Below, piece after piece: positions 1 through 64,000 of a stretch of 64,000 nt of DNA. The translations under genes and the position numbers were made by a program. Below the pieces are notes generated by a model. It was not told the origin of the DNA. It made no database searches and saw only the letters and a program-made list of their open reading frames with translations. Within the stretch, counting starts at the first letter, position 1. Each line of letters opens with the position of its first letter. Source of the stretch: Acidocella aminolytica 101 = DSM 11237 (lineage in GTDB: Bacteria; Pseudomonadota; Alphaproteobacteria; Acetobacterales; Acetobacteraceae); assembly GCF_900129125.1 (NCBI RefSeq), contig NZ_FQVJ01000003.1:1-64000 (forward strand), in the 5' to 3' direction.

Positions 1-251
1 CAAACAGCCGTGTCACACCAGAACCGGCGCGCCATGATCGCAAGAACGGCGCGGCGACCACCCAGAGGGAGGTCCAATGGTCGACGGATATATCTGCTCT
101 GAATCCGGTGACTTCGCCGCCCGCAATCGGGACAAGTCCCAGAGCCATGCCGTGCGCGCAGCAGGATTTCGACACTCTCGCCGACATTCTGGACTGAGAC
201 AACAACGAAGCCGTCAGGTGCGAGGTTTGCGCGCTGAAATCGACCGTGCAT
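1..251 (-). mobile_element. ISL3-family transposase, N-terminal part, cut by window edge
   Basis: Read leftwards from an ATG at 251, the frame stays open to base 1 (83 codons). It contains a zinc-finger-like CPDCGRR, then an SRYIRRPLDLPLGGR stretch and RRFWCD. This is the characteristic N-terminus of ISL3-family transposases: a Cys-pair DNA-binding domain followed by an R/W/C-rich segment. The catalytic DDE domain lies outside the window. A candidate outer IS end is at about 317, where the leftward strand reads GGCTCTGACTCAC, resembling the GGCTCT start of many ISL3 inverted repeats. The family call rests on motif recognition only; whether the element is intact cannot be judged here. Confidence 0.7.
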
Positions 252-346
252 GGCGGATACTCCCAATGACGCGGCCAAACAATATCACCTAAACAGCAGC
301 AAAAGTGAGTCAGAGCCAAATCTCGATGGAATTCCCGGGTCACTTC

Positions 347-454
347 TCAGTGGAAATCAACAGGCTGGCCGATACCGAGATCGCGAGCGGCTGCAGACAT
401 GCTGCCGCGCTCTACTACCCGCACATAAACCCGCATTGCCGCCAGATAATCCAT
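347..454 (-). pseudogene. LysR-family regulator, N-terminal stump
   Basis: A 35-codon frame begins MDYLAAMRVYVRVVERGSMS and continues AAARDLGIGQP. This is the start of a LysR-type winged-helix domain (helices 1 and 2). It then loses similarity where 'AVSxxI.xLE' would be expected and stops at 347. The rest of the gene is missing, and an ISL3-type element lies directly beyond. The stump is divergent from the metallo-beta-lactamase gene at 573, so the two probably once formed a regulator/target pair. The frame is too short to encode a functional protein. Confidence 0.6.
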
Positions 455-572
455 GATCGATATTTTATCGGATTATCCGATAAATGAAAGCAGATTGAGC
501 TACCTACCGATCGGGCCTTCCATCATGCAAATTGCGCTCTGCAACTTCAACCGATCACGGGATGGCAGGCTC

Positions 573-1364
573 ATGAGCAACATCAAGCTTTACATGTTTC
601 AGTCGGGCACTCAGCAATGCAAGGTGCACGATATCAAGATGAACCGGGGCAACGGTGCCGATTACGAAATACCGGTCCCCTGGTTTCTCCTCGTTCATCC
701 CAAGGGCAACGTCGTCATAGACGGCGGCCTGGCGGCCGAGGGACTGGCCGATCCGCGCGGCTACTGGGGCGCCTCCGTCGATTCCTACAAACCCGTCATG
801 GCCGAAAGCCAGGGTTGCGTCTCGCAATTGGCGACGCTCGGGTTAATGCCTGAGGACGTCAGCTTTGTCGTGCTTTCTCATCTTCATTCGGATCACACCG
901 GCGCAATTGGACGCTTTCCCCGCGCAAAGCACATCGTTCAGCGACGGGAATATGAGTATGCCTTCACGCCCGATTGGTTCGCTGCCGGTGCGTATGCGCG
1001 CAAGGACTTCGACCGCCCCGGTCTGAGCTGGCAATTCCTGGAAGGTGAAGCGAGCGACCATTATGACCTATTCGGCGACGGTGTCCTTCAGACGGTTTTC
1101 ACCCCGGGACATACGCTTGGTCACCAATCCATCCTCGTGACCCTTCCCAACAATGGCTCCATCCTGCTGGCCGCCGACGCGGTGTGTACGATGGACCACT
1201 GGCACGAGAGGGCACTGCCCGGCTTCCTCGCCTCTGCCGTGGATACCGTGCGCTCGGTGGGAAAATTGCGAATGCTGGCCGAGCAGGTCGGAGCCACTCT
1301 TGTCCCAGGCCATGACCCGGAGATGTGGTCGCAGTTTAGGCTCGCGCCGGACTTTTACGACTGA
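573..1364 (+). CDS. metallo-beta-lactamase-fold hydrolase, AHL-lactonase-like
   Basis: This 263-residue protein has the full set of metallo-beta-lactamase zinc ligands: HLHSDH at about residues 103-108, His180 in TPGHTLGH, Asp202 in AADAV and His247 in VPGHDP. Within the superfamily, its length and the SHLHSDHTGA motif place it closest to N-acyl-homoserine lactonases of the AttM/AhlD kind, which open the lactone ring of quorum signals. Other lactones are equally possible substrates. The frame is open upstream to 453, but the ATG at 573 starts a normal family N-terminus. No signal peptide is seen. It sits in accessory DNA with a broken LysR gene upstream. The fold is secure; the substrate is inferred. 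Confidence 0.75.
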   Translation: MSNIKLYMFQSGTQQCKVHDIKMNRGNGADYEIPVPWFLLVHPKGNVVIDGGLAAEGLADPRGYWGASVDSYKPVMAESQGCVSQLATLGLMPEDVSFVVLSHLHSDHTGAIGRFPRAKHIVQRREYEYAFTPDWFAAGAYARKDFDRPGLSWQFLEGEASDHYDLFGDGVLQTVFTPGHTLGHQSILVTLPNNGSILLAADAVCTMDHWHERALPGFLASAVDTVRSVGKLRMLAEQVGATLVPGHDPEMWSQFRLAPDFYD

Positions 1365-1546
1365 GACGAGGCAGGAGGCCAGGTCGCTCATATCCCGGCT
1401 ATGCCGCTGTTGTCTCACTATTCTCCGGACCTTCTGTTCCCTTGCCTCAATGGTTCGGGGTCGGGCATCAGGTCGGGAAAGTCGGTGTGTTGCCCCAATA
1501 ATGCGCTCCTGAATTGCAATGAACGCCGGCCGCGGTACACATCTGT

Positions 1547-2413
1547 TCAACGAAAGTGGGCGCATATGTGATCAGCGAAGGCTCGCACCCTTGGCACCAT
1601 GTCCGCTCGATTTGGAAACGTTAGATTGAGCCGCGTCGGGCGGAGCCCTGCGTGCGGGAGGAGCGGTTCGGCGTTGCCGGTCATAACGGCATCCTGGCAC
1701 AAGCCTTGCGGCAACAGAGCAACACCAAAGCCGTTCAACATCAGATCCCGGGCCATGGCATGGCTATCAACCTCGATCGCACCGGTAGGTAGGGAAACAC
1801 CACCAAGCACATGCTTCTCCAAGTAGGCGCGTAAGATTGGTTGCGGGGAGATGAAATCCTCCACCTCGCTGATATTTTCCGGCCGCCCCTTTCGCTTCAG
1901 CCACGATGCGCTCGCATAGAAAGCCCATTCGATGTCGAGTAAGCGTCGTTCGATTGCAGTCTGGGCAGGGTTCGCGCCGACTCTGACCGCAATGTCGATG
2001 TTGTCCTCGACAAGGTCCATCACGGTATTTGTCGACATGATCTGGAAGCGGACTGCCCTGTGGGCCTGCGTGAAGCTGGTGATTGCGCTCGCCAGCAACG
2101 CGGTGGGGAAATCCGCCGGGACGGTCAGCCTGATCAGACCGCCCAGTACGCCATCTCCCGCTTGCAGGTCATCAAGCGCCCGGACGAGAACATCTACCGG
2201 ACCCGACGCCTTGTCATAGAGGCGCTGTCCCTCGTCCGTTAGGGCAAAAGAACGGGTCGAGCGCTTGAGCAACCGAACCCCTAACGTTTCTTCGAGCGCC
2301 CTGACCTGAAGGCTCACCGTCGAACGCGGCGTGCCCGTGCGCCGGGCCGCTGCGGTAAACCCGCCAGCACGAACCACTTCTACAAAGGTCTGGATCGGAT
2401 CAAGCTTCATCAT
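1547..2413 (-). CDS. LysR-family transcriptional regulator
   Basis: The N-terminal helix-turn-helix is clear: MKLDPIQTFVEVVRAGGFTA, then AARRTGTPRSTVSLQVRALEETLGVRLLKR. It is followed by a substrate-binding domain of about 200 residues. An open frame runs upstream to 2494, but the ATGs at 2413 and 2410 fit the LysR start. The gene is divergent from the cupin gene at 2509 across about 95 bp, the usual place for a LysR operator, so it probably regulates the cupin gene and itself. The effector is unknown. Its 3' end faces the lactonase-like gene across about 180 bp, in which I see no gene. Confidence 0.85.
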   Translation of the reverse strand: MMKLDPIQTFVEVVRAGGFTAAARRTGTPRSTVSLQVRALEETLGVRLLKRSTRSFALTDEGQRLYDKASGPVDVLVRALDDLQAGDGVLGGLIRLTVPADFPTALLASAITSFTQAHRAVRFQIMSTNTVMDLVEDNIDIAVRVGANPAQTAIERRLLDIEWAFYASASWLKRKGRPENISEVEDFISPQPILRAYLEKHVLGGVSLPTGAIEVDSHAMARDLMLNGFGVALLPQGLCQDAVMTGNAEPLLPHAGLRPTRLNLTFPNRADMVPRVRAFADHICAHFR

Positions 2414-2508
2414 TGTCCAGAATAATAGATGATGATGGCAGAACTTGCCAGATAATCGTTCTTGCTCTGATGAGGTACCGTGGGTCCGGATCATAAGGAG
2501 ACCACATC

Positions 2509-2970
2509 ATGGACATCACCCCGCATCCCGCTGCGCCTGCAAGCGGCGTACTCTCCTCTCACGCAACCGCACGCTTCTCGGGTATCGATGCCGAAATCCT
2601 GCTCGGTGGTGAAGCAGCTCCCATGACCGTCATGGCGATGACGGTCCAACCGGATCAGGGCGCACCGGCGCACATTTCGTTTGAGGAGGATAAGGTCTTC
2701 TGCATCAGCGAAGGGCGGTTGCTGTTCCTGATCGGCGCGCAGAAGATTGAGGTAAAGGCGGGAGATCGGCTCTTCGTTGCGAAGGGCGTCACCCATGGCT
2801 TTTCCGCGATGGGAGGCGTGGCGCGCGTGATGTTGGTATCGACACCCGCACGCCATGACCGCTTTTTCCAGGCCATGGATGCTCTGCCGGTTCCGCATGA
2901 CCTCAACGACGTCCAGTCCGTCTGCGAAACATTTGGCCAGGCCATTGTTGGCCCGGTTGTGACCTCGTAG
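2509..2970 (+). CDS. single-domain cupin protein
   Basis: This 153-residue protein has one small beta-barrel cupin domain at about residues 45-115. It includes a HISFEEDKVFCISEG metal-site half-motif and a second conserved motif AGDRLFVAKGVTHGF. His and Glu ligands are present in both, so a metal-binding barrel is likely. The start is supported by AAGGAG eight bases upstream of ATG 2509. It lies divergent from a LysR gene, which suggests inducible expression, and ends in front of a long hairpin. Cupins include dioxygenases, isomerases and sensors; nothing here decides between them. Confidence 0.8.
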   Translation: MDITPHPAAPASGVLSSHATARFSGIDAEILLGGEAAPMTVMAMTVQPDQGAPAHISFEEDKVFCISEGRLLFLIGAQKIEVKAGDRLFVAKGVTHGFSAMGGVARVMLVSTPARHDRFFQAMDALPVPHDLNDVQSVCETFGQAIVGPVVTS

Positions 2971-2978
2971 AGTCTACA

Positions 2979-3030
2979 GTCACAGGGAATGGAAGGTGAC
3001 GCCCGGCGTCATCCTTCCATTCCCTGTGAC
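2979..3030. terminator. long bidirectional hairpin between convergent genes
   Basis: The arms at 2979-3003 and 3005-3030 are reverse complements over about 25 bp with a single one-base bulge. The outer halves read GTCACAGGGAATGGAAGG and CCTTCCATTCCCTGTGAC. It lies exactly between the stop of the cupin gene (2970) and the stop of the convergent hydrolase gene (3035). A bidirectional terminator or a transcript-end stabiliser is the simplest reading. The arms are unusually long and lack a clear U-run. Confidence 0.7.
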
Positions 3031-3034
3031 ATGG

Positions 3035-3943
3035 TCAGGTGCCTTCAGCCGACGATTGGCCTGCCATCACCTTGCGGATCGCGTCGATGGTCCGTTCTTC
3101 AACGTCTCGTGGCAAATCATGACCCATGCCCTCGATGGGCAGGTAGACCGCGTTCGGTATGGAGCGCGCCGTGTCCTGACCGCAGGCGGGCGGGATCAAT
3201 GGATCATCGACGCCGTGGATGACGAGTGTCGGGACCGTGATGTTTGCGAGGCGTGCTCGCCGGTCTCCAGCCACCGCCATGGCAGCGATCTGCCGCGCAG
3301 TGCCTCCCGGATCGTAGCTACGCCTTACTTCATCAAGGAGAATGGCGCGATGGGCCTCTTCATCGAAGGGATAACCCGTCCCGGCGATTCTGCGCGCGAA
3401 CGCGAGGCGCACCGCGAGAAAGCCTTCCGGATCGATCATAGGATCAGGCGCAGGGCGCATCATCATCGCCATGACATCGGGTGCCGCCTGCGGCAGGACC
3501 GGATTGCCGGTGCTCGACATGATCGACGTCAGCGAAAGGACCCGATCCGCATGTTCGCTCGCGAGAACCTGCGCGATCATTCCACCCATTGAGCGCCCGA
3601 CGACATGGGCCTTGGCAATCCCGAGCGTATCAAGCAGGCCGATCGCATCCGCTGCCATGTCGTCAAGCGTATACGGCACATCAGGTCTGCGCCCGGCCAT
3701 CAGGGCAGTTGCGAGCGCGCCGAAATCCGGCGCGGGCGAAGCGCTGAAATGCGTCGAGTGGCCCGCATCGCGGTTGTCGAAACGGATCACGCGATAGCCT
3801 CGTGCAGCCAGCCCCGTACAGAAAGGCTCGGACCAGCGGATCATCTGCGTTCCAAGCCCCGAAATCAGCAGTACCGATTCCGCATCGGCATGGCCGAAAC
3901 TGTCCCACGCGAGCTCGATGCCATTGGCCTTTGCAATATTCAT
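3035..3943 (-). CDS. alpha/beta-hydrolase
   Basis: This 302-residue alpha/beta-hydrolase fold protein has its nucleophile elbow GRSMGG with Ser118. A likely acid lies at Asp246/247 in VIHGVDDPLIP, and the catalytic His275 is in GMGHDLP. LLISGLGTQ near residue 27 supplies the oxyanion-hole region. The sequence type resembles RdmC-like methyl esterases and 3-oxoadipate enol-lactonase relatives, but the substrate cannot be read from sequence. It overlaps the stop of the upstream DUF1330 gene by 4 bp, so the two are translationally coupled in a leftward operon. No signal peptide; cytoplasmic. Confidence 0.85.
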   Translation of the reverse strand: MNIAKANGIELAWDSFGHADAESVLLISGLGTQMIRWSEPFCTGLAARGYRVIRFDNRDAGHSTHFSASPAPDFGALATALMAGRRPDVPYTLDDMAADAIGLLDTLGIAKAHVVGRSMGGMIAQVLASEHADRVLSLTSIMSSTGNPVLPQAAPDVMAMMMRPAPDPMIDPEGFLAVRLAFARRIAGTGYPFDEEAHRAILLDEVRRSYDPGGTARQIAAMAVAGDRRARLANITVPTLVIHGVDDPLIPPACGQDTARSIPNAVYLPIEGMGHDLPRDVEERTIDAIRKVMAGQSSAEGT

Positions 3944-4395
3944 GGCCTCGCTCCTGCGACGGGTAGCGCCATTTCGGACAATGGCAGAAGTCGAGAATCC
4001 ATCACCGCCGCTGTGCGGTGACCAAGTCCAGCGAGATAGCCCTTATGGCTGGCGAAGGAGAGGAAGGACGCAGCACTGGCCTGCCTGATCATCATCGCCA
4101 GATCCCAATGTTCATCGGCCGGGCCGATCAGGAAGGGACCGCCATGGCCGAAAAAGAGGAGATCGCCGCCGGTTTCTCGTAAGAAGGGCAGCGTGTGCTC
4201 GACATAGAGATTGAAAGCCTCAGCACCGCTGATCGGCCTGGCAGGTGCCAGCTCAGGGTGGCCCGAATAATCGGCGACAGCCCTGAAGCGCAGCAGGTTG
4301 AGCATCACGACGGGGCCGGCAAGATCGCGCTGAACGAACGTGCGGCCGGCTTCCTGTGTCGGTTTCAGGTAGGAAATGGGGTCGGTTCTGGTCAT
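3940..4395 (-). CDS. DUF1330-type small ferredoxin-like-fold protein
   Basis: From the ATG at 4395 this gives 151 residues beginning MTRTDPISYLKPTQEAG. It contains GPVVMLNLLRFR and a SGAEAFNLYVEHTLPFL segment, which match the DUF1330 / dimeric alpha-beta barrel pattern. An open frame upstream to 4572 overlaps the preceding DUF2239 gene and is not used. It is the middle gene of a three-gene leftward operon (DUF2239, DUF1330, hydrolase). Its function is unknown; related domains bind small hydrophobic ligands or act as monooxygenase-like barrels. The call is by family resemblance. Confidence 0.7.
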   Translation of the reverse strand: MTRTDPISYLKPTQEAGRTFVQRDLAGPVVMLNLLRFRAVADYSGHPELAPARPISGAEAFNLYVEHTLPFLRETGGDLLFFGHGGPFLIGPADEHWDLAMMIRQASAASFLSFASHKGYLAGLGHRTAAVMDSRLLPLSEMALPVAGARP

Positions 4396-4417
4396 CGGTG
4401 TTCCGTTGAATGGCGGG

Positions 4418-5059
4418 TTAAGCGCTTTGGTTCTCGCCAGCGCCGAAGGCGAGACGCAGCGCATAGGTGCGGATGTCTTCAGGCCACGCAGCGATCCTTT
4501 GTTCCAATGAGGACCGGTCGTCGGCGAAGAGGGCCCGGGTCGCGTCTTCGTAACCGGGCAGATCTCCCGCAATGGCCTGCATGAACTGGTACGCGGCGTC
4601 TTGAGCGGCTCGCCTCTGCTGGCGCGGGTTCGCCGCTTTGCGCGCCTCGTCCACGAGACGCCTCAGCGTCGCGGACGCTCCGCCGGGCTGGTCCGTCAGC
4701 CATTCCCACTGCCGGGGCAGCAAGGTCACCTCGCGGGCGACGACGCCCAACTTCGGCCGGCCTCGGGTTTTCTGGCTCGGGGCTTCGTCCGATCCCTGCA
4801 GGGCCGACACCGCATCTATTTTGGGGCGATAGCGCCCAGCATAGGTCGTCGGGGGCTGGGAAATCCGTTCAAGAATGTCGGCGTCACTGCCACGCAGATC
4901 GAGATCGACAATGCGACCCGTTGCGTCGTCGAAAACGAGAACCATGTCCGCCACGCCGGTCGATTGCCGAACGGCCAGGGCCACGTCAGGAAGGGGGCCT
5001 GAGAGGAGCAATCGATCCCGGACAAATGCCGTGCAGGTCTTGAGAGTAGGATCGGACAT
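4418..5059 (-). CDS. DUF2239 family protein
   Basis: This protein of about 213 residues starts MSDPTLKTCTAFVRDRLLLS. It carries the family hallmark GRPKLGVVAREVTLLPRQWE, then WLTDQPGGASATLRRLVDEA. The middle GRPKLGV stretch and the following helices suggest nucleic-acid binding, but no function has been assigned to DUF2239 as far as I know. The longer frame to 5113 lacks a better start. First gene of the leftward operon with the DUF1330 and hydrolase genes. Its promoter must lie in 5060-5339, about 280 bp in which I see no other gene. Confidence 0.75.
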   Translation of the reverse strand: MSDPTLKTCTAFVRDRLLLSGPLPDVALAVRQSTGVADMVLVFDDATGRIVDLDLRGSDADILERISQPPTTYAGRYRPKIDAVSALQGSDEAPSQKTRGRPKLGVVAREVTLLPRQWEWLTDQPGGASATLRRLVDEARKAANPRQQRRAAQDAAYQFMQAIAGDLPGYEDATRALFADDRSSLEQRIAAWPEDIRTYALRLAFGAGENQSA

Positions 5060-5339
5060 GGGGTGCTCACTTATGGATCGCCAGATTAATACCCGGATAA
5101 AATTTATTGTCAATTACGCCCGGGTAGAAATATGCACTTTCCGTCGATCGTCCGTGGCCCAGATGCTCATTCAGTCTCCCGATCAAGCATGGAATGGGAA
5201 TGGTCTGACGAGGGGATATGCCACAAGAAAACCCGCCGATGTGTACGCCATAGCCCGAAAGGACCGCACGGCGCTTCAAGGGGACTTCCAGTATCGACAT
5301 CTATCGCCCTCAATCGCGTCAGCGAGAAAGGAGAAATAG

Positions 5340-5624
5340 ATGACTCGAATCGAACACCTGAAAATTCGCCGGACAATCCGACGCCAACAACTGCGCGAGA
5401 TGGTTCCGCTTGCCGACAGCACCATCTATGAGATGGAGCAACGTGGCGAATTCCCGCGACGGTTTGCCCTATCTCCGCGCTGTATCGTCTGGGACTTGGC
5501 GGAGGTGGAAGCCTGGCTGATGGCGCGGCGGGCCGCTCCAATCCGCCGCGCAAAACATCCCGACGTATCAAAACGGAAGTCGCGTCCGATCAAAGAGCGG
5601 GATCAAGCGCGACCAGCGACATAG
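5340..5624 (+). CDS. AlpA-like excisionase/regulator
   Basis: This 94-residue basic protein has a winged-helix AlpA/MerR-like core: LREMVPLADSTIYEMEQRGE, FPRRFALSPRCIVWDLAEVEAW. A good ribosome site, AAAGGAG, stands just before ATG 5340. AlpA-type proteins act as excisionases or activators of P4-type integrases in prophages and islands. It is convergent with the integrase and overlaps its last 35 bp, so antisense transcription could link the two. The role is inferred from family and position. Confidence 0.85.
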   Translation: MTRIEHLKIRRTIRRQQLREMVPLADSTIYEMEQRGEFPRRFALSPRCIVWDLAEVEAWLMARRAAPIRRAKHPDVSKRKSRPIKERDQARPAT

Positions 5625-6846
5625 CCGGCGGCAAGAGAGTGGGGACATGCTTCCGGCCATCAATCCACGCGTCGATCATGTCCGCCCACTCCTGCATCAT
5701 ATGACGACGCTGAACTTCGTACTCCGCTTTGTTGTAGACGCCGCGCGACGATCGGCCGTCTTCATGCGCTAAGCATTTCTCGATCCAATCACGGTTGAAG
5801 CCCAACTCATTCAGCAGGGTCGATCCAGTCCGCCGCAGATCGTGAACCGTGAATGGTTCGAGCGGCAGTCCATCCTGTTTGGCCTGCTCCACAACCGAAT
5901 AGGTGACACGGTTGAACGTCGCACGGGACATTGGAGCATCGGCGTCGTACCGCGAAGGCAGTAAATAACGTGAGTTACCGGCGCACGTCTTGAGCGCGAT
6001 CATGATATCCAGTGTTTGGCGACACAGATAGACGTTATGCGCCTTCGACCGCTTCATTCGCTCCTTGGGAATCGTCCAAACGGCGTTCTCGAAGTCAACT
6101 TCATCCCATACCGCGTCCTGCAGCTCGCTCTTGCGCACCATCGTCAACAAGAAAAGCCGCATCCCGAGACGGATCGTCGGTAGTGTGGCCACCTTTTCAA
6201 GCTCTTTCAGCATTACTCGAATTTCGGCGGGCGACAGAGCTCGATCTTTTGGCGTGAAAGTCGCGATCGATGCCGGTCCGACGTCATCGGCCGGGTTGGC
6301 CACCTTCTCGCCATGCAGGATCGCGAAGCCGTAAATCTGCTTCAGTATGTCCCGGACATGGATCGCCGTCGCCGGAGCGCCGCGATCGACGATCTTTCCG
6401 CATTGGGCGCGAAGGTCATCTGGCGTGATCTCCGTCAGTAGGCGGTTGCGCCAAATCGGCAATAGCTCACGTTCAAAGATAGAACGACGCATCGCGCGGG
6501 TGCTGTCGGCCATGGGCGCGTTCACCAGCCATTTCTCGCCGAACTCACCGAAGCTCTTGGCCTCCTTGATACGACGCTTTTCGCGCTGCTTCTCAATGGC
6601 TGGCGATCGGCCCTCGCTGATCGTTCGCTTGGCATCCAGACAGAGCTCCCGGGCTCGCGCCAACGAGATTCCATCTCGCCCGTATTTGCCCAGGTAGACC
6701 GTCTCGCGTCGTCCATTGAGCCGATAGTCCAGCCTGAACGAGAGCGCGCCAGATGGCGCGACGCGCACATACATGCCGTCACGGTCCGTCACCTTGTACA
6801 TTTTCTCTTTGGGTTTCAGCGCTTTGATCGCTGCATCCGTCAACAT
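5590..6846 (-). CDS. P4-type tyrosine integrase
   Basis: This 418-residue protein has the N-terminal DUF4102 arm-binding domain (residues 1-85), a SAM-like core-binding domain (about 95-195) and a catalytic domain. The tyrosine-recombinase residues are present: Arg238 in MVRKSEL, His335 and Arg338 in HDLRR, His361, and the nucleophile Tyr371 in GVYNKAEY. It begins 293 bp from the 3' end of guaA and points away from it. This is the arrangement of islands that integrate into the guaA 3' end. Its leader holds GTACCGTC repeats. It is probably functional as read. Confidence 0.93.
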   Translation of the reverse strand: MLTDAAIKALKPKEKMYKVTDRDGMYVRVAPSGALSFRLDYRLNGRRETVYLGKYGRDGISLARARELCLDAKRTISEGRSPAIEKQREKRRIKEAKSFGEFGEKWLVNAPMADSTRAMRRSIFERELLPIWRNRLLTEITPDDLRAQCGKIVDRGAPATAIHVRDILKQIYGFAILHGEKVANPADDVGPASIATFTPKDRALSPAEIRVMLKELEKVATLPTIRLGMRLFLLTMVRKSELQDAVWDEVDFENAVWTIPKERMKRSKAHNVYLCRQTLDIMIALKTCAGNSRYLLPSRYDADAPMSRATFNRVTYSVVEQAKQDGLPLEPFTVHDLRRTGSTLLNELGFNRDWIEKCLAHEDGRSSRGVYNKAEYEVQRRHMMQEWADMIDAWIDGRKHVPTLLPPAMSLVALDPAL

Positions 6847-6860
6847 GCTATGCCACCTCC

Positions 6861-6975
6861 AAAAAAGTACCGTCGCGCGGTTTTGGGGGGCTCTCGCCGG
6901 AAAAGTCTGCGTATTGTCAGCAGCTTAGCGTCAAAAAAGTACCGTCAGGAGCCTCATCTCCCTTGACGGTACTTT
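6861..6975. repeat. GTACCGTC direct/inverted repeats in the integrase leader
   Basis: Three copies of AAGTACCGTC lie within 115 bp upstream of the integrase: AAAAAAGTACCGTC at 6861-6874, AAAAAAGTACCGTCA at 6933-6947, and the inverted TGACGGTACTTT at 6964-6975. Two are direct and the third is inverted. They could be integrase arm-type binding sites or operators for the AlpA-like protein. The rest of 6847-7139 shows no gene. Confidence 0.75.
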
Positions 6976-7139
6976 CAAATTTCGTCGTGATCAATATGGC
7001 CGAGGCCCGTCAGCGGGGCCGACGGCCGCGATCTCTGCCCACCGATAGGCATCGATAAATGTCGACAGGAATATTTATTTTTATCAGTGAGTTAGATCGT
7101 ACGTTAGCGTGGTTTTGGATATGCCCGGATGGGCAAAAA

Positions 7140-8690
7140 TCATTCCCACTCGATGGTGCCGGGGGGCTTGCTCGTGATGTCGTAGGTGACACGGTTGATG
7201 CCGCGTACTTCATTTACGATCCGCCCTGCAACGCGGCTTAAAAAAGCAACGTCGAACGGATAGACATCCGCCGTCATGCCATCCGTGCTGGTCACGGCAC
7301 GCAGCGCGCAGACTTGGTCGTAGGTGCGGCCATCTCCCATCACGCCTACGGACTTCACCGGCAGCAGCACGGCGAAGGCCTGCCAGATAGCGTTATAAAG
7401 CCCGGCATTGCGGATTTCTTCCAGATAGATCGCGTCGGCCTTTTGCAGTACCGCCACGGCTTCCCGCGTCACCTCGCCCAGTACGCGGATGGCAAGGCCA
7501 GGGCCAGGGAAGGGGTGGCGGCCGACGATGGTCTCGGGCAGGCCCAACTCACGGCCCAGTTCGCGGACCTCGTCCTTGAACAGTTCACGCAGCGGTTCAA
7601 CCAGCTTGAGCTTCATATAATCCGGCAGGCCACCCACATTATGGTGCGACTTGATGGTAACCGAAGGCCCGCCAAGCGCCGAGACGGATTCAATCACATC
7701 TGGGTAGAGTGTGCCCTGAGCCAGGAATTCCGCCCCGCCGATCTTCGCCGCTTCCTCGTCAAACACGTCGATGAACAGCTTGCCGATGATCTTACGTTTC
7801 TTCTCTGGGTCAGTGACGCCTTTCAGTTCACCCAGGAACAAATCGGAGGCGTCGCGGTGAACCAGCTTGATGTTGAAGCGGTCACGGAAAACCTTGACTA
7901 CCTCGTCCGCCTCACCGGAACGCAGCAGGCCGTGATCCACGAAGATACAGGTAAGCTGGTCGCCGATCGCCTCATGGATCAGCGCCGCGGCGACGGAGGA
8001 ATCAACACCGCCGGAAAGGCCGCAAATCACCTTGCCCTTGCCCACATGGGCACGGATCTTCTCGATCTCGGCTTGGCGGAAGCTCGCCATCGTCCAGTCC
8101 CCGGTTAGGCCGCAGACCTTGTGGGTGAAGTTTTTGATCAGTCGGGCGCCGTGAGGAGTATGCACCACCTCCGGGTGGAACATCATGCCGTAATATTTGC
8201 GCTCGTCATTGGCGATGAGGGCATAAGGAGCCCCTTCAGACACAGCGACGGTCTTAAAGCCTGGCGGTGGGGCGGAGATGTGATCGCCATGGGACATCCA
8301 GACTTGCTCACGCGCGCCAACGCTCCAGGTGCCTTCAAACAGCTCGCAATCGGCCACCACATCCACATGGGCGCGGCCAAATTCGCGAATCTCAGCGCCC
8401 TTGGCTTCGCCGCCCAGCTGTACGCACATGCACATCTGGCCGTAGCAGATGCCCAGAACCGGCAGGCCGGATTCGAATACCCAGTCTGGCGCGCGGGGGC
8501 TGCCTTCCTCAGAAACGCTGGCTGGACCGCCGGAGAGGATGATGCCGGCGGCACCGAAATCGCGCATACGTTGCACATCCGCGTTGAAAGGGAGAATCTC
8601 GCAATAGACCCCGCTCTCGCGCACGCGCCGGGCGATCAACTGGGTGACCTGGCTGCCGAAATCCAGGATCAGAATTTTTTGCTGGTTCAT
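7140..8690 (-). CDS. guaA: GMP synthase (glutamine-hydrolysing)
   Basis: Converts XMP, ATP and glutamine to GMP in purine synthesis. The 516-residue protein has a class I glutamine amidotransferase domain (GICYGQ with nucleophile Cys82, and the His/Glu pair in MFHPEVVHT). An ATP-pyrophosphatase domain follows with the P-loop SGGVDSS at about residue 227. The C-terminal dimerisation domain ends in the conserved KPPGTIEWE. It is the last gene of an rsmB-GNAT-guaA leftward unit. The 3' end is intact and directly borders integrase-bearing accessory DNA; guaA 3' ends are known island integration sites. Full family length. Confidence 0.98.
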
Positions 8691-8741
8691 GCGCCCAACT
8701 AGAGCGGCGGCCCCGCTTTTGCAACAGAGTCCAGGCGGAGT

Positions 8742-9275
8742 TCAGGCATTCACGTCGAGTAATGTCTCGATCGGGTCCCAGGAGAAGGCGGTTTGCGGAA
8801 TATCCATACCGCCAACCCAGGTGGTGCCGCGCGCGATCTGCTTGCCGCCAAGGTGCTGATAGAAATAGCGGGAGGGGTTTTCGCTCAAGACCCAGGCAAA
8901 GGCGGAGCGGCAGCCAAGCTGGGCAAGATGCTTGGCGGAAGCGCGCAGCAATAAGCCGCCAAGGCCGCGGTCGCGATAATCATCCAGCACATAAAGCGTT
9001 TCGACCTCGCCCTCGCCAAGTTGCGGGTCTCGGCACCGCACAGCGGAGGAGAAGCCGAGAATCGGGGGCGCGCCGCGCTCCCCGTAACAGGACGCAACAT
9101 GCAGCCCCAACCCCAGCCGGATACTATGTTCGTAATATCTGGCAAGACGGGTCACGGAGAGGTTCGCCAGAAAATCATCAGGCAACACGTTTGCATAAGT
9201 GCTGCGCCAAGTCGCGACATGCACGGCGGCAATGCCGCTGGCGTCGGACAATCGGGCGCGGCGGATAGAGATCAA
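8742..9275 (-). CDS. GNAT-family N-acetyltransferase
   Basis: This 177-residue protein shows the GNAT core: MISIRRARLSDASGIAAVHV with the conserved TWRSTYANVLPDDFL, then the acetyl-CoA loop in VLDDYRDRGLGGLLL (R-x-x-G-x-G/A type) and ENPSRYFYQHLGG near the end. The TWRxTY pattern is typical of small-molecule acetyltransferases next to rsmB. Its start overlaps the stop of rsmB by 4 bp, so it is translationally coupled. guaA follows after 51 bp. The acceptor substrate is unknown. Cytoplasmic. Confidence 0.85.
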   Translation of the reverse strand: MISIRRARLSDASGIAAVHVATWRSTYANVLPDDFLANLSVTRLARYYEHSIRLGLGLHVASCYGERGAPPILGFSSAVRCRDPQLGEGEVETLYVLDDYRDRGLGGLLLRASAKHLAQLGCRSAFAWVLSENPSRYFYQHLGGKQIARGTTWVGGMDIPQTAFSWDPIETLLDVNA

Positions 9276-10549
9276 CGCGCCCGCACCATCACGGCGGCAA
9301 AGAAACCGTCCGTGCCATGCTGGGCGGGAGAAAGCCTTAGGTTGAGGCTCCCGCGCAGCGCCTCCGGCGCCTCCAAGGGCAGTGGAGTGAAGTCAGGGTG
9401 ACGTGCCATGAAAGCCTCCGTCTGTGCCTCGTTCTCATCTTGCAGCACGGAGCATGTGGCGTAAACAAGCTTCCCGCCGGGCTTCACCAATTTTTGCGCC
9501 CGGTCGAGGATTTCCGCCTGTTTTACAGCGAGTTCAGCCAGGTCCTGTTCGGTGAGGCGTAGCCGGGCATCCGGGTTGCGGCGCCAGGTTCCGGTGCCCG
9601 TACAAGGGGCGTCCACCAGCACGCGGTCAAACTTTTTCTCCTGGCGCTTCAACCATTTATCACCCGGCTCCAGTAAATGGCGCTCGGCATTATGCACACC
9701 TGCGCGGCGCAGGCGCTTGATGGCGCCTTCCAGCCGTGGCTCTGATACGTCACACGCAACGATATGGCCCTTATTGCCCATGCCCATGGCAATGGCGAGC
9801 GTCTTTCCGCCCGCGCCGGCGCAGAAATCCGCCACGCGCATGCCGGGCTGGGCATCGAGCGCCAGAGCGATGAGCTGGCTGCCCTCATCCTGGATTTCCA
9901 CCAGCCCTTCTTGGAAAGCTTTGCCAGTGGTGATGGTTTGGCGGTTCCGCAGGCGCAGGCCCCAAGGCGAATATGCTGTAGGCTCAGCGGTCAGCCGCTC
10001 CGCCGCAAGTGCGCGCAGGGCGCTTTCACGGTCCGTCTTCAACAGGTTCACGCGTAGGTCCAGCGGGGCGGGCTCGTTCATCGCCTGCATTTCAGCGGCA
10101 AGGGCGGAGCCATATTGGGCGCGCAGTTTGGGCAGTATCCAATCTGGAATTTCGAACTTCACCGCTTCAGGCATGTCTGGGTGTTCCAGAGTGCGGGTGG
10201 AAAGCTTTTCCAGCACCGTCATTTCCGCGGCCTCCAGCGGAGTAGGGCCGTAGCGGCCGGAGAGGAAGGCGGTGGCGATTTTATTGGGCGTTTGACCGGA
10301 AAAAAGCGCCTGGAGAGCCAGCAGCAAACGTGGCGTATGCGGGGCGCGGCAATAATCCAGCCACCAGCCAAGATGCCGCCTAGTGCGCAGCACGCCCCAG
10401 ACCAAGCTGGAGATAGCCCGCCTGTCTCCACCGCCAATAAAACGGCGGGTGCGAAAAAAATGGTTGGCCACCGCGTCAGCGGGGCGGGAATCGGCTTCAA
10501 TGAGGCCGAGAAGGTCAATGGCTGCGGCTAGCTGTCCGGCGGGTGTCAT
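9272..10549 (-). CDS. rsmB: 16S rRNA (cytosine-C5)-methyltransferase of the RsmB/NOL1 family
   Basis: This SAM-dependent RNA m5C methyltransferase has about 425 residues from ATG 10549. The N-terminus is an NusB-like helical RNA-binding region. The catalytic domain shows the SAM motif in ADFCAGAGGKTLAIA, DAPCTGTGTWRRNPD (release Cys) and YATCSVLQDEN with the nucleophilic Cys. The frame extends upstream to 10684 through the att repeat, but that part looks like leader. Because the integrated element begins 53 bp upstream of the start, its native promoter region has been replaced by element DNA. Named by family; E. coli-type C967 specificity is not proven. Confidence 0.9.
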   Translation of the reverse strand: MTPAGQLAAAIDLLGLIEADSRPADAVANHFFRTRRFIGGGDRRAISSLVWGVLRTRRHLGWWLDYCRAPHTPRLLLALQALFSGQTPNKIATAFLSGRYGPTPLEAAEMTVLEKLSTRTLEHPDMPEAVKFEIPDWILPKLRAQYGSALAAEMQAMNEPAPLDLRVNLLKTDRESALRALAAERLTAEPTAYSPWGLRLRNRQTITTGKAFQEGLVEIQDEGSQLIALALDAQPGMRVADFCAGAGGKTLAIAMGMGNKGHIVACDVSEPRLEGAIKRLRRAGVHNAERHLLEPGDKWLKRQEKKFDRVLVDAPCTGTGTWRRNPDARLRLTEQDLAELAVKQAEILDRAQKLVKPGGKLVYATCSVLQDENEAQTEAFMARHPDFTPLPLEAPEALRGSLNLRLSPAQHGTDGFFAAVMVRAR

Positions 10550-10601
10550 GGCGCACCCGTCGCGGATGCTGGGCGGGGCGTCAAGAGGCAACAGTCTAGG
10601 G

Positions 10602-10621
10602 AAATGGCGCCCCCGGCAGGA
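10602..10621. repeat. distal attachment site of the tRNA-Arg element
   Basis: This 20-bp copy, AAATGGCGCCCCCGGCAGGA, is identical to 18562-18581, where it forms the 3' end of tRNA-Arg plus three flanking bases. The match ends precisely (next base G here, C there). It contains the last 17 nt of the tRNA including the CCA complement. It marks the end of the element away from the integrase. Confidence 0.9.
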
Positions 10622-10827
10622 GGGGAGCGTTGTATTGCTTTTTGTGTCATAAACATCTGAAATATATTGATTATTTTGCGTCAAACCTGTAACGGCTAGT
10701 TATTTTACCGCCCGTTACACATGGTAGGAATAGGAAGGTATTTGTCTTAGTGAGAACCGCCATGCCATTGATTTGGCGGAATAAAGTTCTTCGGCTATGA
10801 GCAGAGACGCAACGATTTGGAGTCTTC

Positions 10828-11214
10828 ATGCGTTTGTGTCTTCTGTCCGCAGTGACTACTTTGAGCTTATTGTCATGTTCCCCCGCCTTAGCTGATTCCC
10901 AGGACGCTCAACCGGAGTTTGTGTCAGCGATAGGTGCAACTAAGTGCTCAGAGTTTTCGCAGTTTTTGAACGATGGGCCGGATAAGGCGCGTTCGGCATG
11001 GACCATTATCATGCCGTGGACGCAGGGTTACATGGCGGCTTGGAACGATGTTCGCGTGAATATGCTCAACAAAAGCCCACTCGACCTATACCCGGCATCG
11101 TTCCCTGAGAGTGCCCAAAAGGCATATATCGCTAATTTCTGCGAGAAGCATTCTAACTACCAGATTCTGGATGCAGTCATCAATTTGGTTCAAATAATGC
11201 AGAAGACGCAGTGA
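10828..11214 (+). CDS. small secreted protein of unknown function
   Basis: This 128-residue protein has an N-terminal signal sequence MRLCLLSAVTTLSLLSCSPA. Cleavage after SPALA is likely, or lipid attachment at Cys17 if LLSC serves as a lipobox. The mature part has two cysteines (about residues 40 and 105) that could form a disulfide. It has an aromatic WTIIMPWTQGYMAAWND core and a C-terminal helix. The pattern (Cys, GY-x-x-A, then Cys and helix) recalls small periplasmic families such as HdeA-like or Rap1a/Tai-like proteins, but I cannot assign one. It is the first gene inside the element. Confidence 0.65.
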   Translation: MRLCLLSAVTTLSLLSCSPALADSQDAQPEFVSAIGATKCSEFSQFLNDGPDKARSAWTIIMPWTQGYMAAWNDVRVNMLNKSPLDLYPASFPESAQKAYIANFCEKHSNYQILDAVINLVQIMQKTQ

Positions 11215-11458
11215 GAAGAAACCCGGCGCGTAGAACAATAATAAGAACAACCAAATGGCGACTTCTTGAAGTCCTCGAAAACTACCCCCACCCCATACCG
11301 CATGACCGCACGTTTTTCTTGTGTCAACTTTGCGCGATCAATTGGCGCTTAATGCGTTTGACGAATGAAAACAGTGCGTTGTCATGCGCTGTATGACTGG
11401 TTGCTGGTGAACAGCGGACAACGGCGCGATGTCGCCATGGTTAGCCGTAAGTCCACCA

Positions 11459-11527
11459 CTATGCGTTCCCATGCTATGCGTTCCCGGAATCCCACCGATT
11501 CCTAATCGACTCGGGTAAAGCCGAGTC
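11459..11527. repeat. possible resolvase recombination site: tandem repeat and dyads
   Basis: CTATGCGTTCCC occurs twice in tandem (11459-11470 and 11474-11485). It is followed by the dyad GGAATC-N5-GATTCC (11486-11502) and a hairpin GACTCGG-N6-CCGAGTC (11508-11527). All lie within 120 bp upstream of the serine resolvase gene, the usual place for a res site. The rest of 11215-11576 shows no convincing gene. The structure is seen; the res-site role is inferred. Confidence 0.5.
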
Positions 11528-11576
11528 TGCCGTGTCACAAACCAGTCAACGAACGGTGACTCAGTTGTGAGGCGTT

Positions 11577-12260
11577 ATGGCAGACGGGAATTTCATCTCA
11601 TACTTACGGGTTTCGACGGCCAAACAGGGGCAGAGCGGTCTCGGCTTAGAGGCGCAGCGCCGCGCTATCGCTGGGTATCTCAATGGTGGCGCTTGGACGC
11701 TGCTGGAGGAGTTCGTGGAGGTGGAGAGCGGCAAGAACAGCGAGCGGCCCAAGCTGGCGGCGGCGTTTGAGGCTTGCCGTCTGACTGGAGCAAAGCTGTT
11801 GATTGCCAAGCTGGATAGACTCAGCCGGGACGCTGGGTTTCTCCTCGGTCTGGAAAAGGCTGGGGTGGAGTTCGTGGCCGTGGATATGCCCCACGCTAAT
11901 CGGCTGACCATCGGTATTATGGCGGTGGTTGCTGACGAGGAACGGCGGATGATCTCGGCCCGTACTAAATCAGCCCTGGCGGCGGCGAAGGAACGCGGAA
12001 CGGTGCTGGGCGGTTTCCGTGGTGGTGCGAAGGTGGATCACGCCCAGGGAACAAAGGCGCTGGTACGCAAGGCGGATGAGTTCGCAGCCAGGGTAGGGCC
12101 GATAATCGGGACCATGCGCGCCCAGGGTCTCAGCTTCGCCGCCATCGCTGAGCAGCTTAATGCCCGCCAGATACGCACGGCGCGGGGCGGAACATGGGCT
12201 GCAATGAGCGTCAAGCGTGTTCTGGACCGGCAAACTCAAGGCGGCGAGGCGGTGGCGTGA
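11577..12260 (+). CDS. serine recombinase (resolvase/invertase type)
   Basis: This 227-residue protein starts FISYLRVSTAKQ with the nucleophile Ser13 and conserved Arg11. It continues with AKLDRLSRD (Arg81 and Arg84 of the active site) and the E-helix region ADEERRMISARTK. The C-terminal part, about 150-220, carries a helix-turn-helix of resolvase type (LSFAAIAEQLNARQIRTARG). The length matches small resolvases, not large integrases. It is probably used to resolve multimers or cointegrates of the element, beside a tyrosine integrase. The stop overlaps the start of a tiny membrane-peptide gene. Confidence 0.92.
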   Translation: MADGNFISYLRVSTAKQGQSGLGLEAQRRAIAGYLNGGAWTLLEEFVEVESGKNSERPKLAAAFEACRLTGAKLLIAKLDRLSRDAGFLLGLEKAGVEFVAVDMPHANRLTIGIMAVVADEERRMISARTKSALAAAKERGTVLGGFRGGAKVDHAQGTKALVRKADEFAARVGPIIGTMRAQGLSFAAIAEQLNARQIRTARGGTWAAMSVKRVLDRQTQGGEAVA

Positions 12261-12358
12261 TGCGCCGTCTTAAGCTGGCCTTGGGCATTGTGGTGGTGGC
12301 CTTAGTTGCAGTTCTGGCCGTAGTGCTGACCGTAAAGACAACCAAACGCGGGCATTAG
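12260..12358 (+). CDS. 32-residue single-pass membrane peptide
   Basis: An ATG overlaps the resolvase stop (TGATG), giving MRRLKLALGIVVVALVAVLA then VVLTVKTTKRGH. It has a basic N-terminus, one hydrophobic helix of about 18 residues and a basic C-terminus. Translational coupling and the clean amphiphilic layout argue that it is real. Function is unknown: small membrane peptides of this shape include type I toxins, phage holin-like peptides and regulators. The frame has no other start and stops at 12358. Confidence 0.5.
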   Translation: MRRLKLALGIVVVALVAVLAVVLTVKTTKRGH

Positions 12359-12873
12359 GCCGCCGCACGGTGACGGAAAGGAGGCTGAGCGGGCAGAATG
12401 GGTTGTCTCAAAAACAGAGACAGATTCTAATTAAGCCGGATTTGTTGGTTTATGTTTGTCGTGTCTTTGAAAGAAAAACGCGCGTACAACTCTATGACTG
12501 GCGTCACGTTTTCCCCGCGCGGCAAAGCAGAGCGGCGAGGCGTGGCCTAAGTTTTAAAATACTGACCAAGTAAACAGAGCCATTTAGGATGCCGTACAAG
12601 GCCCTTGTGCCATCGCTGCGGCAATCCCGCCGCGAGACATGCAGACCCGCCTGAGCGAGTCTATATGCGGCGTAAAGAGACATAGGCGAAGCCTTTGGTG
12701 GCGCTGCGTGTGACCGATTTGACGCCGACGAGATATCGTTCTGATGCCGTACGTAAAGGCGGTTTTCTTGTGAAAACGAAGGCGGGATAAGGAAGCTTTC
12801 CGTAACTCTAAAAGTACGCTCTCGCCTAGAGAAACGACTTTCTCTTAGCAAAACAAATATTCGAGAGAGTAAA
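12359..12873. other. gene-free stretch inside the element
   Basis: These 515 bp carry only short overlapping frames without recognisable domains or ribosome sites. I see no tRNA, no clear repeat and no strong hairpin. Given its position before the 88-residue gene and the RepA-like ATPase, it could hold a promoter or an origin, but nothing in the sequence shows this directly. Confidence 0.4.
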
Positions 12874-13140
12874 ATGAAATATCAGACGAATTATGCCTCG
12901 GTGTGGAACGGAGAGCGGGAGCTTTTGGCCATTGCCGAGGTTATGCGCAGCGTACTTCCACCGGAGGCGACTAGCAAGTTGTTGCCCTGTGACGCAGAGT
13001 TGTTCGCCGTTCAGTTTACCGCAGCAATACTCCAGCGCCTGCTGAATTGTGATGATGAAGCGGAACGGCGCTGGTGGCGGGTGGTGGCGGAGATGTTCGC
13101 CCGTCACGTGGTGTACGGTCCTAACGGGCCGCAAGGCTGA
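12874..13140 (+). CDS. hypothetical 88-residue protein
   Basis: The start is supported by GAGAGAG just before ATG 12874. The protein is helical in appearance, with WNGERELLAIAEVMRSVLPP and a Trp/Arg-rich RRWWRVVAEMF stretch. No known domain is recognised. It precedes the RepA-like ATPase gene by about 95 bp on the same strand and may be co-transcribed with it. In other islands this position often holds a small regulator or replication accessory protein; that is a guess. Confidence 0.55.
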   Translation: MKYQTNYASVWNGERELLAIAEVMRSVLPPEATSKLLPCDAELFAVQFTAAILQRLLNCDDEAERRWWRVVAEMFARHVVYGPNGPQG

Positions 13141-13235
13141 GCCACGCGGCGTACTGCCACCGATAATAATCCAAGACTGACATGGAGCCCCGGGCGGACA
13201 CGCTGCGGGGCTCTTTCTATTTTCAGAGACATAAT

Positions 13236-14261
13236 ATGACAAAGAAAACCACGCAGGCGGATAACCTGCGTATGACTACGCTCGCCTCCCTTTTGGACCG
13301 CGAGTTTCCTCCCCGTGAAGTGCTGGTATCGCCTTGGCTGCGTTCCGGGGAGAGCGTTCTGCTTTGGGCTCCGACCGGGGTAGGTAAGACCATGCTGGTG
13401 AACACCCTGGCGCTGGCCGTAGCGGGCGGCGGTAAGGTGGCCGGATGGGAAGCCGACAAGCCCCGTAAGGTGCTGCTGGTGGACGGCGAGATGCACATTG
13501 AAGACCTGAAGGATCGCATGGTGCTGCTGGGTGATGCCGTGGAGGGTATCGACATGGAGGCGGCGAGGAGCAATCTCGTCATCCTCTCCCGGCAGGACCA
13601 GGGGCCAGACACTAAGTTTCCTAATTTGGCCGACGAGGCGGGACAGGAGGGTATTATGGGGAGAATCCGGGAGACGGGCGCGGAGCTGGTCATCCTGGAT
13701 AACTTCAGCACGCTCGCTGAGGTGGCTGATGAGAACGAAGCGGCGGCCATGAACCCCATTCTGACATTTCTAATGCGGCTGAAACAGGCGGGGGTGGCGT
13801 GTATCCTGGTGCATCACTCCGGGAAAAGCGGTGAGTCCTATCGGGGTAGCAGCAAGCTGGCCACCACCTTCGAGGTCATCATTGGTCTGAAGCGCCTTGA
13901 GGGGCACGAGGTGGACCATGGAGCGGCCTTTGAGGTGGAATGGACGAAGTACCGAGGGAAGCCAAACGCTGCCACGAGAAACGCTGAGATGCGGCTAGAT
14001 AGCGGGGAGGGCGCAGAGCAGCGCGTTAAGTGGAGCGTTAAGGCCGCCGCGAGCACCGTAATGATGAACGTGGTGGAAGCAGTGCAGTCAGGGCGCTATC
14101 GAACACAAAAGGCTCTGGGTGAGGCTCTGAAGTTGAGCCCTGTCGAGGTCACGCGCCTTAAAGACAAAGCCATAAAAGGCGGACTGATTTCGAGGGCTGC
14201 GTGGAATGAGTGCATGAAGGTTGCCGCAGAGGAGGCTGAAGATGACAGTGCTGACTTCTAA
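13236..14261 (+). CDS. RepA-like AAA/RecA-fold ATPase
   Basis: This 341-residue protein has a Walker A motif APTGVGKT at residues 45-52. KVLLVDGEMHIEDLKDR follows, then Walker B LVILD at 151-155, and a sensor-like CILVHHSGKSGESYRGSS near 190-206. This order (GxxxxGKT, E-after-sheet, HHxxK, RGSS) is that of hexameric RepA/DnaB-type plasmid helicases (AAA_25). The C-terminus has a helix-turn-helix-like region (TQKALGEALKLSPVEVTRLK). ATG 13236 is chosen over the upstream start at 13182. It probably supports replication of the excised element. Confidence 0.85.
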   Translation: MTKKTTQADNLRMTTLASLLDREFPPREVLVSPWLRSGESVLLWAPTGVGKTMLVNTLALAVAGGGKVAGWEADKPRKVLLVDGEMHIEDLKDRMVLLGDAVEGIDMEAARSNLVILSRQDQGPDTKFPNLADEAGQEGIMGRIRETGAELVILDNFSTLAEVADENEAAAMNPILTFLMRLKQAGVACILVHHSGKSGESYRGSSKLATTFEVIIGLKRLEGHEVDHGAAFEVEWTKYRGKPNAATRNAEMRLDSGEGAEQRVKWSVKAAASTVMMNVVEAVQSGRYRTQKALGEALKLSPVEVTRLKDKAIKGGLISRAAWNECMKVAAEEAEDDSADF

Positions 14262-14284
14262 GCAGGATTAGCATCACGATACGG

Positions 14285-14312
14285 GCTTGGGCATCCAATA
14301 GGGTGTCCAAGC
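14285..14312 (+). terminator. hairpin after the RepA-like gene
   Basis: GCTTGGGCATCC and GGGTGTCCAAGC form a 12-bp stem with two mismatches around a 4-nt loop, 24 bp after the ATPase stop. There is no long T-run, so it could be a weak terminator or an mRNA-end structure. The remaining part of 14262-14559 shows no gene. Confidence 0.4.
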
Positions 14313-14559
14313 AGTGTAACAGTTTCAGATTTCATCTCTATATAGGGCTGAAATTCGAAATAATGGCGGTTTGCCTGGGTTTTTCGGGCGTTCAGCGCCG
14401 GAGGGGTGAAATTTTAAGATCAAGACGCCCTATGTCTTAGGCGGACCCGTCCTGGACATAACAGGTCAGTTTCTGCTTCCCGTTAGCTGACGCAGTAAAA
14501 ATTGCGCTGACACAATCCAGATTGTTCTGAAAGGCTCGCTATTCCAGGATGCTCCAGCT

Positions 14560-15543
14560 ATGATATCCAGTTTCAACGGGCGCAGAGGCGTGCTCTACTT
14601 CAGCCCATTTAAGCCGACCGAACCTTACGCCATAGCAGGCGGCATTGTTGTGGTCCCGTCGGGAGGGCTCATGCTTCCAATGCATGGTGGCGCGTCCCAT
14701 TGGATGTCACGCTCGCATTTCGTTGCACAGTCGGATTGTCCAGATGATGTTGTAATGAAACAGTTTAGGGACTGGTTGATATTTGATTGCTTTGTAATGA
14801 TGAACAGTCACGGGGCGGCACACTATGATGATAATCGTCATGTCTTTGAAGTCATCGACAACCCAGACGATGACTGCAATGTGCGCAATGCCGTAGACTA
14901 TTCCGATGTGGTTGCGTTTCTTGTAGGTTCACATGCCGGGAAACCTGAGGGATTGCCTGCGAGATCGTACGCAGACCTGTATCAGGCATTCCTGGATCTA
15001 TCTCCAAGGATGCGGTCTGCGATCGAATGGTTTGTTTCGCAGCCACCAAGCCCACGTCGTCTTGATCCCCTCTATGGTCGATATTGGGGCTTGCAGCATA
15101 TGATAATTCTCATCGAGGAGCTTATTGGCGTTCCACCAGACTGCGAAGCTGAGCCTGCTATATGCAAAAGCTGTGGAAGGAAGCCTCCGCGCCACCATAA
15201 GGTGTCGCGGATGGATTGGCTGCGCGAGGAATTGGAACGTCGTATGGAAGCCAAGCCACTTGTCGACGAATATGTTCTACTCATCGAGAAGGGAATAAGC
15301 ATCCGGAACAAAATGTCACACCGCCCACACTTTGATCGCTCTGTCCGTCCGGTGATGAAACCTAGGGAACGAACTTCCTATGATGCATCAAGAGCCATCC
15401 GGGAGTTCAAGAGTGATACTTACGCCCTTGAAGCTATGCTTGTTGCTCTCCAACGTGTAGCACACGACCTACTTGTTGGCGAAGCATTTAAAATTAAACA
15501 TTTTAGACAACCACCTATTCTTAACGTAGCAGTCATTGGTTAG
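14560..15543 (+). CDS. unknown protein with HEPN-like R-x4-H motif
   Basis: This 327-residue protein has an N-terminal region rich in beta-type segments (about 1-110), then a helical C-terminal half. It has one CKSCG cysteine pair near 203. In the last third, EKGISIRNKMSHRPHFDR contains R-N-K-M-S-H, the R-x4-H signature of HEPN ribonuclease and Apea-like HEPN domains. It is preceded by a long helix (WLREELERRMEAKPLVDEY) as expected for that fold. HEPN proteins are common RNases in toxin-antitoxin and phage-defence systems. Codon use is less GC-rich than in core genes. Domain call by motif only. Confidence 0.55.
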   Translation: MISSFNGRRGVLYFSPFKPTEPYAIAGGIVVVPSGGLMLPMHGGASHWMSRSHFVAQSDCPDDVVMKQFRDWLIFDCFVMMNSHGAAHYDDNRHVFEVIDNPDDDCNVRNAVDYSDVVAFLVGSHAGKPEGLPARSYADLYQAFLDLSPRMRSAIEWFVSQPPSPRRLDPLYGRYWGLQHMIILIEELIGVPPDCEAEPAICKSCGRKPPRHHKVSRMDWLREELERRMEAKPLVDEYVLLIEKGISIRNKMSHRPHFDRSVRPVMKPRERTSYDASRAIREFKSDTYALEAMLVALQRVAHDLLVGEAFKIKHFRQPPILNVAVIG

Positions 15544-15597
15544 TTTGTATATTTCGATGCCGATTTTAGAATTCTTAGACCTAAAAGTCAGGCAGGG

Positions 15598-16542
15598 TCA
15601 TGATTTACTAAACAATCTCGACAACCAACTTTTCCTTGCGACTGGCGCGGAAGGCTTCTTTGTTGCTCGTGGTGGTGTCGAAGCACCCACCTGCGTGGTG
15701 GTGCTTTTTTCAAGAGAGGCTTTCCCCTTGGCAGTCAGCATTTCCTCAGGCAGGTCAGAAATGGAGTAAAGCCAATGAAGATGACACATACAACCTGTCT
15801 CTTGGTGCGGCCGGTCGATCTCGTCGATGTATCCATCCGAGCCAACGACCATTAGACTTTTAGCCTCAGCCCAGTTTCGGCGAACAGCATAGACACGCCC
15901 ATCTCGTTGCTTGTGATCCATGTCTGGAGGAAATTCGCATTCCTCATCCAGCGATGAGTATTCCCACACGGCGGCAAGAGGCTCTCCGCTCATAATAAAA
16001 ATATATTCAACCTCACTCGGGAAACTCATTGCCTTATGCGTGTAAAACAGCTGGTTCCACTTTGAGAAATATCTAATTTCTCTTTTTATCCTGGCAATAT
16101 AGGGCGCGCGTTCTTTAGCAGTGCGGGGAACTTCCGCAAGAAACTGATCAATCAGTTGGTTAATGTCGGAAACGTATTTTTCAAAACATATTTTTGCCTG
16201 CGTTCTATAATTTTCAATGCACGATGCGTGGCATTTCTTAATCAAGGGGAGTAGTTTTTGGAAATTATCCGCAACCGATCTTCCGCTAGAACTTACAATC
16301 TCACCAGTGCTCCCTCCGATAATTGTTCTTGTTGGCATGCCCTTCACGGCAATAGTTTTTGCCAGAAAATCGTCGCAGTTAATCCTATATGAGGCGACGG
16401 CCTGGTCAAGCGAAGGGACATTCGAAAAAATAAGTGCCATCACCTGTGACTTGACGACCTCTGTGGAGGCGTTCTTACCTTCGGCATAGCTGTTGAGTAG
16501 CCCAGCTACATTTTCGGCAACCTGCTTAGATTCAAGGATCAT
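15598..16542 (-). CDS. hypothetical 314-residue protein, convergent with the HEPN-motif gene
   Basis: The protein is mostly helical up to about residue 170. A central EVEYIFIMSGEPL segment follows, then HKQRDGRVYAVRRNWAEAK and a PHQETGCMCHLHW cluster. The last 45 residues are a Pro/Ser/Lys-rich tail ending KSWLSRLFSKS. The D-x-H-x-x-R-D-G-x-x-Y plus P-H-x4-C-x-C layout resembles the C-terminal motif of phage head-morphogenesis (Mu gpF-like) proteins, but the length and context do not match a capsid gene. Its codon use is AT-richer than the core. I do not assign a function. Confidence 0.6.
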   Translation of the reverse strand: MILESKQVAENVAGLLNSYAEGKNASTEVVKSQVMALIFSNVPSLDQAVASYRINCDDFLAKTIAVKGMPTRTIIGGSTGEIVSSSGRSVADNFQKLLPLIKKCHASCIENYRTQAKICFEKYVSDINQLIDQFLAEVPRTAKERAPYIARIKREIRYFSKWNQLFYTHKAMSFPSEVEYIFIMSGEPLAAVWEYSSLDEECEFPPDMDHKQRDGRVYAVRRNWAEAKSLMVVGSDGYIDEIDRPHQETGCMCHLHWLYSISDLPEEMLTAKGKASLEKSTTTQVGASTPPRATKKPSAPVARKSWLSRLFSKS

Positions 16543-16741
16543 CTAAAACGCCAACAGTGAAACTTCTAGGATTTTAGACTGAAACTTGGCCAGTCGGCTA
16601 GCGCTGACTATGAGCGGGTGCGGTCTGTCTGATTTTACGGCATTTAACTTTGAGGCAAGCAGTCTGCTTTCTCTCTATTTTGGCGATCATTTTCAACGCC
16701 TTCTTTGTGCCCGGGCAAAGCATACCATCGGCTTTCTATCG

Positions 16742-16882
16742 TTAGTTCTCTCCGCTACCCACACAATCCGGCACCGGAATGCTGTTGATGGCATCTGACA
16801 GCCGACGCAGGTCTTCACCGCGTATCCCGTATTGCCGTCCTGTGGTCTTCCTGGCGTGGCCGGTGATAGCATCGCGGATTGC
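16742..16882 (-). pseudogene. C-terminal remnant of a second tyrosine integrase
   Basis: Directly after the stop of the integrase gene, the same frame runs on for about 46 codons. It reads AIRDAITGHARKTTGRQYGI, then RGEDLRRLSDAINSIPVPD, and stops at 16742. GHARKTTGRQYG holds the His and nucleophile Tyr spacing typical of tyrosine-recombinase C-termini, and the following helix is typical of the family tail. The intact integrase has its own equivalent segment (MGHERGALAYDVYS), so this is leftover from another integrase. The rest of 16543-16741 shows no gene. Confidence 0.6.
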
Positions 16883-18448
16883 TCATCCACTCCTACGCCG
16901 TCGCTGTGATGGCTCAAAGCGGGCCATCGGCGGCCTACTGTTTGCCGTCTCCGCCAGGGCGGTTAATACCTCCTCATCCAGACCCAGCCGCACCACGTCA
17001 TCCAGCGCTGTCCTGAGCGGTGCCAGACGGGTTGCCACGGTGGCGCGTAGGGCAGGGGCGGTCATCTTGCCCCAGTCCGAATAAACATCATAGGCCAGCG
17101 CGCCGCGTTCATGCCCCATGAGCAGTTTGGTCATCTCGGTGTCTATTTGGCCACCCTTCATGCGCGCCGTATCCGCTGCGGTGGCGAATGTTCTACGGAA
17201 TGAATAGAGTTCTACTGCGTCTATATCACCCAGTATGCGGCGGCGGAGCGGTATGAACCGGGAGGATATGGTCTTAGCGCGATCCTTATCGGCTCCTTGA
17301 GCTGGGACTTCTGGCCATAGCGGCGCGCTTGAGGCAGTGTCAGGCAGCGCGGCAAGGCGTTGCGTCACCACCTGGGCAGCGAACGGGTGCAATGGGATAA
17401 TGCGCTGCCCGGCTGGCGTCTTATCGCTGCGTATGACCAAGGCCATAGCGCCGTCATCGGCCTTGAATACGTCCCCGCACGTCAGACTCATTATTGAGAG
17501 CGGACGCGCCCCGGTGAGTAAAAGGATACGGATCAGATCGAACATAGCAGGCCCATAGCCGCCCTGCCGTGGGGCTAGTTGGGTGGCATCGGCCCTGATG
17601 AGTGCAACTAGTTCGGCGGAGGTGAAGGCGCGCTTGGTATCCTCAACATGGCCGGGCTTGGCGCGCTTTATGTCGGCCCGCATGTCAGACCAGGGATTAG
17701 CCTCGGTGTGGCCTTTGCGGATGGCCCAGCGCCATAAACCGGATACGGCGGGGAATTCTCGACTTATCGCGGCGGCGGACACGCTTTCTTGGCGCTTATC
17801 AAGGAAGCCTGACGCAATCTGCCGGGTGACTTGGGATAATGCCGCCACCTCAGACCCACCCAGGGCAGTTTCGTCTTTCAGGTAGGCGTCAAATAGCCGG
17901 AATACGGCCTCGTAACCCTGGGCAGTTTTGGCCTTGATCTCTGTCTTATCCTTCAACCACCGCCGCGCAGCGTCAGCTATGGTCATTCCGTCACCCAGGG
18001 CGGCATTCAGATAGCGCAATCGCGCCGCTTCGCCTTGCCTTGCCGCCACCTCATCGGCCTCTCGTTCGATAAACTCTCGGGTTATGTCCGACTCGAATAT
18101 GGGTATGGGCTCCTCATAGTCTCGGGTCTCATAGTCAATGATGCGGTGCCGCCCGGCCTGCATCTCGGCGCGGCGCTGTAAGGCTTTTGCCATGGGATCG
18201 GCGGTCCAGTCGGTCAGCGGGCGTAGGCCAGCTTTGCGGAGCGCTGCGTCTATCTCAGAGCGCATGGCGGCAAGCATGGTGTCCCGGCGTTGCGTGGCCT
18301 CGCGGTGGTCTCTAGTGCCGAGTGAGCGGACCAGTTCACGACAAACCCCGGAACGGGTGCCTAACGCGCGCCCTACGTCGTGCCATCGTGCCTCTGGGAT
18401 ATGTAGTCGGGCTGACCAAGTGAGGCCGCGTCGGATCAGATTCGCCAT
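16883..18448 (-). CDS. tyrosine integrase of the tRNA-Arg element
   Basis: This protein of about 521 residues has an N-terminal MANLIRRGLTWSARLHIP region like that of DUF6538 integrases. A SAM-like core-binding domain follows at about 150-260, then a C-terminal catalytic domain. Active-site residues seen are Arg in LLLTGARPLSIMSL, Arg in YSFRRTFAT, His in LMGHERGA and Tyr in YDVYSDW. The usual His of the HxxR box is Tyr here (Y-S-F-R). It lies 117 bp from tRNA-Arg, points away from it and marks the proximal end of the element. ATG 18448 is preferred over the TTG at 18454. Confidence 0.9.
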   Translation of the reverse strand: MANLIRRGLTWSARLHIPEARWHDVGRALGTRSGVCRELVRSLGTRDHREATQRRDTMLAAMRSEIDAALRKAGLRPLTDWTADPMAKALQRRAEMQAGRHRIIDYETRDYEEPIPIFESDITREFIEREADEVAARQGEAARLRYLNAALGDGMTIADAARRWLKDKTEIKAKTAQGYEAVFRLFDAYLKDETALGGSEVAALSQVTRQIASGFLDKRQESVSAAAISREFPAVSGLWRWAIRKGHTEANPWSDMRADIKRAKPGHVEDTKRAFTSAELVALIRADATQLAPRQGGYGPAMFDLIRILLLTGARPLSIMSLTCGDVFKADDGAMALVIRSDKTPAGQRIIPLHPFAAQVVTQRLAALPDTASSAPLWPEVPAQGADKDRAKTISSRFIPLRRRILGDIDAVELYSFRRTFATAADTARMKGGQIDTEMTKLLMGHERGALAYDVYSDWGKMTAPALRATVATRLAPLRTALDDVVRLGLDEEVLTALAETANSRPPMARFEPSQRRRRSG

Positions 18449-18561
18449 GGCCAAACCATATCATAAGCAAGACAAAACTGTAACGGCAGACCTGTAACGG
18501 CCAGGAACATGCGGTGTTAGGGAGGTTCTTGTAAGACGTTGATTTATAAGGCTAACTTTTA

Positions 18562-18581
18562 AAATGGCGCCCCCGGCAGGA
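18562..18581. repeat. proximal attachment site, overlapping tRNA-Arg 3' end
   Basis: This is the 20-bp sequence repeated exactly at 10602-10621. Here it covers the 3' acceptor strand and part of the T-arm of tRNA-Arg(UCU), so integration keeps the tRNA intact. Confidence 0.9.
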
Positions 18582-18641
18582 CTCGAACCTGCATAAACGA
18601 ACTTAGAAGGATCGGAGCTTATCCAGTTAGCCAACGGGGGC
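18565..18641 (-). tRNA. tRNA-Arg(UCU)
   Basis: The 77-nt leftward gene folds with the acceptor stem GCCCCCG/CGGGGGC. The D-arm is GGCT...AGCT, the anticodon loop CTTCTAA has anticodon TCT, and the T-arm is GCAGG-TTCGAGT-CCTGC. An encoded CCA end follows the discriminator G. The anticodon stem has one T-T mismatch (positions 30-40). It reads AGA codons. Its 3' end is the integration target of the adjacent element. Confidence 0.93.
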
Positions 18642-18835
18642 GTAAGCCGCGCCGGTCATATCATGCACAGAAGAAACTGCAAGAACCATGGACGGACTTG
18701 GCTGAAAACTAACAAGAAACACATTTGTGTTACAGCACTAGGCTGGATACAGGAGGATGCGTTAGGGACCAGACCGGCGGTATATCAATCTCTTTACCAG
18801 GGTAAGGCTTTAAGGATTGGGCAAAAGGGGCAGCC

Positions 18836-19024
18836 ATGCGGGCTTTGAGCTTATTTAAGGCAGTTATGGACAGCCTGCACGTATTTATTCGCGATCGCCG
18901 TGGTGTAACGTCGATTGAATATGCGGTCATCGCACTGATTATTGTACTGGCCATTGTCGGGGGAATTACCCGTATCGGCGGTGAAGTGGCGGCGCCCTTA
19001 AATCAGATAGCCTCCGAACTTTAA
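18836..19024 (+). CDS. flp: Flp-type IVb pilin 1
   Basis: This 62-residue prepilin has a short basic leader, then the Flp processing motif RRG-VTSIEYAVIALIIVLA. The cleavage site is after Gly23 and the Glu at +5 and Tyr at +6 are conserved. A hydrophobic helix of about 20 residues and a small C-terminal part complete it. It would be cut by the CpaA-type peptidase encoded downstream. It has a separate position 340 bp ahead of a second pilin of identical length. Confidence 0.9.
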   Translation: MRALSLFKAVMDSLHVFIRDRRGVTSIEYAVIALIIVLAIVGGITRIGGEVAAPLNQIASEL

Positions 19025-19364
19025 AGACAACATTATTGTACAATTTTCTTGGCGGATGATGCCGGCTCTTTTGCGCGTCTAACGTGCATTCTTAGGGAAG
19101 CGGATGGCTGCCAAAAAAATTAAAAAAGATATATTTTTTCCGATGTCCACAAAAAACTTAGATATTTTTTAATAAATCTTCAATAAAATCACGGTTTATT
19201 GTTGATTAGTGGTCAATCTATATTTGACAGAACCAACTGATTTTCATGTATTATAAATATGCCTTGAAAGAGGAAGGGGGACGCAGTGTAATCTGGTGTC
19301 CACTTTCTGTGCTCTCAATGCCGTCTGGGTGTGTCGTTTGTTAAACATTCGAAAGGTTTCTGCT
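19025..19364. promoter_or_regulatory. AT-rich leader between the two pilin genes
   Basis: These 340 bp are far AT-richer than the surroundings, with A and T runs at 19110-19200. A possible promoter has TTGACA at 19224-19229 and TATTAT at 19249-19254 (19-bp spacing). The region probably holds the promoter and long 5' leader of the second pilin gene. The exact elements are uncertain. Confidence 0.35.
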
Positions 19365-19553
19365 GTGCTCGTAAACTTTATCCGTACCGCTGTCGCTCAT
19401 AAAGCGGCTCAATTTAACGTTGATAAGCGCGCCGTCACTGCCATTGAATATGCTCTTATTGCCGCTTTGATCGCCGTGGTGATTATTGCTGCCGTAACCA
19501 GCTTGGGTAAGGGTGTTTCCAACACCTTCAATTCTGTTGCGTCTGAGCTTTAA
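19365..19553 (+). CDS. flp: Flp-type IVb pilin 2, GTG start
   Basis: From the GTG at 19365 the protein is 62 residues, exactly the length of pilin 1. Its processing motif KRA-VTAIEYALIAALIAVVI aligns residue for residue (Glu28, Tyr29). GAAAGG lies eight bases before the GTG. The in-frame ATG at 19296 would add an unlikely 23-residue extension. Residue 23 before the scissile bond is Ala where Gly is usual, which may still be processed. A terminator hairpin follows, so this is probably the abundant major pilin transcribed separately. Confidence 0.85.
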   Translation: MLVNFIRTAVAHKAAQFNVDKRAVTAIEYALIAALIAVVIIAAVTSLGKGVSNTFNSVASEL

Positions 19554-19581
19554 TCGCGTTTGTTCCTCGTTGGAATGGGTT

Positions 19582-19620
19582 GGCTGCCCGATTTTTCGGG
19601 CGGCCTTATTGTGTTGTTTT
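19582..19620 (+). terminator. intrinsic terminator or attenuator after pilin 2
   Basis: GGCTGCCCG and CGGGCGGCC form a 9-bp stem with one wobble pair around a short AT-rich loop, followed by TTATTGTGTTGTTTT. It sits 28 bp after the pilin stop and before cpaA. It would limit read-through and let pilin mRNA exceed machinery mRNA. Confidence 0.7.
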
Positions 19621-19827
19621 TCTGCTGAAACGTTATTGTCTCTGCACTAACGCGTTTTGTCTTCATATAGAAATTAAGCTTTTACATCACGTTGTTTTGA
19701 TATTACACAAAGTGATTGTAAGCATGCTGACGGACCGGTCCTTCGAGTATTTTGTGCTCCAGGAGCGGAAAGTACAAAGGAATATCTCAAGATTGCTTAA
19801 AGCAGCAGAGGTGGGGCGCGGAACAAC

Positions 19828-20343
19828 GTGGCTGATGTGAGCGTGTTTTTGGTGGCTTTGGCGGTGTTGCTGCTTGTTTATGCTGCCGTGCATGACGTTG
19901 CTGTGAGAACTGTTCCTAATTGGATTTCCGGACTGATTTTGCTCTCAGGTGTTGGGCTTCGCATGGCTGACCATAGCCTGCTCACCTCCCTGACCGCGGT
20001 TTTGGTGTTGTTTTTGTTCCTGTTTGGCGTGTGGTTGGCTGGCCTTATGGGTGGAGGCGACGTCAAGTTATGGGCTGCCTCGGCCTTTTTGGTTCCTCCG
20101 TCTTGGCAGACAATGCTCTTTTTTGTCGCAAATACCTTGTTCATAGGCGGCTTTTTAGCGGTTGTTTATATTTTAATGTCCTTTGTGGTGCCTAGCCCAG
20201 CGGCTTCCCGTGCGGGCTCATGTTTTAGGCGTTTTCTAAGGGTTGAAAGGTGGCGGATCAGCCGTCGCGCCGCGCTGCCTTATGCCTGCGCCATAGCGGG
20301 TGGGGTTTGTACGGTGTTGTTTCCGCGAATTTTCCAAACATAG
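19828..20343 (+). CDS. cpaA: prepilin peptidase of the Tad system (CpaA/TadV)
   Basis: This 171-residue integral membrane aspartic protease processes Flp prepilins. The two catalytic aspartates are visible: Asp23 in AVHDVAVRTVPNW and Asp78 in the GGGDVKLWAA motif. Several hydrophobic helices surround them. The N-terminal methylation domain of classical PilD is absent, as usual for CpaA/TadV. It follows the pilin genes and precedes cpaB by 7 bp. Confidence 0.9.
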   Translation: MADVSVFLVALAVLLLVYAAVHDVAVRTVPNWISGLILLSGVGLRMADHSLLTSLTAVLVLFLFLFGVWLAGLMGGGDVKLWAASAFLVPPSWQTMLFFVANTLFIGGFLAVVYILMSFVVPSPAASRAGSCFRRFLRVERWRISRRAALPYACAIAGGVCTVLFPRIFQT

Positions 20344-20350
20344 GTCGCAC

Positions 20351-21190
20351 ATGGTCTTTCGTCTCGGCATATTCGTCGTTTTAATAGCCGCGCTGGCCGC
20401 GGTGGTCGTGTTCGGCTATTCCATTCTTGATCAAGGGCATCGGGCACAGCGTGCCACCGTTGCCCCGCCGCCGACGGAGCAAATTCTCGTTGCCGCCGCG
20501 CCACTTTCCGGCGGGGCGCTGATCCAGCCCAATAATATTTCAACCTCGACTGTCCTGGTGGCCAAGGTTCCGGCCGACGCCATACAGGATACACCACAAA
20601 ACAGAACCTCCATAACGGGCGCTATGGTCAAATCGTCGCTCGCGCAGGGCGCGGTAATCACCAATGCTAGCATCATTCGGCCCGGAGATCATGGCTTTTT
20701 GGCTGCCGTTTTGTCGCCCGGCATGCGCGCGGTCACGGTTGCTGTTGATAACGTAACCGGTGCGGATGGGCTGATTTGGCCAGGTGACAGGGTGGACGTG
20801 CTGTTAACACAGAACATCTCCGGCGCACCTGAATCAAAGAGCATCGCGGCTGAGGTTGTGCTCAGCAATGTACGGGTCATCGCCACCGGAACTGAGCTGA
20901 TTAAAAGCCCAGGCAATAATGGCAATAATAACAATCAGTCTGCCTCAACTGTTACGCTGGAGGTTACGCAAGAGCAGGCTGCCCGCTGTCTGGTGGCGGT
21001 TAATCTGGGTAAACTATCACTAATTGTTCATTCAGCGCAGAGCCTTCAGGCGAAAGTAAGCACCGCGCCGCCGCCGCCTGTCTGGGCGGGGCAGGTTTCG
21101 CCAGCCTTATCCGCGACACAGCCGACTGAACAGCCAGTTACAACGGTGAAGGTCATTTCCGCTGGCACTTCTGGGGAGTTTAAGTTCTGA
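20351..21190 (+). CDS. cpaB: Flp pilus assembly protein CpaB/RcpC
   Basis: This 279-residue protein starts MVFRLGIFVVLIAALAAVVV, an N-terminal membrane anchor. A SAF domain (about 45-110) and the CpaB periplasmic domain with GMRAVTVAVDNVTGADGLIW follow. The C-terminal third has an Asn-rich linker (NNGNNNNQ) and a Pro-rich stretch. CpaB proteins help the secretin and pilus cross the envelope. ATG 20351 is chosen over the frame start at 20300, which overlaps cpaA. Its stop overlaps the start of cpaC (TGATG). Confidence 0.9.
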   Translation: MVFRLGIFVVLIAALAAVVVFGYSILDQGHRAQRATVAPPPTEQILVAAAPLSGGALIQPNNISTSTVLVAKVPADAIQDTPQNRTSITGAMVKSSLAQGAVITNASIIRPGDHGFLAAVLSPGMRAVTVAVDNVTGADGLIWPGDRVDVLLTQNISGAPESKSIAAEVVLSNVRVIATGTELIKSPGNNGNNNNQSASTVTLEVTQEQAARCLVAVNLGKLSLIVHSAQSLQAKVSTAPPPPVWAGQVSPALSATQPTEQPVTTVKVISAGTSGEFKF

Positions 21191-22632
21191 TGCGTGGCCT
21201 TTTCACCGCGTCGGTCCTGACGCTATTTACAGGTATCTCCAGCGCGTTCGCGCAGACCGCCAATATGGACGGTAGCGCCAGTCACTCAGCCCCAACAACA
21301 CAAGCCGACGCGAGTGCACAGGTTATTCCGCCCGCTCATTACGGTACCTTGCAAATCTCCGAAGGGCGGGGAAAGCTGGTCAAGTTGCCCCGGCCGGTCG
21401 CAAACCTATTCGTTGCGGATGAAAGCGTCGCTTCTGTCCGGCCTGCCAGCCCCAGTACGATGTTCGTCTTCGGCAAAAAAGCCGGCGAGACGGATGTGGT
21501 GGCAACCGATGCGGCGGGTAACCGGATCGCGCAATACACGATTACCGTGAACCCGTCGCAATATAGCGATGACAGAGTGGATAGTCAGTCTCATGCTACG
21601 GCGCCCGGCGGTGCCGTCTCGGCCGAGTCCGAACCGGGTGGCATGATCATTCGTGGGACTGTGAATTCTGCGGAAGATGCCCAACGAGTTGTCAATCAAG
21701 CCAAGCTGATCTCGCCTAATGGTAAGGTGACCAATGACCTAACCGTACAGCAGCCCATTCAGGTGGAATTAAAAGTCCGCATTGCGCAAATGTCCCGGCA
21801 GGTGACGCGTGAGCTTGGGATTAATTGGAGCTCTGTTGGCACGTCGGGAATCTCCATTGGGAAGTTCCTTGTCACGGGTACAACTGCTTCAGCGGCAAGT
21901 TCTTTGTCCTCAGCCACGCCCGGCAGCATCGGCGTCACCTTTCCCGGTGGCACGTTTGAGGGCGTCATTGACGCTCTGGCCACGGACAACCTCGCCCACA
22001 TCCTCGCTGAACCGACACTGACCACCCTTTCTGGCACACAAGCGAGCTTTCAGGTTGGCGGGCAGTTTCCTGTTCCGGTGTCCAGTGGCACCAGCAGCGG
22101 GTCATCGACCACGGTCTCATTCAAGAATTACGGTGTGCTGCTGTCCTTCATCCCAACCGTCTTTTCGGATGGCCGGATCGCCTTGAAGGTTTCGCCGCAG
22201 ATCAGCACGATCGACAGTTCTAATTCCGCGTTAATCAGCTCCGGCGCCAGTTCCGAAAGCTTTTCTGTACCGTCTTTAACTGTTACCGCCGCTACTTCAA
22301 CCGTGGTTCTGGGCTCAGGACAGGGCATGGCGATTGCCGGATTGCTGGAGGATACCACGAACCAAGTCAGCAACGGCGTGCCTGGCCTGTCTGAAATCCC
22401 CATCCTTGGCGCCTTGTTCCGTGGAAATGCCTTCCAGCGCGAGCAGCAAGAGTTGGTTATCACCGTTACGCCTTACATCGTGAACCCAGTCAATAACCCC
22501 AACAGCATTGCATCGCCAGATGATGGCTGGTCGCCGCCGAACGACCTGCAGAGGATTCTGCTTTTGCGTAACAACGGCACCAACGTCGCAAAGGGCAGCA
22601 TCCCTGGTGATGCCGGGTTCATCGTTCAATGA
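21190..22632 (+). CDS. cpaC: Tad outer-membrane secretin CpaC/RcpA
   Basis: This 480-residue secretin has the signal peptide MRGLFTASVLTLFTGISSAF with cleavage near AFA-Q. An N-terminal pilus-type domain (SEGRGKLVKLPRPVANLFVA) and a BON-like segment (IIRGTVNSAEDAQRVVNQAK) precede the secretin beta-barrel domain. VPVSSGTSSGSSTTVSFKNY and PFGxIL-type signatures such as VPGLSEIPILGALFRG are seen. It forms the outer-membrane pore for Flp pili. Coupled to cpaB by overlap; the CpaD lipoprotein gene follows 14 bp on. Confidence 0.92.
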   Translation: MRGLFTASVLTLFTGISSAFAQTANMDGSASHSAPTTQADASAQVIPPAHYGTLQISEGRGKLVKLPRPVANLFVADESVASVRPASPSTMFVFGKKAGETDVVATDAAGNRIAQYTITVNPSQYSDDRVDSQSHATAPGGAVSAESEPGGMIIRGTVNSAEDAQRVVNQAKLISPNGKVTNDLTVQQPIQVELKVRIAQMSRQVTRELGINWSSVGTSGISIGKFLVTGTTASAASSLSSATPGSIGVTFPGGTFEGVIDALATDNLAHILAEPTLTTLSGTQASFQVGGQFPVPVSSGTSSGSSTTVSFKNYGVLLSFIPTVFSDGRIALKVSPQISTIDSSNSALISSGASSESFSVPSLTVTAATSTVVLGSGQGMAIAGLLEDTTNQVSNGVPGLSEIPILGALFRGNAFQREQQELVITVTPYIVNPVNNPNSIASPDDGWSPPNDLQRILLLRNNGTNVAKGSIPGDAGFIVQ

Positions 22633-22646
22633 AGGAAGGATGTGCC

Positions 22647-22946
22647 ATGAAAAACAGCCTAACTCTCTGCGCCTTCCTCGCCTTGGTGGCGTTGGCGGGG
22701 TGCCAAGGGGCTTTCAACCCCTTTAACCGTCCAGGTGACTGGTCTGAGACGGGAGCGGCTAATGAGGCTTTGGCACAGCAGGTTGCAAACAAGTCCGATC
22801 TGATTCAGGGGCAGTCGGAACCGGGTAGCAATGGCGTGTTCGCGGTAGGAGGTATTGAGCAAGCCACCACCAATGGCACGGCCGCGGGTATCCAGAAAAC
22901 CTTAACAACAACCGCCGTGGCAACTTCCATTAGCGGAGGAAACTAA
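22647..22946 (+). CDS. cpaD: short CpaD-like pilus lipoprotein
   Basis: This 99-residue lipoprotein has the signal MKNSLTLCAFLALVALAGCQ with Cys at about 19. The mature part starts FNPFNRPGDW and holds the CpaD signature ANEALAQQVANKSDLIQGQS. It ends in a glycine-rich tail. Caulobacter-type CpaD is about twice as long, so only the C-terminal CpaD region is present here, perhaps naturally. The start at 22647 follows GGAAGGATG; the upstream ATG at 22629 would spoil the signal peptide. Confidence 0.75.
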   Translation: MKNSLTLCAFLALVALAGCQGAFNPFNRPGDWSETGAANEALAQQVANKSDLIQGQSEPGSNGVFAVGGIEQATTNGTAAGIQKTLTTTAVATSISGGN

Positions 22947-22983
22947 TGGGCGCCTTGTGGCATTTGGTAATAAAGGGGGGGAC

Positions 22984-24249
22984 ATGAGCAGCCGGGGTGC
23001 GGTAGGCGGGTTCTCTGATGGTGGCGCAATGGCCAGCCGGCCAGACCGCCTAACTGTCCTTGCCTTTATCAACGATCCTGCTAGCGAGCAGGTTTTACGT
23101 GACAGTCTGAGCGAAGCGACAGCGGGCGGCGTCGATATAAAGCGCGGCACGGTCCGCACGGCGATTGCCGCCATGGCTAAGATGCAAACGCCTGAAGTGC
23201 TGATCGTCGATATCGCCGGAGAGGAACAACCCTTACAAGCACTGGGCGAACTGTCTGACGTTGTTGAGCCAGGTGTCCGTGTGCTGGTTGTTGGTGACAA
23301 TCAGGAGGTTGATTTCTACCGGCACATTACGCGCGGCATGGGCGTGATGGAATATCTGTTCAAACCCCTCACGCGGGAAGCCGTCGCACGCCATTTTTCA
23401 CCGCTGATCACCCGTAAAACCATCGGCCTGGATGCAGCGCGTGGCGGGCGTGTGGTCGTAATTATGGGGGCGCGTGGGGGCGTGGGGGCTACGACGCTCG
23501 CTGGTAATTTGGCTTGGATGCTGGGAGTTATCGCAAAACGCCATACGGTATTTTTGGAATCCGATATTCACATGGGCTCTGGCGCGTTGCTGCTTGGCGG
23601 CAAAAGCGGGCCGGGTCTGCGTATGGCGTTGGAGATGCCAGACCGTATCGACCCGCTTTTTGTTGAACGTGCGGCGCAGCCTGTAACTGAACGGCTAAAC
23701 GTGCTGTCCTCTGAAGAAAAGCTGACAGAGCCGATGGTTTACGCGCCCGGCGCGGCGCGGCGGCTGCTGGAGGCGCTGCGGGTTCGTTATAATTTTATTG
23801 TGATGGATGTGCCTTTTTTGCCGCTTGACTGCAATCGTGAGCTTATTGAGTTCGCGCATCACCGCGTCATTGTTATGGATCCGTCTCTGGCCTCGGTACG
23901 TGATACGTTGCGGTTGCTTAGTTTGCCCAACGGTCCCTGGCAGCCACAAAGCCCAACAGTTGTGCTTAACCGCCAAGGACGCCCGGGTGGCTTGACCCGT
24001 AAGCAGATTGAAGATGCGCTAAAGGTCAAAATCGACATCTGTGTTCCGGATATGCCGAAACAGCTGAATGAGAGCGCCAGCTTTGGTGAGCCGGCGGTCA
24101 TTGCAAAAGGGCCTTTCCGGCAGGCCGTTACCGAGTTGGCGCGTGAAATTGGTTTTGTTGCCACGCGTGATGAAGAAGGCGCCAGCGCTCTGATACAAAG
24201 CGGGTCTCTTGGTGGGGTCTTCAAAGTTCTGGGCTTACGGAAGGGATAA
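22984..24249 (+). CDS. cpaE: Tad pilus localisation ATPase CpaE/TadZ
   Basis: This protein of about 421 residues has an N-terminal receiver-like domain (about 20-140). A ParA/MinD-type ATPase domain follows, whose P-loop is the deviant GARGGVGATTLA at 162-173, characteristic of CpaE/TadZ. LVVGD and MDVPFLPLDCNREL are seen further on. CpaE places the pilus machinery at the pole. ATG 22984 follows a GGGGGGG Shine-Dalgarno run; a GTG at 22957 in the same frame is possible. Six bp separate it from cpaF. Confidence 0.9.
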   Translation: MSSRGAVGGFSDGGAMASRPDRLTVLAFINDPASEQVLRDSLSEATAGGVDIKRGTVRTAIAAMAKMQTPEVLIVDIAGEEQPLQALGELSDVVEPGVRVLVVGDNQEVDFYRHITRGMGVMEYLFKPLTREAVARHFSPLITRKTIGLDAARGGRVVVIMGARGGVGATTLAGNLAWMLGVIAKRHTVFLESDIHMGSGALLLGGKSGPGLRMALEMPDRIDPLFVERAAQPVTERLNVLSSEEKLTEPMVYAPGAARRLLEALRVRYNFIVMDVPFLPLDCNRELIEFAHHRVIVMDPSLASVRDTLRLLSLPNGPWQPQSPTVVLNRQGRPGGLTRKQIEDALKVKIDICVPDMPKQLNESASFGEPAVIAKGPFRQAVTELAREIGFVATRDEEGASALIQSGSLGGVFKVLGLRKG

Positions 24250-24255
24250 GCCGAA

Positions 24256-25659
24256 ATGTCTGATATTATGCCAGTTTTCGGGCGCCGCCGGCGTGAGGAA
24301 TTCGAAGGCGCTTCAACATCGCGTCCAGTGCCGGAAACATCGTCCGTTCCGGTTCAGCCTGCTGACGTCACGCGGATTCCACTGCAAACGGGTGCGTCCG
24401 TCCGGGCTGAAATCGCTGAACTGCGCAATATGTGTCTAGCCCGTATGGACGCAACCGCTGTCGCTGCGCTGCCTGCTGAACGGTTGTTGATCGAGGTTGA
24501 GCGGCTGATCTCCGATATCGCCACCGACAAACGTGTTCAGTTAAATGCCCGTGAACAACGCGCCCTGGCGACTGAGCTGGTTGATGACATGCTGGGCCTC
24601 GGTCCGTTGGAGCCGTTGTTGCTTGATGATTCAATCAACGACATCATGGTGAACGGTCCTGATCATGTGTTTGTGGAACGTGGTGGCAAGCTGCAGCAGG
24701 TCTCGGTACGTTTTCGGGACTGGACGCACCTGACCAATATTTGTCAGCGCATCGCGGCTTCGGTCGGGCGCCGTGTCGATGAATCAAGCCCCATGTGCGA
24801 TGCGCGGCTGAAAGACGGTTCGCGCGTGAATATCGTTCTGCCACCTCTGGCGATTGACGGTCCCTCCATCTCGATCCGAAAATTTTCTAAAAAACCAATT
24901 GATTTCAAAAAACTTATTGAATTCGGCGCCATGACGCCCCCAATTGCCCGTGTCCTGGAGATTGCGGCACGTTGCAGGCTGAACATCATCGTCTCTGGCG
25001 GTACCGGCTCCGGCAAGACGACGATGATGAACGCATTGTCGCGCTTTATCGATGCGACTGAGCGTATTGTGACGGTTGAGGACGCGGCCGAACTGCAATT
25101 ACAGCAGCCGCATGTGGTGCGTTTGGAAACACGCCCGCCAAGCCTGGAGGGGAAAGGCGAAGTTACAGCCCGTGACCTGGTAAGAAACGCACTGCGTATG
25201 CGTCCTGACCGAATTATCATCGGTGAAACGCGTGGGGCTGAGGCATTCGATATGCTGCAGGCCATGAACACGGGCCATGATGGTTCGATGTCAACGATCC
25301 ATGCCAATAACACGCGTGATGCGCTCTCGCGTATTGAGAATATGGTGCAGATGTCCTCAATGGGCCTCACGCCGCGTGCCATCCGTCAGCAGGTTTGCGC
25401 GGCGGTTAATCTCATCATCCAGGTGGAACGCCAGCGCGATGGCGGCCGCCGTGTGGTGCAGGTGACGGAACTGGCTGGTATCGAAGGTGAAACGCAACTC
25501 CTCAACGACATCTTCAAGCTTGAAATCACAGGTGAAACACCAAATGGCCGTTTGGTTGGTCGTTATGAGGTGAGCCGTATTCGCTCCTCCTTCCAGGAGC
25601 GTTTACAATATTACGGGCTAGACCGTGCCTGGATGACAGCATTAGAGGAGGGCGGATGA
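24256..25659 (+). CDS. cpaF: Tad secretion ATPase CpaF/TadA
   Basis: This 467-residue traffic ATPase energises Flp pilin assembly. It shows Walker A GGTGSGKTTM at about 248-257, the Asp box and Walker B around VTVEDAAELQLQQPHVVRLE. His-box ATMSTIHANNTRDALSRIE-like residues follow. The N-terminal region carries LGPLEPLLLDDSINDIMVNG, typical of CpaF. The start is supported by GGAAGGGA before ATG 24256. The stop overlaps tadB by 4 bp. Confidence 0.95.
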   Translation: MSDIMPVFGRRRREEFEGASTSRPVPETSSVPVQPADVTRIPLQTGASVRAEIAELRNMCLARMDATAVAALPAERLLIEVERLISDIATDKRVQLNAREQRALATELVDDMLGLGPLEPLLLDDSINDIMVNGPDHVFVERGGKLQQVSVRFRDWTHLTNICQRIAASVGRRVDESSPMCDARLKDGSRVNIVLPPLAIDGPSISIRKFSKKPIDFKKLIEFGAMTPPIARVLEIAARCRLNIIVSGGTGSGKTTMMNALSRFIDATERIVTVEDAAELQLQQPHVVRLETRPPSLEGKGEVTARDLVRNALRMRPDRIIIGETRGAEAFDMLQAMNTGHDGSMSTIHANNTRDALSRIENMVQMSSMGLTPRAIRQQVCAAVNLIIQVERQRDGGRRVVQVTELAGIEGETQLLNDIFKLEITGETPNGRLVGRYEVSRIRSSFQERLQYYGLDRAWMTALEEGG

Positions 25660-26636
25660 CACTTTACGCGCTTCTTGGCGGTGCCTTGCTCATCTGGTTG
25701 GTGGCGATGTTCGCGATGATTCGCTTTTTCTCCGAGCTCAATCGCGCGGAAAAGCTTGTCTACCGAATCAACCAAATTACGGCGTCAAAAGTTCAGTCTA
25801 TTAGCACGGTTGATGAGGAACTGAGCCTCGTCCGTGCCGCATCGCGCTGGGATATTTTGAAAGACCGCGCCAGCGCCTTGATCGGCGTTGATTTGCAGCA
25901 GGCGGAAACCTATCCAATCAAATGGTGGCTGGTGCCACCTTTGGCTTTTCTGGTTACGTTGGTGCTCATGTGGCTTGCTTCGCACCCGCTGGGTCATCAC
26001 GCCAAACTGTGGTTTGTTGTTAAATATATTGGTTCGCCGGTAATTTGGTATTTGGTTGATCGGTTTATTTTCAACTGGTTCAAAAACCGCCGCAACACAC
26101 AGCTCGTGGAGCAGTTTCCTGATGCGCTGAACATGATCGTCCGCAGCGTGCGTGTCGGCATTCCCATGGCTGAGGCGTTGCGGACTGTTGCCAACGATTC
26201 AATGGAGCCGACAAAGCGCGAGTTCATCATCTTGGCGGATAAGGTAAGCATTGGGATTCCACTCGATATAGCACTGCGCGAATTGTCGGATCGTGTGAAG
26301 CTCACGGAGTATCAGTTTTTTGCTACCGCCATTACATTGCAGGCGCGGTCCGGCGGCGGCATTACCCAAACGCTGGAAACATTGGCGGAGGTCATCCGTA
26401 AGCGTGTTGCGCTTAAGTCGCGGGGATATGCGCTAACGGCTGAGGCCCGCATGAGCTCAATGATTCTCACGCTGCTGCCCTTTGTTGCTGGCGGCGGTCT
26501 GTTCTGGATGCAGCCGTCTTACATCAAGGTTCTATTCACAAGCTCGGCGGGCGAGTCCATTCTGGGGGCTGCCGCCTTGTTGATGGTGATTGGTATGGGC
26601 CTTATTCAGTTCATGATCAGCAATGTTCTCAAGTAG
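25656..26636 (+). CDS. tadB: Tad inner-membrane platform protein TadB
   Basis: This 326-residue membrane protein has an N-terminal helix (LYALLGGALLIWLVAMFAMI), two central helices, a GspF-type domain (FPDALNMIVRSVRVGIPMAE) and two C-terminal helices. It forms the inner-membrane platform with TadC for Flp pili. It is coupled to cpaF by ATGA overlap and to tadC by a 14-bp overlap. Confidence 0.93.
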   Translation: MTLYALLGGALLIWLVAMFAMIRFFSELNRAEKLVYRINQITASKVQSISTVDEELSLVRAASRWDILKDRASALIGVDLQQAETYPIKWWLVPPLAFLVTLVLMWLASHPLGHHAKLWFVVKYIGSPVIWYLVDRFIFNWFKNRRNTQLVEQFPDALNMIVRSVRVGIPMAEALRTVANDSMEPTKREFIILADKVSIGIPLDIALRELSDRVKLTEYQFFATAITLQARSGGGITQTLETLAEVIRKRVALKSRGYALTAEARMSSMILTLLPFVAGGGLFWMQPSYIKVLFTSSAGESILGAAALLMVIGMGLIQFMISNVLK

Positions 26637-27570
26637 TGCTTATATTTTTGTGGGCCTCCTGGCCGCCTTGCTTGCGCTCGTGGCCATTGGCTTTGCGCTC
26701 GCAGCTGACATCAGACGCACGCAAAGGATGAACAGGCGTTTGGAGCTCGCCATCCATGGCCGCAAAGCCGCCGAGCTAGAGGACGTGAAACCTGCAGGCT
26801 CGCCTGTGCTGCGCGCAGTTTCGGCGTTCGGTATGTTCATCGCACGCTCGGGCCTGCTCTCCCGTAAAACGCTGGAGGAAATGACTGCCACGCTGGAATC
26901 TGCAGGGTTTCGAGGTGGCAAGGGGCTTGGCTTGTTTGTCGGAGCCAAGATCCTGCTGCTATTCCTCATGCCGTTACTGTTGCTGGCGCTGCTGCATGGT
27001 TTTTTGCCCGGCAGGCTGGGACTGATCGTCAAGCTTGGCGGCGGTGCTGTGTTTGGGATGTTGTTGCCAGAAATCATCGCCACTAACATCCGCAAGCGCC
27101 ATCTTGAGCAGGTGGAGCGCGGTGTACCCGATGCGCTGGATATGCTTGTGATCTGCGCTGATGCTGGGTTGGCGTTGGAAGCAGGCATTGCGCGCGTGGC
27201 GCAGGAAATCCAGATGCTCAATCCAGACCTCGCGCAGGAATTGCTGCAAACCTCGCGTGAATTGCAGATCGGCGCGGATATGCGGAGCGTGCTGTCCTCG
27301 CTGGGTCAGCGGACGGATCTTGAGGTCTTGAAGCGTTTAGCCACCACACTAACGCAGTCTTTGCAATTCGGCACGCCTTTGACTCAGGCGCTGCGCAGCC
27401 TATCGGCTGAACTTCGTGCGGAAGCATTGGTCAGATTTGAAGAAAAAGCAGGTAAATTGCCGACGCTGATGACGCTGCCCATGATCGTTTTCATCCTGCC
27501 TTGCGTGTTCCTGATTGTGGGTGGCCCCGCTATCATCAATGTTCTCGCCACGCTGAGTCATCACCATTGA
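26623..27570 (+). CDS. tadC: Tad inner-membrane platform protein TadC
   Basis: This 315-residue GspF-family protein has an N-terminal helix, a central hydrophobic pair (about 105-140) and VPDALDMLVICADAGLALEA near 165-185. C-terminal helices end PMIVFILPCVFLIVGGPAII. It is the partner of TadB in the pilus platform. The start lies inside the end of tadB. An upstream alternative start was not needed. Confidence 0.93.
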   Translation: MFSSSAYIFVGLLAALLALVAIGFALAADIRRTQRMNRRLELAIHGRKAAELEDVKPAGSPVLRAVSAFGMFIARSGLLSRKTLEEMTATLESAGFRGGKGLGLFVGAKILLLFLMPLLLLALLHGFLPGRLGLIVKLGGGAVFGMLLPEIIATNIRKRHLEQVERGVPDALDMLVICADAGLALEAGIARVAQEIQMLNPDLAQELLQTSRELQIGADMRSVLSSLGQRTDLEVLKRLATTLTQSLQFGTPLTQALRSLSAELRAEALVRFEEKAGKLPTLMTLPMIVFILPCVFLIVGGPAIINVLATLSHHH

Positions 27571-27601
27571 TGATCAAATATTTGACAGAAGAAGTGACCT
27601 T

Positions 27602-28930
27602 ATGAACGTTTCCGCCGTCCTGTCAGTTTCCAACCTGCGCCGCGCGCCACGCCAGTTGGTTTCCGCCGCGCTGGTTCTGGCGCTTGCCGCCTGTGCTCAG
27701 CGTCCTGAAACCTTCACGCAGGCAAATGCGCCTTCGGGCGCTGTGGGACCAAACACGCTAAACGTGGCGGACGCCGCCATCGCAGGCGGGGACCCAAACA
27801 TGGCGCTCTCCATCTCCCAATCCATCCTCAAGGATGACCCGAATAATGTGGATGCGTTGGTGCATGAGGGAGATGCGTATTACGCCTTGAACCGCTGCCT
27901 GCCTGCCGAGGCTGCTTACCAAAATGCGATTAAATATGATTCCAAATCCAGCCCAGCGGAAACAGGTCTGGGGCGTTGCTTGCTTAAAACAGACCCTGCC
28001 GCCGCTGAGCAGGCTTTTGCCGCTGCCGTGGCGGCTGACCCCGGCAACGCCGCCGCCTGGAGCGACCTTGGCATCTCGCGTGACCTGCAAGGCAAATTCA
28101 GGGATGCAGTCGAGCCTTATCAGAAGTCCCTGAGCATAAACCCTGGCAGTATCGCGACCGAGGTGAATTTGGGGCTATCTCTGGCGCTTTCCAGCCATGG
28201 GCAGGAAGCGCTGCAATATCTCGGACCGCTTGCCACCGGCAAATACGCCACACCTAAAATCCGTGAAAATTATGCAGCGGCCCTGATCGCCGCTGGGCGC
28301 GATGCTGAAGCCCGGCAGGTGTTGGAGATTGATCTCCCGCCAGACCAGGTGCAGAAAGCCATGGATGGGTTTTCTCAGCTCATCTCCAGTTCCATCCAAA
28401 ACCCGCCGCCGCCCAAACCGCCGGCGCCTACCCAGCCGACCGTTGTTACTCCGCCGGTTGCTACTACCTCAGTTTTTACGCCAGCCCCCACGACGCTTGC
28501 CCCGGCCAAGCCCGCAACCATGAATGCGCCGGTCAGCAGCAACCCGAATGCCGCTTACGCAGGGCCATCACCTATTCCTGGCGCCATCTCGTCTTCCACG
28601 CCTGGACCGGTTGCGTTCGCTGCTCAAACCATCCCAAAGCCAACCCTTTCTGTCTCGGCGGCACCGGTGCCAACCAGCAAGTCAGGCGGGAGCGCCATAC
28701 AGCTTGGCGCACTCAACAGTCTGGCGGCGGCGCAACGTGAATGGAACAAGATCTCCGCCGCTGCGCCCAAGCTGTTCAAAGACAAGTCGCCGGACATTAT
28801 CGAGGCTGATGTCAAGGGGCAGAACTTTTACCGCTTGCGCGTGGATGGTTTTGAAAACACGCTCGATGCCGCGCAGTTCTGCAGTGAAGTCTCAGCCGCT
28901 GGTTTTGCCTGCACAGTGGCGGATTTCTGA
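27602..28930 (+). CDS. tadD: TadD-like TPR lipoprotein fused to a SPOR domain
   Basis: This 442-residue lipoprotein has the signal RAPRQLVSAALVLALAACAQ with the lipid-acceptor Cys in LAAC. TPR helices follow (about 55-260; repeats such as VDALVHEGDAYYALNRC and PGNAAAWSDLGISRDLQG). A Pro/Ala/Thr-rich linker (about 262-350) leads to a C-terminal peptidoglycan-binding SPOR domain (about 362-442, starting AIQLGALNSLAAAQREW). TadD proteins normally end after the TPRs, so the SPOR part is a fusion that could anchor the Tad machinery to septal or denuded glycan. Confidence 0.85.
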   Translation: MNVSAVLSVSNLRRAPRQLVSAALVLALAACAQRPETFTQANAPSGAVGPNTLNVADAAIAGGDPNMALSISQSILKDDPNNVDALVHEGDAYYALNRCLPAEAAYQNAIKYDSKSSPAETGLGRCLLKTDPAAAEQAFAAAVAADPGNAAAWSDLGISRDLQGKFRDAVEPYQKSLSINPGSIATEVNLGLSLALSSHGQEALQYLGPLATGKYATPKIRENYAAALIAAGRDAEARQVLEIDLPPDQVQKAMDGFSQLISSSIQNPPPPKPPAPTQPTVVTPPVATTSVFTPAPTTLAPAKPATMNAPVSSNPNAAYAGPSPIPGAISSSTPGPVAFAAQTIPKPTLSVSAAPVPTSKSGGSAIQLGALNSLAAAQREWNKISAAAPKLFKDKSPDIIEADVKGQNFYRLRVDGFENTLDAAQFCSEVSAAGFACTVADF

Positions 28931-28949
28931 TCCGCCCTGCGTAACCCTT

Positions 28950-28989
28950 AAAAAACCCGGGAAAGCCAGCGGATTTACCCGGATTTTTT
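28950..28989. terminator. bidirectional terminator between tadD and gltX
   Basis: AAAAAACCCGGG and CCCGGATTTTTT form a stem with one mismatch around a 16-nt loop. A-rich and T-rich flanks suit termination from both directions. It lies between the stops of tadD (28930) and the convergent gltX (28993). Confidence 0.85.
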
Positions 28990-28992
28990 GTG

Positions 28993-30387
28993 TTAAGCGG
29001 CCACGGCGTGAATGCGTTTCAACGCTTCATCCTTGCCCAGCGCAATTAGCGTGGCGTCAATCCCGGGGCTCATTGTGCTGCCCGTCAGTGCCGCGCGGAG
29101 TGGCTGCGCCACCTGACCGAGCTTGCGCCCTTCAGCCTCCGCGAAAGCCCGCAACGTCGCGTCAATCGCCGTTGCCTCAAAATCTGTGTCTTCGAGAATC
29201 TTTGTCAGACGCGCCAGCATTTCCTTGTTTTCAAGAGTTAGCAGCGCTTCGGCCTTCGGTTCGAAGGGCAGGGGCAACTCGCGTGCCAGGAAGGCGGCAG
29301 CGTTTGTTAGTTCCTCCACGGTCTTCGCTCGCTCTTTGAGGCCCGGCATCAGATGCAAAATCCGCTGCATCGCGGCGGTTCCAACGGTGATTTCCGCCTT
29401 TGCCAAGCGCTCCACCACCTCGTCGCGCAGCCGTGTGTCATCGGTTTGGCGCAACCACATGCCGTTTAGATGCGTCAGCTTGGCATAATCCATGCGGCTT
29501 GCCGCGCGGCCCACACCTTCGAGCGTGAAAAGCTGAATTTGCTCGTCCCGGGTCAGGAACTCCGCATCGCCATGGCCCCAGCCCAGACGCAGAAGGTAGT
29601 TGCACAACGCTTCCGGCAGGAAGCCCTGTTCGCGGAATTCCAGAATGCTCACCGCGCCATGGCGCTTCGAAAGCTTCGCCCCATCCGCGCCGTGGATCAG
29701 CGGAATATGCGCGAATTCCGGTTTCTCCCACCCCATCGCGTCATATATCTGGCTCTGGCGGAAGGTGTTGGTGAGGTGATCGTCCCCACGGATGACATGA
29801 GTGATGCCCATGTCATGATCATCGCACACTACAGCGTGGAGATAGGTCGGCGTGCCGTCTGAACGCAGGATGATCATGTCATCCATCTCGGCATTTTTCA
29901 CCCGTACTTCGCCCTGCACGAGATCATTGATCACGACATCGCCTTCGCGCGGGGCTTTCAGCCGTATGGCCGGCTTTACGCCAGCAGGCGCTTCCGACAG
30001 GTCACGGTCGCGCCAGCGCCCATCATAACGCGGCGGCCGTTTTTCTTTCATGGCCAGTTCGCGCATCGCCGTCAGATCTTCTGGCGTGCAATAGCAATAA
30101 TACGCCTTACCTTGGTCCAGCAGTAGCTTCGCCACTTCCACATGGCGGGCCTCACGGGAGGTCTGGAACACAGGCGGCTCGTCAGATTTCAGCCCCAGCC
30201 AGTCCATACCGTCCAGAATCACCTGCACGGCTTCCCAGGTGGAGCGTGCCCGGTCCGTGTCCTCGATACGCAACACGAACTCACCGCCATAATGCCGGGC
30301 AAAGAGATAGTTGAAGAGCGCAGTTCGGGCGCCGCCAATATGCAGCAACCCGGTGGGGGAAGGGGCGAAACGGGTACGAACTTTCAT
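28993..30387 (-). CDS. gltX: glutamyl-tRNA synthetase
   Basis: Charges tRNA-Glu (and in many alphaproteobacteria also tRNA-Gln). From ATG 30387 the protein has 464 residues, starting MKVRTRFAPSPTGLLHIGGA with the class I HIGH-type motif at 16-19. Further on it has the KMSKS equivalent AKLSKRHGAVS. The catalytic Rossmann fold, the connective region and a C-terminal anticodon-binding domain are all present. The frame runs upstream to 30540 but that part is leader. It faces a decayed comEC-like stub, which fits the gltX-comEC neighbourhood of this class. Confidence 0.95.
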   Translation of the reverse strand: MKVRTRFAPSPTGLLHIGGARTALFNYLFARHYGGEFVLRIEDTDRARSTWEAVQVILDGMDWLGLKSDEPPVFQTSREARHVEVAKLLLDQGKAYYCYCTPEDLTAMRELAMKEKRPPRYDGRWRDRDLSEAPAGVKPAIRLKAPREGDVVINDLVQGEVRVKNAEMDDMIILRSDGTPTYLHAVVCDDHDMGITHVIRGDDHLTNTFRQSQIYDAMGWEKPEFAHIPLIHGADGAKLSKRHGAVSILEFREQGFLPEALCNYLLRLGWGHGDAEFLTRDEQIQLFTLEGVGRAASRMDYAKLTHLNGMWLRQTDDTRLRDEVVERLAKAEITVGTAAMQRILHLMPGLKERAKTVEELTNAAAFLARELPLPFEPKAEALLTLENKEMLARLTKILEDTDFEATAIDATLRAFAEAEGRKLGQVAQPLRAALTGSTMSPGIDATLIALGKDEALKRIHAVAA

Positions 30388-30460
30388 GGTCCGCCTGTTA
30401 CTCTCTTGCGGCGCGTTGTGCCAGCGGGTGGAAGCGGTTAACGATCGCCAACAATCGGAG

Positions 30461-30895
30461 GTGGAGTTGGCGTTAGGATGGTTCGCGCGTTTGGTTGAGG
30501 CGGAGCATGAGCATTTCTTTCTGCTATTGCCGGTCGCCATGGAGGCGGTGATCCTTTATTTATTTCGCTCTTACGGCGAAGGCCGCGTTCACGTTCATCG
30601 CCGATGGTTCGTCCACGCAGGAGCACCTGGCCCACGCCTTGCTGCCCGGCGTCCCGCTATTTTTGGCACGTCCAGCGTGTTGTGTTCGCTTCATTGGCAC
30701 AAAATCCTTTCATTTGGGGCCATTCCGGCGGATAACGATACAAAGCGCCGTTTCATCCAACGCGGAGACAAGTTTTGGATTTTGTGGCCCCTGAACGCCG
30801 CCGTGGAAGTGATGATTCCCTTTGGGCCGTGGTTGCCGTTATCGGCCGGGTCATCCGCATCGCGGAAGTGTTCCCCAGCCGCGCCTTGGCCCTGA
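30461..30895 (+). pseudogene. decayed comEC-like stub between gltX and fumC
   Basis: From a GTG at 30461 the frame reads VELALGWFARLVEAEHEHFF then LLLPVAMEAVILYLF. This matches the start of the ComEC/Rec2 DNA-uptake channel, where 'ER.RWFLWLPV..G..LYF' follows a short helical lead. Similarity stops at about 30580; the frame then continues without recognisable sequence to 30895. In alphaproteobacteria comEC is often divergent from gltX, so a decayed remnant is plausible. No intact gene is seen in 30388-31058; an extra open frame at 30775-31059 has no recognised domain. Confidence 0.45.
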
Positions 30896-31058
30896 AAGAC
30901 CAAGCGTGGCGCGAAGCCCAGGTCAACGCATACGCGACCTTCCTTGAAAGAACCGACCAGCCAGCCCCACGTTACATGATAAGGCCGATCCGCCGCACGG
31001 ACCTGCCCCGGCGGTGGAAACCTCTACCGGCCTTGGGCTTTTTGCACGGGAATTGGTA

Positions 31059-32462
31059 ATGTCAGACAAACGGATTGAACATGACGCACTGGGCGATGTC
31101 GAGGTCCCCGCCAAGCGCTTATGGGGCGCGCAGACGCAACGCAGCCTGGAGAATTTTCGTATTGGCCGGGATCGCTATGTCTGGGGGCGCGATGTCATCC
31201 GAGGCTTCGGCATCCTCAAAAAAGCCTGCGCCCTGGCCAATCAGGCGCTGGGACAGCTCCCGGAGGAGAAAGCCAAGCCCATCGCCGCCGCCGCGCAGGA
31301 GGTGATTGATGGTCAATGGGATGATGAATTTCCCCTGGTGGTGTTCCAAACCGGCTCCGGCACCCAGAGCAACATGAACGCAAACGAGGTCATCTCCAAC
31401 CGTGCCATTCAAATGTTGGGTGGCGTTGTCGGCAGCAAAAAGCCCATTCACCCGAATGACGACGTGAATCATAGCCAATCCTCCAACGACACATTCCCCA
31501 CCGTGATGCACATTGCAGCGGTTGAAGCGGTGGCAGACAAGCTGCTCCCCGCCATTGAGCGTCTGGCCGATGTGTTTAAAGCAAAAAGCCTAGTGTACGG
31601 CGGTGTGGTGATGACTGGCCGCACCCATCTTCAGGACGCCACGCCCGTCACGCTTGGTCAGGTGATGTCCGGCTGGCAGTCGCAGCTTGAGCATGCGGCG
31701 GATCTGATCAGGACCTCTCTGGGCGGGCTTTATGAACTGGCCATCGGCGGCACAGCCGTGGGCACGGGGCTTAACGCTCACCCGAATTTCGGCGCCACGG
31801 TCGCGGCTTTCGTGGCGGAGGAGACAGGGCATCCATTCATCTCGGCGCCAAATAAATTTGCTGCTCTTTCCGCGCATGACGCGCTGGTTTCCGCCTCGGG
31901 AGCGTTGCGCGTGCTGGCGGGTGCGGCGATGAAAATCGCCAATGATGTGCGCTGGTATGCCTCAGGCCCGCGTACCGGCATCGGAGAGCTCCATATTCCT
32001 GAGAACGAGCCGGGCTCCTCAATCATGCCCGGCAAAATCAATCCCACCCAGTGTGAGGCTTTGACCATGGTGGTCGTGCAGGTTTTCGGCAATGACCATG
32101 CGGTTGCGTTCGGCGGCTCGCAGGGCAACTTCCAGCTCAACGTGTTCAAACCCGTGATGCTGAGCAACTACCTGGATTCCGTGTATATTCTGGCCGATGC
32201 GCTGGACAGTTTCCGCCTCCATTGCGCCGCTGGCATCCAGCCCGCATTGGACAGGATCGAGGAAAACCTTGCCCGGAATCTCATGCTCGTCACGGCGCTT
32301 AACCCGCATATCGGCTACTCCAAATCAGCTGAAATCGCCCTCAAAGCGCATCGTGAGGGGCTAACTCTGCGGCAAGCGGCCCTGGAGAGCGGCATACTCA
32401 CACAGACGCAGTTTGATGAATGGGTAAAACCCCAGGCCATGACGGGGCCGCTCGCCGTTTAG
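31059..32462 (+). CDS. fumC: class II fumarate hydratase
   Basis: Hydrates fumarate to malate in the TCA cycle; a cytoplasmic homotetramer without iron-sulfur cluster. The 467-residue protein starts [20 protein letters not shown]. It has the family signature [15 protein letters not shown], and the [15 protein letters not shown] and [18 protein letters not shown] active-site segments. The frame upstream to 31014 adds 15 residues without support. It precedes map by about 70 bp. Confidence 0.96.
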
Positions 32463-32533
32463 CTGTCCTGCTTTGCCGCCTGGGCGATGCGTGTGCTATT
32501 AGGCTGGGCCTGTTTATTTGAGGAAGATAGCTG

Positions 32534-33334
32534 ATGGATGGCGGTGCTGATTCACGCCGGATCGTGATTTATAAACCGGAAGATTTCGCGCCGATGCGCG
32601 CGGCGGGACGCCTGGCGGCTGAAACGCTGGACATGATCACCGAGCATGTGAAGCCCGGCATCACTACCGAGCGCCTAAATGAATTGTGCCACGACTTTAT
32701 CACGGCCCATGGCGCCGTGCCGGCGCCGTTAAATTATCGCGGCTTTCCGAAATCCATCTGCACATCCATCAACCACGTTGTGTGCCACGGCATTCCCGGC
32801 GACCGGAAATTGTTGGACGGAGATATCCTGAATATCGACGTTACCGTGATCCTGGATGGCTGGTATGGTGATTCCAGCCGTATGTATGTAGCGGGCACGT
32901 CCAATACCCGCGCGCGTCGGCTGATTGACGTCACCTACGAATCGCTTATGCACGGCATCGCGGCCGTTAAGCCCGGCGCCACCTTTGGTGATATCGGCTA
33001 CGCCATTCAGAAATATGTGGAATCGCAGCGCTTTTCCGTGGTGCGGGATTTCTGCGGTCACGGTATCGGCCAGCGCTTCCACGAGCCCCCTAACGTGCTG
33101 CATTTCGGTCGTCGCGGAGAAGGGGCAGTGCTAAAGCCAGGAATGTTCTTCACCATTGAGCCTATGGTGAACGCGGGCAAGCCGGATGTGAAAATTCTGG
33201 ATGATGGGTGGACAGCCGTAACCCGTGACCGCTCTCTATCCTCGCAATTCGAGCATATGGTCGGCGTGACGGACACGGGCGTGGAAATCTTCACGATTTC
33301 GCCCAAAGGCTACACGCAGCCGCCTTACGAATAA
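32534..33334 (+). CDS. map: methionine aminopeptidase, type I
   Basis: Removes N-terminal Met from nascent proteins using a dinuclear metal site. The 266-residue protein has the pita-bread-fold ligands: Asp pair in LNIDVTVILDGWYGDSSR, His in FCGHGIGQRFHEPPNV, and Glu in FFTIEPMVN plus SSQFEHMVGV. It has the type Ia layout without a zinc finger extension. A strong terminator follows the stop. Confidence 0.96.
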   Translation: MDGGADSRRIVIYKPEDFAPMRAAGRLAAETLDMITEHVKPGITTERLNELCHDFITAHGAVPAPLNYRGFPKSICTSINHVVCHGIPGDRKLLDGDILNIDVTVILDGWYGDSSRMYVAGTSNTRARRLIDVTYESLMHGIAAVKPGATFGDIGYAIQKYVESQRFSVVRDFCGHGIGQRFHEPPNVLHFGRRGEGAVLKPGMFFTIEPMVNAGKPDVKILDDGWTAVTRDRSLSSQFEHMVGVTDTGVEIFTISPKGYTQPPYE

Positions 33335-33336
33335 TT

Positions 33337-33372
33337 AATAGCCGCCTTTCTTTTGGAAAGGCGGCTATTTTT
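33337..33372. terminator. intrinsic terminator between map and hpf
   Basis: AATAGCCGCCTTTC and GAAAGGCGGCTATT form a perfect 14-bp stem with a 5-nt loop, followed by a T-run, and with A/T flanks. It serves both the rightward map and the convergent hpf. Confidence 0.93.
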
Positions 33373-33384
33373 AACCTCTAACTG

Positions 33385-33975
33385 TTATGCCTCTGGGTCA
33401 ATCCAGCCTACATGGCCATCTGTCCGGCGGTACACAACATTCAGCCCGCCGGTTTTGGAATTACGGAACATCTTCACGGGCTGAAACGCTAGGTCCATTT
33501 TCATGACGGCATCCCGCACGGTAAGTGTCTCAATCGCCGTCATATCCTCGGCAATGACTGTCGCGTGGAATTCCTGCGTTGCCGTATCAACGCCGTTCGG
33601 GGTGGCGTGCTCCTCTTCTTCCGACTCAGGCGCGAGAATATAGGCACGTGCCATTTCCGGCTTGATCTTATTCAGGTCCCGCTGATGCGCAGACACACGG
33701 CGGCGATAGCGGCGCAGACGCTTGGCGATATGTTCCGCTGCATCCTCGAACGCGGTCCGGGCATCAGCCGCTTCGCCTTCACCACGGACGGTAATCCCCC
33801 GCCCGGCATGAAGATTGATGTCGCAGGTGAAGAAACTACGTGCTCGACCGAAGGTGACTTGCGCCTCCAGCGCGTGGTCAAAATACTTTGCCGTGATATT
33901 GCCAAGCTGCGTATCCACATGCACCCGCAGGGCGTCGGACAGTTCAACTTGCTTACCTGAGACCGTTAACTGCAT
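33385..33975 (-). CDS. hpf: long-form ribosome hibernation promoting factor
   Basis: This protein of 196 residues from ATG 33975 has the N-terminal RaiA/HPF ribosome-binding domain (MQLTVSGKQVELSDALRVHV). After a linker, the C-terminal dimerisation domain with MDLAFQPVKMFRNSKTGGLN follows. The two-domain form dimerises 70S ribosomes to 100S in stationary phase. It lies 64 bp downstream of rpoN on the same strand, the usual rpoN-hpf pairing. The upstream frame to 34029 is leader. Confidence 0.93.
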   Translation of the reverse strand: MQLTVSGKQVELSDALRVHVDTQLGNITAKYFDHALEAQVTFGRARSFFTCDINLHAGRGITVRGEGEAADARTAFEDAAEHIAKRLRRYRRRVSAHQRDLNKIKPEMARAYILAPESEEEEHATPNGVDTATQEFHATVIAEDMTAIETLTVRDAVMKMDLAFQPVKMFRNSKTGGLNVVYRRTDGHVGWIDPEA

Positions 33976-34039
33976 GGTCTTCTCCCGAACAAACCGGCTC
34001 ACTTTGTCAGTTGGATCAAGCCACTCCATTCGCTTGCTC

Positions 34040-35539
34040 CTAGGCGGGCATTTTTTCCCGCTTACGCTGCGCCGAGCCGGGAATGCGCAGCGCTTCTCTG
34101 TATTTGGCCACGGTCCGCCGTGCTATGTCTATGCCTTCGTTCTGTAATAATGCGGCTATTGCATCATCCGAGAGGATTTTTTTCGGATTTTCCGCCGCGA
34201 TGATCTGACCCACCCGGTGGCGGACCATTTCCGCGGAGTGCGTCTCCCCATTTGCCCCTGCCAAGGCAGTGGTAAAAAAGAATTTGAGCTCGAAGATCCC
34301 TCTTGGCGTAGCGATGGATTTGTTAGAGGTCACGCGGCTCACCGTGCTCTCGTGTAACTCCACCTCGGCGGCGATGTCACGGAGCGTCAAAGGCCGCAGA
34401 TGCGAGATGCCATGACGGAAAAATCCATCCTGCCGCCGTACAATCTCGGCTGAGACGCGCAAAATTGTCTGGGCACGGGATTCAAGTGCTTTAACCAGCC
34501 ACGTCGCGCCTTGCAGTTGTTCAGACAGAAAACTGCGTGTTTCCTTGTTAGCGGATGCCAGTATACGGGCATGGAAGCCACGCCGGATCAGCAGGCGCGG
34601 CATCGTTTCCGGGTTAATCTCCAAAAGCCAGTCGCTGCCGCCATCTTCCTTAACCGGGGCAGGGCGCATCAACACATCCGGGATCAGCGGGCGCAGAGGT
34701 TCGGAATCAAAACGCGCCCCCGGTTTCGGGTCCAGCCGCTTCAACTCGGCTATCATATCGGCCAAGTCCTCGGCATCCACCCCACAAATATCCTGCAAGG
34801 CCCGCATTTCGCGGCGGCCAAGCATCTCCAGATGGTCCAGCAGCGCCCGCATCGCTGGGTCCAGCCGGTTTTGTTCGGCCAGTTGCACTCCTAGACATTC
34901 CGCAAGGGAGATGGCAAACACTCCCACCGGGTCGAAGCGCATCATAATGGCGCGCACCGCCTCGACACGGGACAATTCCACGCCCAGCGCCTCCGCGAGG
35001 CATTCAGCGCTGTCCCCCAAACGGCCAGACGGTTCAAGCGCCGCGATCATCGCAGTGGCGATCAGCAAATCCGTCCGTTCAGGGAAAGCTAGCCGGGCCT
35101 GCTGCTCCAGATGTTCACGCAGAGAGGGGCGCTCAGCCCCCAGCCGTTCAAGCGGATTCCAGTCATCATCGGAATCACCTGAAAGACCAGAAGCGCCATA
35201 TCCATCCGCCCCTGTCCCTGCGTCATAGACATTGCTGGTATCTATATCGAGTGGGGTTGAAGCAGCATCCGGCAGCATTCCCGCCGCCGCGAGGCTGACC
35301 GGATCTTCCGGCAACGCGGTTTCGGCTGCATTCCGCGGTTCTTCAACGGGGGTTACGATTTCGCTGCCGCTATCCTGCTCAAGCAGCGGATTTTTAAGCA
35401 ATTCTTCTTCAATGAACGCGCTGGCTTCAATATTGGAGAATTGCAGAAGCTGTATCGCCTGACGCAGTTGCGGGGTCATCACCAGTGATTGAGACTGGCG
35501 AAGATCCAAACGCGGCGCGTAAGACGGAGCAAAAGCCAT
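34040..35539 (-). CDS. rpoN: RNA polymerase sigma-54 factor
   Basis: This 499-residue sigma factor has the N-terminal glutamine-rich activator-contact region (LDLRQSQSLVMTPQLRQAIQ LLQFSN). An acidic spacer, the core-binding domain and the C-terminal DNA-binding part follow. The RpoN box is seen as ARRTVAKYREALRIP. Sigma-54 needs enhancer-binding ATPases and serves nitrogen and other stress regulons. It follows lptB leftwards by about 85 bp, and hpf comes next. Confidence 0.96.
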   Translation of the reverse strand: MAFAPSYAPRLDLRQSQSLVMTPQLRQAIQLLQFSNIEASAFIEEELLKNPLLEQDSGSEIVTPVEEPRNAAETALPEDPVSLAAAGMLPDAASTPLDIDTSNVYDAGTGADGYGASGLSGDSDDDWNPLERLGAERPSLREHLEQQARLAFPERTDLLIATAMIAALEPSGRLGDSAECLAEALGVELSRVEAVRAIMMRFDPVGVFAISLAECLGVQLAEQNRLDPAMRALLDHLEMLGRREMRALQDICGVDAEDLADMIAELKRLDPKPGARFDSEPLRPLIPDVLMRPAPVKEDGGSDWLLEINPETMPRLLIRRGFHARILASANKETRSFLSEQLQGATWLVKALESRAQTILRVSAEIVRRQDGFFRHGISHLRPLTLRDIAAEVELHESTVSRVTSNKSIATPRGIFELKFFFTTALAGANGETHSAEMVRHRVGQIIAAENPKKILSDDAIAALLQNEGIDIARRTVAKYREALRIPGSAQRKREKMPA

Positions 35540-35625
35540 GCCAGAATGCTAGCGCGGTTTTTACCCGGCTCCAAGAGCTTTGGCGCGAAAACTGCATAGT
35601 GCTTTGCAGCAGTGGGCTTGTTTGG

Positions 35626-36396
35626 TTACAGGCTGAACTTTTCGCCCAAATAAACCCGGCGTACATCCTCATGTGCGACCACTTCTTCCGGGTTGCCTTC
35701 CATCAGCACCTGACCGTCATACAAAATATACGCCCGGTCGATGATCTCCAGCGTCTCACGGACATTATGATCCGTAATCAGCACTCCCAGACCACGATGC
35801 TTCAGATGCGCCACTAGATCGCGAATTTCCCCCACGGCAATGGGGTCAATGCCCGCCAACGGCTCATCGAGCAGGATATAATTAGGCCCAGTCGCCAAGG
35901 CGCGGGCAATTTCCACACGCCGTCGCTCACCGCCTGAAAGCGCGAGGGCAGGGGTGCGGCGCAGATGAGAGATGCCGAACTCCGCCAGCAACTCGGTCAG
36001 CATCTCCTCCCGCTTGTCGCGGTCGGTTTCCACCATATCCAGCGCCGCCATGATGTTCTGCTCAACGTTCAGCCCTCGGAATACGCTGGCTTCCTGCGGC
36101 AGATATCCAATCCCAAGCCGTGCGCGCCGGTACATCGGCAGGTTGGAAATTTCTACCCCATCCAGTTCAATCGTTCCGGAATCAGGCCCGATTAGCCCAA
36201 CAATCATGTAAAAGGTTGTGGTTTTACCAGCGCCATTCGGCCCCAGAAGCCCTACCGCCTCGCCGCGCCGCACGGAAAGCGACACGTTTCTCACCACCGG
36301 GCGCTTCTTGAAGCGTTTGCCAAGCCCCTTGGCCACAAGCCCGCTGCCTTGTTCCAGCGTTGGCGTGGAGGTGTTTTTTTCCATGACAGCGCTCAT
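35626..36396 (-). CDS. lptB: LPS export ABC transporter ATPase LptB
   Basis: This 256-residue ATPase drives extraction of LPS by LptFG. It has Walker A GPNGAGKTT at about 52-60, the ABC signature LSGGERRR and Walker B YILLDEPLAGIDP. The H-loop is in LITDHNVRETLEI. The short insertion-free layout and ARLGIGYLPQEASVFRGLNV are typical of LptB/YhbG. The start overlaps the stop of lptA by 4 bp. Confidence 0.96.
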   Translation of the reverse strand: MSAVMEKNTSTPTLEQGSGLVAKGLGKRFKKRPVVRNVSLSVRRGEAVGLLGPNGAGKTTTFYMIVGLIGPDSGTIELDGVEISNLPMYRRARLGIGYLPQEASVFRGLNVEQNIMAALDMVETDRDKREEMLTELLAEFGISHLRRTPALALSGGERRRVEIARALATGPNYILLDEPLAGIDPIAVGEIRDLVAHLKHRGLGVLITDHNVRETLEIIDRAYILYDGQVLMEGNPEEVVAHEDVRRVYLGEKFSL

Positions 36397-37265
36397 TGTG
36401 CCTTTCCTGATCCGGGCAGAATGACGCCGGAAACCTGTTTGCCCGCACCCGCTAGCAGAGTCGCTACGCCTGTTTTCATATTCACCAGCGCATCGGAACC
36501 CGCCAGTTCGTTAGGCCCATGAATAATATGCACATTGCCACCCAGCCGGGCCTGCCCGGTGCCGGGGAGATAAACGCCCCGGTCGCCGGTAGCCGTGTCG
36601 GTCGTGGTTTTGATGATCACATGTCCCACAGCCTCGACTTTTTTCAGATTACCGCCCTGGTCCGGCGTATTTTGATTCTGGTTGGTGTCCGCGAAATAGC
36701 CAGTAATGACATCCGCGGCGATGGAACGCCCATCATTGGCCACAATCAATGCATCCCCGCGCGCGATGGCTTTATGCTGCCCCGCATAATATTCGATGGA
36801 TGTCTTGGCGGTGACCGTGTCCTTAGGCGTGGTGAGCTTCAAGTTCTTACCGGTCAGCACCAAAACCTGCTTGCCCACATCGTAAACAGCATGGTCACCC
36901 CAGCCATTGTCCGTGGCGGTGTAGATATGAACATTTCCAATGGCATCCAACTCGGTTAGCTGCGCATTGCCTTGGTCCAGCGGATTGGAACTCTCATTGT
37001 CCTTACCTGTCTGCGTCCCGCTTCCGGCTTTTTTCACATAATGTGCCACAAGCTGGTTGGCGGTGACGGTTACATCACCACGCACGGCCTTCGCATTGCC
37101 GGTGGCAGTGACTGTTTGCGCTTCCTGAGACCAGCTAATGCCTTGCGAGGCGGTAATCTGGATCGGCTCAGGCGCAGCTCCTGGCTTGCCGCCAAGGTTT
37201 AAACTCTGGGCATAAGCGGGGGCGGCGGCGCACAGCATGACCGGCAGAATAAAGAAGAGTTTCAT
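36393..37265 (-). CDS. lptA: LPS bridge protein LptA (OstA-like)
   Basis: This 290-residue periplasmic protein has the signal peptide MKLFFILPVMLCAAAPAYAQ. OstA-like beta-jellyroll repeats follow (for example QEAQTVTATGNAKAVRGDVT, SNPLDQGNAQLTELDAIGNV), forming the bridge that carries LPS across the periplasm. The larger size than E. coli LptA is usual for alphaproteobacteria. It overlaps lptB and lptC by 4 bp on each side. Confidence 0.93.
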   Translation of the reverse strand: MKLFFILPVMLCAAAPAYAQSLNLGGKPGAAPEPIQITASQGISWSQEAQTVTATGNAKAVRGDVTVTANQLVAHYVKKAGSGTQTGKDNESSNPLDQGNAQLTELDAIGNVHIYTATDNGWGDHAVYDVGKQVLVLTGKNLKLTTPKDTVTAKTSIEYYAGQHKAIARGDALIVANDGRSIAADVITGYFADTNQNQNTPDQGGNLKKVEAVGHVIIKTTTDTATGDRGVYLPGTGQARLGGNVHIIHGPNELAGSDALVNMKTGVATLLAGAGKQVSGVILPGSGKAQ

Positions 37266-37921
37266 TGAACCTGGGTCAAAGTCATGGTGGCCGGACCGTG
37301 GAAAGTGATCTGGCTGCCCCGGCCGGTCAAGGTGAAGCCATTTTGTGCGCTCAAGGTGCCGAACGGACCGGTAACCTGTACGGGATTGGTGCTGGAGGCA
37401 TCCCCAGCATGCAGATCCACCGATGCCTGCTTGGTGGTCACGATCACGCCGTCATTACGGTAAAGCGTGACGCCGCCTGAAAGGTCGAGCTTATCACTTT
37501 TCTGGTGGTAATCGCCGTTAGCTGATTTCAGCATCAGCCACGCGCCGGATTTGAGCGTGATATCGCCCTGGGGTGCGATGAGGGCAACATTATTCGCGTC
37601 TTTCTGTACCGCACTTTGCGCGGTCAACGTATAAGGCTGCCCCTGCTGGTCGCGGCCATGATAGGTGGCGCCTTGCATGCGAGAGGTTTCGCTGCCGGAG
37701 CTCTTGCTGAGATGATAGGTCACGCGGTTCGCGTCCGGTCCGTTCTGCCATGAGGGGGCCAACGCTAGTGCTACCAGCAACGCCACCGCCGCCACCGGCA
37801 AAGCGCGCTTCAGCAGCGTGACTCGAAGGCTCCGGCGGGCGAGCTCGGCCGGCGCATCCTGCCGCTGGCGACGGATCGAATCGAGGACTGACTGGCGAGG
37901 GGCGCGATTCATGTGATTCAT
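37262..37921 (-). CDS. lptC: LPS export component LptC
   Basis: A bitopic inner-membrane protein of about 219 residues. From ATG 37921 (MNHMNRAPRQ...) a basic cytoplasmic region is followed by the transmembrane helix LKRALPVAAVALLVALALA. A periplasmic LptC/OstA-like domain (NGVTYHLSK-type onward, GATYHGRDQQGQPYTLTAQS) completes it. LptC hands LPS from LptBFG to LptA. The open frame extends to 37984, but the shorter start is more credible. Its stop overlaps the start of lptA. Confidence 0.88.
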   Translation of the reverse strand: MNHMNRAPRQSVLDSIRRQRQDAPAELARRSLRVTLLKRALPVAAVALLVALALAPSWQNGPDANRVTYHLSKSSGSETSRMQGATYHGRDQQGQPYTLTAQSAVQKDANNVALIAPQGDITLKSGAWLMLKSANGDYHQKSDKLDLSGGVTLYRNDGVIVTTKQASVDLHAGDASSTNPVQVTGPFGTLSAQNGFTLTGRGSQITFHGPATMTLTQVQ

Positions 37922-38134
37922 GCAAACGCCTCGCACGGCGTCATGGAAAAAAGCAGATGAAAGCCCATGGCGTGCTCCTGCCACGAAATTAAGGCGGGAG
38001 CAGGGCAGCCGGAAACCGGCCAGGCCAACAACCGCCCGTGGAGATGATGTCCATTGGCGCGAATCATAGCTTATCCTATGAACAGCGTCGCAGCGCCGGT
38101 CAACACGATATGCGCAACCCTATGTAACCTGTTT

Positions 38135-38764
38135 TTAATGGCTAAAAAGGTCGGGGTCCCCGTAGCCAAGTAAATCGAGCTTCGCGCGTGTGGGTAAAAA
38201 AGCATAAGCAGCCTGAGCAATCTCCATGCGTCCCTCGCGTTCCAGAAGCGTGCACAACTTGTCCCAGATCCGGTGCAGATACAGCACGTCCGATGCGGCG
38301 TAATTCAGTTGCTCCTGCGTTAACGTCAACGCGCCCCAGTCACTTGTCTGCTGCTGCTTTGAAATTTCCACCCCGGCTAGGTCGCGACAAAGCTCTTTCA
38401 GCCCGTGCCGGTCCGTATAGGTCCGCACCAACTTGGAGGCGATTTTCGTGCAGATAACCGGAGCCGTGACCACGTCCAGCGCGTTATAAAGAGTCGCGAG
38501 GTCAAACCGAGCATAATGAAACAGTTTGGTGATGTCGGGGTTCGCAAGCAAAGCCTTGAGGTTTGGGCAATTTCGGCCTTGGCCGCCGAGGGATTCGGGG
38601 ATGATCTGCACCAAATGCGCAGTCCCATTGCCTGAGGAAAGCTGAACCACGCACAGCCTGTCCCGGTGCGGGTTGAGCCCCATGGTTTCGGTGTCCACCG
38701 CCACAACCGGGCCAAAGTCGAGACCCGATGGCAGATCGTGCTTATGAAGCTCAATCTGGTTCAT
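38135..38764 (-). CDS. rnd: ribonuclease D-type 3'-5' exonuclease
   Basis: This 209-residue DEDD exonuclease has motif Exo I in VAVDTETMGLNP, Exo II in LFHYARFDLATL and Exo III YAASDVLYLHRI. It is the short form without HRDC domains, common in alphaproteobacteria next to lptC. It trims the 3' ends of stable RNAs. About 210 bp of apparently gene-free DNA separate it from lptC. Confidence 0.92.
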   Translation of the reverse strand: MNQIELHKHDLPSGLDFGPVVAVDTETMGLNPHRDRLCVVQLSSGNGTAHLVQIIPESLGGQGRNCPNLKALLANPDITKLFHYARFDLATLYNALDVVTAPVICTKIASKLVRTYTDRHGLKELCRDLAGVEISKQQQTSDWGALTLTQEQLNYAASDVLYLHRIWDKLCTLLEREGRMEIAQAAYAFLPTRAKLDLLGYGDPDLFSH

Positions 38765-38796
38765 CGTGATGCCTGATTTTCATGTAAGATTAAAAA

Positions 38797-38883
38797 TGGT
38801 GCCCAGGAGAGGACTCGAACCTCCACGCCCTTGCGAGCGCTAGCACCTGAAGCTAGTGCGTCTACCAATTCCGCCACCTGGGC
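38797..38883 (-). tRNA. tRNA-Leu(CAG)
   Basis: The 87-nt leftward class II tRNA has acceptor stem GCCCAGG/CCTGGGC. The anticodon stem CTAGC/GCTAG has loop TTCAGGT (anticodon CAG). A long variable arm CGCTCGCAAGGGCG and T-arm GGAGG-TTCGAGT-CCTCT follow. Discriminator A and an encoded CCA end are present. It reads CTG codons. Confidence 0.95.
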
Positions 38884-39045
38884 TTAACCATTTTTTCGGG
38901 CTGTCCAGAATTTCGTCTGGGCTGCCGTCACGGTGCTGAAGCATCGTGGACGGGCGTTTAACGATGTCGTCACAGGACGTCAACATGGCTTGAGCGTGTT
39001 TTTTTTGCGCCGTACAACTGAACCGAAACAAAGAGAGGGTATCGC

Positions 39046-39984
39046 ATGCTGTTCGAGCGCAGAATTGCTACAGTTTTCGGGGCTTCTGGATTTTTAGGAC
39101 GGTATGTTGTGCAGCGTCTCGCTGACCGGGGGTACATTGTCCGTGCCGCCGTGCGGGACACAGAATCGGCCAAATTCCTCAAGCCCATGGGCGCGGTCGG
39201 GCAGGTGGTTCTGCTTTACGCGCCGGTTTCTGAGGAAGCGCTTGTGGCGCGAGCCGTTGAAGGTGCTGAAATCGTCATCAATCTCGCGGGAATTCTTACG
39301 GAATCCCAGAAAGGCGCCTTTGCTGCCACCCATGCTGAAGGGGCCGGTAGGGTGGCGAGGCTGGCGCGAGCAGCTCATGCGCGTTTTGTGCATGTCTCGG
39401 CCATTGGCGCCAATCCGGCCAGCGCATCTTCTTATGCGCGCAGCAAGGGTGAGGGGGAGCGAGCTGTTAAAAGCGCGCACCCTGAAGCGGCGATTCTCCG
39501 CCCCTCGATCATCTTTGGGCGTGAAGACCAGTTCTTTAACCGCTTCGCCAGCATGGCGTCTCTTATGCCAATTCTGCCCATCGTTTATGGCGGGACCAAG
39601 TTCCAGCCGGTTTGGGTCGCGAACGTTGCGGATGCCGTCCTGGCGGCGCTGAAGCCTGATGCGGCGGGGAAGATCTTTGAGCTAGGCGGGCCGGAGCAAA
39701 AGAGCTTCAAGGCGTTGATCGAGCAAATGCTCGCCATCATCGAACGTAAATCCTGCATCTGGGATATGCCGGTCGGGCTGGCGCGGTTGGTGGCAGCGAT
39801 CCCTTTTTCCGGCCTAACGGCGGATCAGATCATTTTGCTGGAATCCGACAATATCGTCTCGCCGGGCATGCCGGGGCTGGAGGAGCTGGGCATCGCCCCC
39901 ACGCGGCTTGATCTTGTGCTGCCGGAATATCTCGCGCGCTATCGTATCTCGGGCCGCCGCCAAGCAGACATTTTTATCGAATAG
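39046..39984 (+). CDS. complex I NDUFA9-like NAD(P)-binding protein
   Basis: This 312-residue extended short-chain-dehydrogenase-fold protein starts MLFERRIATVFGASGFLGRY with the nucleotide motif G-A-S-G-F-L-G. It has VINLAGIL and a YARSKGEGE segment carrying Tyr-x-x-x-Lys. Sequence and length match the NDUFA9 / complex I-associated group, which lacks clear catalytic use in many members. It may stabilise NADH dehydrogenase or act on isoprenoid or NAD(P) metabolites. Lies alone on the right strand after tRNA-Leu. Confidence 0.85.
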   Translation: MLFERRIATVFGASGFLGRYVVQRLADRGYIVRAAVRDTESAKFLKPMGAVGQVVLLYAPVSEEALVARAVEGAEIVINLAGILTESQKGAFAATHAEGAGRVARLARAAHARFVHVSAIGANPASASSYARSKGEGERAVKSAHPEAAILRPSIIFGREDQFFNRFASMASLMPILPIVYGGTKFQPVWVANVADAVLAALKPDAAGKIFELGGPEQKSFKALIEQMLAIIERKSCIWDMPVGLARLVAAIPFSGLTADQIILLESDNIVSPGMPGLEELGIAPTRLDLVLPEYLARYRISGRRQADIFIE

Positions 39985-40193
39985 GATTAAAATCGGACCT
40001 AATTATAGGAAAAATTGGATGATAAACCTCAGCCTCTGGAACGGGTTTTGATAAAATAGGTATCGTTTTGATTCCTATTGCAAAAAAAACCTTGGCCAAC
40101 CGCCAAAAATTTCTGTAAGACACCCATCCGTGATCTCCCGGTACGCGGTTCCGCTTGCGGTTCCGCGTCTTCTTTACGAACGAGGCGAAAAAT

Positions 40194-41627
40194 ATGGCCG
40201 AGCGCATGCTGAAATTCATTTCCCTGCCCCAGCAAATGCCCCAAAAGCGCACGGCCGAGGAGCGCCGGAAGGATTTTGACGAGATTTATGAATCCTTCGT
40301 GCCGGAGGCCGCCGTCGCGCAAGCCAGCCGCTGCTCGCAATGCGGCATCCCGTTCTGCTCGGTGCACTGCCCGCTCTCCAACAATATCCCGGACTGGCTG
40401 AAGCTCACAGCCGAGGGGCGACTTGAGGAAGCGTATGAGCTGTCCTCCGCAACCAACACATTTCCCGAGATTTGCGGCCGCATCTGCCCGCAGGACCGGC
40501 TGTGTGAAGGCAATTGCGTGATCGAGAAGGGTTTTGAGTCCGTCACGATCGGCGCGGTTGAGCGCTATATCACGGACACTGCTTTCGAGAATGGCTGGGT
40601 CAAACCCATCGCCCCGCTCGCGGCGCGCTCTGAGAGCGTTGGCATCATCGGTGCCGGCCCAGCGGGCTTGGCGGCGGCTGAGAAGCTGCGCAGCTTTGGC
40701 TATCAGGTAACGGTTTATGACCGGCATGACCGCGTCGGCGGGCTGCTCATTTATGGCATTCCTGGCTTCAAGCTGGAGAAAGAGATTGTGCTGCGCCGCT
40801 GGAAGTGGCTGGAAGAGGGCGGTGTGAAGTTCGTCCTGGGCGCGGATATTGGCGGCGAGACGTCGTTCTCCGCGCTGCGTGAAAAACATAACGCGGTGCT
40901 GATCGCCACTGGCGTTTACAATGCGCGTGACATTGGAGGGCCGGGCTCCGGGCTGCCGGGTATCGTCAAGGCGCTGGATTTCCTCATCACCTCGAACCGC
41001 AGGAGCTTGGGCGATGTGGTGCCGGACTATGATTCAGGCCTTCTGAATGCGTCGGGCAAGGATGTGGTGGTCATCGGCGGCGGGGACACCGCTATGGATT
41101 GTGTTCGCACCGCCATCCGCCAGGATGCGAAATCCGTTACCTGCCTTTATCGCCGTGACAAGCAGAACATGCCGGGCTCCCTGCGTGAGGTGAAGAACGC
41201 TGAGGAAGAGGGCGTCACCTTCACTTGGCTTTCCGCGCCTGAGTCGTTCCTGGGGGATGAGCACGTAACCGGCGTGCGCGCCGTTCGTATGCATCTGGGC
41301 CTGCCAGATGCCTCAGGCCGCCAGTCCGTCGAACCGATCGAGGGGTCAGCCTTCACGCTCAAGGCGGATCTCGTGATCAAGGCGCTGGGCTATGATCCTG
41401 AAGACCTACCCACCGCCTTTAACGAGCCGGAACTCACCCTCACAGGTTGGGGTACGTTGAAGGTGAATCCTCGCAGCTTTGAAACCTCTCTGTCCGGCGT
41501 GTACGCCGCGGGTGACATTGTGCGCGGCGCCTCCCTCGTCGTCTGGGCCATCCGCGACGGACGCGATGCCGCCGCCGCCATCCATCGTCAATTTCAGGCC
41601 GCCCGTCCGGCGCAGGCCGCGGAGTAA
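40194..41627 (+). CDS. gltD: glutamate synthase small subunit
   Basis: This 477-residue FAD/NADPH-binding beta subunit feeds electrons to GltB. The N-terminal Fe-S ligand cysteines are in CSQCGIPFCSVHCP and CGRICPQDRLCEGNC. The FAD motif GAGPAGLAAAEKL and NADPH motif GGGDTAMDC follow. The C-terminus has the FAD-binding segment SLSGVYAAGDIVRGASLVVW. The start at 40194 follows GAGGCGAAAA. The gltB start follows its stop by 3 bp, so the two form one operon. Confidence 0.96.
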   Translation: MAERMLKFISLPQQMPQKRTAEERRKDFDEIYESFVPEAAVAQASRCSQCGIPFCSVHCPLSNNIPDWLKLTAEGRLEEAYELSSATNTFPEICGRICPQDRLCEGNCVIEKGFESVTIGAVERYITDTAFENGWVKPIAPLAARSESVGIIGAGPAGLAAAEKLRSFGYQVTVYDRHDRVGGLLIYGIPGFKLEKEIVLRRWKWLEEGGVKFVLGADIGGETSFSALREKHNAVLIATGVYNARDIGGPGSGLPGIVKALDFLITSNRRSLGDVVPDYDSGLLNASGKDVVVIGGGDTAMDCVRTAIRQDAKSVTCLYRRDKQNMPGSLREVKNAEEEGVTFTWLSAPESFLGDEHVTGVRAVRMHLGLPDASGRQSVEPIEGSAFTLKADLVIKALGYDPEDLPTAFNEPELTLTGWGTLKVNPRSFETSLSGVYAAGDIVRGASLVVWAIRDGRDAAAAIHRQFQAARPAQAAE

Positions 41628-41630
41628 TCA

Positions 41631-44600
41631 ATGATGAACAACGAAACCGCCCCCGAATTTCTCTCCGCCTGGGACGCCAACACGCAGGCCCTGCGTGACA
41701 CTTATAGCCGCGACCAAGAGCATGATTCCTGCGGCGTCGGCCTCGTCGCGGCGCTGGATGGCAAGCGTCGCCGCGATGTGGTGCAGGCTGGTATCGACGC
41801 GCTGAAGGCTGTTTGGCATCGCGGAGCCGTGGATGCCGACGGCAAGACCGGCGACGGTGCTGGGATTCACATCGAAATCCCGCAGGATTTCTTCGCGGAG
41901 GAGGTCAAACGCGGCGGCGATCGTCTGCGTGAAGGGCCGATTGCGGTGGGCATGGTATTCTTGCCCAAGACTGACCTTAGCGCGCAGGAGCGTTGCCGCC
42001 AGATCGTCGAAACCGAGATTTTGAACTTCGGCTATCGCATCTATGGCTGGCGCCAGGTGCCCATCAATGTCGATTGCATTGGTGAAAAAGCCAACGCTAC
42101 CCGTCCCGAGATCGAGCAGATCATGCTCTGGAACGCGCGCGGCATCTCCGAGGATGAGTTCGAGCGTGAACTCTACATCATCCGCCGCAAGATTGAGAAG
42201 GCCGCCATAGAAGCCCAGGTGGGTGAGCTTTATCTCTGCTCGCTGTCCTGCCGGTCTATCGTTTATAAGGGCATGTTCCTGGCCGAGAGCCTGACGGAAT
42301 TCTACCCGGATCTGCTGGATGAGCGCTTTGTGTCGCGCTTTGCCATTTATCACCAGCGTTATTCCACCAACACCTTCCCTACCTGGAAGCTTGCACAGCC
42401 GTTCCGCATGTTGGCCCATAACGGTGAAATCAACACCGTCGCGGGTAACATTAACTGGATGCAGAGCCACGAAACCCGCCTGGGTGCCGAGGGGCTGGAT
42501 GAGTTCCTGGATTATGTGAAGCCGGTGGTGCAAGCCTCCGGGTCCGATACGGCGGCGCTGGACAATGTGTTCGAGCTGTTGGTGCGCGCCGGGCGCGACG
42601 CGCCGATGGCCAAGGCGCTGATGATCCCGCCCTCCATCGCTAATGACGCGACGATGCCGCAGGCCCATAAGGACTTGTTTCTGTACTGCAACGCTGTAAT
42701 GGAACCCTGGGACGGTCCGGCTGCTGTGGCCGCCACAGATGGCCGCTTCGTAATCGCCGGGCTGGACCGTAACGGCTTGCGTCCGCTGCGCTATACCATC
42801 ACCAAGCACAAGATGCTGGTGGTCGGCTCCGAAACCGGCATGGTGAAGTTTGAGGAAGAAGACATCGTCGAGAAGGGCGCTGTTGGCCCAGGCCAGACCA
42901 TCGCGGTCGATCTCGATGAAGCCAAATTCTACCATGACGGCGAAGTAAAGGATATGCTGGCCGCCCGGCAGGATTTTGCCGCCTGGACCAAGCGCATCAC
43001 CGTCATCGACCATATCGTGAAAACCGACGCGCCGGAGCCCGTGCGCTTCGATGTCGAGGCGCTGCGCCGTCACCAGCTTGCGGTTGGCTTCTCGCTTGAG
43101 GATATGGAACTGATCCTGCACCCGATGGTGGAAGGCTCCCAGGAAGCCACCGGCTCGATGGGCGATGATACGCCGATCGCGGTTCTGTCCGACCGTTATC
43201 GCGGCCTGCATCATTATTTCCGTCAGAGCTTCAGCCAGGTCACCAACCCGGCCATCGACTCCCTGCGTGAAACCCGGGTGATGTCGCTCAAGACCCGTCT
43301 TGGCAATCTTGGTAACGTGCTCGATGAGAACGAGGAGCAGTGTGACCTGCTTCAGCTCGAATCCCCGGTGCTATCTACCGCTGAGTTCGAGGCCATGCGC
43401 CGCACCATGGGGGCTTCCGCCTGCGTGGTGGACGCCACCTTTAAGGTCACGAACGGGGAGGGTGGTCTACGCCGCGCTATTGAGCGTATCCGCCGTGAGG
43501 CTGAGGAGGGTGTGCGCGCTGGCTGCACCCATGTCATCCTCACCGATGAAGCCATGTCGCCCGAGCGCGCGCCGATCCCCATGATCCTCGCCACCGGGGC
43601 CGTTCATACGCATCTCGTGCGCCAGTCTCTGCGGACCTTCACCTCGCTGAACGTCCGTTCCTCCGAGTGTCTCGACGTGCATTATTTCGCAGTGCTGGTC
43701 GGTGTCGGCGCCACAACGGTGAACGCCTATTTGGCACAGGAATCTATCGCTGACCGTCACGCCCGCGGCCTGTTCGGCAATCTGTCACTGAAAGATTGCG
43801 TCGCCCGCTACAAGAAGGCGGTGGATAAGGGGCTGCTCAAGGTGATGTCCAAGCTCGGCATCTCCGTCATCTCCTCCTATCGCGGTGGGTATAATTTCGA
43901 GGCCATCGGCCTGTCCCGCGCGCTGGTTGGTGAGTTCTTCCCCGGCATGCCTTCGCGCATTTCCGGTATCGGCCTGCCTGGCATCGCGCATAAGGTGCTG
44001 GAGCTGCATCAGAAAGCCTGGGACGGCAATGCCGTGCCGCTGGATGTCGGCGGATTATACCGTCTGCGCCGCAGCGGCGAAGCACATGCCTTCGACAACA
44101 ATGCCATCCACCTGCTGCAAACAGCGGTGGGCACCGGCTCCTATAAGATGTTCAAAAAATATTCCGAGATGGTGCGCAAGCAGAAGCCGATCGCCCTGCG
44201 CGACCTTCTGGATTTCCGCACCAAGGGGCTGGAGCCGATCTCGGTGGACGAGGTAGAGAGCATCACCTCGATCCGCAAGCGCTTGCTGGCGCCGGGCATC
44301 TCTCTAGGCGCGCTGAGCCCGGAAGCGCACGAAACACTCTCTATCGCCATGAACCGCATCGGCGCACGGTCTGATTCGGGTGAGGGCGGTGAAGACCCGG
44401 CACGTTCCGAGCCGCGCCCAAATGGTGACAACGCCTCCTCCGCGATCAAGCAGATCGCCTCCGGCCGCTTTGGCGTCACGGCAGAATATTTGAATGATTG
44501 TAAGGAAATCGAGATCAAGGTCGCACAGGGCGCCAAGCCTGGCGAGGGCGGTCAGCTTCCTGGCTTCAAGGTCACGGAACTCATCGCCAAGCTGCGTCAT

Positions 44601-46166
44601 TCCACCCCTGGTGTCACACTGATCTCCCCGCCGCCGCATCACGATATCTACTCCATCGAGGATCTGGCGCAGCTCATCTATGACCTCAAGCAGATCAACC
44701 CGCGCGCCACGGTGTGCGTGAAGTTGGTGGCGCGCTCTGGCATCGGCACCATCGCGGCGGGCGTCGCCAAGGCGAAGGCTGATGCGATCCTGATCTCCGG
44801 CCATGTCGGCGGCACCGGAGCGTCGCCGCAAAGTTCGGTGAAATATGCGGGCATGCCATGGGAGATGGGGCTTACCGAATCGCATCAGGTGCTCATGCTC
44901 AATCGCCTGCGTCATCAGGTGGTGTTGCGGACCGATGGCGGTTTGAAGACCGGCCGTGACGTCGTCATCGCGGCCATGCTGGGCGCTGAGGAATTCGGCA
45001 TCGGTACCGCGTCCCTGGTTGCCATGGGTTGCATCATGGTCCGACAATGCCACTCCAACACTTGCCCGGTGGGCGTGTGCACGCAGGATGAAGCGCTGCG
45101 CCAGAAGTTTGACGGTACACCGGAGAAGGTGATCAACCTGTTCTCCTTCGTGGCTGAGGAAGTGCGTGAAATCCTCGCTTCCCTGGGCTTCCGCTCGCTC
45201 AACGAGGTTATCGGCCGCACTGATCTGCTGCATCAGGTGTCTCGCGGCGCGGATTATCTTGACGATCTTGATCTCAACCCACTTCTCGCCCAGGCCGACC
45301 CTGGCCCCTATGCTCGCTATTGCACCCGTGATGGCCGTAACGAGGTTCCCGAAACCCTGGACGCGCAAATGATTGAAGATGCCGATCCCTTTTTCAAGAA
45401 CGGCGAGCGCATGCAGTTGCAGTACAATGTCCGCAACACGCACCGCGCCATCGGGACCAAGTTCAGCTCGCAGATCGTGGCGAAATACCGCAAGGTGAAG
45501 CTGCAGCCGGACCATGTCACCGTGCGCCTGCGCGGTTCCGCGGGCCAGTCGCTCGGTGCCTTTGCCGTGAACGGGCTGAAGCTCGAAGTTTTTGGCGATG
45601 CCAACGACTATGTGGGCAAAGGGCTGTCAGGCGGCACCATCGTGGTGCGCACCGCGCCGTCTTCGAAGCTCAAAACCAACGAGAACGCGATCATCGGCAA
45701 CACAGTGCTGTACGGCGCCACCTCCGGCGCCCTGTTTGCAGCCGGTTTGGCCGGTGAGCGCTTCGCTGTCCGTAATTCCGGAGCGGTCGCAGTGGTTGAA
45801 GGTATCGGCTCCAACGGCTGCGAATATATGACTGGCGGTACGGTGGTTGTTCTGGGTGAAGTTGGCGACAATTTCGGCGCGGGCTTCACTGGCGGCATGG
45901 CTTTTGTGTACGACCGCGCACAGAAGTTCGAGATGCGGATGAACAAGGAAACTCTGTATTGGCAGCGCGTCAACTCGGCCTATTGGGCGGGGGTGCTGCG
46001 TAATCTGGTTGAACGCCACGTGGCCGAGACGGAAAGCGTTTACGCTGCCACGCTGCTGAATGACTGGGAACGCGAAGCTCCGCATTTCTGGCAGGTCGTG
46101 CCGAAGGAATACATGAAGTACCTAGCCGTGCCGCTGGACGACGCGGTGGAAGCACAATCAGCCTAA
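41631..46166 (+). CDS. gltB: glutamate synthase large subunit
   Basis: This 1511-residue alpha subunit makes two glutamates from glutamine and 2-oxoglutarate. It has a propeptide of 33 residues before the catalytic Cys34 in DSCGVGLVA. An N-terminal type II glutamine amidotransferase domain (to about 430), a central domain and the FMN/synthase domain with GHVGGTGASPQSSVKYAGMP follow. The 3Fe-4S cysteines are in CIMVRQCHSNTCPVGVC, and a C-terminal GxGxG helix comes last. Full length for the family. A strong terminator follows. Confidence 0.97.
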   Translation: MMNNETAPEFLSAWDANTQALRDTYSRDQEHDSCGVGLVAALDGKRRRDVVQAGIDALKAVWHRGAVDADGKTGDGAGIHIEIPQDFFAEEVKRGGDRLREGPIAVGMVFLPKTDLSAQERCRQIVETEILNFGYRIYGWRQVPINVDCIGEKANATRPEIEQIMLWNARGISEDEFERELYIIRRKIEKAAIEAQVGELYLCSLSCRSIVYKGMFLAESLTEFYPDLLDERFVSRFAIYHQRYSTNTFPTWKLAQPFRMLAHNGEINTVAGNINWMQSHETRLGAEGLDEFLDYVKPVVQASGSDTAALDNVFELLVRAGRDAPMAKALMIPPSIANDATMPQAHKDLFLYCNAVMEPWDGPAAVAATDGRFVIAGLDRNGLRPLRYTITKHKMLVVGSETGMVKFEEEDIVEKGAVGPGQTIAVDLDEAKFYHDGEVKDMLAARQDFAAWTKRITVIDHIVKTDAPEPVRFDVEALRRHQLAVGFSLEDMELILHPMVEGSQEATGSMGDDTPIAVLSDRYRGLHHYFRQSFSQVTNPAIDSLRETRVMSLKTRLGNLGNVLDENEEQCDLLQLESPVLSTAEFEAMRRTMGASACVVDATFKVTNGEGGLRRAIERIRREAEEGVRAGCTHVILTDEAMSPERAPIPMILATGAVHTHLVRQSLRTFTSLNVRSSECLDVHYFAVLVGVGATTVNAYLAQESIADRHARGLFGNLSLKDCVARYKKAVDKGLLKVMSKLGISVISSYRGGYNFEAIGLSRALVGEFFPGMPSRISGIGLPGIAHKVLELHQKAWDGNAVPLDVGGLYRLRRSGEAHAFDNNAIHLLQTAVGTGSYKMFKKYSEMVRKQKPIALRDLLDFRTKGLEPISVDEVESITSIRKRLLAPGISLGALSPEAHETLSIAMNRIGARSDSGEGGEDPARSEPRPNGDNASSAIKQIASGRFGVTAEYLNDCKEIEIKVAQGAKPGEGGQLPGFKVTELIAKLRHSTPGVTLISPPPHHDIYSIEDLAQLIYDLKQINPRATVCVKLVARSGIGTIAAGVAKAKADAILISGHVGGTGASPQSSVKYAGMPWEMGLTESHQVLMLNRLRHQVVLRTDGGLKTGRDVVIAAMLGAEEFGIGTASLVAMGCIMVRQCHSNTCPVGVCTQDEALRQKFDGTPEKVINLFSFVAEEVREILASLGFRSLNEVIGRTDLLHQVSRGADYLDDLDLNPLLAQADPGPYARYCTRDGRNEVPETLDAQMIEDADPFFKNGERMQLQYNVRNTHRAIGTKFSSQIVAKYRKVKLQPDHVTVRLRGSAGQSLGAFAVNGLKLEVFGDANDYVGKGLSGGTIVVRTAPSSKLKTNENAIIGNTVLYGATSGALFAAGLAGERFAVRNSGAVAVVEGIGSNGCEYMTGGTVVVLGEVGDNFGAGFTGGMAFVYDRAQKFEMRMNKETLYWQRVNSAYWAGVLRNLVERHVAETESVYAATLLNDWEREAPHFWQVVPKEYMKYLAVPLDDAVEAQSA

Positions 46167-46175
46167 TCCTAACCG

Positions 46176-46205
46176 CCCCTGGGTTCACAAACCCAGGGGT
46201 AAATT
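46176..46205 (+). terminator. intrinsic terminator after gltB
   Basis: CCCCTGGGTT and AACCCAGGGG form a perfect 10-bp stem with a CACA loop, followed by TAAATTTTT. It lies 10 bp after the gltB stop. Confidence 0.93.
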
Positions 46206-46313
46206 TTTGTGCTGCTTTTCGTAAAGTTTCGCGGGTGGCTTTACAGAACGCGTGGCTGCCCGCAAAAATGCAGTATCTTTTTGCCGCCATTTTTGAATGT
46301 CATAATCACGGCC

Positions 46314-46982
46314 ATGCGAATCCTCTATCATCTGCCGCTTTCCCCCTATGCGCGCAAAGTCCGCTTGGTCCTTGCCGAAAAGCGACTTCCTTTCGAATTA
46401 CGAATAGAAAGAATCTGGGACCGTCAGGATAGCTATCTTGAGCTGAACCCCGCCTGCACCGTTCCCACCCTGATCGAGGATAATGGTCTCGTCATTCCCG
46501 ATTCGCGGGTCATCTGCGAATATCTGGAGGAATCCTACCCCGACACCTCGCTGCTCAGCCGCGCTCAGCCGGAGCGTGTGGAGACACGCCGCCTCGTCGC
46601 CTGGTTCGATGAGAAATTTTACAATGAGGTCGTGCGTAACCTGTATTGGGAAAAGACGCTGAAGCAATCCTTCCGGCTTGGCTCCCCGGATGGCAACGCT
46701 TTGCGCGCTGGTTATGCCAATCTCAAACAGCATCTGCTTTATATCGGTTGGCTGGCGGAACATCGCCGTTGGCTGGCGGGTTCCACGCTTTCAGTCGCGG
46801 ATTTCACCGCCGCAGCCATGCTCTCCACGCTGGATTTCATGGGCGATGTCGACTGGTCCGTCTCTCCCGCCGCCAAGGACTGGTACGCCCGGATCAAGTC
46901 CCGCCCCTGCTTCCGCGCAATTCTCGCTGACCGCGTTAATGGCATGACTCCGCCGCCGCACTACACCGATCTTGATTTTTAA
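46314..46982 (+). CDS. glutathione S-transferase-like protein
   Basis: This 222-residue protein has a thioredoxin-like N-terminal domain starting MRILYHLPLSPYARKVRLVL and an all-helical C-terminal domain. The Ser in LPLSPYARK could be the catalytic serine. The cis-Pro motif CTVPTLIEDNGLVIPDSRVI includes the ED-x(n)-SRVI gamma-Glu contact. The frame runs to 46209 upstream, but ATG 46314 gives the standard GST start. The exact substrate is unknown; it may detoxify electrophiles. Cytoplasmic. Confidence 0.88.
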   Translation: MRILYHLPLSPYARKVRLVLAEKRLPFELRIERIWDRQDSYLELNPACTVPTLIEDNGLVIPDSRVICEYLEESYPDTSLLSRAQPERVETRRLVAWFDEKFYNEVVRNLYWEKTLKQSFRLGSPDGNALRAGYANLKQHLLYIGWLAEHRRWLAGSTLSVADFTAAAMLSTLDFMGDVDWSVSPAAKDWYARIKSRPCFRAILADRVNGMTPPPHYTDLDF

Positions 46983-46995
46983 TAGGCTGCCGTAA

Positions 46996-48402
46996 ATGAG
47001 CCTGATCCACGCCCTGCAATCTGCGCTTGGTGAAAACGCGGTGCTCACCCAACAAGCTGACCGCGCCCGTTATGAGCAAGATTGGCGAGGTCTGGTGAAC
47101 AACCCGTCTCTGGCCGTGATTTTGCCAAAAACCACTGCCCAGGTGGCCGAGGCCGTGAAGCTGTGTGCCGCCCATGGCGCGCGCATCGTCCCGCAAGGGG
47201 GCAATACCGGCTTGGTGGCTGGTGCGGTGCCAATCTTAGGACCGGATCAGGTCATTCTCTCGTTTTCCCGACTGCGCGCGGTACGGGATGTCGATCTGCT
47301 GTCAGACACCATAACCGTTGAGGCCGGGCTAACCCTCGCCACCGTTCAGCAAGAGGCTGTGAAAGCGAACCGTTTTTTCCCCGTTAGCCTCGCCGCTGAG
47401 GGCACGGCTGAAATCGGAGGTGTCATCTCCACCAATGCAGGTGGGCTGCAAGTCCTCTCTTACGGCAACATGCGCGCCCAGGTGCTGGGGCTGGAGGTCG
47501 TGCTGGCAGACGGCACCATCTGGCATGGGCTTTCCGGCTTGCGGAAGGACAATACCGGCTACGATCTCAAGCAGCTTTTCATCGGCTCGGAGGGCACTCT
47601 GGGACTCGTCACCGCCGCCACGCTGCGTCTCTACCCGCCCGTTGCCACTCGGGCTTCAGCGCTTGTGGGCATCGAAAATATTGAACAAGGGCTTGGGATT
47701 TTCACGTCCATACGGCACGCGGCAGGTAATGCGCTCACGCTTTGCGAGTTCTGCACCCAGCCCGCTTTGTCCCTGGGCGCAGCCCATACCCCCAATGGCC
47801 GTTTGCCCTTTATCGCCCCCGCCTATCTGCTGCTGGAAATCTCCGCCCTGGAAGGTGCCCGCGACCCACGGGAAATGCTCGAAACCGTACTGATGGAGGC
47901 TTTGGAGAAGGGCAGGGTGCTGGACGCAGCCATAGCCCAATCGGAGCGTGAGCGGCTGGATTTCCTGGCCCTACGCGAGGCTATTTCCGAAGGAGAGTTA
48001 CGTGAAGGCGGTGCGGTCAAGCACGACATCGCTGTTTCCCTCAGCCGTCTTCCCGCCTTGGTGCGCGCGGTTGAGGATCTGGTGGCCCGCACATACCCCA
48101 GCCTCCGGCCCAACATCTTTGGCCATGTGGGGGACGGCAATCTTCATGTGAACATCCGCCCGCCTGCGGGCCAGACCATGGCAGACATCGCAAACCACAA
48201 AGCCGCGATCACCCGTGATGTCGAATCACTCGCAATATCGATGCAAGGCAGCTTCTCTGCCGAACATGGCATCGGCCAGCTTCGCCTGCTTGGCATGGCC
48301 GCGCACAAGTCCCAGACTGACCTTGCTTTGATGCGCGCGGTCAAGCAAGCGCTTGACCCTGAAGGCCGCCTTAACCCAGGCAAAACCATCCCGGAGTCGT
48401 GA
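46996..48402 (+). CDS. FAD-linked 2-hydroxyacid oxidase/dehydrogenase
   Basis: This 468-residue protein has the FAD-binding type 4 (PCMH) domain with PQGGNTGLVAGAVPIL and GTAEIGGVISTNAGG. The C-terminal oxidase domain shows HVGDGNLHVNI and FSAEHGIGQLRLLGM. Together these are the marks of D-lactate, glycolate (GlcD) or D-2-hydroxyglutarate dehydrogenases. It could pass electrons to the quinone pool. Which hydroxyacid is used cannot be read from sequence. It shares one base with the next gene, so the pair is translationally coupled. Confidence 0.88.
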   Translation: MSLIHALQSALGENAVLTQQADRARYEQDWRGLVNNPSLAVILPKTTAQVAEAVKLCAAHGARIVPQGGNTGLVAGAVPILGPDQVILSFSRLRAVRDVDLLSDTITVEAGLTLATVQQEAVKANRFFPVSLAAEGTAEIGGVISTNAGGLQVLSYGNMRAQVLGLEVVLADGTIWHGLSGLRKDNTGYDLKQLFIGSEGTLGLVTAATLRLYPPVATRASALVGIENIEQGLGIFTSIRHAAGNALTLCEFCTQPALSLGAAHTPNGRLPFIAPAYLLLEISALEGARDPREMLETVLMEALEKGRVLDAAIAQSERERLDFLALREAISEGELREGGAVKHDIAVSLSRLPALVRAVEDLVARTYPSLRPNIFGHVGDGNLHVNIRPPAGQTMADIANHKAAITRDVESLAISMQGSFSAEHGIGQLRLLGMAAHKSQTDLALMRAVKQALDPEGRLNPGKTIPES

Positions 48403-48818
48403 TGAAGCTCACAGATTTTCCCGTTCATGCGTATGACAAGTTGCGCTATGGCGACACGGACCGGCAGGGCCATATCAATAACGCCGTGTTCGGTACGTTT
48501 CTGGAAACCGGCCGTTGCGAGCTTCTGGAAAATGGTTTTGGCGCTAGCTGGCGGAAGGCTGGCAGTTCCATCGTCATCGTCAGGCAAGAGCTGGATTTCA
48601 TCGCTGAAATTCTCTGGCCCGGCCGGGTTGAGATCGGCACTGCCGTTCTGAAACTAGGCAACAGCTCCATCCGGCTGGAGCAAGCCGTTTTCCAGGGTGA
48701 AACGCTCGTAGCCAAGGCAGAAACCGTACTGGTGCATCTGGGGCTCGACAAACGCCCAGCCCCCCTGCCAGATGCTGCTCGCACGGTGCTTATCCGGCTG
48801 ACCCGTCCTTGCGCATAA
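48402..48818 (+). CDS. acyl-CoA thioesterase, 4HBT/YbgC-like
   Basis: This hot-dog fold protein has 138 residues from ATG 48402 and the YDKLRYGDTDRQGHINNAVF motif. This corresponds to the YbgC-type active-site loop (Asp in DTD). It hydrolyses short acyl-CoAs; the physiological substrate is unknown. It overlaps the stop of the FAD-linked oxidase. Its 3' end overlaps the convergent GNAT gene by 29 bp. Confidence 0.85.
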   Translation: MKLTDFPVHAYDKLRYGDTDRQGHINNAVFGTFLETGRCELLENGFGASWRKAGSSIVIVRQELDFIAEILWPGRVEIGTAVLKLGNSSIRLEQAVFQGETLVAKAETVLVHLGLDKRPAPLPDAARTVLIRLTRPCA

Positions 48819-49221
48819 ACAAATGCGGAATTCCCGCATCCAGAAATTTCGGCCCTTCCGCCGCATAGCCGAGCTTTTCGTAAAACCCGACAGCATGTGT
48901 TTGTGCATCCAGCACAAATACATCGCCAGCGCACGCTGCTTCGATGCCTCGCATCAGTGCCACGCCAATCCCGTGCCCGCGGAACCCCGCCGCAACCGCC
49001 ACCCGGCCAATTTTCCAAATGCCCGGGGTTTTTTCCACCGCCCGCGCGGTACCGGCGGGTGAGCCATTCCATATGGCCAGAAGATGCAAGGCACCGGCAT
49101 CCAGCGCGTCCATTTCCTCCTCCGCCGGCACTTTCTGCTCATCCACAAACACGGCCATGCGGATGGCAAAACAGGCAGTCAGTTCAGGCGAGCCATGCAC
49201 GGCGCGGATCAACGTGATCAT
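48790..49221 (-). CDS. GNAT-family N-acetyltransferase
   Basis: This 143-residue GNAT protein starts MITLIRAVHGSPELTACFAI, followed by RMAVFVDEQKVPAEEEMDAL. It has the acetyl-CoA loop VAAGFRGHGIGVALM and ends GYAAEGPKFLDAGIPHLFM. The pattern matches the ElaA-like/GNAT group. It is the last gene of a leftward unit bamE-PhoX-GNAT, spaced by 2-3 bp. The substrate is unknown. Confidence 0.88.
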   Translation of the reverse strand: MITLIRAVHGSPELTACFAIRMAVFVDEQKVPAEEEMDALDAGALHLLAIWNGSPAGTARAVEKTPGIWKIGRVAVAAGFRGHGIGVALMRGIEAACAGDVFVLDAQTHAVGFYEKLGYAAEGPKFLDAGIPHLFMRKDGSAG

Positions 49222-49223
49222 GA

Positions 49224-50777
49224 TTATGTCGTGAGGCTGATAATCGTGGTCTGCGGCGGCATGTCTGGCCGTAAGGTCGGCCAGCGCGTCGCGGGATTGG
49301 CAAAGCTCGCCTCTGGTGTTGCGCCAGGGTGCCGCACCGCCCCAAAGGCGGTTTTGGTGTTGGCATCAAACGCTGCGCCACCCGCGGCAGCCCCAATCGG
49401 CGCGAGATACGCATAAGCCAACGCGCCTTGCGCCGGGCCGCTGGTCTGCATCATGAACAATCCGTCCGCCGTCTTCGTGGTGTCGCCATGCTGGTCGGTG
49501 CCGATCCAAAGATTGCCAGCGGGATCGATCGCCAGCCTGCGCGGCTTGCGCAGCCAAGCCTGGCTGCCGGGGCCATATTGCGTGCCCCGCGCCGTGACTG
49601 GGTCTCCCGCAATCAGCACCAGACTGGCCGGAAAATGCTCCGCCGCAGGGTCACTGCCGGGCAGGGTGAATTGCACCACATGCCCGTCATCACTCCCCGT
49701 GCGGGGGTTCAACGTATCCGTGACCGTGCGGGCGGCATTGCCGCCGCAGGCCAAGTAAAGCTTACCGCCATCTTCACTCAGCGCCAGCCCGCCCGGCGCG
49801 TCGAATATCTCGCCCCCAACCGTTACCCCAGTATTTTCCAGTCCTACAAGGCTAGGCACATCGTTTGATAGCGAGACCCAATCAATCCCATCACCGCCAA
49901 GAACCGCTACGGAAATAGTGCCAGAATCTAGAGCGGTACCGTCCGCGACAAAGCGAAACATCATGCCCGCCTTGCTATCCTGGGTAAAGAACACCACTGC
50001 CCTGCCGTCCTTTGTGGTGGTGGCCAGCACATCGGCGCGGGCAATGCGCCCTAGCGCGGTGTGCTTCACGGGGATGGAAAGCGGATCCAGCGGGTCGAAC
50101 TCCACCACCCAGCCAAAGCGGGAAGCGTTTTCCGGGGCGCTGTAGCCAAACTCCAGATCGGCAAGGCGCGCAAGCCAGTGCGACGCATCACCCTCCGCCA
50201 GCAACACGCTGCCCCACGGGGTAGGGCTGCCGCCATTCACCGCCAGCACACCCTGCACGGTACTGCCCACCTGGCCGACCGCTGGACCGGAGAGCTGGCA
50301 GAGCGTGCCGTCAGACAAGCGGCGTGTCTGGTAACCGCCCACCACGGTAACCCAGCGTCCTGAGAGATACTGCAAATTTACCACAGTCACGCCCTGCTCG
50401 CGCCCGGCCACGGCGGCATTATCGGTTCCAGCGGGAAACAACATGCGCGCGGGGGCGGTGGGGTTGGCGGTTACAAGCACGAGACGCGGAATCCCATCTT
50501 GCGCTTGAGGCGGAGACAAAAGCGCGGCGATCACCGCGTCGTAGGGAAATTGATTGCTGGCCTGGCTGACTGTCAGCGCGTTGGGGGTAAAGGGCGGTGC
50601 ATTGGGCTGCAACAGCCCGCCCCAGCGGGCGATAACGCGCCGGGAAAACCCGGCACCGATTTTGTCGTCCAACGCGGGTTTCTGAATATTGCTTGGCCCA
50701 GCATATACGGACTGCGCCTTGGCCCCACCCGCCGTTAAAGCGGCCAGACCGCTAAGCAGGAGAGGGCGGCGGCGCAT
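49224..50777 (-). CDS. PhoX-family phosphatase with Tat-like signal
   Basis: This 517-residue protein has an N-terminal MRRRPLLLSGLAALTAGGAK ending in AKA, a Tat-type export signal with twin arginine. The body has PhoX/DUF839 segments: SRFGWVVEFDPLDPLSIPVK, FTQDSKAGMMFRFVAD and PRRLAIDPAGNLWIGTDQHG. PhoX proteins are calcium/iron-dependent periplasmic alkaline phosphatases, and this beta-propeller type is expected to release phosphate from organic phosphoesters. Encoded 3 bp after bamE. A Pho box was not identified. Confidence 0.88.
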   Translation of the reverse strand: MRRRPLLLSGLAALTAGGAKAQSVYAGPSNIQKPALDDKIGAGFSRRVIARWGGLLQPNAPPFTPNALTVSQASNQFPYDAVIAALLSPPQAQDGIPRLVLVTANPTAPARMLFPAGTDNAAVAGREQGVTVVNLQYLSGRWVTVVGGYQTRRLSDGTLCQLSGPAVGQVGSTVQGVLAVNGGSPTPWGSVLLAEGDASHWLARLADLEFGYSAPENASRFGWVVEFDPLDPLSIPVKHTALGRIARADVLATTTKDGRAVVFFTQDSKAGMMFRFVADGTALDSGTISVAVLGGDGIDWVSLSNDVPSLVGLENTGVTVGGEIFDAPGGLALSEDGGKLYLACGGNAARTVTDTLNPRTGSDDGHVVQFTLPGSDPAAEHFPASLVLIAGDPVTARGTQYGPGSQAWLRKPRRLAIDPAGNLWIGTDQHGDTTKTADGLFMMQTSGPAQGALAYAYLAPIGAAAGGAAFDANTKTAFGAVRHPGATPEASFANPATRWPTLRPDMPPQTTIISLTT

Positions 50778-50780
50778 GGT

Positions 50781-51302
50781 TCAGAACCCGCTACCGCTGC
50801 CGCCGCTGCCGATATTGCCGCTGGTGCCGCCCAGCGCGCTATTATTGCCGGTGACGCCCAGCGGGTTATAGCTGCCCACGCCGCCAATAAGCTGCTGGAA
50901 GAACCCGGCTGTCCCACCCGGCACCGGTGTCTCTTTGCCGTCCATCTTTACGGGCAGGGCGTTGGCCAGCGTATTCTCGGTATAAGACTTATAGGTGCCG
51001 TTGCTGTTAAAGCTCACCACAACCACGTCCTGGCTGCTCACCCCTTCCGTCCGGGCAATGCGCATCCTCGTGACCTGGGCGACATAAACCCAGTTATTCG
51101 GGTTGAACTGCTCCACAAAGGTCGGCGGGCCAAGCAAAGACTGCACGTCAGCCTGTTGCGAAACGCCGGGGGTCAGCTGCTTCAATTCGCTGGCAGTCAC
51201 GGCGATGCCGCGATAATGCGGCGAGTCCGAGAATACGGCGCAGCCGGGCAAGGCCAAAATGGCACAGAACAGCAGGCTTTTGGGCAGCTTGGTCAGGCGC
51301 AC
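50781..51302 (-). CDS. bamE: outer-membrane assembly lipoprotein BamE (SmpA/OmlA)
   Basis: This 173-residue lipoprotein has the signal MRLTKLPKSLLFCAILALPG with the lipid-acceptor Cys in LPGC. The BamE domain follows, with TPGVSQQADVQSLLGPPTFV and NNWVYVAQ. BamE is part of the beta-barrel assembly machine. The C-terminus has a Gly/Ser-rich tail of about 40 residues not usual in E. coli BamE. It heads a leftward unit with the PhoX-like gene and a GNAT gene, divergent from the DUF177 gene. Confidence 0.88.
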   Translation of the reverse strand: MRLTKLPKSLLFCAILALPGCAVFSDSPHYRGIAVTASELKQLTPGVSQQADVQSLLGPPTFVEQFNPNNWVYVAQVTRMRIARTEGVSSQDVVVVSFNSNGTYKSYTENTLANALPVKMDGKETPVPGGTAGFFQQLIGGVGSYNPLGVTGNNSALGGTSGNIGSGGSGSGF

Positions 51303-51393
51303 GCGTCAATCCTCGGGTTGCAGGCGATCTCTCGCGGGGTTGGGTCTCATGGCAGGGGCTTACGTGTCAATGTGCAAGCTCTATATTGCACGA

Positions 51394-51927
51394 ATGACCG
51401 AAGAATTCAGCCACCCGGTAAAGGCCGGACAAATAAAGACTCAACCGCAGGAATTCCGCCTCGCGGCGAATGAAGCCGAGCGCGACGCCCTGGCTCAACG
51501 CTTCGGCCTAGTTAGCCTGGCCCGGTTGGAAGGGCATTTCAAGCTCAAGCATGAACGCTCTGGCATTATCGGAGCCGAGCTTGCCATGCGCGCGACGCTG
51601 ACCCAAACCTGCGTGGTCACGCTGGAGGCTTTCGATGCCAAAATCCGTGAGGAGACCGTGTTGCGTTTTGTGCCCGGGGCCTTAATGCGTCACGTTCCCG
51701 GCGAAACCGAGGATGAAGAAGATATCACCCCCGAGTCTCTCGATTCGCCGGATGAGATCCCGTATGCGAACGATATTATAGACCTCGGCGCCGCCCTGGC
51801 CGAGCAACTTGCCCTGGCGTTGGACCCATATCCGCGCAAACCCGGCGCCAGCCTGCCCGAAGCCGCTTCGGACAACAGCGCCAACCCCTTTGCCGCGCTG
51901 GGGGCGCGCATTGGCAAGAAGTCATAA
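51394..51927 (+). CDS. yceD: DUF177 (YceD) family protein
   Basis: This 177-residue protein starts MTEEFSHPVKAGQIKTQPQE. It has the family core RLEGHFKLKHERSG then AMRATLTQTCVVTLEAFDA and an acidic central loop. YceD/DUF177 proteins are encoded just before rpmF in many bacteria; here rpmF follows 119 bp downstream. A role in 23S rRNA or ribosome biogenesis has been proposed for relatives. ATG 51394 is chosen over the frame start at 51259, which overlaps bamE. Confidence 0.88.
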   Translation: MTEEFSHPVKAGQIKTQPQEFRLAANEAERDALAQRFGLVSLARLEGHFKLKHERSGIIGAELAMRATLTQTCVVTLEAFDAKIREETVLRFVPGALMRHVPGETEDEEDITPESLDSPDEIPYANDIIDLGAALAEQLALALDPYPRKPGASLPEAASDNSANPFAALGARIGKKS

Positions 51928-52046
51928 TATCTTCGCCTATCACGCTGTTTTATGTCCTAATTGGCAGCTATGACTTGCGATGCACCCCCGGCTCTGCTAC
52001 GCGGCGCCTTCCATTTACTTAGTCTGTTTGTGTAAGGCGTTTTGTC

Positions 52047-52250
52047 ATGGCCGTTCCTAAGAAGAAAACCTCTCCGTCGCGTGCGGGCATGCGCCGGAGC
52101 CATCATGCGCTCACCGCCAACGCGCACGCCGAGTGCTCGAACTGCGGCGAACTGAAGCGCCCCCACCATGTGTGCGCGCATTGCGGCCATTATGACGGCC
52201 GTGAAGTTGTCGGTGCCGGCAAGGAAGCCAAGGGCGTCGTTCGCGTCTAA
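52047..52250 (+). CDS. rpmF: 50S ribosomal protein L32
   Basis: This 67-residue basic protein starts [20 protein letters not shown]. It has the zinc-ribbon cysteine pairs [20 protein letters not shown] (the C+ form of L32). It heads the conserved rpmF-plsX-fabH block, linking ribosome and lipid synthesis. Family-typical length. Confidence 0.97.
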
Positions 52251-52305
52251 ATCCGCGTTGGCGGCTGGCGCAAAGCGGTGATGAGAAACCCAAAATAGGG
52301 ATGAA

Positions 52306-53358
52306 ATGAGCCAGAGCAGTAAACTGGCAGTGGATGCCATGGGTGGTGACCACGCGCCGGACGCAATTATTGCGGGGCTCAACATTGCCGCGGAACGCCA
52401 GCCGCGTACCTTCTTTCTGGTCTTTGGGGACGAATCTCGTCTCCAGCCGCTCCTGGCTGCTTCCAAGCGGTTGATTGGGCGCTATGAGTTGCGACATTGC
52501 ACGGAAGTCGTCACCGGCGACATGAAGCCGACGGTGGGATTGCGTTTGCGCGACTCCTCAATGCGTCGCGCTATAGACGCCGTCCTCGTGGGGGAGGCCC
52601 AGGGTGTGGTCTCGGCGGGGAATACCGGCGCACTGCTGGCCCTCTCCAAAATTGTCCTTAAAACTCTGAAAGGCATCGACCGCCCAGCGATGGCCGCCAT
52701 CACCCCGTCTGCCAAGGGCGATGTGGTGATGCTCGATCTGGGGCTGAACGTTGTTTACGATGCCCGCAACCTCGTTGAATTCGCCCTCATGGGCACAATC
52801 TTCGCGCGAATCGTACTGGGTTTGCCCGCGCCGAGCTTTGGGCTTCTGAATATTGGTTCCGAGGAAGGTAAGGGCGACGACACGCTGCGCAGCGCCGCCG
52901 CCACCTTGCGTGAAAGCCCCATCGCCCCGCAATTCCATGGTTTTGTGGAAGGTCACGACATTGCCGCCGGTACGGTGGATGTGGTGGTGACAGACGGTTT
53001 CACGGGCAATGTGGCGCTTAAAACCGGCGAAGGCGCGCTCAAGCTGGTTGGGGATCTGCTCCGTCAGGTTTTTTCCGCGGGGCCTTTCGCTAAAATGGGC
53101 TATCTTTTTGCCCGTGGTGCGCTCAAGCGCCTGAAGGAAACATTAGACCCCCGCCGCTATAATGGCGCGGTGCTGCTGGGGTTAAATGGCGTGGTGGTGA
53201 AATCCCATGGTGGTGCGGATGCCGAAGGCTTCGCGCACGCCTTGGATGTTGCGGCCGACATGGTCACGTACGATTTCAACATCAGAATCGCCGAAGCCCT
53301 GACTGAAATGGACCGCGCCATTCTCTCTGAAGATCCGGTGCATCATAGCCATGGCTGA
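52306..53358 (+). CDS. plsX: phosphate acyltransferase PlsX
   Basis: This 350-residue enzyme makes acyl-phosphate from acyl-ACP for phospholipid synthesis. It starts LAVDAMGGDHAPDAIIAGLN and holds GVVSAGNTGALLALSKIVLK, GFVEGHDIAAGTVDVVVTDG and FTGNVALKT. Full length for the family. Its 3' end overlaps the start of fabH by 8 bp. Confidence 0.97.
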   Translation: MSQSSKLAVDAMGGDHAPDAIIAGLNIAAERQPRTFFLVFGDESRLQPLLAASKRLIGRYELRHCTEVVTGDMKPTVGLRLRDSSMRRAIDAVLVGEAQGVVSAGNTGALLALSKIVLKTLKGIDRPAMAAITPSAKGDVVMLDLGLNVVYDARNLVEFALMGTIFARIVLGLPAPSFGLLNIGSEEGKGDDTLRSAAATLRESPIAPQFHGFVEGHDIAAGTVDVVVTDGFTGNVALKTGEGALKLVGDLLRQVFSAGPFAKMGYLFARGALKRLKETLDPRRYNGAVLLGLNGVVVKSHGGADAEGFAHALDVAADMVTYDFNIRIAEALTEMDRAILSEDPVHHSHG

Positions 53359-54334
53359 TCAGCCGACCCTCAAACGAGCCGTGCTGACAGGCATCGGCGC
53401 CTATTTGCCCGCGCAAATTCTTACCAACGAGGATATGGCCAAGCGTGTCGACACCTCGGATGAATGGATCACCGAGCGCACTGGCATCAAGCAGCGCCAT
53501 TTCGCCGCCTCGCACGAAACCGCCGCCTATATGGGCGCAGAAGCTGGGCGCAAGGCGTTGGAACAGGCCGGACTGGCCCCGGAGGCGCTGGGTGCGATTA
53601 TTGTCGCCACCTCCACCCCGGATCAGGCTTTTCCCTCCACAGCTGTGCATATCCAGGCAGCGCTGGGGGCCAAGTCTGCCTTTGGGTTTGATCTTGCCGC
53701 CGCCTGTTCAGGCTTCATCTACGGCCTCTCCGTTGCAGATGCGGTGTTGCGGGCTGGGCAGGTCAAAAGTGTTCTGGTCATCGGTTCAGAAGTATATTCC
53801 CGCATCCTGAATTTCGAGGACCGTGGCACCTGTGTGCTATTTGGCGATGGGGCAGGGGCGGTGCTGCTGGAGGCCCGTGAGGTGGAAAAATCCGGCCCTG
53901 GCCTGCTCTCCACCCATTTGCACGCGGACGGCACTCTGGCTGACATTCTTTATGTGGATGGCGCCGTCGGCCAGAAGGACAAGCCGGGCCATCTGGTTAT
54001 GCACGGGCGTGAGGTTTTTCGCCACGCCGTGAACCTTCTGGCTGGGGCGGTCAATGAGGCACTGGCCGAGAATAATCTCGCCGCGTCGGATATTGATCTG
54101 CTGGTGCCCCACCAAGCCAATCGCCGCATCATTGATGGCGTGGGTAAAAAGCTCGGCCTGCCGCCGGAGCGCGTGGTCGTGACCGTGGATAAGCACGCCA
54201 ACACCTCCGCCGCCTCCATTCCGTTGGCCCTTGCCTGCGCGATGGAGGAGGGCCGCACCAAGCCCGGTCAGCTTCTGCTGCTAGAGGCTCTGGGCGGCGG
54301 TCTCACCTGGGGGGCCGCACTGCTGCGCCTATGA
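53351..54334 (+). CDS. fabH: 3-oxoacyl-ACP synthase III
   Basis: This 327-residue enzyme condenses acetyl-CoA with malonyl-ACP to start fatty-acid synthesis. The catalytic triad is visible: Cys119 in LAAACSGFIYG, His in VPHQANRRIID, and Asn in DKHANTSAAS. It starts inside the end of plsX. A hairpin follows the stop. Confidence 0.97.
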   Translation: MADQPTLKRAVLTGIGAYLPAQILTNEDMAKRVDTSDEWITERTGIKQRHFAASHETAAYMGAEAGRKALEQAGLAPEALGAIIVATSTPDQAFPSTAVHIQAALGAKSAFGFDLAAACSGFIYGLSVADAVLRAGQVKSVLVIGSEVYSRILNFEDRGTCVLFGDGAGAVLLEAREVEKSGPGLLSTHLHADGTLADILYVDGAVGQKDKPGHLVMHGREVFRHAVNLLAGAVNEALAENNLAASDIDLLVPHQANRRIIDGVGKKLGLPPERVVVTVDKHANTSAASIPLALACAMEEGRTKPGQLLLLEALGGGLTWGAALLRL

Positions 54335-54359
54335 GTGCGTCATAGTTGATATTCTTTTT

Positions 54360-54394
54360 AAAATCAGGGCGACTCATCGAGTCGCGGTGATTTT
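54360..54394 (+). terminator. hairpin after fabH
   Basis: AAAATCA and TGATTTT enclose GCGACTC-ATC-GAGTCGC with a GG/GG internal loop. The 3' side ends in TTTT. It separates fabH from ihfA and probably ends or attenuates the plsX-fabH message. Confidence 0.65.
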
Positions 54395-54452
54395 GCAGCG
54401 AATCGGTCAAGTAACTTGTTGACCCGTAAGCCGCCCGTGCTAATCTTGAAAA

Positions 54453-54764
54453 ATGAACACATTGACCCGTGCACAGCTTACCGAGGCGATCTACGCGACC
54501 GTCGGCCTGTCGCGGCATGAATCGGCTGATCTGCTAGAACACGTGCTTAACCGCATAGCGGATGCGCTTGAAGCTGGTAAATCCGTTAAAATCAGTGGTT
54601 TTGGTACGTTTTCTGTCCGACAGAAAGGCCGCCGCATTGGCCGCAACCCCAAAACCGGGGTTGAGGTTCCCATCCTTCCCCGCCGCGTTCTGGTTTTTCG
54701 GCCGAGCCAGATGCTGCGGGATGCGGTAAATGCCGACGAAACCACACCCGCTCCCAAAGCCTGA
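54453..54764 (+). CDS. ihfA: integration host factor subunit alpha
   Basis: This 103-residue HU/IHF-fold protein starts [20 protein letters not shown]. It has [20 protein letters not shown] and the minor-groove wedge [13 protein letters not shown] with its Pro. The pairing with a merR-type gene downstream and fabH upstream matches alphaproteobacterial ihfA loci. It bends DNA in recombination and sigma-54 promoters. Confidence 0.95.
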
Positions 54765-54780
54765 CTAAGCGAAGGATCTG

Positions 54781-55347
54781 ATGGTGGATGAAGAGTACAA
54801 CGCGGAGCTAGAAGACGGCTCGCCGTCTGAGTTGAGCGGCGAGGTGGGCCGCCCGCGTATCCGTAAAGCGGCAGATGCTTTCCGCACCATCTCCGAGGTT
54901 GCTGATGAACTGCACGTGCCCCAGCATGTGCTGCGCTTTTGGGAGACCAAATTCCCCCAAGTGCGGCCACTGAAGCGCGGTGGCGGGCGTCGGTATTACC
55001 GGCCCGAGGATGTGGCGCTACTGCGCCGGGTCGCGGACCTGCTATACACCCAGGGGTATACCATCAAGGGCGTGCAGCGCCTACTGCGTGATAGTGCGGT
55101 GGTGGTCGCAGACCCGCCGCAAGCCGAGCCGGAACAATCCCCGGCTCCGGAACAACCAGCCTTGCTCCAAGACCTGCCCGCCGAAGCCGAGTCGCAGCAA
55201 GATGCCTCGGCGCGAGAATCAGAGGCGCCCGCGAGTCCCGCGCCAGAAGAGCAGCCCACCGCGTTGGAAGATGAAATCATTCGCTTACGGGGCCTATTAT
55301 TTGAGACCTTGTCAGCGCTGGAGGCTATGCGCCGTACACTGGGCTAG
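54781..55347 (+). CDS. MerR-family regulator downstream of ihfA
   Basis: This 188-residue protein has an N-terminal MerR winged-helix ([20 protein letters not shown], then [20 protein letters not shown]). An acidic, Ala/Pro-rich linker (about 115-165) and a short C-terminal helix follow. It lacks the cysteine metal ligands of mercury sensors. It is 16 bp after ihfA and belongs to the conserved ihfA-merR pair. The effector and targets are unknown. Confidence 0.9.
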
Positions 55348-55378
55348 ACTTGGCCAAACGCCAAAGTTTTTTCCATCA

Positions 55379-55409
55379 CCGTCGCTCTTACGGGGCGGCG
55401 GTTTTGTTT
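55379..55409 (+). terminator. terminator after the merR-like gene
   Basis: CCGTCGC and GCGGCGG form a 7-bp GC-rich stem with one wobble pair, followed by TTTTGTTTT. It lies 31 bp after the stop and ahead of tRNA-Pro. Confidence 0.55.
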
Positions 55410-55479
55410 TCTGTGGCGGTTAAATGCATCTTGCCTCTTGGCGGCGCGGCCTGGGGCTGCTACAGGCTCGCGCCACGGC

Positions 55480-55556
55480 CGGAGCGTAGCGCAGCCTGGT
55501 AGCGCATCAGTCTGGGGGACTGGGGGTCGTGGGTTCGAATCCCGCCGCTCCGACCA
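55480..55556 (+). tRNA. tRNA-Pro(GGG)
   Basis: The 77-nt gene has acceptor stem CGGAGCG/CGCTCCG and a standard D-arm. The anticodon stem CAGT/ACTG has loop CTGGGGG (anticodon GGG), and the T-arm is GTGGG-TTCGAAT-CCCGC. An encoded CCA end follows discriminator A. Reads CCC and CCU codons. Confidence 0.95.
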
Positions 55557-55746
55557 TTTTTCGTAGGGCTTTCAATAGCCCCGACTTCCCACTAAAATCC
55601 CTTGTTTTCAAAATATTTTTAGATTTAGGCGCAGGCTGTCCCACTGGCGATTCCGCTGCTTTTCTGTCAACATGTTTGCCGTTTGCTGACATTTCCTTAC
55701 ATAAGGAACAAGCATAACGCAGACCAGAGAGAGCAGACACGTCAGA

Positions 55747-57582
55747 ATGAAGCCTGAAAACGACCCATCTCCGCCGCATGTCCTGTTTGATGAACCCAAA
55801 CCGTTATCGCTTCCTTTTCTTGCGGCCTTGGCGCTTGGGCTTGGTGTTTTCACCGGCGGCGGCGCTGTCGTGTTCCGCCTTCTTATCGGGCTGATCCATA
55901 ATTTCGCGTTTCTCGGCCATTGGTCGTTTCATTATAATGCCAGCCTGTTCACCGGGCCGTCGCCTTGGGGGGCGGGCATTATACTGGTGCCTATCATAGG
56001 CGGCCTCATAGTGACTTTCCTGGTCGTGAATTTCGCGCCCGAAGCCCGTGGACATGGCGTGCCGGAAGTCATGGATGCGATTTTCTATAAGGACGGCATC
56101 ATCCGCCCGGTTGTCGCGGCGGTTAAATCTGTGGCCTCAGCCATTGCCATTGGCACCGGGGCCGCGGTGGGGCGTGAAGGGCCGATCATCCAAATTGGCT
56201 CCGCTTTTGGTTCCACGCTCGGCCAGGTCATCGACATGCCGCCCTTCCAGCGCATTATTCTGGTCGCGGCCGGTGCAGGGGCGGGCATCGCCGCCACCTT
56301 CAATACGCCGATTGGCGGGGTCATGTTCGCACTCGAACTCATGCTGCCGGAGATCAGCGTCTCCTCCTTCCTGCCGGTTGCATTGGCCACGGGTGCCGCA
56401 ACCTTCATAGGCCGCGCGCTGCTGGGTAGTCAGCCAGCATTCTTTGTGCCGCCCTTGCCGGCTTTGGGCACCAACCTGCATGCAGTTGGTAATTTGTTCC
56501 TGTTCGCGGCACTGGGCGGGCTGGCTGGTCTGGCGTCAGGCGGGTTCATTCGGGGGCTTTACGTCTCCGAGGTCGTGTTCGAGCGGATCAGAAATCCCTA
56601 TGTCCGGCACATCATTGGCATGTTGCTGATGGGCCTGCTGATCTACGGCATCCTGGTATTCACAGGGCATTATTTTGTTGAGGGCGTGGGCTACGCGATG
56701 ATCCAGGCGTTGCTTACTGCCCAGCTTGCCCCCGGTGCCAGCCTGGCCTTCTTTGCAGGTTTGCTGGTGCTACTGTTTATCGCCAAGCTGTTTGCCACCT
56801 GCATGTGCCTTGGTTCAGGTTCGTCCGGCGGCATTTTCTCACCTTCCCTGTTCATGGGCGCCTCCATTGGCGGGGCTTTCGCGGCTATCATGCAAATGAT
56901 GCATCTTGCGGGCCCAGCGGACATCACCAGCTTCGCGATGGTCGGCATGGCGGCGATGGTCGGCGGCGGAACCGGGGCGGTCATGACCGCAGTGACCATG
57001 ATCTTCGAGATGACGCGAGATTACGGCATTGTCATGCCCATGATCATCGCCGTAGCCGTGGCCGTGGGCGTGCGCCGCCTGTTGGCGCCTGAAAGCATTT
57101 ACACCATCAAACTCGTCAAGCGCGGCCATTTCATTCCCAAGGCTCTGCATGCGGATATGTTCCTGGTCCGTCAGGCATCCGACATCATGGAAGAAGACAT
57201 CCGCGTCCTGCCTGGCTCCACCCCGTTTGAAGCACTCATCAGCGCGGAGGAAGAAACAGGCCGGATGCGCCATGCGGTCATTACCCAGGACGGGCTGATA
57301 ACCGGCGTGCTGCGGGTCAACATGGCCCTGCGCAAGGGGCTGGCGGAGGCTGAGCGTTCCCTGACTCTTGCAGACATTGCCAGCAAGCGTTTCGTCGTCG
57401 TACACGACACTGATATCGCTCACGCCGTCATTGGCCGCATGTGGCGGCGTGGCGCCATTATGGCGGTCGTCACCCGGGGCGCCGGGCAAGACGCCCACGG
57501 GCAGGACGTGATCGGCGTCATCACCAAAGAGCATCTGGCGGACAGCGTCGCCAGCGCCGTCATCCATTTCCGCAACGACTAA
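55747..57582 (+). CDS. CLC-family chloride channel/antiporter with CBS domains
   Basis: This 611-residue membrane protein has CLC filter segments RGHGVPEVMD (about 101-110, in place of GSGIPE), GREGPIIQIGSA (gating Glu144) and GSGSSGGIFSPSLFMGA. About ten helices are followed by a cytoplasmic CBS-domain pair (about 465-600). GREGP shows a chloride-type channel and not the CLC-F fluoride subgroup, which has GREGT and a Met filter. It precedes the fluoride-riboswitch operon, and both may belong to anion and acid handling. Confidence 0.9.
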   Translation: MKPENDPSPPHVLFDEPKPLSLPFLAALALGLGVFTGGGAVVFRLLIGLIHNFAFLGHWSFHYNASLFTGPSPWGAGIILVPIIGGLIVTFLVVNFAPEARGHGVPEVMDAIFYKDGIIRPVVAAVKSVASAIAIGTGAAVGREGPIIQIGSAFGSTLGQVIDMPPFQRIILVAAGAGAGIAATFNTPIGGVMFALELMLPEISVSSFLPVALATGAATFIGRALLGSQPAFFVPPLPALGTNLHAVGNLFLFAALGGLAGLASGGFIRGLYVSEVVFERIRNPYVRHIIGMLLMGLLIYGILVFTGHYFVEGVGYAMIQALLTAQLAPGASLAFFAGLLVLLFIAKLFATCMCLGSGSSGGIFSPSLFMGASIGGAFAAIMQMMHLAGPADITSFAMVGMAAMVGGGTGAVMTAVTMIFEMTRDYGIVMPMIIAVAVAVGVRRLLAPESIYTIKLVKRGHFIPKALHADMFLVRQASDIMEEDIRVLPGSTPFEALISAEEETGRMRHAVITQDGLITGVLRVNMALRKGLAEAERSLTLADIASKRFVVVHDTDIAHAVIGRMWRRGAIMAVVTRGAGQDAHGQDVIGVITKEHLADSVASAVIHFRND

Positions 57583-57609
57583 CCGGCGCGCCCGGTTAAA
57601 GGAGCTATC

Positions 57610-58494
57610 ATGAAGATTGGTTTTCTGGGGCTGGGCCAGATGGGCCATGGAATGGCCGCGAATTTGATCAAGGCCGGACACGAGGTCACGCTCTATAACC
57701 GCACACGCGAAAAAGCTGCGGAACTGGACGCGCCGATTGCCGCCACACCCGGCCAGGCGGTTGCCGGTAAGGAGGTGGTGTTCACCATGCTCGCCCACGA
57801 TTCCGCGCTGGACGCCCTGTTGCACGGGCCGGATGGCATTCTGGAGCATCTGCCGCCGGGCGCCATCCATGTTTCTTGCAGCACTATCAGCATTGAATTC
57901 GCGGAGACGTTGACCAAGCTGCACGCATCAGCCGGGCAGCGTTTTGTCTCCGCCCCGGTCTTTGGCCGGCCGGATGCCGCTGCTACCGCCAAGCTGTTTA
58001 TAGCCGCCGCTGGGGCAGGGGAGGATCTCGCCAGCCTCCAACCTTTGTTTGACACCATCGGCCAGCGTACCTTTGTGATGGGAGACATTCCCTCCCGCGC
58101 CAATCTGGTGAAGCTGAGCGGAAATTTCCTTATCGTCGCGGTAATTGAGGCGCTGGGGGAAGCGCTGGCCCTGGTCGGCAAAGGCGGGGTGGACAAAGCT
58201 GCGTATCTTGAGTTGTTGACTTCTACTTTGTTCAGCGCGCCGGTTTACAAAACCTACGGCAATATTTTGCTGGAGCAGAAATTCGAACCGGCCGGCTTTG
58301 CCGCCCCGCTGGGGCAGAAAGATATCCGCCTCGTCCTCGCCGCCGCCGAGGCATTAAATGTACCCCTGCCGCTGGCCAGCTTGTTCCGCGACCGCTTTCT
58401 AACTCTCATCGCCAATGGTGGTGAAAAACTGGACTGGTCCGCCATTGGCGCGCTGGCGGCAAAGGATTCAGGTCAGCCATCCGGTCCTTGCTAG
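57610..58494 (+). CDS. NAD(P)-dependent beta-hydroxyacid dehydrogenase
   Basis: This 294-residue enzyme starts MKIGFLGLGQMGHGMAANLI, the Rossmann GxGxxG of the 3-hydroxyisobutyrate dehydrogenase/6-phosphogluconate-like family. The substrate region has VSCSTISIEFAETL and FVSAPVFGRPDAA. The catalytic Lys is in ANLVKLSGNFL. It lies 27 bp after the CLC gene with AAAGGAG at the start. Substrate unknown; possible roles are in branched-chain or short hydroxyacid metabolism. Confidence 0.88.
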   Translation: MKIGFLGLGQMGHGMAANLIKAGHEVTLYNRTREKAAELDAPIAATPGQAVAGKEVVFTMLAHDSALDALLHGPDGILEHLPPGAIHVSCSTISIEFAETLTKLHASAGQRFVSAPVFGRPDAAATAKLFIAAAGAGEDLASLQPLFDTIGQRTFVMGDIPSRANLVKLSGNFLIVAVIEALGEALALVGKGGVDKAAYLELLTSTLFSAPVYKTYGNILLEQKFEPAGFAAPLGQKDIRLVLAAAEALNVPLPLASLFRDRFLTLIANGGEKLDWSAIGALAAKDSGQPSGPC

Positions 58495-58514
58495 TCTTTC
58501 CTGGTCTGGCTAAA

Positions 58515-58576
58515 TGCAGGCAGACGGGGATGGAGTCCCCCAAAACCGCTCCTTCGGGGAGCTGATGACTCCTGCA
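58515..58576 (+). promoter_or_regulatory. fluoride riboswitch (crcB motif)
   Basis: The sequence carries the conserved fluoride-aptamer blocks in order: GGGGATGGAGTCCCCC, AAAACCGC, and GCTGATGACTCCTG. An outer stem pairs TGCAGG (58515-58520) with CCTGCA (58571-58576). It stands about 65 bp before crcB, with no other gene in the gap, so fluoride would turn on crcB and downstream genes. The match to the consensus is close, including the pseudoknot-forming core. Confidence 0.93.
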
Positions 58577-58640
58577 GGCGTTATGCACTGCGGGAGTCGC
58601 GCGTCTTGGCCCCCGTGGTATTGAGAAGGAGATAGGTTGC

Positions 58641-59081
58641 ATGCTTCAAACCTTGGCTGTTGCGCTCGGGGGCGCTGTCGGCAGTGTTGGGCGATATTGG
58701 TTCGCCATCGCGGCCGCTTCCATCAGCCGTAACTTGCCCGTCGGCACCATTATCATCAACATCATCGGATCTTTCGCCATCGGCTTTGTCGGCGCATTGA
58801 CGCTCAGCCATGGCCGCTTTCCGGTGCCGGAGCCGCTGCGCCTGTTTTTTCTGGTTGGCGTATGCGGGGGGTTCACCACGTTCTCCTCCTTCAGCCTGCA
58901 AACGTTGGATCTGCTGCGTGGCGGGGCCCTGGGCCGGGCGCTGCTGAACATCGGCCTCTCCGTGGGGTTTTGTCTTATGGCGGTGGCTATCGGTTACACT
59001 CTGGGTCAAAAGCTGGGCGCTACGCCGACTAATCTTAGCCAAAGCGCCGCCCAGACCGTTGTTGAAGAAGAAGCCTCGTAA
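58641..59081 (+). CDS. crcB: fluoride channel CrcB/Fluc
   Basis: This 146-residue four-helix membrane protein exports fluoride as a dual-topology dimer. It starts [20 protein letters not shown], with [20 protein letters not shown] (conserved Asn) and [19 protein letters not shown], the Phe-box and Na+ site region. Directly preceded by the fluoride riboswitch. 11 bp separate it from the Usp gene. Confidence 0.95.
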
Positions 59082-59092
59082 GGAGACGCGTT

Positions 59093-59899
59093 ATGACCCG
59101 CATCCTGGCGCTGCTGACCAGCCCACATACCGCAGGCGCGGTGCTTTCAGCCACGGCATGTTTCACCGCCCAAACCGGTCCGGCGACAATTGAACTGTTG
59201 CACCCACGCCCGGACATCGACCCGGATTTTCTTCCAACAGAGGAAGTTTACACAGCGTCGCACCGCCAGCGTTTTGAAGCTGAACAAAACCAGCTCAGCG
59301 CCACCTTGCAGGCTGAGGCAGCCGCCTGGGCCAAAGCGGGCCTGCCGCCCTTGCGCGAGACGCGCGGCAGTCCCACCTCTCTGGCCGCCAAGGCCAGTGA
59401 AGCGGCGGACATCGTCATTCTGGGCGCCCCGCACAACGACCCTGAAGCCCGCAACATGCTCGAACATATGTTGTTTGATGCACATAAGCCGGTCCTACTG
59501 GTTCCCCCCGTCATGCCGCACGGTTTTGGCCAGAACATCGCCATAGCCTGGTCAGGCAGCGGTGAGCGGGTTGGCAAAATCATTGCCGCTCTGCCCACTT
59601 TGCTGCTGGCCGCGCGCCGCAGCACCATTCTCATCGGCACAGATGCTGCCCATGCCGGCACACCGCCGGATGACGTGCTGCAAACCCTGCAAGATGCCGG
59701 TAAGCCCCCGCAGATCCATCGTTTCTCCATTGCCGGGCGGCATATCGGCACGGCCTTGTTGACCGAGGCCCACGCCGTAGGGGCTGATTTGTTGGTGATG
59801 GGTGCCTTCAGCCATAGCCGCCTCAGAGAGTTTTTCTTCGGCGGGGCCACGGTTGAAATTCTCCAGTTGCTCGACCTGCCGGTGCTGATGCAGCATTGA
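59093..59899 (+). CDS. universal stress protein (UspA-type, tandem domains)
   Basis: This 268-residue cytoplasmic protein has two alpha/beta Usp domains: the first at about 1-140 and the second at about 145-268. The second ends in LLVMGAFSHSRLREFFFGGA, a GxxxHxxxR...G-type nucleotide loop. Usp proteins bind ATP and rise under stress. Its place between crcB and a cation/proton antiporter suggests co-induction by fluoride. No link to fluoride is proven for the protein itself. Confidence 0.88.
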   Translation: MTRILALLTSPHTAGAVLSATACFTAQTGPATIELLHPRPDIDPDFLPTEEVYTASHRQRFEAEQNQLSATLQAEAAAWAKAGLPPLRETRGSPTSLAAKASEAADIVILGAPHNDPEARNMLEHMLFDAHKPVLLVPPVMPHGFGQNIAIAWSGSGERVGKIIAALPTLLLAARRSTILIGTDAAHAGTPPDDVLQTLQDAGKPPQIHRFSIAGRHIGTALLTEAHAVGADLLVMGAFSHSRLREFFFGGATVEILQLLDLPVLMQH

Positions 59900-59964
59900 G
59901 AATTTTCCAAGGATTCAGATCAGGTTGGGTGTCCTAACCCGGTCTGCCCAGCTATTTATCAGGC

Positions 59965-61179
59965 ATGAATGAATTTCTGACTTCGATGATCGATTTAATG
60001 ATCGTCGCCATCGCTGTCGCGCTCGTCGCACGCCGCCTGCGTCTGCCTTATACGGTCGGGCTTGTTGTAGCCGGCATTGGGTTGGCGCTCAGCCCCATCA
60101 ATCCGGGGCTGGTGTTAACCCATAACGTCATTTTCGAGCTGATTTTGCCGCCCTTGCTGTTTGAGGCGGCCATCAACATTCAGTGGAAAGAATTGCAGCA
60201 AGACGCGCTGCCGATTCTCACCCTCGCGATTGTAGGCACCTTACTGGCCGCCGCCGCCGTTACGCTGGCCTTCCATTTCCTGCTGGGCTGGCCCCTGAAA
60301 CCGGCGATGATGTTCGGCGTTCTCATTGCCGCTACGGACCCTGTCGCGGTAATCGCCATGTTCAAGGATAACGGCGTGCATGGCCGCCTGCGGCTGCTGG
60401 TGGAAAGCGAGAGCCTGCTGAATGACGGCGTGGCGGCGGTGCTGTTCGCGCTAGTTCTGGCCTGGGTACAGGCATCAGGTCAGGCGCATCTCGGCACGGG
60501 GCAGATTGCCGGGCTGCTCGCAGTCACCGTTGGTGGCGGCATTGTGACCGGCGCGGTTTGCGCGGGGCTGGCCATCATGCTCATCCGCCGCACAACAGAC
60601 CATCTGGTTGAAAGCACAGTCACCACCATCCTGGCTTATGGCTCCTTTCTGCTGGCGGAGCGCTTCAACTGCTCCGGCGTGTTGGCCACCGTGACTGCCG
60701 GGCTGTTAATGGGCAATCTCGGCTTGGCCCCGGTCAGCAAATACGGTCACTCAGTCACGGATAAAGGGCGGGAATTCACCCTGGCGCTGTGGGACTTCCT
60801 GGCCTTTATCGCAAACTCCTTCGTATTCCTGCTCATTGGCATCACCGTTGCGAAAATTCCGTTTCACGATCTGGGGGACAAGGCGTTGAGCTTTGACATC
60901 ATCGTGGTGCTAATCAGCCGGGCACTCACGGTTTATCCGCTATCGATGCTCTTCCGCCGTTCCCCCTGGAGCATTCCAACCAAATTCCAGCATGTGCTGT
61001 GGTGGGGCGGTTTGCGCGGCGCGCTGGGGCTTGCTTTGGCGCTCTCTCTGCCATCGGCGTTGGAGATGCGTAATCAGGTACTTATCGCCACATTCGGCGT
61101 TGTGGTTTTCTCGGTCGTGGTGCAGGGGCTGACCATGCCGTTATTGCTACGCGGGCTGGGCATCACCCAGAACCGCTAA
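59965..61179 (+). CDS. CPA1-family cation/proton antiporter
   Basis: This 404-residue membrane protein with about 12 helices has the CPA1 ion-site motifs ATDPVAVIAM (Asp125) and ESESLLNDGVAAV (Asn-Asp at 153-154). Charged C-terminal sequence is short. It probably exchanges Na+ (or K+) for protons. It follows the Usp gene by 65 bp on the same strand in the fluoride-riboswitch unit, which could pair fluoride export with pH balance. The 3' end overlaps the TetR gene by 4 bp. Confidence 0.9.
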   Translation: MNEFLTSMIDLMIVAIAVALVARRLRLPYTVGLVVAGIGLALSPINPGLVLTHNVIFELILPPLLFEAAINIQWKELQQDALPILTLAIVGTLLAAAAVTLAFHFLLGWPLKPAMMFGVLIAATDPVAVIAMFKDNGVHGRLRLLVESESLLNDGVAAVLFALVLAWVQASGQAHLGTGQIAGLLAVTVGGGIVTGAVCAGLAIMLIRRTTDHLVESTVTTILAYGSFLLAERFNCSGVLATVTAGLLMGNLGLAPVSKYGHSVTDKGREFTLALWDFLAFIANSFVFLLIGITVAKIPFHDLGDKALSFDIIVVLISRALTVYPLSMLFRRSPWSIPTKFQHVLWWGGLRGALGLALALSLPSALEMRNQVLIATFGVVVFSVVVQGLTMPLLLRGLGITQNR

Positions 61180-61736
61180 CGTTCAGGGGCTACGGCCATG
61201 GTCAAACGTGCCGCCAGAATGTCGGTGGCCCCCGAATCAGCGGGCAGGCGGCCATCAATCGCCAAGTCCGCGAGGCCATGCAGCAGGCACCAGCAGGCTA
61301 GGCTTTTATCCGCCGCTTCACCCGCAGATACGGTTTTTGCCACACGCGTCGCCAGTACCCCATAAGCGGCGGCAAGCGCATTCTCCAGCTCAGGATAATG
61401 TCCCAGCCGCTCTGGCCCAAAAATTAGCCGGTACAGCGCCGGGTTGGTGGTGGCAAAGCGTATATAAGCCTCGCCCTGGGCGGCAAGCGGCGCCACGGCC
61501 ATGCGGTCGGCTGACTCCAGCGCGGTGGTCAAATCCCACACGCCGGAAGTGGCGATGGCGGCCAATAAATGTTCACGATCAGCGAAATGGCGATACGCCG
61601 CGGTGGCCGAAACCCCTACACGCCGCGTCACGGCACGCAGGGAAAGCCCCGCCAGCCCTTCCTCCGCGAGAATTTGCCGCCCTGCTTCCAACAAGGCAAT
61701 GCGTGGCGGGCGACGCTCAAATTGAAAGCCTGACAT
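61176..61736 (-). CDS. TetR-family regulator with WHG-type C-terminus
   Basis: This 186-residue repressor has an N-terminal helix-turn-helix (LAGLSLRAVTRRVGVSATAA YRHFADREHLL). The C-terminal ligand domain shows YIRFATTNPALYRLIFGPER, a TetR_C / WHG pattern. It is convergent with the antiporter and 79 bp downstream of mntH on the same strand. The ligand and targets are unknown; mntH or the antiporter could be regulated. Confidence 0.88.
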   Translation of the reverse strand: MSGFQFERRPPRIALLEAGRQILAEEGLAGLSLRAVTRRVGVSATAAYRHFADREHLLAAIATSGVWDLTTALESADRMAVAPLAAQGEAYIRFATTNPALYRLIFGPERLGHYPELENALAAAYGVLATRVAKTVSAGEAADKSLACWCLLHGLADLAIDGRLPADSGATDILAARLTMAVAPER

Positions 61737-61815
61737 CTGTTAACCTGATTTTGGAAAAAAGTTAACAACGTTAATACCCCAAGAGCCGCGTTCTGCCAAC
61801 CAAAACAGGCCGATA

Positions 61816-63096
61816 TCAGCCCAGCGTCTGTATCAGCAACACAATATTCAGCGCCAGAATGGCGCCCGCCCCGCTTATGGCGCCAATATTTATCGCCCGG
61901 CTGTTGGCGAACGGCCCCATAATATCCCGACGCCGGGTGAACACCACCAGCGCCACCATCGGCACAGGCAACGCGAAGGACAGCACAACCTGGCTCATGA
62001 CGAGCGCATGTGTGGCGTTCACCCCCAGCGCCACCACGATAAAGGCCGGGATCATCGTGACCATCCGGCGTATCCACACCGGTATGCTGAACCCGGCGAA
62101 GCCCTGCATAATCGCTTGCCCCGCCATGGTGCCCACGGTGGAAGAGGACAGTCCCGAGGCCATCAGCGACACCAGAAACACGCCCGCCGCGGCAGGGCCA
62201 AGCAACGGGCTGAGCGTATGGTAAGCGGTCTCAATATCCGCCACGTCCGAATGCCCGGCATGGAAGGCGCCGGCGGCGGTCATTACCATCGCCATGTTCA
62301 CCAACCCCGCGATGCTGAGCGCAATCACTACCTCACGGTTTGAAAACCGCAGCAAGGTCCGGCGCTCCGCTTCGCTATGCGGCACCACGCGGTGCTGGGT
62401 GAGGCTGGAGTGCAGATAAAGCGCATGGGGCATGACCGTGGCGCCGATAATTCCCACCGCGATGGTCAGCGCCTCGGCATCCGGCAGGCGCGGCAGCACG
62501 GTGCCAACAGCCGCCGCGCCCCAATTCACAGGCGTGATAAACAACTCCAAAATATAACAAACCGCGATAACCAGAATCAGCCCGCCGATCATCAATTCCA
62601 TCGGCCGGAAGCCGCGCCCGCCCAAGACAAGCATCAGGTAAGTCAGCACACCAGTCACCGCCATACCGGCCAGCAGCGGGATATGGCAAAGAAGCGCAAG
62701 GGCGATGGCGCCACCCAGAAACTCTGCGAGATCGGTGGCCATCGCCGCTACTTCGCTCACGCCCCACATGCCGTAAACCAAAGGCCGTGGGAGATGCAGG
62801 CGGCACATCTCCGCCAGATTACGCCCCGTCGCCAGCCCGAGCTTGGCTGAAAGCGCTTGGAACAGCATGGCGATCAGGTTTGCCAGCAGTACCACCCACA
62901 ATAGCTGGTAATTATAGCGCGCCCCGGCCTGGATGTTGGTGGCGAAATTACCGGGGTCCATATAGGCGATAGACGCAATTAGTGCCGGTCCCGCGAACAG
63001 AAGCAAAGTGGAAATGCCGCGGCGGCGCCCCGCCAGTACGGCGCGGATTTCAGTTTCTGTCCGGCGGCTCAACCCTGCCCGTGTTTCGGCATCCAT
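61816..63096 (-). CDS. mntH: Nramp-type Mn2+/Fe2+ transporter
   Basis: From ATG 63096 this is 426 residues with 11 helices. It starts MDAETRAGLSRR and carries the metal-site motif DPGNFATNIQAGA in helix 1 and MPHALYLHSSL in helix 6. These are the DPGN and MPH signatures of Nramp/MntH proton-coupled Mn2+ import. A 10-bp perfect dyad lies 41 bp upstream and looks like an MntR operator. The frame to 63123 adds nine unlikely residues. Confidence 0.93.
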   Translation of the reverse strand: MDAETRAGLSRRTETEIRAVLAGRRRGISTLLLFAGPALIASIAYMDPGNFATNIQAGARYNYQLLWVVLLANLIAMLFQALSAKLGLATGRNLAEMCRLHLPRPLVYGMWGVSEVAAMATDLAEFLGGAIALALLCHIPLLAGMAVTGVLTYLMLVLGGRGFRPMELMIGGLILVIAVCYILELFITPVNWGAAAVGTVLPRLPDAEALTIAVGIIGATVMPHALYLHSSLTQHRVVPHSEAERRTLLRFSNREVVIALSIAGLVNMAMVMTAAGAFHAGHSDVADIETAYHTLSPLLGPAAAGVFLVSLMASGLSSSTVGTMAGQAIMQGFAGFSIPVWIRRMVTMIPAFIVVALGVNATHALVMSQVVLSFALPVPMVALVVFTRRRDIMGPFANSRAINIGAISGAGAILALNIVLLIQTLG

Positions 63097-63136
63097 TTCG
63101 GCAATGCTCCTCAAGCACAGCAAGGCCGTGCCCTTG

Positions 63137-63158
63137 AAATGTAGCCAAGGCTACATTT
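63137..63158. promoter_or_regulatory. MntR-like operator upstream of mntH
   Basis: AAATGTAGCC and GGCTACATTT are perfect 10-bp arms with a 2-nt AA spacer. The layout resembles the DtxR/MntR boxes (AAACATAGC...GCTATGTTT in E. coli mntH). It lies 41 bp before the mntH start. Repression by manganese is the expected effect. Confidence 0.75.
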
Positions 63159-63300
63159 TTTGCAAGCACTGGACGCCGCCGGATCACGGGGCAAAATGAT
63201 TTTTTGAACATTCTGTGTGCAGCTTGTTGGTGAGGCACACGGAATTTGGGGAAGGGCGTGGTTACAAAGCCTTTATATTAGATAGAGTAATCGTTTGATT

Positions 63301-63408
63301 TCAGACGATTGGCCTTATCCGAGCCAGGACGTGATCATCAGGGATGAGCTGCCGCAGCGATCCTGAAATGAACAGCTCCAGTTGATCCCGCTCCTTGCGC
63401 TCCAGCAC
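63301..63408 (-). pseudogene. transposase fragment, IS1182-like N-terminus
   Basis: The GTG frame at 63408 reads VLERKERDQLELFISGSLRQ then LIPDDHVLARIRPIV and stops at 63301. This is the short N-terminus (RKERDQLELF..., QLVPDDHVLARV) of IS1182-type DDE transposases. The remaining 400-plus residues are absent, so the copy is decayed. A 10-bp inverted pair with one mismatch surrounds its end (63289-63310). Confidence 0.55.
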
Positions 63409-63469
63409 GCATCCCTCCCAAACTTCGTGGGCCAACTGAATCATAAGGCTGGAGGTTTTTCAACGACCC

Positions 63470-64000
63470 CACCACGCAGGTTTGAACCGTGGTCTGCGGG
63501 AACGCCGCGGTGATGGCTTCTGGAAAACCTCCGCCTCTTTTCCATCAAGCCGCGCTTGATGGAACCTTGAGAGGCAGCGCCCTTCAGCCCGTCCACAACG
63601 GCGATGAGGAAGTCCTGGACGCCCCGGTTGCGTAGCTCATTCATGACCGAGAGCCAGAATTTAGCCCCCTCGTTGTCGGCGATCCAGAGGCCGAGAACCT
63701 CGCGATCCCCCTCCCGGGTGACGCCCAGGGCGATGTAGACTGCCTTGTTCTTGACAATCCGGCTGTCAGCATCGCGGATCTTCACGCGCAGAGCATCGAA
63801 AATGACGATCGGATACATCCGCCCCAGCGCCCGGTGCTGCCACTCGCGGACCTCGTCCAGCACCGCATCGGTGACCCGGCTGATCAGGTCTGGGGAAACG
63901 CGCAGCCCGCAGATCTCCTCCAGATGCGGCTGAATATCGCGTACCGACAGCCCGGCTGCAAAGCCCGATAATCTTGTCATCTACCCCGTCAATGGGGGCT
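63470..64000 (-). pseudogene. IS256-family transposase, frameshifted, cut by window edge
   Basis: The leftward strand encodes the IS256 core: [20 protein letters not shown], then [26 protein letters not shown] (a catalytic-Asp region) and [30 protein letters not shown]. Two defects are seen. At about 63960 GVDDKIIGL is in another frame from LSVRDIQ. At 63528-63579 a 52-bp insertion separates DGLKG from [16 protein letters not shown]. After CVV at about 63470 another IS end (GGGTCGTTGAAAAAC) begins. The copy is inactive. Confidence 0.8.
63528..63579. repeat. 52-bp palindromic insertion in the IS256 gene
   Basis: The segment consists of a two-part hairpin: TTCCATCAAG/CTTGATGGAA around CGCGG, flanked by GCCTCT/AGAGGC with small bulges. 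Removing it restores the expected IS256 frame between DGLKG and FPEAI. It looks like a small palindromic (REP-like or MITE-like) insertion. Not a known repeat to me. Confidence 0.7.

Follow-up and report, generated by a model that had tools for sequence, protein, structure and literature searches.

A putative mobile element at a tRNA-Arg gene of Acidocella aminolytica with plasmid-like replication genes and predicted anti-phage cargo

The 64-kb stretch of Acidocella aminolytica DNA analysed here (the window) harbors two exact copies of a 20-bp direct repeat (AAATGGCGCCCCCGGCAGGA), whose cores lie 7,960 bp apart and thereby define the size of the intervening element (Table 1). Its left flank consists of rsmB, a GNAT gene and guaA, which encodes GMP synthase, while genes for two Flp pilins, a prepilin peptidase, RcpC/CpaB and a secretin are found on the right, in agreement with an earlier note on this DNA that had placed core genes at both ends. 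The integrase gene adjoins an intact tRNA-Arg gene, as that note had also stated, and its assignment of a tyrosine integrase, a serine recombinase and a RepA-like ATPase is borne out by Pfam and PHROG matches. The serine recombinase combines a Resolvase N domain with a partial Recombinase domain. The ATPase, for which an alternative start exists upstream at 13182, weakly resembles RepA of RSF1010 (PDB 1g8y; E 0.005) and also matches phage primase/helicase PHROGs; the partners of RepA in RSF1010, the RepB primase and the RepC initiator, were not recognised in the element. The 128-aa ORF gave no match in Pfam, NCBIfam or PADLOC and a single weak one among the PHROGs (E 0.037).

Table 1. Positions of the element's features in the window.
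Feature	Position	Strand	Basis or remark
Distal attachment site, 20 bp	10602–10621		exact repeat match
Distal arm-type repeat CTGTAACGGC (= GCCGTTACAG)	10687–10696		73 bp from core
128-aa ORF, probable signal peptide (by eye)	10828–11214	+	GC 0.494
Small serine recombinase, 227 aa	11577–12260	+	PF00239 3e-26, PF07508 4e-6
88-aa ORF between recombinase and ATPase	12874–13140	+	ORF call
RepA-like AAA_25 ATPase, 340 aa	13239–14261	+	PF13481 4e-30
Putative RNase, 327 aa, HEPN-type motif RNKMSH, cargo	14560–15543	+	GC 0.499
Minor-head/head-morphogenesis relative, 314 aa, cargo	15598–16542	-	GC 0.468
Tyrosine integrase, 523 aa	16883–18454	-	phrog_1 2e-29; relatives at tRNA genes
Two arm-type repeats CTGTAACGGC, 14 bp apart	18478–18501		82 and 96 bp from core
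tRNA-side attachment site, 20 bp	18562–18581		exact repeat match
tRNA-Arg(TCT), intact target gene	18565–18641	-	ARAGORN; Rfam tRNA match 18568–18641

The repeat comprises the final 17 nt of tRNA-Arg(TCT), including the encoded CCA, and three further nucleotides, as follows from the start of the ARAGORN-predicted tRNA at 18565. Within the window, it occurs in two copies only, with up to three mismatches allowed. A chance origin can be ruled out, as 0.06 matches are expected and none of 100 shuffles yielded two; the identity of the repeat with the tRNA 3' end, proposed in the earlier note, is exact. The insert is bounded by a direct repeat of a tRNA 3' end and displays the sequence pattern of a tRNA-integrated element, i.e. 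an integrase gene together with core and arm sites in attP.

Related loci were found in other members of the same bacterial family. At a threshold of 1e-30, integrase relatives are encoded in seven of 299 family genomes (self included), and a scan of genome contigs yielded six loci, five in Acetobacteraceae MAGs and one in a named strain, Sabulicella rubraurantiaca SYSU D01096 (L061/L108). Of the six relatives in the family genomes, four are neighbours of a tRNA-Arg(CCT) gene and another adjoins tRNA-Ser, while the sixth (L036 = L059 = L106) follows the 3' half of a tRNA-Arg; in L037/L060, the integrase frame is split. The ATPase has relatives in 29 of 298 family genomes at 1e-12, again counting the window's own. 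Altogether, eight elements could be delimited. Besides the window element at tRNA-Arg(TCT), these are L061 (7,908 bp), L107 (6,999 bp), L106 (4,079 bp, with a 14-bp repeat only and a partial tRNA), L141 (5,011 bp, tRNA-Glu, likewise with a 14-bp repeat only), L142 (6,511 bp, tRNA-Thr), L143 (6,456 bp, tRNA-Glu) and L145 (6,501 bp, tRNA-Gln). The seven others hence span 4.1–7.9 kb and occupy tRNA-Arg, Glu, Thr or Gln sequences, with att repeats of their own.

All delimited elements carry the integrase, whereas the small serine recombinase and the RepA-like AAA_25 ATPase are variably present; L061, L107 and L106 encode integrase and serine recombinase without an ATPase match. The window's serine recombinase is 50–61% identical to those of L061, L107, L099, L145 and L146, and relatives at 1e-40 occur on 73 plasmid records, one of them 6.3 kb in size. 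Among the best nine non-self ATPase loci from the 298 genomes (L139–L147), eight encode an integrase, eight a serine recombinase and seven both, counts that arise partly by construction, since the profiles were partly seeded from these loci (six of the nine for the integrase, two for the recombinase). Integrase and recombinase ORFs read by eye at six ATPase loci agree with the profile counts. The recombinase gene is broken in L147, and its matches in L140–L142 and L144 are weak (1e-7 to 1e-13). Outside the family, the trio is absent from the stretches read at the four loci examined among nine non-self ATPase matches (L253–L256), one of which shows a weak integrase match. No name for such elements was found in searches of an open-access library, in keeping with the little-described type that the earlier note had proposed, and the element is regarded as a member of a small, apparently unnamed family found in Acetobacteraceae.

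The attachment sites of these relatives share further details with those of the window element. Read in the direction of the tRNA, att identity starts at the T of TCCTGCC GGGG in the window element, and in L061, L107 and L106 the identity of both att copies starts at the corresponding tRNA T. Inside the window element, the distal core is preceded by CCCC (minus strand CCCC-TCCTGCC-GGGG), a feature also present in L061 and L107 and absent in L106. On the integrase side, arm-type sites with the motif CGTTACA are positioned at +82/+96 in the window element, +80/+94 in L061 and +81/+95 in L057 and L058, that is, 80–82 and 94–96 bp inside the core in four of the six elements compared; these sites are absent in L107 and L106, the latter of which is devoid of any arm site. 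Distal copies are found at -73 in the window element, -61 in L061 and -75 in L107. The window element harbors an extra distal arm in the other orientation at -98, a variant copy (CCCGTTACAC) that starts at 10711. The expectation for CGTTACA, computed for three elements, amounts to 0.011–0.016 per 150 bp. Of six occurrences in the 64-kb window, four lie in the element ends, and eight of ten are at arm places in the 72,248 bp of L057, L058, L061 and L107 combined. Because this attP arm layout recurs in relatives far above expectation, there is strong evidence at the sequence level that the 20-bp repeat is the product of site-specific integration, and its two copies look like a true attachment-site pair. 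The integrase would recombine both sites at the T-arm/acceptor end of tRNA-Arg, which would leave the tRNA intact.

An empty tRNA-Arg/rsmB junction, which the earlier note had named as a check, was not found among the relatives' genomes: none of 29 rsmB loci has a tRNA nearby in the flanks examined, where some contigs end early and the upstream neighbours of rsmB vary. An att core does, however, lie less than 200 bp upstream of rsmB at two of these loci, 71 bp in G001, whose contig stops within an element-like end, and 69 bp in G030, where the att site is degenerate, so that the outcome of this check is mixed. In a third genome, G025, the Flp locus and the tRNA are followed by 14 bases before the contig stops, the last 11 of which equal the window's element end. 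These att and element-end sequences suggest that the site is also occupied in sister species. In G003, a nadK-like gene follows the tRNA, while gpt- and pnp-like genes precede rsmB (all named by eye from translations). As the nadK-like gene resides on another contig in the window's genome, the gene order indicates that the tRNA-rsmB context was rearranged in one of the two lineages. When the flanks of L061 and L141 were joined into models, no congener matched over the junction. The contig of L151, which is the best congener of L061, stops some 295 bp past its tRNA, and L166, L167, L168, L170 and L173 display a tRNA without an element gene in the flank examined and a downstream flank that is not homologous.

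The rearranged context relative to G003 and the degenerate att site of G030 could point to an immobile remnant that is kept for its cargo. In addition, the window's integrase carries Y at a position that the HxxR box of its four aligned relatives fills with H. Such a remnant is nevertheless improbable, since the reading frames of integrase, recombinase and ATPase are uninterrupted, the 20-bp repeats are identical and both arm sets are present. The element probably was once mobile or still is.

Which kind of mobile element this could be is constrained by gene classes that were sought among its ORFs. No relaxase, coupling protein, T4SS or packaging gene was detected among the ORFs scanned, which upholds the lack of conjugation genes noted before and speaks against an ICE or IME with its own relaxase or T4SS. 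Like tRNA islands and integrative mobilisable elements, the window element has att repeats where a tRNA gene ends and an integrase adjoining the tRNA; it differs in that no relaxase was found. Conceivably, conjugation in trans might mobilise it by means of an oriT only. Many mobilisable islands carry an integrase and a replication gene without a structural set, as does the element, yet neither relaxase nor coupling protein turned up among the ORFs scanned, and we consider this route quite improbable. Tycheposons are likewise tRNA-integrated elements with a tyrosine recombinase and variable cargo but have another gene set and another host.

A prophage can be discarded, given that terminase, portal and major capsid genes were not found among the ORFs scanned and one minor-head relative is the only such gene. 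PICI, P4-like elements and PLE are characterized by regulators, primases and helper-hijack genes, and these hallmarks are missing from the 14 element ORFs compared with Pfam and the eight compared with PHROGs; these searches likewise failed to recover AlpA, a primase, a terminase or a gene for capsid size. PICMI resemble the element in being small, with few genes, an integrase plus one replication gene and, in some cases, defence cargo. They are defined by AlpA, a primase and a Fis site besides the integrase (PMC10803314). Neither AlpA nor a primase was seen among the ORFs scanned, and the element lacks a fis site, using a tRNA target and a serine recombinase with a RepA-like ATPase instead, which rejects its assignment to PICMI as described there.

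With GC contents of 0.47–0.50, as compared to 0.59–0.63 in integrase, recombinase and ATPase, the putative HEPN gene and the 314-aa gene form a low-GC block in the interval from ATPase to integrase; the 128-aa ORF outside this interval has a likewise low GC content. The same interval measures 386 bp in L141 and contains a 145-aa ORF in L143, while in L058 a C-terminal ATPase fragment abuts the integrase. Since it is short in these relatives and occupied by the HEPN-like and head-protein genes here, the interval is read as a cargo slot.

For the 327-aa protein, the earlier note had proposed a HEPN motif. This motif, RNKMSH, is present and kept as RDKMSH in a 66% identical homolog of G289; the HEPN assignment is plausible on the motif, while Pfam, NCBIfam, PHROG and PADLOC searches gave no family match. 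In its loose form, R-x4-6-H, which in HEPN RNases lies within an all-helical domain, the motif recurs at three sites of the protein, and the single-sequence model of the protein is too poor for a fold search (pLDDT 41.6). It occurs in two of 299 family genomes, self included, without matches in plasmids, phages or IMG/VR, and the G289 relative is surrounded by transposase genes, among which an integrase gene and an AAA_21 gene also occur. Tentatively, the protein may be termed a putative HEPN RNase. As PADLOC returned only weak, partial matches on the element, assignment to a known defence system was dismissed.

The absence of capsid genes claimed in the earlier note does not hold as stated, because the 314-aa protein is related to minor-head proteins of phages. 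Within residues 135–280, parts of it align with 17 phage records, a number that includes duplicates, with 29–35% identity to gp03 of Pantoea PdC23 and gp45 of Shewanella vB_Sb_QDWS, and identity to an IMG/VR ORF reaches 50% over 72 residues. A CxC motif and LPEEMLTAKG are common to the protein and seven viral ORFs. BLAST in a small database yielded E-values of 1.2e-25 to L077 and 4.6e-18 to L084, IMG/VR ORFs that match phrog_324 at 1.8e-27 and 1.3e-25, respectively. The protein hence shows phrog_324-like homology to head-morphogenesis proteins, without a direct phrog_324 match of its own or of its full-length, 66% identical homolog on the Acetobacter ascendens plasmid NZ_CP015166. A 42% identical relative in G074, whose gene has an integrase fragment and a gene with a caspase domain in its vicinity, matches phrog_324 weakly (E 0.008). 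In a Foldseek search of BFVD, the model of the 314-aa protein (pLDDT 74.5) aligned with phage minor-capsid/head-morphogenesis proteins over most of its length (E 3e-5), whereby the viral homologs included in the model's alignment may favour a viral fold match. The PDB fold search gave no match at E ≤0.001, and the sole PDB sequence match, the repeat protein 7rdr (query A2), was judged spurious in view of its short, weak stretches. Gene order was read in four phage records, where the relative lies behind the terminase genes and one more gene, which two records call portal; one record annotates the relative itself as head morphogenesis. The 314-aa protein differs from these head proteins by an N-terminal part unlike theirs in sequence and by its place as a lone gene in an island.

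Being the only recognised structural gene of the element, this head-protein relative could be taken as a sign of a phage satellite that is excised upon helper infection, uses its own helicase and is packaged into helper heads, with the head relative redirecting or sabotaging capsids. The size and the layout of an integrase plus a replication gene resemble satellites as well, and defence genes are carried by some of them (PMC10803314). Against such a lifestyle stand the above-mentioned lack of satellite hallmarks, the failure of integrase and ATPase to match the phage collection, and a search of IMG/VR for close relatives that found no integrase match and ATPase matches of at most 39% identity. 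Moreover, none of the seven other elements delimited was found to carry the minor-head relative. The phrog_324 profile also finds no head gene in the window's genome, a weak test because it misses the 314-aa gene, too. We therefore regard a satellite as unlikely. Equally doubtful is its wider version, a new Acetobacteraceae family of satellites or hitchers with tRNA integration and plasmid-like replication kits, of which the present member would use a captured minor-head protein as a decoy to block or redirect capsid assembly.

We favour, with a probability of roughly 0.55, an integrative element of a small Acetobacteraceae family that combines a plasmid-like replication kit with anti-phage cargo and could replicate as an excised circle. 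Its core would consist of this kit and a tRNA integration kit. The former is so read because the RepA-like helicase could replicate the circle and the serine recombinase could resolve its multimers. The cargo slot would here be filled by two genes of low GC content with a predicted anti-phage role, namely the HEPN-type candidate as a putative RNase and the minor-head relative, which could act as a poison when an invading phage assembles its heads. For many small tRNA islands, no route of movement is known, and this family offers a sharply defined attP, compact recurring genes and a carrier among named strains, which render excision, replication and helper use testable.

Interference of the 314-aa protein with phage head assembly is favoured by a lambda-like Klebsiella plasmid record, in which a protein of 144 aa that shares this domain adjoins a helix-turn-helix regulator. 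This spot is the usual place of immunity genes. A precedent for defence via a block of virion assembly is the tail-assembly blocker Tab, which, as described in PMC10884400, targets the tail, unlike the head target proposed here, so that the likeness lies in strategy. If true, a lone phage head protein as cargo would extend this type of defence to the head. Elsewhere the cargo varies, with a Panacea antitoxin domain in L107 and, as possible cargo at the Azospirillum locus L099, a protein annotated as SIR2.

Outside the element itself, in the related island of Sabulicella rubraurantiaca (L061), the serine recombinase is adjoined by a 446-aa protein that matches phrog_4756, an uncharacterised phage family. 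At the corresponding gene of the present element, the recombinase stop is overlapped by a small ORF of 32 codons, which by eye encodes a putative single membrane helix.

Among the relatives of the head-like protein, the one at L148 (42%) lies close to an integrase fragment and a gene encoding a caspase domain (PF00656). A protein with the phage head-protein C-terminal domain was found in a lambda-like Klebsiella plasmid record (L097), where it is adjoined by a helix-turn-helix regulator and, as judged by eye, probably carries a membrane segment. The viral head protein at L094 and L095 is split by approximately 315 residues near conserved CRC residues, and on visual inspection this putative insert looks like an intein.

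Coordinates of the features described in this part
Locus	Positions	Feature
L061	12514-13854	446-aa protein
Window	12260-12355	32-codon ORF
L148	1813-5424	region with the head-like protein relative, integrase fragment and caspase-domain gene
L097	3835-4269	head C-terminal domain protein
L094	652-2460	viral head protein
L095	3177-4985	viral head protein
Window	58517-58581	fluoride riboswitch (Rfam RF01734, 55 bits)

The genome that the window comes from also has a pair of short contigs, C98 and C99 (L002 and L003), which share 3,349 identical bp and carry a distant integrase relative (29%); they may reflect either an assembly duplicate or a small repeated element.
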